A stretch of 23,344 nt of DNA from a virus: IMG/VR virus record IMGVR_UViG_3300007363_000106, positions 1 to 23,344 of that record. One strand, 5' to 3'. Both the position numbers and the translations under genes were made by a program. Position 1 is the first letter of the stretch, and every line of letters starts with the position of its first letter. Shown piece after piece: positions 1-23,344 of the stretch. Under the pieces are notes generated by a model that searched no databases, was not told the origin of the DNA, and was given only the letters and a program-made list of their open reading frames with translations.

Positions 1-108
1 CCGGAACAAATCAGTGATATAGTTCAAGGCACCATCGCCGCGGCGCTGGATACGGGTGATTTGGTCGCTGGTAACGCTCCGATCCGCGAAACGGGAGAAA
101 TGATGTGA
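1..108 (+). CDS. 3' end of an upstream virion gene (possibly portal)
   Basis: An open frame runs in from the left edge and stops at TGA 106-108, giving 35 residues that end in RETGEMM. The fragment is too short to identify. In P22-like genomes the portal gene lies upstream of scaffold and coat, so portal is a reasonable contextual guess and no more. The stop overlaps the GTG start of the next gene (GTGA at 105-108), which suggests translational coupling. Confidence 0.55.
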   Translation, partial: PEQISDIVQGTIAAALDTGDLVAGNAPIRETGEMM

Positions 109-467
109 CCTGCGAGGTTTTCATCGGTCATTTATTCTTGGCCCGCGACGTGACGCATTCGGCGCATCTGAACACACGCTCTTACGCCAAGCATAAGGCG
201 CTGGGTAAGTTCTATGGCGACATTATCGACCTCGCGGACGCGTTCGCGGAGGCCTACATGGGCCGCCACGGGATTATTGGCCCGATTGCGCTCCAGTCGG
301 CCAAAAAAACCAGCAATGTCGTTGATTTTCTTGAGGATTCGCTCAAGGATATTGAAGATATGCGGTATAAGGTGTGCAACAAGGACGAAACTGCGTTGCA
401 GAACATCATCGACGAGATTGTTGCTCTATATCTAGGCACGATCTATAAGCTGAAATTTCTGGCTTAA
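105..467 (+). CDS. DUF5856-like small phage protein
   Basis: This gene encodes 120 aa from a GTG start. A GGGAG ribosome site lies 7 nt upstream (93-97), and the start overlaps the preceding stop. The protein is mostly helical, with an N-terminal IGHLFLARDVTHSAHLNT stretch and conserved-looking HKALGKFYGDIIDLADAFAEA. This pattern (a helix with His residues, then FYxxIIDLxDxxAE) matches my memory of the phage family DUF5856, which has no known function. It sits in the head-gene region between the putative portal and small virion genes. Family assignment is moderately confident; function is unknown. Confidence 0.7.
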   Translation: MTCEVFIGHLFLARDVTHSAHLNTRSYAKHKALGKFYGDIIDLADAFAEAYMGRHGIIGPIALQSAKKTSNVVDFLEDSLKDIEDMRYKVCNKDETALQNIIDEIVALYLGTIYKLKFLA

Positions 468-476
468 GAGGAAATC

Positions 477-752
477 ATGGGCCTCAAGAACACGACGCAA
501 GCCCTCGGCTATCAGCAGATCACCAACTTGTCGTCTGCGGTTGGCCTGACAGTCCCTACGGGCGCTACTCGCGCGCTGATCGCGCCGCTCACCAAGGACA
601 TTCGTTGGCGAGACGACGGCACAAACCCGACGGCAAGCGTCGGAATGCCTGTCACGGCCGGCACCTATCTGAGCTACGACGGCGATCTTCAAAACATCAA
701 GTTCATCCAGACGTCTGCGTCGGCGGAACTGAACGTGACGTATTACGCGTAA
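477..752 (+). CDS. Small beta-rich putative virion protein
   Basis: The product is 91 aa from an ATG preceded by GAGG (470-473). The sequence GYQQITNLSSAVGLTVPTGA, then RWRDDGTNPTASVGMPV and a C-terminal block ending in ELNVTYYA, resembles small proteins encoded beside structural genes in many phages and thought to be virion components. It has no signal peptide or membrane segment. It is followed 12 nt later by the fibre-like gene, so the two are probably co-transcribed. A decoration or fibre-base role is inference from location and predicted beta content. Confidence 0.7.
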   Translation: MGLKNTTQALGYQQITNLSSAVGLTVPTGATRALIAPLTKDIRWRDDGTNPTASVGMPVTAGTYLSYDGDLQNIKFIQTSASAELNVTYYA

Positions 753-764
753 GGGATCGCCGAC

Positions 765-1964
765 ATGACTATCCAGGCAAACCAGGGTTTTGGCGTCTCG
801 ATCTTTGGCGCGACGAGCGCGGGCGGCGGATCGACTTCGCCTGGCGGCTCCAACGGCCAAATCCAGTATAACAACGCCGGTGCATTCGGCGGCCTTGATC
901 TGTCGTATTTGTCTTCGACGCTACGGGTTGGCGCAGCGGACGCCGCCTCGCCTGTCGCTCAGACGCTACAGGTGCAGTCGGTTGTCGCTGGCACGACGAA
1001 TACGGCGGGCGCAAACTTCACCATCAAGGGCAGCGCAGGCACCGGCACGGGCGCTGGCGGCTCGATTATCTTCCAAGTGTCTCCTGCGGGTAGCAGCGGC
1101 ACGGCGCAGAATGCGTATGCGACGGCGCTGACGATTGCGAGCGATAGAACCGTAACAGCGGCCACAACAATCAACGCAGGCACGTTTGCGAATAGTGGTG
1201 GACAAGGTATCACCGCGACAGCAGCACAACTCGGCCTGTTCAACACGGGATTGTTTGGCTGGACTAACAATGCTGGTTCAGCAGGCGCGCTAGACACCAT
1301 CCTCGCCCGCGACGCCGCCAACACGCTCGCGCTGAGAAACGGGACGACCGCGCAGACTTTCCGCGTCTACAACCTTGCTGGCGCGGCTCCCGCGACCGAT
1401 TACGATTTTGGCACGTTCGACTTTTCGACCACCGCCAACGTCCTGACCATCGGCACGAAGAACGGCGGCGCGTATGCGACTGCGCGCAATATGCAGTTCA
1501 TCATTGGTGGAACGACAAAACTTGATTATGGCATCACTAGCGCAGGCAATTGGGCGTTTACTAGTAGCGTCTTTGCTGGAGTTACGAGTTATATAGGGTG
1601 GAGTGGTCGTTCTCTGATTAGGGCTACAACGGACGGAAATATCCTTTTCGTAAACAGCACCGCAAGTGACTTCAGCCTCCTCCAATTCGGTGGCACGACC
1701 TCCAGCTTCCCCGCCCTCAAACGCTCCAGCGCCACGCTCGCCGTGCGCCTCGCGGACGATAGCGCAGACGCTGGCATCACCTGTTCCTATGTGAAGACGG
1801 CATCCACAACTGTCGCATCTCTCCCGTCTGCTTCAACTGCTGGCGCAGGCGCACGTTCGTTCGTCACAGACGCCAACGCCACGACCTTCCTGTCAACCGT
1901 AGCGGGCGGCGGGGGGAACAAAGTGCCTGTGGTTTCAGACGGCACCAACTGGCTGATCGGCTAA
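765..1964 (+). CDS. Fibre-like virion protein, Gly/Ala/Ser/Thr-rich
   Basis: This 399-aa protein is low in charge and dominated by Gly, Ala, Ser, Thr and Asn. Near residues 27-42 it carries GGSNGQIQYNNAGAFGG, a motif common at the head of phage tail-fibre and appendage repeats. Short strand-turn units follow, typical of trimeric beta-structured appendages. The last 60 residues (TASTTVASLPSA ... VPVVSDGTNWLIG) form a compact cap also common in phage fibres. Its position upstream of the scaffold and coat, away from the tail genes at 7.9-11.7 kb, is unusual and could indicate a head fibre. The stop TAA (1962-1964) lies 7 nt before a strong pseudoknot. Confidence 0.75.
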   Translation: MTIQANQGFGVSIFGATSAGGGSTSPGGSNGQIQYNNAGAFGGLDLSYLSSTLRVGAADAASPVAQTLQVQSVVAGTTNTAGANFTIKGSAGTGTGAGGSIIFQVSPAGSSGTAQNAYATALTIASDRTVTAATTINAGTFANSGGQGITATAAQLGLFNTGLFGWTNNAGSAGALDTILARDAANTLALRNGTTAQTFRVYNLAGAAPATDYDFGTFDFSTTANVLTIGTKNGGAYATARNMQFIIGGTTKLDYGITSAGNWAFTSSVFAGVTSYIGWSGRSLIRATTDGNILFVNSTASDFSLLQFGGTTSSFPALKRSSATLAVRLADDSADAGITCSYVKTASTTVASLPSASTAGAGARSFVTDANATTFLSTVAGGGGNKVPVVSDGTNWLIG

Positions 1965-1971
1965 CACAAAC

Positions 1972-2022
1972 ACAGCACAGGAGGACGCCTACCGAGCCTG
2001 TGCTGTCTCCAACTCGGTAGGC
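1972..2022 (+). promoter_or_regulatory. H-type RNA pseudoknot in the 5' leader of the next gene
   Basis: Two perfect 10-bp inverted repeats interleave in the order 1-2-1'-2'. Stem 1 pairs ACAGCACAGG (1972-1981) with CCTGTGCTGT (1997-2006). Stem 2 pairs GCCTACCGAG (1987-1996) with CTCGGTAGGC (2013-2022). Loops are 5 nt (1982-1986), 0 nt between the stems, and 6 nt (2007-2012), so the helices could stack coaxially. An AGGAGG (1979-1984) overlaps stem 1 and its loop. The structure begins 7 nt after the upstream stop and ends just before the Shine-Dalgarno of the gene at 2039. No U-tract follows, so it is not an intrinsic terminator. Translational control is inferred. Confidence 0.8.
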
Positions 2023-2038
2023 ACCTTTGGAGAACTAC

Positions 2039-2233
2039 ATGAACACCATTTCAGTCACTTTCGATCAGGACGAACTCAACTCGCTCGGCGGTCTTCTCGA
2101 CCTCGCCGTGAAGGCATCCGGCATACAGGCCGCGAAACCGGCGCTTGCCATTCTCGCCAAGCTGGAAGCGGCTGTGGCGGCTGCTAACACCCCTGCGGCT
2201 CCGGCTGCTGACGAAACTGAAGGACATGCGTGA
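2039..2233 (+). CDS. Small hypothetical protein
   Basis: The product is 64 aa. I chose ATG 2039 because TTTGGAG (2026-2032) lies 6 nt upstream as a ribosome site; a TTG at 2027 in the same frame would put the start inside that site. The N-terminus (MNTISVTFDQDELNSLGGLLDLAVKAS) looks like one strand followed by a helix. The C-terminus is an Ala/Pro-rich tail ending in DETEGHA. The stop overlaps the next start (TGATG). I do not recognise the family. The pseudoknot at 1972-2022 would lie in its leader. Confidence 0.7.
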   Translation: MNTISVTFDQDELNSLGGLLDLAVKASGIQAAKPALAILAKLEAAVAAANTPAAPAADETEGHA

Positions 2234-2568
2234 TGGGTTTTTTCGCTATCTCATCCAAGCGCGACACGGACGCCTCTGCGCTCGAAAGCCGCGTCCTGAT
2301 CGCTGACGGCGACATTGATCGCATCACCATCGCCTACGCGCAGCTCTATTTCCCGAACGGCGTGCAGGAAGGCGGCGATCCGACTGCCGATCCGCCGATC
2401 CCGCCAGACGTTCGCCCGCCGACTGGGCAGGAAGTCTTCGACGCCGTCGCCAATGGCCTCTTGCAGGGCATTCTGGCGAACACGATCAACGTCGAGAAGA
2501 CGAACGCCGCCAAGCAGGCGCAGGACGACGTCCCGCCGATCCCGGTTGCGCCGGGCGCGACGGCATAA
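2233..2568 (+). CDS. Hypothetical protein in the head-gene region
   Basis: This gene encodes 111 aa from ATG 2233, overlapping the upstream TGA by one base, which suggests coupling to the 64-aa gene. A GTG one codon earlier is an alternative start. The middle is Pro/Gly/Asp-rich (PTADPPIPPDVRPPTGQEV), followed by an amphipathic helix and a Pro-rich tail. It has no membrane segment or catalytic motif. I do not recognise the protein. Its place just ahead of the scaffold suggests a capsid-assembly or minor virion role, but this is only context. Confidence 0.7.
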   Translation: MGFFAISSKRDTDASALESRVLIADGDIDRITIAYAQLYFPNGVQEGGDPTADPPIPPDVRPPTGQEVFDAVANGLLQGILANTINVEKTNAAKQAQDDVPPIPVAPGATA

Positions 2569-2608
2569 TATAGTAACTTCAACCGACTGGCCGGAAAGCT
2601 AGGTAGAA

Positions 2609-3391
2609 ATGTCTGACGAAGACCAGGCTGTAGCGGACATCAGCCCCGCGCCGGAACCGGAAGCTACGGCAGCACCGGACATTCCGCAGGAATCGACGCC
2701 GGAGGAACAGCAGCATACAAAGACGTTCTCTCAGGAAGAGTTGGACGCGATTGTAAGCAAGCGCCTTGCAAGAGAACAGCGTAAGTGGGAACGCGAGCAG
2801 GCCCAGCGCCTCGCGGAGTTACAGACTTCACGGTCTGCGACACCTCCCGCTGATCCGAATGATTTCGAGTCTGCCCAGCAATATGCAGAAGTGCTTGCTG
2901 AGCATAAGGCTCGGGAACTTTTGGCGCAGCGAGACGCCGCGAAGCAACAGGCTGAAATCGTAGAGGCCTACAAGGATCGCGAAGAGGAAGCGCGCGAGCG
3001 ATACGAGGACTTCGAGCAAGTCGCGTATAACCCGAACCTTCCTGTCACCGATCACATGGCCCAAGCCATCCAGGCGTCGGATATCGGCCCCGAGGTGATC
3101 TACTACCTTGGCTCCAATCCGAAAGAAGCCGGGCGCATTTCCCGTTTGCCGCCTATCTTGCAGGCAAAAGAGATCGGAAAGATTGAGGCTAATCTAGCTT
3201 CAAATCCGCCGGTTAAGAAAACCTCAACCGCGCCCGCACCTCTTGCTCCTGTCACGTCAGCCCGGTCAAACTCAGGCCCGCGATACGATACGGCAGACCC
3301 CCGGTCTATCAAGTCGATGTCAACGTCGGAATGGATTGAAGCGGAGCGGCAACGGCAGATCAAGAAGTGGGAGGCGCAGAACAGACGCTAA
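2609..3391 (+). CDS. Capsid scaffolding protein
   Basis: The product is 260 aa, very acidic at the N-terminus (residues 1-40, rich in Glu, Pro and Ala). The motif SQEELDAIVSKRLAREQRKW follows near residue 42, and then a long charged coiled coil extends to about residue 135. FS/TQEELDAIVxxRLAxE is a recurrent signature of phage scaffold proteins. The basic C-terminus (EWIEAERQRQIKKWEAQNRR) fits the coat-binding helix-turn-helix of P22-type scaffolds. It lies directly upstream of the coat gene, with 20 nt between them, as expected. It would guide procapsid assembly and then leave the capsid. Confidence 0.88.
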   Translation: MSDEDQAVADISPAPEPEATAAPDIPQESTPEEQQHTKTFSQEELDAIVSKRLAREQRKWEREQAQRLAELQTSRSATPPADPNDFESAQQYAEVLAEHKARELLAQRDAAKQQAEIVEAYKDREEEARERYEDFEQVAYNPNLPVTDHMAQAIQASDIGPEVIYYLGSNPKEAGRISRLPPILQAKEIGKIEANLASNPPVKKTSTAPAPLAPVTSARSNSGPRYDTADPRSIKSMSTSEWIEAERQRQIKKWEAQNRR

Positions 3392-3411
3392 GTCTTTGAA
3401 AGGACGACGCA

Positions 3412-3464
3412 ATGAGCAACAGCATCCTAACTATTGATATGATTACGAGGAAGGCTCTGGAGAT
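3412..3464 (+). CDS. Major coat protein, exon 1 (P22 coat family)
   Basis: ATG 3412 is preceded by AAAGGA and opens a frame that reads MSNSILTIDMITRKALEI before reaching TAG 3469-3471. That start is typical of P22-type coat proteins (xxLTxxMITxxALxxLENNL). Removing 3465-4229 joins this 53-nt exon to 4230-5373 and rebuilds the junction EILENNLVLT, with total length 1197 nt (398 aa plus stop). Unspliced RNA would give only a 19-residue peptide. Splicing is therefore needed for capsid production. Confidence 0.85.
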
Positions 3465-4229
3465 TAATTAGGTCTCCCCAGTTAGTGATAACTGGAAAAA
3501 CAACTGTGTGAATTCGGTGAACGTCATGATAGGGTTATATCATGAAAACACCGAGCCAAGACTCTGACGAGAATAATTCCGACCTGACACCGGAAGAACT
3601 CGTCCGAAAGAAAAACCGGGAGGCGGCTCGCCGTTACCGGGAACGCGATCCTGAAAGGCAGCGCCGCCGCATGAGAGAGTGGCGCGCTGCCAATCGGGAG
3701 AAAGCCAGAGAACAATCGCGCGAATGGCGCAATCGCAGATTGGCTAACGCCTCTCCCGAAGAGGAAGAACAGCTTCGCCAAACCGAGCGCGATAAAACTA
3801 AACGAAATCAGGACCGTATTCGCCGCGAAGTCTATCAGGCTTACGGCGGGTTTATTTGCGCGTGTTGCGGCGAGACGGAGCCTAAGTTTCTGTCCATAGA
3901 CCACATCAATAATGATGGCGCGACCGAACGCCGCAGCGGCCAATATAACGGTGGCGGCTCTGCTTTTTATCTGTGGCTGCGAAAAAACGCTTTTCCTGAC
4001 GGTTATCAAGTGCTATGTATGAACTGTCAGGTCGGTAAACATCGCAATGGCGGTGTTTGTCCTCATCAGTGTAAGGTGTAACGACTATCCCGAAAGGGAG
4101 TAGGGCCAAGCGGCCCGAAGCGCACAGCCCTCCTTATGGAGGTGAAGAGATAGTCTGCTCTGCATGGTGACATGCAGCGGCCCCAGAGATGGGGCGGGCC
4201 AGAATTAGCGATTCTGGTTGAACATTTGG
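3465..4229 (+). ncRNA. Group I self-splicing intron (T4 td-like, IA2 type) in the coat gene
   Basis: P1 pairs exon GGAGAT (3459-3464) with GTCTCC (3472-3477), ending in the hallmark U3464-G3472 wobble. P2 is CCAGTTA/TAACTGG (3478-3484/3489-3495) with a GTGA loop. P3 is CTGTGTG (3504-3510) with CGCACAG (4121-4127). P7 is GACTAT (4083-4088) with ATAGTC (4150-4155). P7.1 is CCC/GGG (4089-4098), P7.2 GGGCC/GGCCC (4103-4116), and P8 CCTCC/GGAGG (4129-4142). P9 is CTGCATG/CATGCAG (4160-4177) with a GTGA loop. Further hairpins lie at 4181-4194 and 4199-4217. The terminal G is 4229. The presence of P7.1/P7.2 and the P9 sequence recall T4 td. P4-P6 were not fully assigned. Confidence 0.9.
3542..4081 (+). 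CDS. Intron-encoded HNH homing endonuclease
   Basis: This 179-aa protein lies wholly inside the intron, in the P6 loop region, and its stop (4079-4081) abuts the P7 5' strand. AGGG (3531-3534) is a plausible ribosome site. Residues 15-100 form a highly charged Arg/Glu-rich helix with RRYRERDPERQ-like units, probably DNA-binding. Residues 104-179 are a Cys-type HNH nuclease: CACC (106-109), LSIDHINNDG (117-126) and LCMNC (158-162). C106/C109 and C159/C162 probably bind structural zinc, with D120-H121 catalytic. It probably cuts intronless coat alleles so that the intron is copied in. The target site is not visible here. Confidence 0.9.
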   Translation: MKTPSQDSDENNSDLTPEELVRKKNREAARRYRERDPERQRRRMREWRAANREKAREQSREWRNRRLANASPEEEEQLRQTERDKTKRNQDRIRREVYQAYGGFICACCGETEPKFLSIDHINNDGATERRSGQYNGGGSAFYLWLRKNAFPDGYQVLCMNCQVGKHRNGGVCPHQCKV

Positions 4230-5373
4230 CCTCGAAAACAACCTGGTGCTGACCCGCACCGTCAACCGTCAGTATGACGACTCTTTCGCCGTCGAAGGCG
4301 CGAAGATCGGCTCGACGCTGCGTATCCGTCTGCCTGACCGCGCTCTGGTCACTGACGGCGCGGCGCTTCAGGTTCAGGACGACAACGAGCAATACACCAC
4401 GATTGCTGTGTCCAGCCAGAAGCACATCGGCGTCAACTTCACGACTGCCGAACTCACCATGCAGCTTGACGATTTCGCCGAGCGCGTGCTGAAGCCTCGT
4501 ATTTCGCAGCTTGCTGCGTCTATCGACGCCGACGTTGCGAACAGCTTCAAGTATATCGGCAACTCTGTCGGCACGCCCGGCACGACTCCGGCCACCTCGC
4601 TGGTTCTGTTGCAGGCTCAGCAGAAGCTCAACGAGAATGCCGCGGTCATGTCGCCGCGCTACGCCACCGTCAACCCGGCCGCCAACGCCGCGCTGATCGA
4701 GGGCATGAAGGGCCTGTTCAACCCGGTTTCGGCGATCTCGAAGCAGTTCAAGAACGGCATGTTCGGCGAAGGCATCCTCGGCTATGACGAGTTGAATATG
4801 TCGCAGTCGATCAAGCAGTTCACGACTGGCTCGCGCACCGGCACTGTGACGGTCAATGCGTCGGTTACGACTGAAGGTTCGACCACGGTTGTTCTGACGG
4901 GCCTTGGCTCGACGGTCATCAAGGCTGGCGACGTGTTTACCATCGCTGACTGCTATGCCGTCAACCCGCAGACCCGTGAGTCGACCGGCTCGCTGTATCA
5001 GTTCGTGGCTCTGGCTGACGTTACCGCGTCGACCACCGCTTCGGTCACTGTCCCGGCTATGTATTCGGCCGGTCAGGCGCTCGCGACGGTTGACGCTCTG
5101 CCGGTTTCCGGCAAGGCCGTCACCTTCCTCGGCGCTGCCTCGACGCAGTATCCGCAGAACTTGATCTACCACAAGGACGCTATTGCGTTCGCTACGGCCG
5201 ATCTGCTCATGCCGCAGGGCGTCGACATGGCCTCGCGTCAGGTCCACAACGGCATCTCGCTGCGTATTGTTCGTCAGTATGACATCAATAATGACCGACT
5301 GCCTTGCCGTATCGATGTCCTCTACGGTTACAGCGTCATTCGTCCGCAGATGGCCGTGCGCCTTTGGGGCTAA
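4230..5373 (+). CDS. Major coat protein, exon 2 (P22 coat family)
   Basis: This exon opens with C4230, which completes the Ile codon begun in exon 1, and then reads LENNLVLTRTVNRQYDDSF and on to TAA 5371-5373. The body has coat features of the P22 family: the GAKIGSTLRIRLPDR strand block, a central VTVNASVTTEGSTTVVLTG insertion-domain-like beta region, and the C-terminal QVHNGISLRIVRQYDINND ... IRPQMAVRLWG ending. The spliced protein of 398 aa is slightly shorter than the 430 aa of P22 gp5. A UUCG-loop hairpin follows the stop. A naive start at CTG 4246 would drop the conserved N-terminal helix. Confidence 0.9.
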
Positions 5374-5374
5374 C

Positions 5375-5396
5375 AGATGGGGCTTCGGCCCCATCT
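5375..5396 (+). terminator. UUCG-tetraloop hairpin after the coat gene
   Basis: AGATGGGGC (5375-5383) pairs perfectly with GCCCCATCT (5388-5396) across a TTCG loop, the very stable C(UUCG)G type. It starts one base after the coat stop. The bases after it (TCATCTCAATTC) are not a clean U-run, so it may be a weak terminator or a 3' stabiliser that protects abundant coat mRNA. The next ribosome site (AAGGAG) follows within 25 nt. Confidence 0.6.
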
Positions 5397-5423
5397 TCAT
5401 CTCAATTCAAGGAGTTTTGAACC

Positions 5424-5891
5424 ATGGCTATCACTACGCAGGGCGCTTCATACCCGCTCGAGTCCTTCGGCCCCACCCCGGCGCTTCCGCAGGGCGCGGG
5501 CGGTTATCAGGTCGGCGCTGGCAACGGCGGCGACATGCTGTTCCGCGTCACGCCGGCTCCGGCTACGGCGACTTCGTCGGCCACGCTGACTGCCGATCAG
5601 GTGATCACCGGCCTCGTCCTCGGCTCGCCGGGCTCGTCGGCTGCGTCCTACCAGTTGCCGACGGTTGCGGCGCTGGAAACGGCGCTGCCGTCCTCGGCCA
5701 AGGTTGGCGCGACGATCGATCTTTCGGTTCTGAACGTCGACGGTTCTGGCTCGGGCGTCATCACGCTCACCACCAACACCGGCTGGACGCTTTCGGGCCT
5801 GATGACTGTCGTGGCCACGGCCGGCACCGCGCAGATGTTCCGCGCCCGCAAGACTGGCTCAGGCACGTGGACGCTTTATCGCGTCGGCTAA
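5424..5891 (+). CDS. Putative head decoration or minor virion protein
   Basis: The product is 155 aa with an ATG start and AAGGAG upstream (5409-5414). The sequence is rich in Ala, Gly, Ser and Thr, with alternating hydrophobic positions (GATIDLSVLNVDGSGSGVITLTTNTGW) and ends MFRARKTGSGTWTLYRVG, a pattern typical of small all-beta capsid or appendage proteins. No enzyme motif or membrane span is visible. It is the first gene after the coat, where decoration proteins often lie. The function is inferred from position and composition only. Confidence 0.72.
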   Translation: MAITTQGASYPLESFGPTPALPQGAGGYQVGAGNGGDMLFRVTPAPATATSSATLTADQVITGLVLGSPGSSAASYQLPTVAALETALPSSAKVGATIDLSVLNVDGSGSGVITLTTNTGWTLSGLMTVVATAGTAQMFRARKTGSGTWTLYRVG

Positions 5892-5906
5892 CACTAGGAG
5901 AAGGCA

Positions 5907-6455
5907 ATGCCTAACACGAAACCTGTCGGCGTTGCCTTCTCTGATCCCGAGCTTGTGAGCGGCACTACCGTCACAGGCGCGGCGATCAGCGGAGGCACCG
6001 TTACCGGATCTACTCTGGACTCAACGTCCAAGGTAAATTCCAACATCGCCAGCGGCCTTTCCATGGGCCAGCAGGGCGCTACTATCGCGACGACTGGCAA
6101 CAGCGACGTCTTCATGATCGCGCCTGCTGCCGGCGTCCTGTCCTCGGCGGTGTTTTCCGGCGTTGACGCTCTGGCGGCAAACGACACGAACTACATCACC
6201 TTCAGCATCACCAACCTCGGCCAGGCTGGCGCGGGATCGGCGGCGATGCTGGCGGCGACTGACGCCAACACGACGAAGGCGACGGGCGGCACGGCCATTG
6301 CGGCCAATACCGTGCGCACGCTGACGCTCAACGGCACGGCGGCAAACCTTGTCGTCGCGTCCGGCGACCGTATCCGTATCCGCGCAACAGTCTCGGGCAC
6401 GCTTGCCAATACCGTGACGTTCCCGGTTTACCGGCTGAACTTTACGGTTTCCTAA
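5907..6455 (+). CDS. Putative virion protein, beta-rich
   Basis: This gene encodes 182 aa from an ATG preceded by AGGAGAAGG. The N-terminus has hexapeptide-like repetition (SGTTVTGAAISGGTVTGSTL, residues 18-37), which suggests a short beta-helical stalk. A beta-sandwich-like remainder follows, ending in RIRIRATVSGTL and FPVYRLNFTVS. It is probably expressed with the 155-aa gene (15-nt gap). A fibre-like or head-surface protein is plausible; I do not recognise a named family. A stable UACG-loop hairpin lies just downstream. Confidence 0.72.
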   Translation: MPNTKPVGVAFSDPELVSGTTVTGAAISGGTVTGSTLDSTSKVNSNIASGLSMGQQGATIATTGNSDVFMIAPAAGVLSSAVFSGVDALAANDTNYITFSITNLGQAGAGSAAMLAATDANTTKATGGTAIAANTVRTLTLNGTAANLVVASGDRIRIRATVSGTLANTVTFPVYRLNFTVS

Positions 6456-6467
6456 TTTACGATTACG

Positions 6468-6485
6468 GGCGGCCTACGGGCCGCC
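6468..6485 (+). terminator. UACG-tetraloop hairpin
   Basis: GGCGGCC (6468-6474) pairs with GGCCGCC (6479-6485) across a TACG loop, another UNCG-class stable tetraloop. A C6466-G6487 pair and a G-U pair can extend the stem. No U-tract follows (TGGCCCTTACC). It could be a partial terminator or mRNA stabiliser between virion genes, like the hairpin after the coat gene. Confidence 0.5.
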
Positions 6486-6507
6486 TGGCCCTTACCATAG
6501 GTGAAAA

Positions 6508-6789
6508 ATGGCGGTAATTTATTTGCGGCACCCCAAACATGGGGTGAAAGTTGCGACGATGGACTTGGAAGCCGCTGCCGACGAAGAGGCCGGCTGGGAA
6601 AGGTTTGAGCTAGATGACGACAGCGGGCGATCAGATCAACGGAGCCCTCCGGCTGTTGGGCGTCCTCGCGGAAGGCGAAACGCCTTCAGCCGAGACATCG
6701 CAGGACGCGTTGACGGCGCTGAATCAGATGATCGACAGTTGGAACACGGAGCGTCTGGCGGTATTTTCAACGCAAGATCAAGTCTTTAA
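6508..6789 (+). CDS. Small phage protein; frame runs far into the gp4-like gene
   Basis: ATG 6508 (GGTGAAAA upstream) opens with MAVIYLRHPKHGVKVATMDL, a conserved-looking beginning for short proteins encoded just before gp4-like genes, followed by an acidic segment (AAADEEAGWERFELDDD). After about residue 36 the frame overlaps the gp4-like gene by 176 nt and turns Arg-rich (SPPAVGRPRGRRNAFSRD), as out-of-frame reading does. The conserved part is probably real. The long overlapping tail may be a consequence of a lost stop or of a frameshift near 6605. Confidence 0.55.
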   Translation: MAVIYLRHPKHGVKVATMDLEAAADEEAGWERFELDDDSGRSDQRSPPAVGRPRGRRNAFSRDIAGRVDGAESDDRQLEHGASGGIFNARSSL

Positions 6790-7324
6790 CTGGCCGTCTG
6801 GTGAACTGTCCCGCACGCTCGGGCCGACGGGTGATTTTGTCGGCAACCGTCCGGTATTACTGGATGATTCGACGTATTTTCGTGATCCGCAGACTAATGT
6901 GTCCTACGGCATAAAGTTCATCAACCAGCAACAATATGACGGCATTGCCGTTAAGACCGTGACCAGCACTTATCCACAGGTCATGTGGATAAATATGTCT
7001 TTCCCCAACATTGAAATGGTTGTTTACCCCAAGCCGCTGCGGCTTCTGGAGTGGCATTTCATTTCTGTTGAGGAACTGACGCAGCCGGCGACGCTGGCGA
7101 CTACACTATCCTTTCCGCCCGGCTATCTGCGGGCGTTCCGTTACAATCTGGCCTGCGAAATGGCCCCCGAGTTTGGCGTCGAACCATCTACGCAGGTGAT
7201 GCGCGTCGCCATGTATAGCAAGCGCAACCTGAAGCGCATCAATAACCCCGATGATATCATGGCGTTGCCTTACAGCATTGTGGGGACTAGACAGCGGTAT
7301 AATATCTACGCAGGCAATATGTAA
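6614..7324 (+). CDS. Tail accessory factor, P22 gp4-like head completion protein
   Basis: The product is 236 aa from ATG 6614. The N-terminal pattern AGDQINGALRLLGVLAEGETP followed by ALTALNQMIDSWNTERL is the classic start of P22 gp4 family proteins. These form a dodecameric ring under the portal and recruit gp10 and the needle. The C-terminal half keeps the mixed helical pattern (FPPGYLRAFRYNLACEMAPEF) seen in the family. Its stop (7322-7324) is followed with no gap by the stop of an antisense endonuclease gene; gp10 would normally come next. Confidence 0.88.
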   Translation: MTTAGDQINGALRLLGVLAEGETPSAETSQDALTALNQMIDSWNTERLAVFSTQDQVFNWPSGELSRTLGPTGDFVGNRPVLLDDSTYFRDPQTNVSYGIKFINQQQYDGIAVKTVTSTYPQVMWINMSFPNIEMVVYPKPLRLLEWHFISVEELTQPATLATTLSFPPGYLRAFRYNLACEMAPEFGVEPSTQVMRVAMYSKRNLKRINNPDDIMALPYSIVGTRQRYNIYAGNM

Positions 7325-7861
7325 CTATGTTTTAAAATATTTGCCTCTATAAGACCCTGCCCGGCCTTTGGGCTGCCGACTGTTAGGGTCTTGCCGGTAA
7401 ATATTGAGCGCATGTTGCACGTTTTCACGATGCGTCAACAACTCTAGGTTTTCTAGCCGGTTATCGTCTCGTATGAGATTTATGTGGTTCACCTCTAATC
7501 TGTCAGGGATCGGCCCATTAAACGCTTCCCATACTGCTCTATGGATTCGGTAGTGCTTATACTGCCCATCTTTGCACGGCCTAAATATGCGGTATTCATG
7601 TTTATCCGGCGTCGTTCGCATTGGCCGATAAGTAACGTCGCCCGCCCATGTCTTCCCGTGTTTGATGGCCATAACGGTTGTAACACTGGTGTTCAGAAAC
7701 GCCGCGACATCTTTCAGTTTAGCGCCGTCTGCCAATCGTTTTTTAGCTTCTGCTACTTGTTCCGCCGTAAACAATTTGCCGCGCGCTACTCGACGCACGT
7801 TACCAAAATTGCTAATCTCATAAAGTCCTTCATATCCAAGGACTGCGCGCCACTCTTCCAT
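7325..7861 (-). CDS. Free-standing NUMOD4-HTH-HNH homing endonuclease, antisense
   Basis: This 178-aa protein is encoded on the opposite strand to its neighbours. Residues 1-24 are a NUMOD4 motif (EEWRAVLGYEGLYEISNFG). Residues 31-72 look like a helix-turn-helix insert (AEAKKRLADGAKLKDVAAFL, TTVMAIKHGKTW). Residues 103-150 are an HNH_3 nuclease with H107, the VNHIN motif (124-128) and NLELLTHRENVQHA. It has AAGGAG 7 nt before its ATG and its own promoter at 7887-7915. It is visibly AT-richer than the flanking virion genes. It was probably inserted between gp4 and gp10 by homing. Confidence 0.9.
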   Translation of the reverse strand: MEEWRAVLGYEGLYEISNFGNVRRVARGKLFTAEQVAEAKKRLADGAKLKDVAAFLNTSVTTVMAIKHGKTWAGDVTYRPMRTTPDKHEYRIFRPCKDGQYKHYRIHRAVWEAFNGPIPDRLEVNHINLIRDDNRLENLELLTHRENVQHALNIYRQDPNSRQPKGRAGSYRGKYFKT

Positions 7862-7886
7862 CAGGTTGCTCCTTCAATGCCCATGC

Positions 7887-7915
7887 AGTATACCTACATG
7901 TATATTGGAGGTCAA
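7887..7915 (-). promoter_or_regulatory. Near-consensus sigma70 promoter for the antisense HNH gene
   Basis: Reading the - strand, TTGACC (7915-7910) is followed by exactly 17 bases and then TATACT (7892-7887), a good match to TTGACA-N17-TATAAT. It stands 26 bases before the HNH start codon and upstream of its AAGGAG. The -35 box overlaps the + strand GGAGG (7907-7911) that is the ribosome site of the gp10-like gene. Promoter and ribosome site therefore share bases on opposite strands. Confidence 0.72.
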
Positions 7916-7917
7916 GC

Positions 7918-9543
7918 ATGAAGACGCCAATTCTTGGCTCCACGTATGTGCTGCGTAGCCCTAATGCGGCTGACGCGCGTATGGTGAACCTCTACCCAGA
8001 GGTCATTCCCGAGGGGGGCAAAGAGGCCGCGTGGCTTCAGCGTGCGCCGGGGTTAAGCCAATTGAACATATTCCCCAGCGGCCCCGTTCGCGGGCTGTGG
8101 ACCTATAACGGGTATGGTTACGCCGTTTCCGGCACCAAACTTTACCGGGTCGACACGGACTGGTCGTATCACGAACTCGGCACCGTTGCGGGCGTTGATA
8201 ACGTCAATATGGTCGATAACGGCACGCAGTTGTTTATAGCGGCGGGCGCTAATGGCTATATCTACAACGACACGAATGTCACGCTTAGTTGCACTACGGT
8301 CAACGGCGACGCGACGGTGACGACGGCGGACACGTCGCTTATCTGGGTGGGTCTGCCGGTAACGGGCGCGGGCGTCCCTGTTGGCGCGACGGTCTTGAGC
8401 ATTACGGACAGCACGACTTTTGAACTGTCTGCTAACGCGACGGCTTCAGCCACGGTTGACCTGACCTTTTCCCCGCTGTTCAGTCAGATCACGGACCCTG
8501 ATTTTCCTGGTGCGGTCGGCGTCGGGTTTTTGGACGGCTATTTCGTTTTCAACGAGCCAAACAGCCAACGGTTTTGGGTGACGGCCGCTTATAACGGCCT
8601 GGCGGTTGACGCGCTTGCTTTCGCCAGCGCTGAAGGCTCTCCCGATAATCTGGTCACGCTGATTGTCGACCACCGCGAAGTATGGCTGTTCGGGCAGAAC
8701 TCGGTTGAGGTTTGGTATGACGCCGGAACGCCTGATTTCCCGCTGGCGCGCATCCAAGGCGCGTTCAATGAAATTGGGTGCCTAGCCGCCTATTCAGTCG
8801 CCAAGCTCGATAATGGCCTGTTTTGGCTGGGCGCGGACGCCCGCGGTAACGGCATCGTCTATCGTTCAAAGGGCTATTCCGGCGAGCGCATTTCGACGCA
8901 CGCCGTCGAATGGCAAATTCAGCAGTATGCTACTCTGTCCGACGCTGTGGCCTACACCTACCAGCAAGACGGGCATAGCTTCTACGTGCTGAATTTCCCA
9001 ACGGCTAACACCACTTGGGTCTACGACGTGGCGACGGGCGCATGGCATGAACGGGCGGGTTGGGAGAACAACCAGTTCACCCGGCACCGCGGCAACTGTC
9101 AGATGAACTTCAATAACACTATCGTCATCGGCGATTATGTCGGCGGCGGCATTTTTGCGTATGACCAGACGGTTTATACGGAAGCGGGCTCGACAATGAA
9201 ATGGCTCCGGTCATGGCGCGCGTTGCCTACCGGGCAGAATGATCTGAAACGCACGACACAGCACAGTCTTCAGCTAGACTGTCAGACTGGCGTGGGGCTT
9301 GCGACTGGGCAGGGCTCAGACCCACAAGTCATGCTCCGCTGGTCCGACGACGGCGGACATACATGGTCCAGTGAGCATTGGAAGTCGATGGGCAGGATGG
9401 GCCAGTTCGGCTACCGCACGATCTGGCGACGGCTCGGGATGACGCTCAAGATACGCGACCGCGTGTATGAGGTGTCAGGGACCGATCCGGTGCCGATTGC
9501 GATTATGGGCGCAGAACTCATTCTGAGCCCGACAAATGCCTGA
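7918..9543 (+). CDS. P22 gp10-like packaged-DNA stabilisation (tail hub) protein
   Basis: This protein has 541 aa from ATG 7918, with GGAGG upstream. The opening (AADARMVNLYPEVIPEGG ... LQRAPGLSQL), then GLWTYNGYGYAVSGTKLYRV and DPDFPGAVGVGFLDGYFVF match the gp10 family, beta-propeller-like proteins that plug the gp4 ring and hold packaged DNA. Residues about 119-184 (GDATVTTADTSLIWVGLPVTG ... ELSANATASATV) look like an inserted module shared with the tail fibre downstream, which explains the greater length than P22 gp10 (472 aa). The gene follows gp4 apart from the inserted endonuclease and overlaps the next gene by 8 nt. Confidence 0.82.
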   Translation: MKTPILGSTYVLRSPNAADARMVNLYPEVIPEGGKEAAWLQRAPGLSQLNIFPSGPVRGLWTYNGYGYAVSGTKLYRVDTDWSYHELGTVAGVDNVNMVDNGTQLFIAAGANGYIYNDTNVTLSCTTVNGDATVTTADTSLIWVGLPVTGAGVPVGATVLSITDSTTFELSANATASATVDLTFSPLFSQITDPDFPGAVGVGFLDGYFVFNEPNSQRFWVTAAYNGLAVDALAFASAEGSPDNLVTLIVDHREVWLFGQNSVEVWYDAGTPDFPLARIQGAFNEIGCLAAYSVAKLDNGLFWLGADARGNGIVYRSKGYSGERISTHAVEWQIQQYATLSDAVAYTYQQDGHSFYVLNFPTANTTWVYDVATGAWHERAGWENNQFTRHRGNCQMNFNNTIVIGDYVGGGIFAYDQTVYTEAGSTMKWLRSWRALPTGQNDLKRTTQHSLQLDCQTGVGLATGQGSDPQVMLRWSDDGGHTWSSEHWKSMGRMGQFGYRTIWRRLGMTLKIRDRVYEVSGTDPVPIAIMGAELILSPTNA

Positions 9544-10132
9544 TAACAATACGCAAATCCCCGCTGCGCGTGTCCCCATATGGGACATGGTGACGAATTA
9601 TGTCACCCGCGAATGGTATCGATGGTTTTATAATATTTACGCATCAGTGGAGAACGGCCGGCGGTATGCGTCATATTATGACACGACGACGCAGACGATA
9701 CCGGTTATCAATACCGCATACCCGATAACGCTCAACAGCGTGGCGTCCAAAATTAATGACGGCCCGATGCAATACGGCGTCTATATTGGGACGCCTACGT
9801 CGCGGGTGTATGTAGACATCGCCGCCAACTATAATATCCAGTTCTCGCTCCAGCTTTACAGCACCAGCGCGTCAACAAAGAATGTCAGCATCTGGCTCCG
9901 CGTAAACGGCGTAGATGTGCCTGATTCGGCGACGATAATAACCACAAGCGGAGCCAGCGCTGGGACTGTCGCGGCATGGAATTTTGTGGTAAATCTCAGC
10001 GCAGGCGACTATTTTGAACTGATCTGGTCGGCGGATAGCACTGCGGTCACAATACAATCTTTGGCGGCGTCTTCGCCTAGACCCGCTGTTCCAGGGGTCA
10101 TTTTGACCGTCACAAGTCTTGTAGGTGGATAA
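9536..10132 (+). CDS. Tail-associated beta-jelly-roll-like virion protein
   Basis: The product is 198 aa from ATG 9536, overlapping the gp10 end by 8 nt. Residues 1-45 form an N-terminal attachment-like part (PIWDMVTNYVTREWYRWFYN). Residues about 55-198 have alternating strands (YVDIAANYNIQFSLQLYST, VSIWLRVNGVDVPDSATI, GDYFELIWSADSTAVTIQSL). The latter resemble C1q/TNF-like jelly-roll domains often seen on phage fibres. The gene order (gp10, this, tail fibre) suggests a tail-tip or fibre-base protein. It takes the place where P22 encodes its needle, but it lacks the needle's long coiled coil. Confidence 0.7.
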   Translation: MPDNNTQIPAARVPIWDMVTNYVTREWYRWFYNIYASVENGRRYASYYDTTTQTIPVINTAYPITLNSVASKINDGPMQYGVYIGTPTSRVYVDIAANYNIQFSLQLYSTSASTKNVSIWLRVNGVDVPDSATIITTSGASAGTVAAWNFVVNLSAGDYFELIWSADSTAVTIQSLAASSPRPAVPGVILTVTSLVGG

Positions 10133-11749
10133 ATGGCCGTTATTACTCCGTCCGCTAAAACGCAGTTCATCGGCGCAAACGGCGAGCCTCTTGTTGGGGG
10201 TAAACTTTACACCTACGCCGCCGGCACGACCACGCCGTCGCCGACCTACACGGACAATACCGGCTCGACGCCTAACGCCAATCCGGTCATTCTGGACGCT
10301 CGCGGCGAGGCCGATGTATGGCTTGGTGAGTCTACCTACAAGTTCAAACTGACTGACGCCAACGACGTTGAGATTTGGACGGTTGATTATATCTCCGCGC
10401 CGACGACCGCGCTGTCGCCGGTTCTGACTGGCAACGTCACTATTTCTTCTGACTCATCTGGCCCGGCGCTTAAGATCACGCAGACTGGCACCGGCTACGT
10501 CATGCGCGTGCAAGATAGCGTGGACCCTGACTCGACGCCTTTTGTCATCAACTCATCCGGCTATGTGGGTCTTGGCACGACTGCGCCGGCTGAAGCGCTG
10601 GACATTGACAACAGCGGCAAACTTCAGTTCTCCTCCGCAGGCACTGCGCTAACGATCATCTCTGCGGACGCGACTAACTCAACGATTGACGTTAAAGACG
10701 ACCGCAATCTGGTCATCAAGGCTAACGCCGCAACGATCTTGACCGCAAATGACGCAGACGTTACGTCAACGGTTCCGGTTGTGCTGCCGGGCAACCCTTC
10801 CAGCAGTTTGCAGGCCGCGCCGAAGCAATATGTCGACACCAGCGCGACGACGACACTGACAACGGCTGCGCCGCCCGGCGCTATCACGGCTTTTGCAGCC
10901 TCGTCGCCGCCAACCGGCTGGCTGACCTGCGACGGCACCGCCGTCTCGCGCACAAGCTACGCGGCTCTTTTTGCCGTAATTGGCACCACCTGGGGCATTG
11001 GCGACGGCTCAACGACGTTCAACCTGCCTGATCTGCGCGGGCAATTTTTGCGCGGGTTTGACAGCCGAGCGACGGCGACCAGTAAAGATACGACGCTCAT
11101 CAGCGGCATTACCACAAACGGTTCCGCAACCGTCTCGGGCATCAATAACACGACGTATCTTTACGCCGGCATGCCGATCAGCGGCACGGGCATCTCGGCG
11201 GGGACGACTATCTCGTCGGTGTCCACCAATTCTATCGTCTTGTCCGCAAACGCCACGGCTTCTTCGCCGACGCTCGGCACGGGCGCGACGACAAACACCA
11301 GCCGCACCGTCACTGTGTCCAGCACCAGCACCTTGTCTGTCGGGCAGGCGATCAGCGGCACGGGCATTCCGACGGGCGCGTATATCACGTCGATCTTCAA
11401 CAGCACGACGATCATTATCTCGTCGGCTGCGACGGCGACGAATACCGGCCTGACGTTCTCGTTTGGCACGGCGCTCACCGTTGGCCGCACCTTCGCCAGC
11501 GCGCAGGACGACGCTTACGAGACGCACGATCACGGCGTCACTGACGCCGGGCATCTTCATACAGATGGCATTGTGTCTATAACCAGCACGGTAGGCGTCC
11601 AAGCTGGCGCAAGTTATTCGCTGCCCGCTACTTTTGGCGCAGGCAATACGGGGACATCAACAACCGGCGTCACCGTTAATAATTCATACACGGGCAACAG
11701 CGAAACCCGTCCGAAGAACTACGCCATCCTTTACATTATCAAGACTTGA
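10133..11749 (+). CDS. Tail fibre with split phage collar domain
   Basis: This protein has 538 aa. Residues 8-90 are an N-terminal virion-anchoring region (FIGANGEPLVGGKLYTYAAG ... EIWTVDYISAP). Residues 100-240 are a beta-rich shaft. Residues 248-310 are the first part of a Phage_Collar domain (PTGWLTCDGTAVSR, TTFNLPDLRGQFLRGFDSR). The rest of the fold (GRTFASAQDDAYETHDHG with HDH and HLH metal-site-like His, then ETRPKNYAILYIIKT) resumes at about 451. Between them two copies of a 57-60-residue module are inserted. The gene probably encodes the receptor-binding fibre. It starts directly after the 198-aa gene. Confidence 0.85.
   Translation: MAVITPSAKTQFIGANGEPLVGGKLYTYAAGTTTPSPTYTDNTGSTPNANPVILDARGEADVWLGESTYKFKLTDANDVEIWTVDYISAPTTALSPVLTGNVTISSDSSGPALKITQTGTGYVMRVQDSVDPDSTPFVINSSGYVGLGTTAPAEALDIDNSGKLQFSSAGTALTIISADATNSTIDVKDDRNLVIKANAATILTANDADVTSTVPVVLPGNPSSSLQAAPKQYVDTSATTTLTTAAPPGAITAFAASSPPTGWLTCDGTAVSRTSYAALFAVIGTTWGIGDGSTTFNLPDLRGQFLRGFDSRATATSKDTTLISGITTNGSATVSGINNTTYLYAGMPISGTGISAGTTISSVSTNSIVLSANATASSPTLGTGATTNTSRTVTVSSTSTLSVGQAISGTGIPTGAYITSIFNSTTIIISSAATATNTGLTFSFGTALTVGRTFASAQDDAYETHDHGVTDAGHLHTDGIVSITSTVGVQAGASYSLPATFGAGNTGTSTTGVTVNNSYTGNSETRPKNYAILYIIKT
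11108..11470 (+). repeat. Two tandem fibre modules, related to a third in gp10
   Basis: Module A (about 11108-11278) and module B (about 11294-11470) share the pattern VSxx...GMPISGTGISAGTTISSV...ANATAS / GQAISGTGIPTGAYITSI...SAATAT. A third copy sits in the gp10-like gene at about 8272-8469 (GLPVTGAGVPVGATVLSI...LSANATAS). The conserved core is G-[MLQ]-[PA]-[IV]-[ST]-G-[AT]-G-[IV]-x2-G. All three copies look like insertions into otherwise complete domains. Confidence 0.7.
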
Positions 11750-11758
11750 GGCCGCGAC

Positions 11759-12784
11759 ATGGACCCCTTCACACTAGCCCTTATCGGAGGCGGATCGTCG
11801 CTCATAAGCGGTGGTCTTGGCTTCCTCGGCTCACAGGCCGCCGGCAAGGCGCAGGAAAAGGCCGCGCAGACTTCCGGCATGTATGGCCTGATCGCGCAGC
11901 AGCAGGCGTTGGCGCAGGCCCGAGAGATGGCCGAAAAAGGCGCGGCGGCGGCTGGCCAGTATTACGGCAAGGGCCGCGAGGACTTGCTTGCCCAAGCGGG
12001 GCTTGGCGAGGCGGCGGGGCGTGAGTTCTATGGCCGCGGCGTTGGCTACCAAGAGCCCTACATGGGCGCAGGCGCAGGTGCGACAAACCAGCTTGCCGGT
12101 CTGTTTGGCCAGGGTGGCGCATACACCCGTCAGCCAACGCTTGAAGAACTCCAGATGGACCCCGGTTACGCCTTTCGGTTCTCGGAGGGCCAGAGGGCGT
12201 TGAATGCGGGTCTGGGGTCTTCCGGTATGCGGGGTTCTGGCGCGGCGCTGAAGGCTGCCACCCGCTATGGGCAGGAAGCCGGCAGTCAAGAATATCAGAG
12301 CGCCTACAACCGCTTCATGGCGAACCGCGCGGCAGCGACGCAGGGGCTTCAGAATCTGGCCGGCGTCGGCGCGGGCGCGGCCGGGACGGCCTCGGGGTTG
12401 GCGGGCCAGTTTGGCACGAATCTCATGGCGCAACGGTTCGGCGCGGGCAGTAACCTCGGCACGCTGGCGGGCAACGCGGGCGCGACGACGGCTGGCGCTT
12501 ATACGGGCGTTGCGCCCACGCTGGCCAATACTGCGGCCATGAACCCGATGGGCCAAGCTGTCGAGAACATGGGCCAGGCGCGGGCGTCCAGCTACATGGG
12601 TGGCGCGTCTGCGCTGTCGGGCGCGCTCGGCGGCATCGGCCAGAACGCAATGCTCTACAGCATGATGAACCGATTCGCGCCGCAAAGCGCGGCCAGCGGC
12701 GCGGGCTATATGTATGGCGCGCCGTCCGCGTCTACTTTTAGTTCTGGGTTTACGCCTGGGTTTATGGGCGCGCCGACGCTTTGA
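11759..12784 (+). CDS. Internal virion / DNA ejection protein
   Basis: The product is 341 aa. Residues 5-28 are a Gly-rich hydrophobic segment (TLALIGGGSSLISGGLGFLG). A long Ala/Gln helix follows, and then the block LEELQMDPGYAFRFSEGQRA with ALKAATRYGQEAGSQEYQSAYNRF (about residues 129-190). That block is a widespread signature of phage internal proteins annotated as DNA transfer or ejection proteins. The C-terminal 140 residues are Gly/Ala-rich and probably flexible. It is the first of three consecutive internal-protein-like genes, matching the gp7-gp20-gp16 region of P22 by position. Confidence 0.78.
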   Translation: MDPFTLALIGGGSSLISGGLGFLGSQAAGKAQEKAAQTSGMYGLIAQQQALAQAREMAEKGAAAAGQYYGKGREDLLAQAGLGEAAGREFYGRGVGYQEPYMGAGAGATNQLAGLFGQGGAYTRQPTLEELQMDPGYAFRFSEGQRALNAGLGSSGMRGSGAALKAATRYGQEAGSQEYQSAYNRFMANRAAATQGLQNLAGVGAGAAGTASGLAGQFGTNLMAQRFGAGSNLGTLAGNAGATTAGAYTGVAPTLANTAAMNPMGQAVENMGQARASSYMGGASALSGALGGIGQNAMLYSMMNRFAPQSAASGAGYMYGAPSASTFSSGFTPGFMGAPTL

Positions 12785-12799
12785 GATGAGGATTAGCTA

Positions 12800-14266
12800 A
12801 TGCCCGTTCGCTACGACATCGCCGCCGGAGTTCCGCAGCAGCAGGGCGGGTTAGACCCGCTGAACGCTTTTGCCACCATGCAGGCGATGAGCTATCGCCA
12901 GCAGCAGAACGCGCTCGCGCAAATGCAGATGCAGGAATATCAGCGCAAATTGCAGGCTGAGCAGGCATTGCGCGGGATGGCGGCGGGGCAAAGTTTTAAT
13001 ATCGCTGATCCGGGGCTGGTCGGGCGCACGTTTGCGATTGACCCTGACGAAGCCATTAAGATCGCCAATCTTCAGCGGCAGCTTGAGGCGCTACAAGCCT
13101 CAACAGAAGCGCAGAAAGCGACGGCAGGATACCATACGGGCATGTTGGGGCTTGCGCAGGCCAAGCTCCCAATGGAGCAGCAAAAGCTTGAGCAGGAAGC
13201 GCTTAAGGAACGACGGCTTGCCGAATCGGCAAAGATTTCCGGCGAGAAGACGGCGCTTGAACGCGACGCTGAGATGCTGAAGAACGCCGAAAATCAAGCG
13301 GCCAAAGTCTATAACGCAAATGGCAAGGGCTACGACACGTTCTATGCCGGTCTGCCTGACCCGCTCAAAGCGATCCTGCCACCGCAGTATGATGCGGACA
13401 TGCTGGACAAATTTACGACGCAAATGGCGACAGTGCAGGAGAACCTTAAGCGCCGGAACGAGTTCGAGTTTGTTGACCGGATCAATCCACAGACCGGGCT
13501 AAAAGAAAAGGTCGCTATCCCTAAATACGCGCCCGAGAAAGGCGGTAAGGCTGTCCCCGGAACCGCCGGCGAAGTGCAGGACAAGTTTGGCTTTATGCCC
13601 GGCCCGTCGCCTGAGTTCATTACGCGCACTGACCCGCGCCGCGGCACGGCTGAACTTGTCACGCCGCGCCAGCCGGGCGCTAACGTCATGGCCGCGCCGG
13701 CCGCGCCAGCCAACGCTATGGTTGAGCCCTCGGCGGCTCCGGCTCCGGCTCCGGCTCCGGCTGCGCCGGGGCGGCTAATTCCATCCGAAATTCGCCCAAC
13801 GGCGGAAGCACCGGTTGGTAGCGAAGCGTATAACAATAAACGGTTTGCTACAGAAGTTCTTGATGTCGCAGGCTTCAACGCCGAAACCGGTGAAGATGAA
13901 GTTAGCAATCTTATCCGCGGATCAACCAGCGGTGGTATGGAAGCCGGGGGCGCAAGTTTCCGTGGGTTTTTTGGTAATGCGTCGCCGGGAATGCGTAATA
14001 TCGCACGACTTGAGACTATCAAAAGCGATCTTGTTTTGAAAAAACTGAAGGGTAAACTCGGGCAGGGTATTTCCGAAGGCGACCGTCAGTTTATCGAAAA
14101 ATCAATCGGCGAAATTGCTAACCCAAACATTCCCGCAGACCAACGTCTTGCCGCATGGAATCAAGTTAAAAGCCTGATGGTCAAATACGCAAACACTGGG
14201 CAACCCGCCGCGGCGGCTGCCGGTGCGCCGGCCAACCGACCCTCTCTCGATGAGATTTTCAAGTAA
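12800..14266 (+). CDS. Internal virion protein, coiled-coil and Pro-rich
   Basis: This protein has 488 aa, with GAGGA before the ATG. Residues 25-170 are Gln/Ala/Glu-rich coiled coil (YRQQQNALAQMQMQEYQRKL ...). Residues 180-280 contain a likely globular part (YDTFYAGLPDPLKAILPPQYD). Residues 300-330 are a Pro/Ala linker encoded by GGCTCC repeats. The C-terminal 150 residues are helical. I do not recognise an enzymatic motif. Position and composition fit an ejection protein like P22 gp20. Its stop overlaps the next start (TAATG at 14264-14268). Confidence 0.75.
   Translation: MPVRYDIAAGVPQQQGGLDPLNAFATMQAMSYRQQQNALAQMQMQEYQRKLQAEQALRGMAAGQSFNIADPGLVGRTFAIDPDEAIKIANLQRQLEALQASTEAQKATAGYHTGMLGLAQAKLPMEQQKLEQEALKERRLAESAKISGEKTALERDAEMLKNAENQAAKVYNANGKGYDTFYAGLPDPLKAILPPQYDADMLDKFTTQMATVQENLKRRNEFEFVDRINPQTGLKEKVAIPKYAPEKGGKAVPGTAGEVQDKFGFMPGPSPEFITRTDPRRGTAELVTPRQPGANVMAAPAAPANAMVEPSAAPAPAPAPAAPGRLIPSEIRPTAEAPVGSEAYNNKRFATEVLDVAGFNAETGEDEVSNLIRGSTSGGMEAGGASFRGFFGNASPGMRNIARLETIKSDLVLKKLKGKLGQGISEGDRQFIEKSIGEIANPNIPADQRLAAWNQVKSLMVKYANTGQPAAAAAGAPANRPSLDEIFK
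13735..13758 (+). repeat. GGCTCC hexamer tandem repeat (Pro-Ala linker)
   Basis: Four perfect copies of GGCTCC lie in tandem and degenerate into GGCTGC. They encode alternating Ala-Pro residues in the linker of the 488-aa internal protein. Such a repeat could change in copy number by slippage without changing frame, altering the linker length. Confidence 0.8.
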
Positions 14267-16185
14267 TGAAAGCCAAGATCGAAACCGCGCGGAAGGCTGG
14301 ATATTCTGACGAAGAGATTCGGCAGTTCTTGCTTTCGCAGCCCGCCACGGCAAAGGCTCGCGAAGCTGGATATTCTGACTCCGAGATCATGGCGCATTTC
14401 GGTCTGACCCCCGCAGAGGCGTTACCAGGACCGCGAGAGATTGAGACGCTGCCCGAACAGGCGGCGGGGTTTGTCGGGTCGATGATCGGCAATATACCCG
14501 AAAGCACGCTAAAGTTTGCCCAAGGCGTCTATGAAACTGCGGCGCATCCTATCCAGACTGCCGAAGCTCTTGGCGCGGCGGCTCTTAGCCCTGTTCAGAC
14601 CGCTAAGTCTTTAGCCGGGTACGCTGTCGAGCGCTACGGTTCTCCGGCAAAGGCGCTGGAGACGCTGCGCACGGACCCGGTTGGTTTGCTGGCGGACATT
14701 TCTACCGTTGCGGGCGGCGCGGGCGCGGCGCTTCGCCGGCCGGGCCTACGGCAGATTTCACAGGCTATATCTCCCGCTAACGCGATGGCCGCCGTTGCGC
14801 AGGCTCCGTTCGCGGTCGCTGCGCCGGCGTATGAGTTTGCGCGGAACGCCATGGCCCCTCGTTACGCCACCTATCTTGAGGCGGTCGAAGGCCGCGGGCC
14901 GGAGATCGTCCAAGCGCTCCGTAGCCCGGCCGCGGAACTTGTGCCCGGCTCCCTGCCGACGGCTGCGCAGGCCGCGGTCCCGGTCGGCTCCGCGCGGTTT
15001 GCGCAGCTTGGCGCGAGCGCGGCCGAGGTGCTGCCCACTGAATTTATGGAGCGCGCCAAGGAACAGGCCGCCGCGCGGTTGGCTCAGATACGAACCGTTG
15101 GCGGCACGGAAGCCGGTCTTGAGGCGGCTAAAACGGCGCGCGCTAAAGAGGCGGGTAAGCTCTACAAGGCGGCCGAAGCTGGACCGCCAGTTACTGAAGC
15201 GCCGGAATTTACCGAACTGTTGTCGCGGCCGTCTATGGACAAGGCGCTATCCCGCGCGGCGGAACTGTCTGCCGAGCGCGGTCAGACGTTCCAGATCGGC
15301 AAGACCGCGCCCGAACAGACTGTTGCGTCTCCTATTCTTGGGCCGTCTGGCGAACCGTTGACAACGACGATTCCGGCTACACAAGCAAAATATCCTGTTG
15401 CCAGCCTGCATAACCTTAAACTGGCGATGGATGACCTCATTCGTAACCCGGAGCGTTTTGGAATCGGCGCGTCTGAAGCCGCTGCTATAGCCAAAACGCG
15501 CGGCGAATTTCTCGGGTTTTTGAAACAAAAGTCGCCGCTGTATGAAGCAGCGCGCGGCGAGTTTGCCAAGCGTTCGGGGCCAATTAACCGTATGGAAATT
15601 GGCCAGTATCTTGAGTCTAAACTGTTGTCGCCGCTGGCCGAAGACGCGCCGCAACGCGCGGGCGTCTTCTCTACCGCGGTCGAACAAGCGCCGACTACGA
15701 TCAAACGGTCGCTTGAGGGCGCACCGCGGTATGAGAAACTGTCCGACGTGCTGACGCCTGACGAGGTGCGTAAGGTAGACGCTATTCGCGCCGATTTGGC
15801 GCGCGAGGCGGAAGCCAGCCGTATGGCCCGCGCGGCGGCGACTGCCGGCCCCGAGGCCGGTCGTGCCGTGCAGCTTCCGCGGGCTAATCTTATGGACCGC
15901 GTTTTCAACGTGGCGAATAAGGTCATAAGCTCTCTGGAGCGTAAGATCGACCGCCGGCTCGCCATCCAGATCGCAACCGAGATGCTGGACCCGCAACAGG
16001 CCGCGCAAGTGATTGAAGACGCTGTTGCTTACGCGGAGAAGAGCAAGGCGACTGGCACAAAGATACGCGAAAAAGGCCGCGAGGTGCGGGCAGACATCCG
16101 CAAATATTCACCTGAAATCTCGGCCGCCGTCACCGTTCAGAATGCGTTGGGGGGCGGCGAAAACAGAAACGCGATGGCCCGATGA
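14266..16185 (+). CDS. Large internal / ejection protein with GYSDxEI repeats
   Basis: This 639-aa protein starts at the ATG overlapping the upstream stop. The N-terminus has two copies, 23 residues apart, of a short helix motif (AxKAGYSDEEIRQFL at residues 8-22; AREAGYSDSEIMAHF at 31-45), a motif I associate with phage internal proteins. Residues 60-210 alternate Ala-rich helices and hydrophobic stretches (ANAMAAVAQAPFAVAAPAYEF) that might insert in a membrane during ejection. The rest is helical and ends in a charged segment. The position matches P22 gp16-type ejection proteins. No lysozyme or protease motif is evident. Confidence 0.75.
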   Translation: MKAKIETARKAGYSDEEIRQFLLSQPATAKAREAGYSDSEIMAHFGLTPAEALPGPREIETLPEQAAGFVGSMIGNIPESTLKFAQGVYETAAHPIQTAEALGAAALSPVQTAKSLAGYAVERYGSPAKALETLRTDPVGLLADISTVAGGAGAALRRPGLRQISQAISPANAMAAVAQAPFAVAAPAYEFARNAMAPRYATYLEAVEGRGPEIVQALRSPAAELVPGSLPTAAQAAVPVGSARFAQLGASAAEVLPTEFMERAKEQAAARLAQIRTVGGTEAGLEAAKTARAKEAGKLYKAAEAGPPVTEAPEFTELLSRPSMDKALSRAAELSAERGQTFQIGKTAPEQTVASPILGPSGEPLTTTIPATQAKYPVASLHNLKLAMDDLIRNPERFGIGASEAAAIAKTRGEFLGFLKQKSPLYEAARGEFAKRSGPINRMEIGQYLESKLLSPLAEDAPQRAGVFSTAVEQAPTTIKRSLEGAPRYEKLSDVLTPDEVRKVDAIRADLAREAEASRMARAAATAGPEAGRAVQLPRANLMDRVFNVANKVISSLERKIDRRLAIQIATEMLDPQQAAQVIEDAVAYAEKSKATGTKIREKGREVRADIRKYSPEISAAVTVQNALGGGENRNAMAR

Positions 16186-16550
16186 CCAAGTTCAACACGA
16201 CCAGCATCCGCCGCATGAGCGGCGTTGACCCCCGCCTCGTAGCGGTGATGAAGGCGGCGCGGGAGACGATCCCGTTCGAGATCACGGAGGGGCTCCGCAC
16301 TCGCGAGCGCCAGCGCTACCTTGTCAGCACGGGCAAGAGCCGCACGATGAACTCATACCATCTGCGCGGCAAGGCCGTAGACGTGGTGGCTACGCCAGGC
16401 GGCAAGGTTTCGTGGAATCTGGCCGATTACCGAGCTATCAATGCGGCCGTGCAAAAGGCCGCCAAAGCCGCCGGCGTCACAGTCACTTGGGGCGGTTCGT
16501 GGAAATCCATTGTGGACGGGCCACATTTCCAATTGGAAAACCAGCCATGA
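16182..16550 (+). CDS. Endolysin, peptidase M15 (L-alanoyl-D-glutamate or D-Ala-D-Ala type)
   Basis: The product is 122 aa and overlaps the previous gene by ATGA. The SYHLRGKAVDVVA motif gives zinc ligands H60 and D67. The C-terminal WGGSWKSIVDGPHFQL gives D112 (probable catalytic base) and ligand H115. Order and spacing match M15C phage endolysins such as that of T5. It would cut peptide cross-links of peptidoglycan. There is no signal peptide, so export would rely on a holin, for which several small membrane genes follow immediately. Confidence 0.92.
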   Translation: MTKFNTTSIRRMSGVDPRLVAVMKAARETIPFEITEGLRTRERQRYLVSTGKSRTMNSYHLRGKAVDVVATPGGKVSWNLADYRAINAAVQKAAKAAGVTVTWGGSWKSIVDGPHFQLENQP

Positions 16551-16795
16551 GCAGCATCAAGATTGTCGGCATTCTCTTCGCCAGCGTCATTGCGCTGTTC
16601 TCGGCGCTGTTCGGCGTCGCCAGCACGATGTCGCTTGGCACGTCTGACCCCAGAGAACGCCGCGACGCCACTGTCTCGGCCTTCTGGTCGATGCTGACGC
16701 TTGCCGTATGCGCCGCTGTTATCGTCTCGCTTGCGGGCTGCTCGACCGTCGCCAAGTGCGTTGTCCTCGACAATACTTCGACCCCCTGCCGATAG
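16547..16795 (+). CDS. Small two-span membrane protein, holin candidate
   Basis: ATG 16547 overlaps the endolysin stop (ATGA). The product is 82 aa with two hydrophobic spans: about 4-27 (IKIVGILFASVIALFSALFG) and about 45-63 (FWSMLTLAVCAAVIVSLAGC), joined by a charged loop (DPRERRD). Size, topology and place right after the endolysin suggest a holin. The sequence SLAGCS after the second span could act as a lipobox, but its position deep in the protein argues against a simple lipoprotein. The same frame is open further upstream, but the ribosome-coupled start is clearer. Confidence 0.72.
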   Translation: MSSIKIVGILFASVIALFSALFGVASTMSLGTSDPRERRDATVSAFWSMLTLAVCAAVIVSLAGCSTVAKCVVLDNTSTPCR

Positions 16796-16807
16796 GAGAA
16801 GCACAAG

Positions 16808-16978
16808 ATGAAGAACTGGATGACGACTGTTCCTGGCGTTCTGGCCCTGCTCGGCGTGCTTTGGAACGCATGGCAGACGAAGACGCTCAACTTCGCCGAT
16901 CTACAGGGCGCGCTCATTGGAATTGGCCTTATAGCGGCCAAGGACTGGAATGTTACCGGCGGCGACAGGCAACAGTGA
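16808..16978 (+). CDS. Small hydrophobic lysis-cassette protein
   Basis: The product is 56 aa, with AGGAG 8-10 nt before ATG 16808. The sequence MKNWMTTVPGVLALLGVLWNAW followed by DLQGALIGIGLIAAKDWNVTGG has two short hydrophobic stretches and ends DRQQ. The ending GLIAAKDWNVTGG is common in small proteins next to phage lysis genes. It may be a second holin, antiholin or membrane-anchored accessory factor. Its stop overlaps the next start (TGATG). Confidence 0.7.
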   Translation: MKNWMTTVPGVLALLGVLWNAWQTKTLNFADLQGALIGIGLIAAKDWNVTGGDRQQ

Positions 16979-17094
16979 TGATGCATCCCGATCACTTCGG
17001 CATGATCTGCATTATGATCCTTGCAGGTCTGGCGGCGGCGGCCGGGGCGCATTTGGCTAAGCTAGGACTGCACCTATGGTCGCATCTCTATTAA
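16978..17094 (+). CDS. 38-aa single-span membrane peptide
   Basis: ATG 16978 overlaps the upstream TGA, with a second ATG directly after it. The peptide reads MMHPDHFGMICIMILAGLAA and continues to HLWSHLY, with one hydrophobic span (about residues 9-24) and His-rich ends. It ends at TAA 17092-17094 and overlaps the Rz-like gene by 19 nt. It lies in the tight overlapping chain of the lysis cassette, which supports real translation. The function is unknown; a small holin or regulator is possible. Confidence 0.55.
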   Translation: MMHPDHFGMICIMILAGLAAAAGAHLAKLGLHLWSHLY

Positions 17095-17312
17095 GCCTTG
17101 TTAGCGGGTTGTTTGCGCTCGCGGGCAAGGTTTTTGAATGGCTTTATGCAAGGCAACTGATCGATGCGGGAAAGACACAACAGCAACTCAAAGAGTTGTC
17201 GGCGCAGGTCAGGGACGCTCGCGTGGCCGTTGCCGCCCGTGAAGCTATTCGCGCTACTCTTGCCACTGATCCTAACAGCGTGTCAGACGACGACGGATTC
17301 CGCCGCGACTAA
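17076..17312 (+). CDS. Rz-like inner-membrane spanin
   Basis: The product is 78 aa. Residues 3-19 are one hydrophobic N-terminal span (ASLLSLVSGLFALAGKVF). A charged coiled coil follows (QQQLKELSAQVRDARVAVAA), and then the ending SVSDDDGFRRD, a C-terminus typical of Rz-like proteins of alphaproteobacterial phages. It would anchor in the inner membrane and cross the periplasm to meet the lipoprotein partner encoded in the overlapping +1 frame. Together they fuse or disrupt the outer membrane in the last step of lysis. Confidence 0.82.
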   Translation: MVASLLSLVSGLFALAGKVFEWLYARQLIDAGKTQQQLKELSAQVRDARVAVAAREAIRATLATDPNSVSDDDGFRRD

Positions 17313-17433
17313 CTCGTTCTGTTCGGCGGCAAGAGCCATCTACTGGTCAAAGCACGACACCAAGCCTACTATTGCTCAGATCAAGGAACATAATGCGGTC
17401 GGCGTTGCGCTGCGCTGTGGATGGGGGAAATAA
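17239..17433 (+). CDS. Rz1-like outer-membrane spanin lipoprotein
   Basis: I chose GTG 17239 because it yields a compact lipoprotein signal, MKLFALLLPLILTACQ, with lipobox LTAC. An ATG at 17164 in the same frame would add 25 basic residues ahead of the signal. The mature part (TTTDSAATNSFCSAARAIYW ... TIAQIKEHNAVGVALRCGW) fits the short o-spanins of alphaproteobacterial phages. The first 74 nt lie within the Rz gene in another frame, the classic nested Rz/Rz1 layout. The stop overlaps the next start (TAATG). Confidence 0.82.
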   Translation: MKLFALLLPLILTACQTTTDSAATNSFCSAARAIYWSKHDTKPTIAQIKEHNAVGVALRCGWGK

Positions 17434-17744
17434 TGCCGGACGCTTCAAGAGAGTGCGAGATCATACTGGATCAACTGCGCCAGATCAGAGACATGCACAT
17501 TGAGCATAGCGCGGCGGATAAAGTCGAGATTCAGCATATCAAGTCGTCACTGGCGCGGATCGAAGCAATTGAAGCGGCTATTGATGACCTGAAACTGGGC
17601 GACGCGCGCCACGCCGGGCAAATTGACGGTGTAAATTGGGCTCTGGCCAAGATCGGCGCTCTTGTTGTGGCGTTGTTCGGGGCTATTGGTTGGCTGGCCA
17701 CAGGCGGTCGTTGGGAGTGGGTTAAAGAAAATGTTTTGCGGTGA
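17433..17744 (+). CDS. Coiled coil plus C-terminal membrane span protein, lysis cassette
   Basis: The product is 103 aa from ATG 17433 overlapping the Rz1 stop; an ATG at 17421 is an alternative. Residues 1-60 are a charged helical coiled coil (ECEIILDQLRQIRDMHIEHS, SSLARIEAIEAAIDDLKL). Residues 70-90 are one hydrophobic segment (ALAKIGALVVALFGAIGWLA) before a short WEWVKENVLR tail. The layout resembles XhlA-type haemolysin or holin partner proteins. It closes the lysis cassette and is followed by a strong hairpin. Confidence 0.75.
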   Translation: MPDASRECEIILDQLRQIRDMHIEHSAADKVEIQHIKSSLARIEAIEAAIDDLKLGDARHAGQIDGVNWALAKIGALVVALFGAIGWLATGGRWEWVKENVLR

Positions 17745-17746
17745 CA

Positions 17747-17764
17747 GCGGGGGCTAACCCCCGC
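17747..17764 (+). terminator. Hairpin between convergent lysis and replication operons
   Basis: GCGGGGG (17747-17753) pairs perfectly with CCCCCGC (17758-17764) over a CTAA loop, in the 30-nt gap between convergent genes. There is no U-run on either side, so it is a poor textbook terminator. Its symmetry and place still suggest it marks the end of both transcripts. Confidence 0.55.
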
Positions 17765-17774
17765 CGTTCGCAGA

Positions 17775-18143
17775 TCAAAAAATCTCCGCAAGATCGACCA
17801 GCTTCTCGGCCATCACCTTCGCGGGCTTACGATCCGCCTTCTTCTTATACTCGATATGTTCCGCGCCAGCCTTCGACGCCATGTAGTCGTCAGCAAACGT
17901 CGCGGCAAACAGTTCGTAGTTCACCGCGTCAATATGGCTATCAAGGTGCGCCGGCGACGCAAAGGCGCGGGCGTTCTTGACGCAAGCCAGAATGACGGCA
18001 ATCTCGTATGGATGGAACTCTCGGCCTAGCCGCAGAGACGCAAGATCAGCCGTAAGCTGGAAATTGTTTTCAATTCCGCCGTAGCCTTCACCCCGCGCGC
18101 TAATGATATTGGCGGCTTGGTTAAGCAGTTCATGAGGGTTCAT
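17775..18143 (-). CDS. DUF6378-like phage protein
   Basis: The product is 122 aa. The pattern of ARGEGYGGIENNFQLTADL followed by YEIAVILACVKNARAFASPA and HLDSHIDAVNYELFAATFAD matches the DUF6378 type of phage protein (RGxxYGxxxxNF ... KxAR ... DxxxDxxxY), whose activity is not known to me. The C-terminus is a Lys-rich tail. It is the last gene of the - strand operon and overlaps the preceding small gene by 14 nt. Confidence 0.75.
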   Translation of the reverse strand: MNPHELLNQAANIISARGEGYGGIENNFQLTADLASLRLGREFHPYEIAVILACVKNARAFASPAHLDSHIDAVNYELFAATFADDYMASKAGAEHIEYKKKADRKPAKVMAEKLVDLAEIF

Positions 18144-18330
18144 TTATAAGCTCCGTAAGTTCCGCGCGTTCGCGTAACATGCGCAGCACCGTGTAGCGTT
18201 GGTGCAGTCGCACTAAGACGGTCGAGCGCCGCGCGTTGCGCTTTTCGTCTTCCAAAAGGTCCAAGACCTCTTGTTCGGTAAGATCGGCCAGCCGATCATT
18301 AAGCTCAATCCAGGTTAGATAGTTCGGCAA
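18130..18330 (-). CDS. Small helical hypothetical protein
   Basis: The product is 66 aa, almost wholly helical, acidic and then basic (LTWIELNDRLADLTEQEVLD, RNARRSTVLVRLHQRYTVLR). It overlaps the helicase end by 26 nt and the next gene by 14 nt, so it is translated within a tight operon. The pattern WxxLNDxLxxLTExEVxxLLxxE recalls small phage proteins encoded beside helicase or primase genes. It may be a helicase partner. No further identification is possible. Confidence 0.72.
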   Translation of the reverse strand: MPNYLTWIELNDRLADLTEQEVLDLLEDEKRNARRSTVLVRLHQRYTVLRMLRERAELTELINEPS

Positions 18331-19588
18331 GTGCCAACTCCGCTAAAGATTTCTTGTCGTGTAACGCGCTGAATATGCGCTCGTCAATAGTTTTATTACA
18401 CATCAGGACATAACACCAGACATCTTTGGTCTGTCCGCTGCGATGCAGACGGCCGACCGTTTGCTCGAATAGCTCCAGCGACCACGGCAGGGACAGGAAC
18501 ACGATCTTGTTGCCGCCGTATTGGAGGTTCAGCCCGTGACCGGCGCTCTTTGGGTGGATGGCCAACAGTTCTATTTCGCCTTTGTTCCAGCGCTCAACAG
18601 CGTCGGGCTCGTCAATTGTGCTGACGTTAAACTGGCGCTGAAGCTCCGCTAATTCTTCCTTGTAGTTGTAGACGATGATGGTGTTATCGTGCTGGTTTTC
18701 ATCGAGGATGTCTTGGAGGGTGTCGAACTTTTGACGCCCGAACCATCTAGCGTTGCCTTCAGGACCATAAGCGAAGCCGGAGGTAAGCTGCTGAAGTTTG
18801 TTTGTAAGAGCAGCCGCCGTCGGAGCGGTGATCTCCTCATGCACGTAGTCCTTCTTCATCGCCTCATAAGGCGCGCGGTCGTCTAGCTCGCATCGCATCT
18901 CAACGACATGCAGCGGCGGCAGCTTGTCCTTATACTCGCCAGGCTCCAGCACATAAGTCGCGGGCTTGATCGCGTCCATGACCTTGGGTAGCGCGCCCGG
19001 CAACGGCGACCACTCGCCGTAGTCACGATTGACGCAGTAGAAGTATTGTTGCAGGAACGCGCCCTTGGACCGCCCAAGTAGTGTCTGGTCTATGACCTTG
19101 CACTGGCCGAATACGTCTTCTAAGCCGTTCGACGTAAACGATCCGGTCAAGCCCCACCTGATTTCAAACTGATCCAGTATCTTCATCAGATGCTTGAACC
19201 GTTTGCCGCTGGGGTTCTTAAGCCGCGTCAGTTCGTCAAAGACAACGCCATCGAAGTCCTTGGTATCTATCGACGGGATGTTGTCGTAGTTGGTGACGAC
19301 TATATCGGCGTCGGACTCAAACGCTTTTTTGCGTTGCGCCGGCGTGCCGACTGCAACGGCTATCTTGAACTCAGGGCACCATTTCTGCGCCTCGACCGGC
19401 CAGACGGACAGACAGACGCGCTTGGGCGCGAGGACCAGCCAACGGTCGCAATACCCGCGCACGGTCAATTCAGTCATGGCCGTAAGCGTGATTGCCGTCT
19501 TGCCCGCGCCAACCGGCGCTAGGATCATTGCCCGATCATGGGCGAAGAGGAAATCGGCGGCAATGTGCTGGTATGGGCGCAAATCCAT
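18305..19588 (-). CDS. SNF2-like superfamily 2 helicase
   Basis: This protein has 427 aa. Residues 3-12 are a Q-like start (LRPYQHIAAD). The Walker A is PVGAGKT (25-31), motif II DELT (118-121) and motif III LTGS (147-150; most relatives have LTGTP). The C-terminal lobe has SAGHGLNLQYGG and motif VI QTVGRLHRSGQ (376-386). This is the compact phage SNF2/DEXD helicase often found beside a VRR-NUC nuclease, in phage replication or recombination modules. The first 64 nt overlap the VRR-NUC gene. Its role in unwinding or fork remodelling is inferred from the family. Confidence 0.9.
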   Translation of the reverse strand: MDLRPYQHIAADFLFAHDRAMILAPVGAGKTAITLTAMTELTVRGYCDRWLVLAPKRVCLSVWPVEAQKWCPEFKIAVAVGTPAQRKKAFESDADIVVTNYDNIPSIDTKDFDGVVFDELTRLKNPSGKRFKHLMKILDQFEIRWGLTGSFTSNGLEDVFGQCKVIDQTLLGRSKGAFLQQYFYCVNRDYGEWSPLPGALPKVMDAIKPATYVLEPGEYKDKLPPLHVVEMRCELDDRAPYEAMKKDYVHEEITAPTAAALTNKLQQLTSGFAYGPEGNARWFGRQKFDTLQDILDENQHDNTIIVYNYKEELAELQRQFNVSTIDEPDAVERWNKGEIELLAIHPKSAGHGLNLQYGGNKIVFLSLPWSLELFEQTVGRLHRSGQTKDVWCYVLMCNKTIDERIFSALHDKKSLAELALAELSNLD

Positions 19589-19848
19589 CTATCAACGTCC
19601 TCTTTAGACCATAAGCAGGCGTAGTTCTGGTTCATTTCGCGCATGTCAGACGCAAAGCGTTGTTGCAGCGGCGATAACTTGCCGCCGGGGCGCTTTAGCT
19701 CGACAAAGTGCGTTGACCCGTCCGCGAAGCAGACAACGCGGTCACTCACGCCGCGATTCGACGGCGAGACAAACTTATATGCTTTGCCGCCAACGGCTTG
19801 CACACATTTGACGAAATAACGCTCTATGTCCCGCTCCAGATCACTCAT
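19525..19848 (-). CDS. VRR-NUC domain nuclease
   Basis: The product is 107 aa from ATG 19848 (MSDLERDIERYFVKCVQ); the frame is open 16 codons further upstream, but this start overlaps the HNH stop as ATGAGTGA. The catalytic PD-(D/E)XK core is visible as NRGVSDRVVCFADG followed by THFVELKRPGGKLSPLQQRF (E and K of VELK, Q of LxxxQ). VRR-NUC proteins are structure-specific nucleases related to FAN1. In phages they pair with SNF2 helicases, as here. The last 20 residues overlap the helicase N-terminus in another frame. Confidence 0.88.
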   Translation of the reverse strand: MSDLERDIERYFVKCVQAVGGKAYKFVSPSNRGVSDRVVCFADGSTHFVELKRPGGKLSPLQQRFASDMREMNQNYACLWSKEDVDRWICAHTSTLPPISSSPMIGQ

Positions 19849-20317
19849 GGCGCGCAAATTCCCCATGATATTTATCGTGCTGTTCAGAGGCGACAAATTT
19901 GGCTAAGTCTAGGTCGTCAAAAAATCCTATGTGTTGCTGTTTACTGTGTGGCCGGCTTACAATAACGCGCCATTTAGCAGCTTTCTTATCCCACCGGACA
20001 TTTTTAGCCCCGCTTATATTATCGCGCCTGACTTTACGATTATGCTGATTTTGTTCTCGCGTTGCAGCGCGTAAATTTTCAATTTTGTTGTTAGTTTTAT
20101 CGCCGTCAATGTGGTCAACAAACGTCGGTGTATGACCGTGAAACATGAGGTAAATCAGTCTGTGGGCCTGATATTTTTTACCGTTTATGTTGACGCGCCA
20201 ATAACCAGTATTGGCAAGCCCGCCGGCAAGCGGCTTGTGACCTTTGCGAGTCTGTCGGTATATTAACTGTCCGTCTTCATACGCAAAAAGATCAATGACT
20301 TGTTGTTGAGTCAACAT
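19841..20317 (-). CDS. HNH-AP2 homing endonuclease at the head of the replication operon
   Basis: The product is 158 aa, with AGGAG 7 nt before the ATG. Residues 52-93 are an HNH_3 core (HRLIYLMFHG, VDHIDGDKTNN at 67-77, NLRAATREQNQHN). Residues 100-140 are an AP2-type DNA-binding domain (GAKNVRWDKKAAKWRVIV, GFFDDLDLAK). HNH-AP2 is a common free-standing phage homing endonuclease. It is AT-richer than its neighbours. Unlike the 7.3-kb element it lies in sense with the operon, overlaps VRR-NUC by 8 nt, and so may feed its translation. Confidence 0.9.
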   Translation of the reverse strand: MLTQQQVIDLFAYEDGQLIYRQTRKGHKPLAGGLANTGYWRVNINGKKYQAHRLIYLMFHGHTPTFVDHIDGDKTNNKIENLRAATREQNQHNRKVRRDNISGAKNVRWDKKAAKWRVIVSRPHSKQQHIGFFDDLDLAKFVASEQHDKYHGEFARHE

Positions 20318-20343
20318 GTTTTTGCTCCTGTCGTCAAAAAATG

Positions 20344-20372
20344 TCTAGCATGGCGCGCGAATCAGTGCTAGA
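20344..20372. promoter_or_regulatory. Inverted repeat in the divergent intergenic region
   Basis: TCTAGCA (20344-20350) and TGCTAGA (20366-20372) form a perfect 7-bp inverted repeat with a 15-bp centre, in the 85-bp gap between the divergent replication and early operons. It could be an operator; a T-run (20376-20381) follows it, so a weak terminator is also possible. No convincing -35/-10 pair could be assigned on either strand. Confidence 0.35.
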
Positions 20373-20402
20373 AGATTTTTTATGCAACGGTGAGGTATAG
20401 TC

Positions 20403-21491
20403 ATGTCACATTCCGCCATAGTAGGTGGGTCTACAGCTAAACGGTTAATTCGGTGTCCTGCGTCGCGTAAGCTGGTCGCCGAGATGCCGCCGCAACCGAC
20501 CAGCAAGCACGCTGAAGAGGGCTCGCGCCTCCACAACGCCATGCACATGATCCTGTCGCACGGCGACAGCGTCGAAGACTACGCAGACAATGAGAAGCTG
20601 ATCTTTGCGCTTGACGCGCTCGATCAGATAGACCCTGATAAGCGTCTTGAGTTCGCCACAGAGGTTAATGTTCACTTTGATGAGTTTCTTGCCGGAGTTT
20701 ACGGTAGTTGCGATCTCGTTGGCCGTGTGGATGGCCGTGCGGTAGTCCTCGACTGGAAGTTCGGGGATGGCGTCGCCGTAGACGTAGAAGAAAACGAGCA
20801 GCTTATGTTCTACACGGCCGCAGGGATGCGGACGAAGGAACTTGCTTGGGTTTTTGATGGCGTTGATGAGATTGAGCTTATCATCGTGCAGCCGCCGTAT
20901 GTGAAGCGCTGGACGACGACGAAGGCGCGCATCAAGGAGTTTGAACGCACGCTGTATGACGCCGTGCAGGCGTCGTTCAAGTCTGACCCGCCCTACGCTT
21001 CTGGCGACCACTGCCGTTGGTGCGCGGCCAAGCCTGTCTGTCCGCTATTGACCGGCAAGCTGGAGCGCGCCGTTGCGACGAAGATCAAGGCGATTGACAC
21101 AAGGAAACTGTCAGATGCTCTGGAAATGGCGGCGATTGCGGAAGATTGGGCGAAAGGCGTGCGTGAACTGGCCCAAACGATGCTGGAGAACAATGTCGCC
21201 GTCCCAGGATGGAAGCTCGTCCCCAAGCGCGCCACAAGACAATGGGCCGACGAGGGAAAAGCTAAAGACGCTTTTAGACAAATGGGACTTAATCCCGCGG
21301 AATTGATGGAACTGAAATCCCCGGCGCAGACAGAGAAAGTGTTGAAGAAGCACAAACTCAGACTGCCGGAAGATTTAACAGTCGCCATCTCGTCAGGTAA
21401 CACCCTCGCGCCGGAGAGCGATCCCCGGCCGGCGGTGTTGCAAATAGGTGGCGACATCCGTCGCGCCTTCTCTAAACTTGAGGTGAAGTAA
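20403..21491 (+). CDS. DUF2800 / Cas4-like PD-(D/E)XK nuclease
   Basis: The product is 362 aa. Nuclease core residues are visible: H44 in SRLHNAMH, D104 in GSCDLVGRVD, D117 and K119 in VLDWKFGDG, and Q133 in QLMFYTAAG. C18 together with C204, C207 and C213 (CRWCAAKPVC) suggests a Cas4/AddB-type iron-sulphur cluster. This family (DUF2800) sits in phage replication or recombination modules beside SNF2 and VRR-NUC proteins, as here, and probably resects DNA ends. The C-terminal 130 residues are helical with a possible DNA-binding role. It overlaps the next gene by one base. Confidence 0.88.
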   Translation: MSHSAIVGGSTAKRLIRCPASRKLVAEMPPQPTSKHAEEGSRLHNAMHMILSHGDSVEDYADNEKLIFALDALDQIDPDKRLEFATEVNVHFDEFLAGVYGSCDLVGRVDGRAVVLDWKFGDGVAVDVEENEQLMFYTAAGMRTKELAWVFDGVDEIELIIVQPPYVKRWTTTKARIKEFERTLYDAVQASFKSDPPYASGDHCRWCAAKPVCPLLTGKLERAVATKIKAIDTRKLSDALEMAAIAEDWAKGVRELAQTMLENNVAVPGWKLVPKRATRQWADEGKAKDAFRQMGLNPAELMELKSPAQTEKVLKKHKLRLPEDLTVAISSGNTLAPESDPRPAVLQIGGDIRRAFSKLEVK

Positions 21492-21730
21492 TGTCAGATG
21501 AACAGGTAGAGGCTAGAAAAAAGCTAGATGCCACATTTGGCAGTTATGATGAAAAGCGCGCGTTCTATATGGCACACGCGCATGATTTTATAACTGAAAA
21601 ACTAGCGCGCACGCTAAAGAGTGTCGATACGCAGCCGCCGCATGAGCATGAACCGCTTGACGATTGGCGGTATCTACTTCTTGCGAAAGCGGCGGTGTTA
21701 TATCTCCAGGGCAAAGCTTATTCTCGCTAA
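21491..21730 (+). CDS. Small hypothetical early protein
   Basis: The product is 79 aa from ATG 21491, overlapping the upstream TAA (TAATG). It is helical and charged (SDEQVEARKKLDATFGSYDE, HAHDFITEKLARTLKSVDTQ) and ends WRYLLLAKAAVLYLQGKAYSR, with no membrane segment. Translational coupling to the DUF2800 gene suggests a partner in DNA metabolism, but I do not recognise the family. Confidence 0.7.
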   Translation: MSDEQVEARKKLDATFGSYDEKRAFYMAHAHDFITEKLARTLKSVDTQPPHEHEPLDDWRYLLLAKAAVLYLQGKAYSR

Positions 21731-21745
21731 TCGAAAGGTCTAATG

Positions 21746-22363
21746 ATGTCCAATATTGTAAAGTTCGGCAACGCCAACCTGCCCACCGCTACGTCGCTTG
21801 CGGCGTCGCTGCGTAGCCTCGACGTTGACGCCGGTGTCGGCTCGGTCATCTTGAAGATGGACAAGACCGGTCACTGGGTCTACGGCGCGGACCAGACTGA
21901 GATCGACAAGGAGGGGCGCTGGGCGGTCAATCCGTTCTCGTTCGTCCACGGTTTCATCGCTTGGGGCGAAGGCGAGGTGCTTGGCGAGAAGATGGTGTCC
22001 ATTACGGAGCCGCTTCCCGAACTGGACGTGCCGCCGCCTGGCGCTAAGCGTGGGTGGGAGCCGCAGATCGGTATGAGCGTCAAGTGCCTCTCTGGCGAGG
22101 ACAAGGGCGTCGAGGCGCGTTACACGGTCACGTCAGTGGGCGGTAAGCGCGCGATGCACCAGCTTGCCATGAAGGTGGCCGATCAGGTGGAGCAGAATCA
22201 GGATGCGCCGGTGGCGGTCGTGAGGCTGGGCTCGGAATATTATCAGCACAAGAGCTACGGCCGTGTTTACACGCCAGTGTTTGACATCATCGAGTGGATT
22301 TCGCTGGAAGGCGAACCCGCCGAGGACGCCGCACCGAAAACCGGCCGTCGTCGTCGCGGATAA
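21746..22363 (+). CDS. Conserved-looking hypothetical early protein, possible ssDNA-binding role
   Basis: The product is about 205 aa; two adjacent ATGs (21743, 21746) are possible starts. It has strands rich in Trp, Gly and Val (VGSVILKMDKTGHWVYGADQ, NPFSFVHGFIAWGEGEVLG), a Pro-rich middle (LPELDVPPPGAKRGWEPQIG) and a basic tail RRRRG. Position after the nuclease and before the DnaA-like gene suggests it fills the single-strand-binding or annealing slot of the module. This is inference; I saw no standard OB-fold or RecT motif. A strong terminator follows the stop within 12 nt. Confidence 0.7.
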   Translation: MSNIVKFGNANLPTATSLAASLRSLDVDAGVGSVILKMDKTGHWVYGADQTEIDKEGRWAVNPFSFVHGFIAWGEGEVLGEKMVSITEPLPELDVPPPGAKRGWEPQIGMSVKCLSGEDKGVEARYTVTSVGGKRAMHQLAMKVADQVEQNQDAPVAVVRLGSEYYQHKSYGRVYTPVFDIIEWISLEGEPAEDAAPKTGRRRRG

Positions 22364-22370
22364 TAGGGAG

Positions 22371-22397
22371 AGTGGGGGCGAAAGCCCCCGCTTTTTT
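22371..22397 (+). terminator. Intrinsic (rho-independent) terminator
   Basis: GGGGGC (22374-22379) pairs with GCCCCC (22384-22389) over a GAAA loop. The stem can extend by a U-G, a G-C and an A-U pair, and is followed by six T (22392-22397). This is a textbook intrinsic terminator. It lies only 3 nt before the ATG of the next gene, so that gene needs read-through, its own promoter or a restart near the hairpin. Confidence 0.85.
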
Positions 22398-22400
22398 CAG

Positions 22401-22856
22401 ATGAAGATCATTGACATCATACGCGAAGAGGCCGCGCGCGGCGGCTACACGGTTGAACAGCTACTAGCCAAAGATAACACGGCGCGCGTTCGTAAGTTGC
22501 GCCAATACGCCATGTGGCGGGCGCGCAATGAGACTAAACGGTCTTGGACTGCGATAGGGTTTGCATTCAAGCGCGACCACACGACGGTTTTACATGGCTG
22601 CCGTCGGATAGAGGCAATGAAGCCGGAAGAGCGCCTAGCTTTACCTGACAGACCTCCTGAAGCTAAACCGCCGACTGAATTTTATGTCGGCCGTGACTGC
22701 GCCAATGGGCATGGCGGTCTGCGGTATGCAAAGACAAATCTGTGCGTTGGATGCAGAAGGTTACACGGTAGAAGGGCTCGCGAACGTGCAAAGACTGACA
22801 TGGACACCCGAGATGGACGCGCGGTTGGCGTTTCTGGCTGCGTCGCAGTTGAGTAG
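22401..22856 (+). CDS. DnaA domain IV-like protein with zinc-ribbon-like tail
   Basis: The product is 151 aa from ATG 22401; the frame is open upstream through the terminator, but this is the first sensible start. Residues 26-72 carry a DnaA domain IV-like helix-turn-helix ending in RDHTTVLHGCRRI, very close to the DnaA signature DHTTVLHA that contacts DnaA boxes. Residues 100-118 hold C100, H104, C115 and C118 (CANGHGG ... CVGC), a possible zinc site, followed by an Arg-rich segment. No AAA+ ATPase domain is present. It may bind a phage origin or DnaA boxes. Confidence 0.8.
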   Translation: MKIIDIIREEAARGGYTVEQLLAKDNTARVRKLRQYAMWRARNETKRSWTAIGFAFKRDHTTVLHGCRRIEAMKPEERLALPDRPPEAKPPTEFYVGRDCANGHGGLRYAKTNLCVGCRRLHGRRARERAKTDMDTRDGRAVGVSGCVAVE

Positions 22857-23031
22857 CACACAGGCCGCCGCGCTCATGGGCGTGTCGAAGGAGTGCGTCA
22901 AGAAACGAGCGGCGCGGATCGGCGTGCGATTCGGACGTTACCCAGTCAACTTGCGCGGGTGCGGTAGCGGTCACCGCGCCGCAGACGAACGCAGCGCCGA
23001 GCTACTGAGACAAGCGGGGGTGAGGATATGA
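22786..23031 (+). CDS. GcrA-like / small HTH protein
   Basis: The reading from GTG 22786 gives 81 aa starting MQRLTWTPEMDARLAFLAAS and continuing QLSSTQAAALMGVSKECVKK. This is the pattern WTxExxxxLxxLxxxxxSxxxxAxxLGxSxxxVxxRAxRxG of GcrA-type and phage helix-turn-helix proteins. An ATG at 22684 would make 115 aa but would overlap the DnaA-like gene by 173 nt; ATG 22813 is a shorter option. GAAGGG lies upstream of the GTG. It ends with an ATGA overlap with the next gene. Probably a transcriptional regulator. Confidence 0.65.
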   Translation: MQRLTWTPEMDARLAFLAASQLSSTQAAALMGVSKECVKKRAARIGVRFGRYPVNLRGCGSGHRAADERSAELLRQAGVRI

Positions 23032-23123
23032 ACGACGAATTTATAGCCGCCGTAGTCGTGTTTGGTTTTGTAGCCGCGTTTGTTGCGTATCTTGTGTGGA
23101 TCATCCGGGAGGACTTACGTTGA
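23028..23123 (+). CDS. 31-aa single-span membrane peptide
   Basis: ATG 23028 overlaps the previous stop (ATGA), and AGCGGGGGTGAGG precedes it. The peptide MNDEFIAAVVVFGFVAAFVA continues YLVWIIREDLR: a hydrophobic span with acidic start and charged end, N-out or C-in topology unclear. Its stop overlaps the next TTG start, so it lies in a tight chain of coupled genes, which supports it being real in spite of its size. Its function is unknown. Confidence 0.6.
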   Translation: MNDEFIAAVVVFGFVAAFVAYLVWIIREDLR

Positions 23124-23344
23124 CTGACGACATCGTAGCGCGGCTGCGCGACGCCGCGCAATTGGAAGACAAATGCATCTGCATGGCGGAACTTCACGTT
23201 TCAGCCGCCGCCGAAATCGAACGCCTCCGCGCCGAACTTGCCGCTACACGGGAAGAACGCGACAGGGCGCGGGCTCAGATGGAGCCAGACGAAAATAAAT
23301 TTTTGGCGCTATACGCCGAGCAAGATGCGTTGCGGGACGAACTT
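23120..23344 (+). CDS. Coiled-coil phage protein, 5' part (runs off the window)
   Basis: TTG 23120 has GGGAGGA 6 nt upstream (23107-23113) and overlaps the preceding TGA. The 75 visible residues (TDDIVARLRDAAQLEDKCIC, EIERLRAELAATREERDRAR) are a charged coiled coil. Many phages carry such IVARLR...EIERLRAEL proteins of unknown function in early regions. The frame is open at the right edge. Confidence 0.65.
   Translation, partial: MTDDIVARLRDAAQLEDKCICMAELHVSAAAEIERLRAELAATREERDRARAQMEPDENKFLALYAEQDALRDEL

Follow-up and report, generated by a model that had tools for sequence, protein, structure and literature searches.

The divided coat gene

The stretch of DNA analysed, hereafter the window, is an environmental phage sequence of 23,344 nucleotides (IMG/VR record IMGVR_UViG_3300007363_000106, positions 1 to 23,344, to which all window coordinates refer). 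Downstream of a scaffolding protein gene it carries a P22-type coat protein gene in two parts, with a predicted intron and an intron-borne reading frame lying between them:

2609-3391, plus strand: scaffolding protein gene, upstream of the coat (phrog_8865, E 5e-31)
3412-3464, plus strand: coat exon 1, ending two bases into codon 18 (reading frame, homology to uninterrupted coats)
3465-4229, plus strand: predicted group IA2 (td-like) intron, 765 nt, last base G4229 (RF00028, covariation, empty sites)
3469-3471, plus strand: in-frame stop TAG just inside the intron (reading frame)
3542-4081, plus strand: predicted HNH homing endonuclease gene, 179 aa, in an extension of P6 (phrog_2255, E 3e-8; alignment)
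4230-5373, plus strand: coat exon 2, P22-type coat protein (PF11651, E 2.1e-34; phrog_283, E 1.7e-68)

The N-terminal start of the coat, MSNSILTIDMITRKALEI-N, runs into the TAG at 3469-3471, and the remainder of the protein is open from about 4230 with no start codon of its own, so that the reading-frame analysis returned the arrangement originally described. Exon 1 is likewise followed by an in-frame stop in the relatives, among the intron starts listed. Because the PF11651 match of exon 2 alone begins at profile position 26 (26-423), the coat N-terminus is absent from exon 2; exon 1 provides it, and the spliced product is a P22-type coat over the whole of PF11651, an assignment with which homologues with and without the intron agree. 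Joining 3464 to 4230 gives 53 + 1144 = 1197 nt, or 398 aa. In the nearest annotated phage, MW202483.1, the coat is uninterrupted, has the same length and is identical at 1014 of 1197 nucleotides and 380 of 398 amino acids, in keeping with the earlier expectation that the 398-aa product would align with P22-type coats. When the junction was slid from -6 to +6, a U before the 5' site coincided with a G before the 3' site at offsets 0 and +5. The second of these satisfies the U/G rule but introduces a stop codon, and 3464/4230 is left as the sole workable choice, as the original prediction had argued. The predicted spliced junction reads CTGGAGAT/CCTCGAAAAC. The interruption at codon 18 recurs at exactly the same codon in 58 other distinct relatives. 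With the intron in this gene, it is reasonable to suppose that splicing efficiency would act as a control of virion yield.

The predicted intron RNA and its reading frame

A permissive Rfam search of the window matched RF00028 over 3455-4177 (33.4 bits, E 1.4e-6); at the default gathering cut-off of 50 bits the window gave no match. The score falls short because the 540-nt reading frame makes the model place P7 wrongly, inside the ORF; the true P7 is formed by GACUAUC at 4083-4089 with 4149-4155. Relatives whose intron at this site lacks an ORF score 72.8, 64.3 and 64.0 bits, so a score above the Rfam threshold, one of the tests first proposed, was reached by three relatives and not by the window itself. 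This carries a warning for annotation, since the coat seems truncated and its intron is missed by Rfam at the default cut-off. The RF00028 E value, taken together with the 58 other relatives, argues that the intron is not a chance match. Its helices are as follows:

3459-3464/3472-3477, plus strand: P1, with a U3464-G3472 wobble at the 5' splice site; 96% paired
3478-3484/3489-3495, plus strand: P2; compensatory changes in 7 of 7 pairs
3504-3510/4121-4127, plus strand: P3; 100% paired, 2 pairs doubly changed
3514-3519/3549-3554, plus strand: P4; pairing in 41 cores
3525-3532/3537-3544, plus strand: extended P5 hairpin; pairing in 41 cores
3555-3557/4075-4077, plus strand: P6; pairing in 41 cores
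4083-4089/4149-4155, plus strand: P7, the guanosine-site helix; 7 of 7 pairs, 100% paired, invariant in 41 distinct cores
4089-4091/4096-4098, plus strand: possible P7.1, a subgroup IA hairpin; base 4089 is also the last of the P7 5' strand
4103-4107/4112-4116, plus strand: P7.2, a subgroup IA hairpin; compensatory changes in 4 of 5 pairs
4129-4133/4138-4142, plus strand: P8; compensatory changes in 4 of 5 pairs
4160-4166/4171-4177, plus strand: P9; 13 compensatory pairs together with P9.1 and P9.2
4180-4185/4190-4195, plus strand: P9.1; among these 13
4199-4205/4211-4217, plus strand: P9.2; among these 13

Helix statistics were calculated over 41 distinct intron cores from which the ORF had been removed. 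From P1 to P9.2, 94.5% of helix cells were paired, and both bases had changed in 32 of 77 pairs; shuffled controls gave 22 such pairs on average and 27 at most, and sliding the partner gave 5-13. Pairing reached 99.6-100% in each of P3, P4, P6, P7, P8 and P9, and three of these (P3, P8 and P9) showed covariation; in L136 and L209, for example, the P3 strands CUGUGUG/CGCACAG have become CUGCGUG/CGCGCAG. In the 3' core, a stretch of 100 nt matches the td intron of T4-like phages at about 76% identity. The P1 with its terminal wobble and the G before the 3' site, both proposed from the window, recur among the relatives: P1 pairing holds at 96% across the 41 cores, and all introns listed end in G. 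GAG at codon 17, as P1 needs, was present in 28 of 28 introns fetched without the P1 pattern vs 42 of 90 intronless coats (p 3e-8, a value that is too good because the loci are related). With covariation, homologues with and without the insert and the Rfam matches of ORF-less relatives all in support, we put the probability that the coat gene is split at codon 18 by a self-splicing group IA2 (td-like) intron at about 0.95.

Three other readings of the gap were weighed. A free-standing HNH gene might have broken the coat, leaving a pseudogene or a shortened coat made from GTG 4246; there is indeed an HNH gene in the gap and an ORF starting at that GTG, but dozens of independent contigs keep both exons conserved and in frame, the group I core flanking the HNH reading frame is complete and has compensatory changes, and ORF-less insertions are known at the same base, all of which makes a broken coat highly improbable. 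Even less credible is a joining of the coat parts by ribosome bypassing or as protein (an intein or trans-assembly) in place of RNA splicing: the gap could in principle be bypassed, but it begins with an in-frame stop and has a ribozyme core whose P1 pairs exactly at the junction, and an intein is ruled out because the gap would then have to be open in frame. That the window is an assembly chimera we regard as next to impossible, since the same HNH gene recurs at 100% identity in three other IMG/VR records (L093, L159/L102 and L160), two of which match the window around the exon 2 junction.

For the intron, then, the computed structure suggests the following course. In the transcript, P1 forms between the ribozyme guide and the final six bases of exon 1; guanosine bound in P7 would cut after U3464, and the exons would be joined after G4229, at the computed junction, to restore an mRNA for the 398-aa coat.

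The intron-borne HNH gene, like the free-standing homologues and the signs of recent mobility described below, formed no part of the original description. Its protein has an HNH signature with paired cysteines, and the gene is interwoven with the ribozyme at both ends. Its first codons (MKTPSQ) double as strands of P5, P4 and P6, the 3' strand of P6 is made by its last codons, and its stop codon overlaps the P6/P7 junction. The start codon (3542-3544) lies within the 3' strand of the extended P5 hairpin, and an SD-like AGGG (3531-3534), which we infer to serve the HNH gene, lies in the 5' strand and loop of the same hairpin. The extended hairpin (3525-3544) is found in HEG-bearing introns, with a short P5 in its place in ORF-less introns, and from its position it looks like a brake on HNH translation. 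All 56 intron-borne HNH copies read have an intact ORF that begins MK(T/I)PSQ, a start absent from the free-standing homologues described below. Residues 1-9 are disordered in an AlphaFold model, which fits a leader dictated by the RNA. Sequence searches of Pfam, NCBIfam and the PDB with the HNH protein gave nothing useful, and a fold search returned weak HNH matches, the best being the Gme HNH nicking endonuclease (E 0.08). Cys-rich phage HNH endonucleases of the phrog_2255 type share the HNH signature and paired cysteines of the intron enzyme. The nearest phage proteins in databases are less than 60% identical to it and cover at most 64% of it, in the C-terminal part, and this holds for its relatives in cultured phages.

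States of the coat locus among relatives

Relatives of the locus were gathered from IMG/VR by three scans, with the coat protein, the P1 pattern and the HNH alignment, and the best 80 matches of each were taken. Among the matches listed there were at least 156 distinct sequences, in which we distinguish an intron at the same site (59, comprising 56 with the HNH gene and 3 without), an uninterrupted coat with a free-standing homologous HNH gene (24), an uninterrupted coat without the HNH enzyme (69) and coat loci that were cut (4), counts that depend on how the loci were fetched. Same-site introns thus number 59 vs 93 uninterrupted coats among these distinct sequences. Later additions were the ORF-less introns L120 and L123 and the HEG-bearing introns L122, L250 and L252. 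The best 80 coat relatives are the sole sample chosen without regard to intron or enzyme, and here the intron occurred in 3 and the upstream gene in another 3, while 72 had neither element and 2 loci were cut. The nearest coat relative in an isolate genome is an uninterrupted one, 82% identical, on a 769-kb contig of Rhizorhabdus histidinilytica (NZ_FUYM01000001.1); this locus is probably a prophage, and it gives a hint of alphaproteobacterial hosts.

The free-standing HNH gene lies between the scaffolding gene and the coat, at an insertion point some 21-23 nt ahead of the coat start and about 75 nt from the intron site, and stands just before the coat start or slightly overlaps it. In L184, L081, L214 and others it ends at or within the ribosome-binding site of the coat (gaps of -8 to +23 nt), and its last codons can contain the coat's SD sequence. 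The proteins encoded are about 62-71% identical to the HNH protein of the window. A second HNH scan added at least 73 new loci, some on contigs already seen, with the gene upstream of an uninterrupted coat in 59 and within the intron in 14; two HNH copies at one locus were found in none of these 73. No HNH relative lay away from the coat gene, among the matches listed whose surroundings were read, either in the 73 loci of the second scan or in the first.

No locus combined the intron with an upstream HNH gene of the same family when the coat neighbourhood of each contig was read. About 2 such loci in 59 would be expected by chance, hence mutual exclusion of intron and free-standing gene is suggestive and not secure as a statistical fact.

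Possible exchange between the intron and the free-standing gene

Changes of state appear to be recent. On a coat tree built with the 90 nt next to the insertion site left out, the four intron/HEG states need 33 changes, and near-identical phages differ mainly in the element that they hold, with the exon bases beside the site varying with that state. L116, which has the intron with its HNH gene, and L214, which is intronless with a free-standing HNH gene, show no mismatch in 700 bp upstream, an identity that extends to 21 nt before the coat start of L116. Exon 1 then differs at 4 of 53 bases, three of them within 9 bases of the site, and exon 2 has 4 mismatches in its first 14 nt and 3 in the remaining 1.1 kb or so; the mismatch pattern of L203 and L179 is the same. 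When like-state and unlike-state pairs were compared at similar coat identity, exon 1 was on average 76% identical in 6 independent unlike-state pairs vs 93-100% in 19 like-state pairs (p = 0.0008), and the distal coat of the six unlike-state pairs was 97% identical. Over the 40 bases around the site, a carrier resembles carriers of the same element from other coat lineages.

Read from these alignments, the state-linked exon flanks are marks of homing with co-conversion, and homing by the HNH enzyme is very probable. During co-infection, the endonuclease made from the intron would cut intronless coat genes near the site, and repair would copy the intron into the rival phage together with adjacent exon bases, whose footprint is what the alignments record. 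The intron could also have spread mainly by general recombination between co-infecting phages, with the HNH enzyme inactive or irrelevant. Phages recombine freely, a few introns have no enzyme, and ordinary homologous exchange followed by selection could yield the same pattern; against this, the ORF is intact in 56 of 56 HEG-bearing introns read, phages that are identical elsewhere have exchanged a tract with the insertion site at its centre, and the enzyme family is found at the coat locus alone among the matches listed. We therefore think general recombination an unlikely main route.

The intron enzyme and its free-standing homologue upstream of uninterrupted coats probably share a target region. 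Near-identical phages in opposite states suggest that the two forms displace one another: a single tract of conversion, running from the upstream insertion point as far as about +14 in exon 2, would exchange intron and free-standing gene, in either direction, in one step. This displacement we put forward tentatively, at somewhat below even odds. The free-standing gene might instead target another site, in the ribosome-binding region of the coat, and not compete with the intron at all, as its own position some 75 nt from the intron site would allow; but the free-standing proteins are close to the window's HNH protein, the differences in pairs that change state lie to either side of the intron site, and the flanks of free-standing carriers are alike across coat lineages, and we hold a separate target to be rather unlikely.

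The enzyme tree requires 3 changes between intron and free-standing homes, of which the starred branches force 2 (support is rough), an outcome at odds with a single transfer; yet an AU test does not reject a single clade (p 0.31 for the full set of rows and 0.20 once L136 is removed), so that one transfer or several, in either direction, would fit. An ORF-less intron as the ancestral state was also considered and is unsupported, as such introns nest in three different HEG-bearing subclades. The core of the ORF-less L089 equals that of the HEG-bearing L226 over 215 columns, from which it follows that the enzyme cassette was recently lost or gained, both being possible, with the ribozyme unchanged. 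If the enzyme does move between homes, the locus would show how mobile introns are assembled, stripped and displaced among phages of the present day. That wider picture, of one enzyme family at one capsid locus in alternating forms that evict each other with each conversion event, with 2-3 changes of home besides, is offered as a conjecture that we rate a little short of an even chance.

As in the td intron of T4, also of group IA2, the ORF of the coat intron ends where the 3' core begins. The two differ in host gene (thymidylate synthase in T4, a capsid gene here) and in enzyme, I-TevI belonging to the GIY-YIG family and the coat intron enzyme to the HNH. Introns in major capsid genes have been described before. 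The capsid gene of mycobacteriophage LittleE has a group I intron, with splicing shown by RT-PCR and protein sequencing, that encodes an endonuclease (PMC3706429), and a capsid-gene intron of lactococcal phage Tuc2009 is cited in the same paper. In LittleE, however, the capsid is HK97-like and the ORF, which is LAGLIDADG-like, runs on the opposite strand, in contrast to the P22-type coat and same-strand HNH gene found here. Since capsid group I introns are on record in other phages, the coat intron alone would be a further case of a known type; our literature search found no paper on it, with subscription journals thinly covered and an earlier description possible.

Two routes to composite introns have been reviewed, invasion of an intron that has a chance target site and collaborative homing (PMC3984707), where one genome contains an ORF-less intron as well as a free-standing enzyme with the same target (PMC3984707, PMC6083498). 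In the pathway of Bonocora and Shub, F-CphI and the psbA intron of cyanophage S-PM2 are a free-standing endonuclease and a group I intron that converge on a conserved gene, as here (PMC3984707, PMC6083498). In S-PM2, however, enzyme and intron occupy one genome, which the intron protects, whereas here the two were never seen together among the matches listed, and the free-standing enzyme is homologous to the one that the intron encodes. An enzyme and an ORF-less intron in one genome, which defines collaborative homing, were not found in the coat neighbourhoods read on each contig; the coat locus nonetheless resembles collaborative homing. Accounts of the origin of composite mobile introns have so far been based on few examples. 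Here one gene in one phage lineage occurs with an empty site, with an intron that lacks the ORF, with an intron that encodes the enzyme or with a free-standing enzyme of that family, so that the steps can be compared side by side, and with these states coexisting both the origin of mobile introns and the rivalry of the two forms become testable.

Another coat gene is split at a different site. In MW202674.1 (L230 1429-2944) a divergent P22-type coat is interrupted after HVDKG by about 215 non-coding nucleotides, which contain the P7-like motifs ACGACTA and GATAGTCTG and gave no Rfam match at E 0.1. The window itself has further endonuclease genes:

7325-7861, minus strand: NUMOD4 and HNH_3 endonuclease gene, opposed to the structural genes
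19841-20317, minus strand: HNH_3 endonuclease gene that overlaps the VRR-NUC gene lying directly downstream

An endonuclease gene occupies the place matching the first of these in MW202483.1 (L001 6069-6557), and the second, by analogy with the coat locus, may target the neighbouring VRR-NUC gene.
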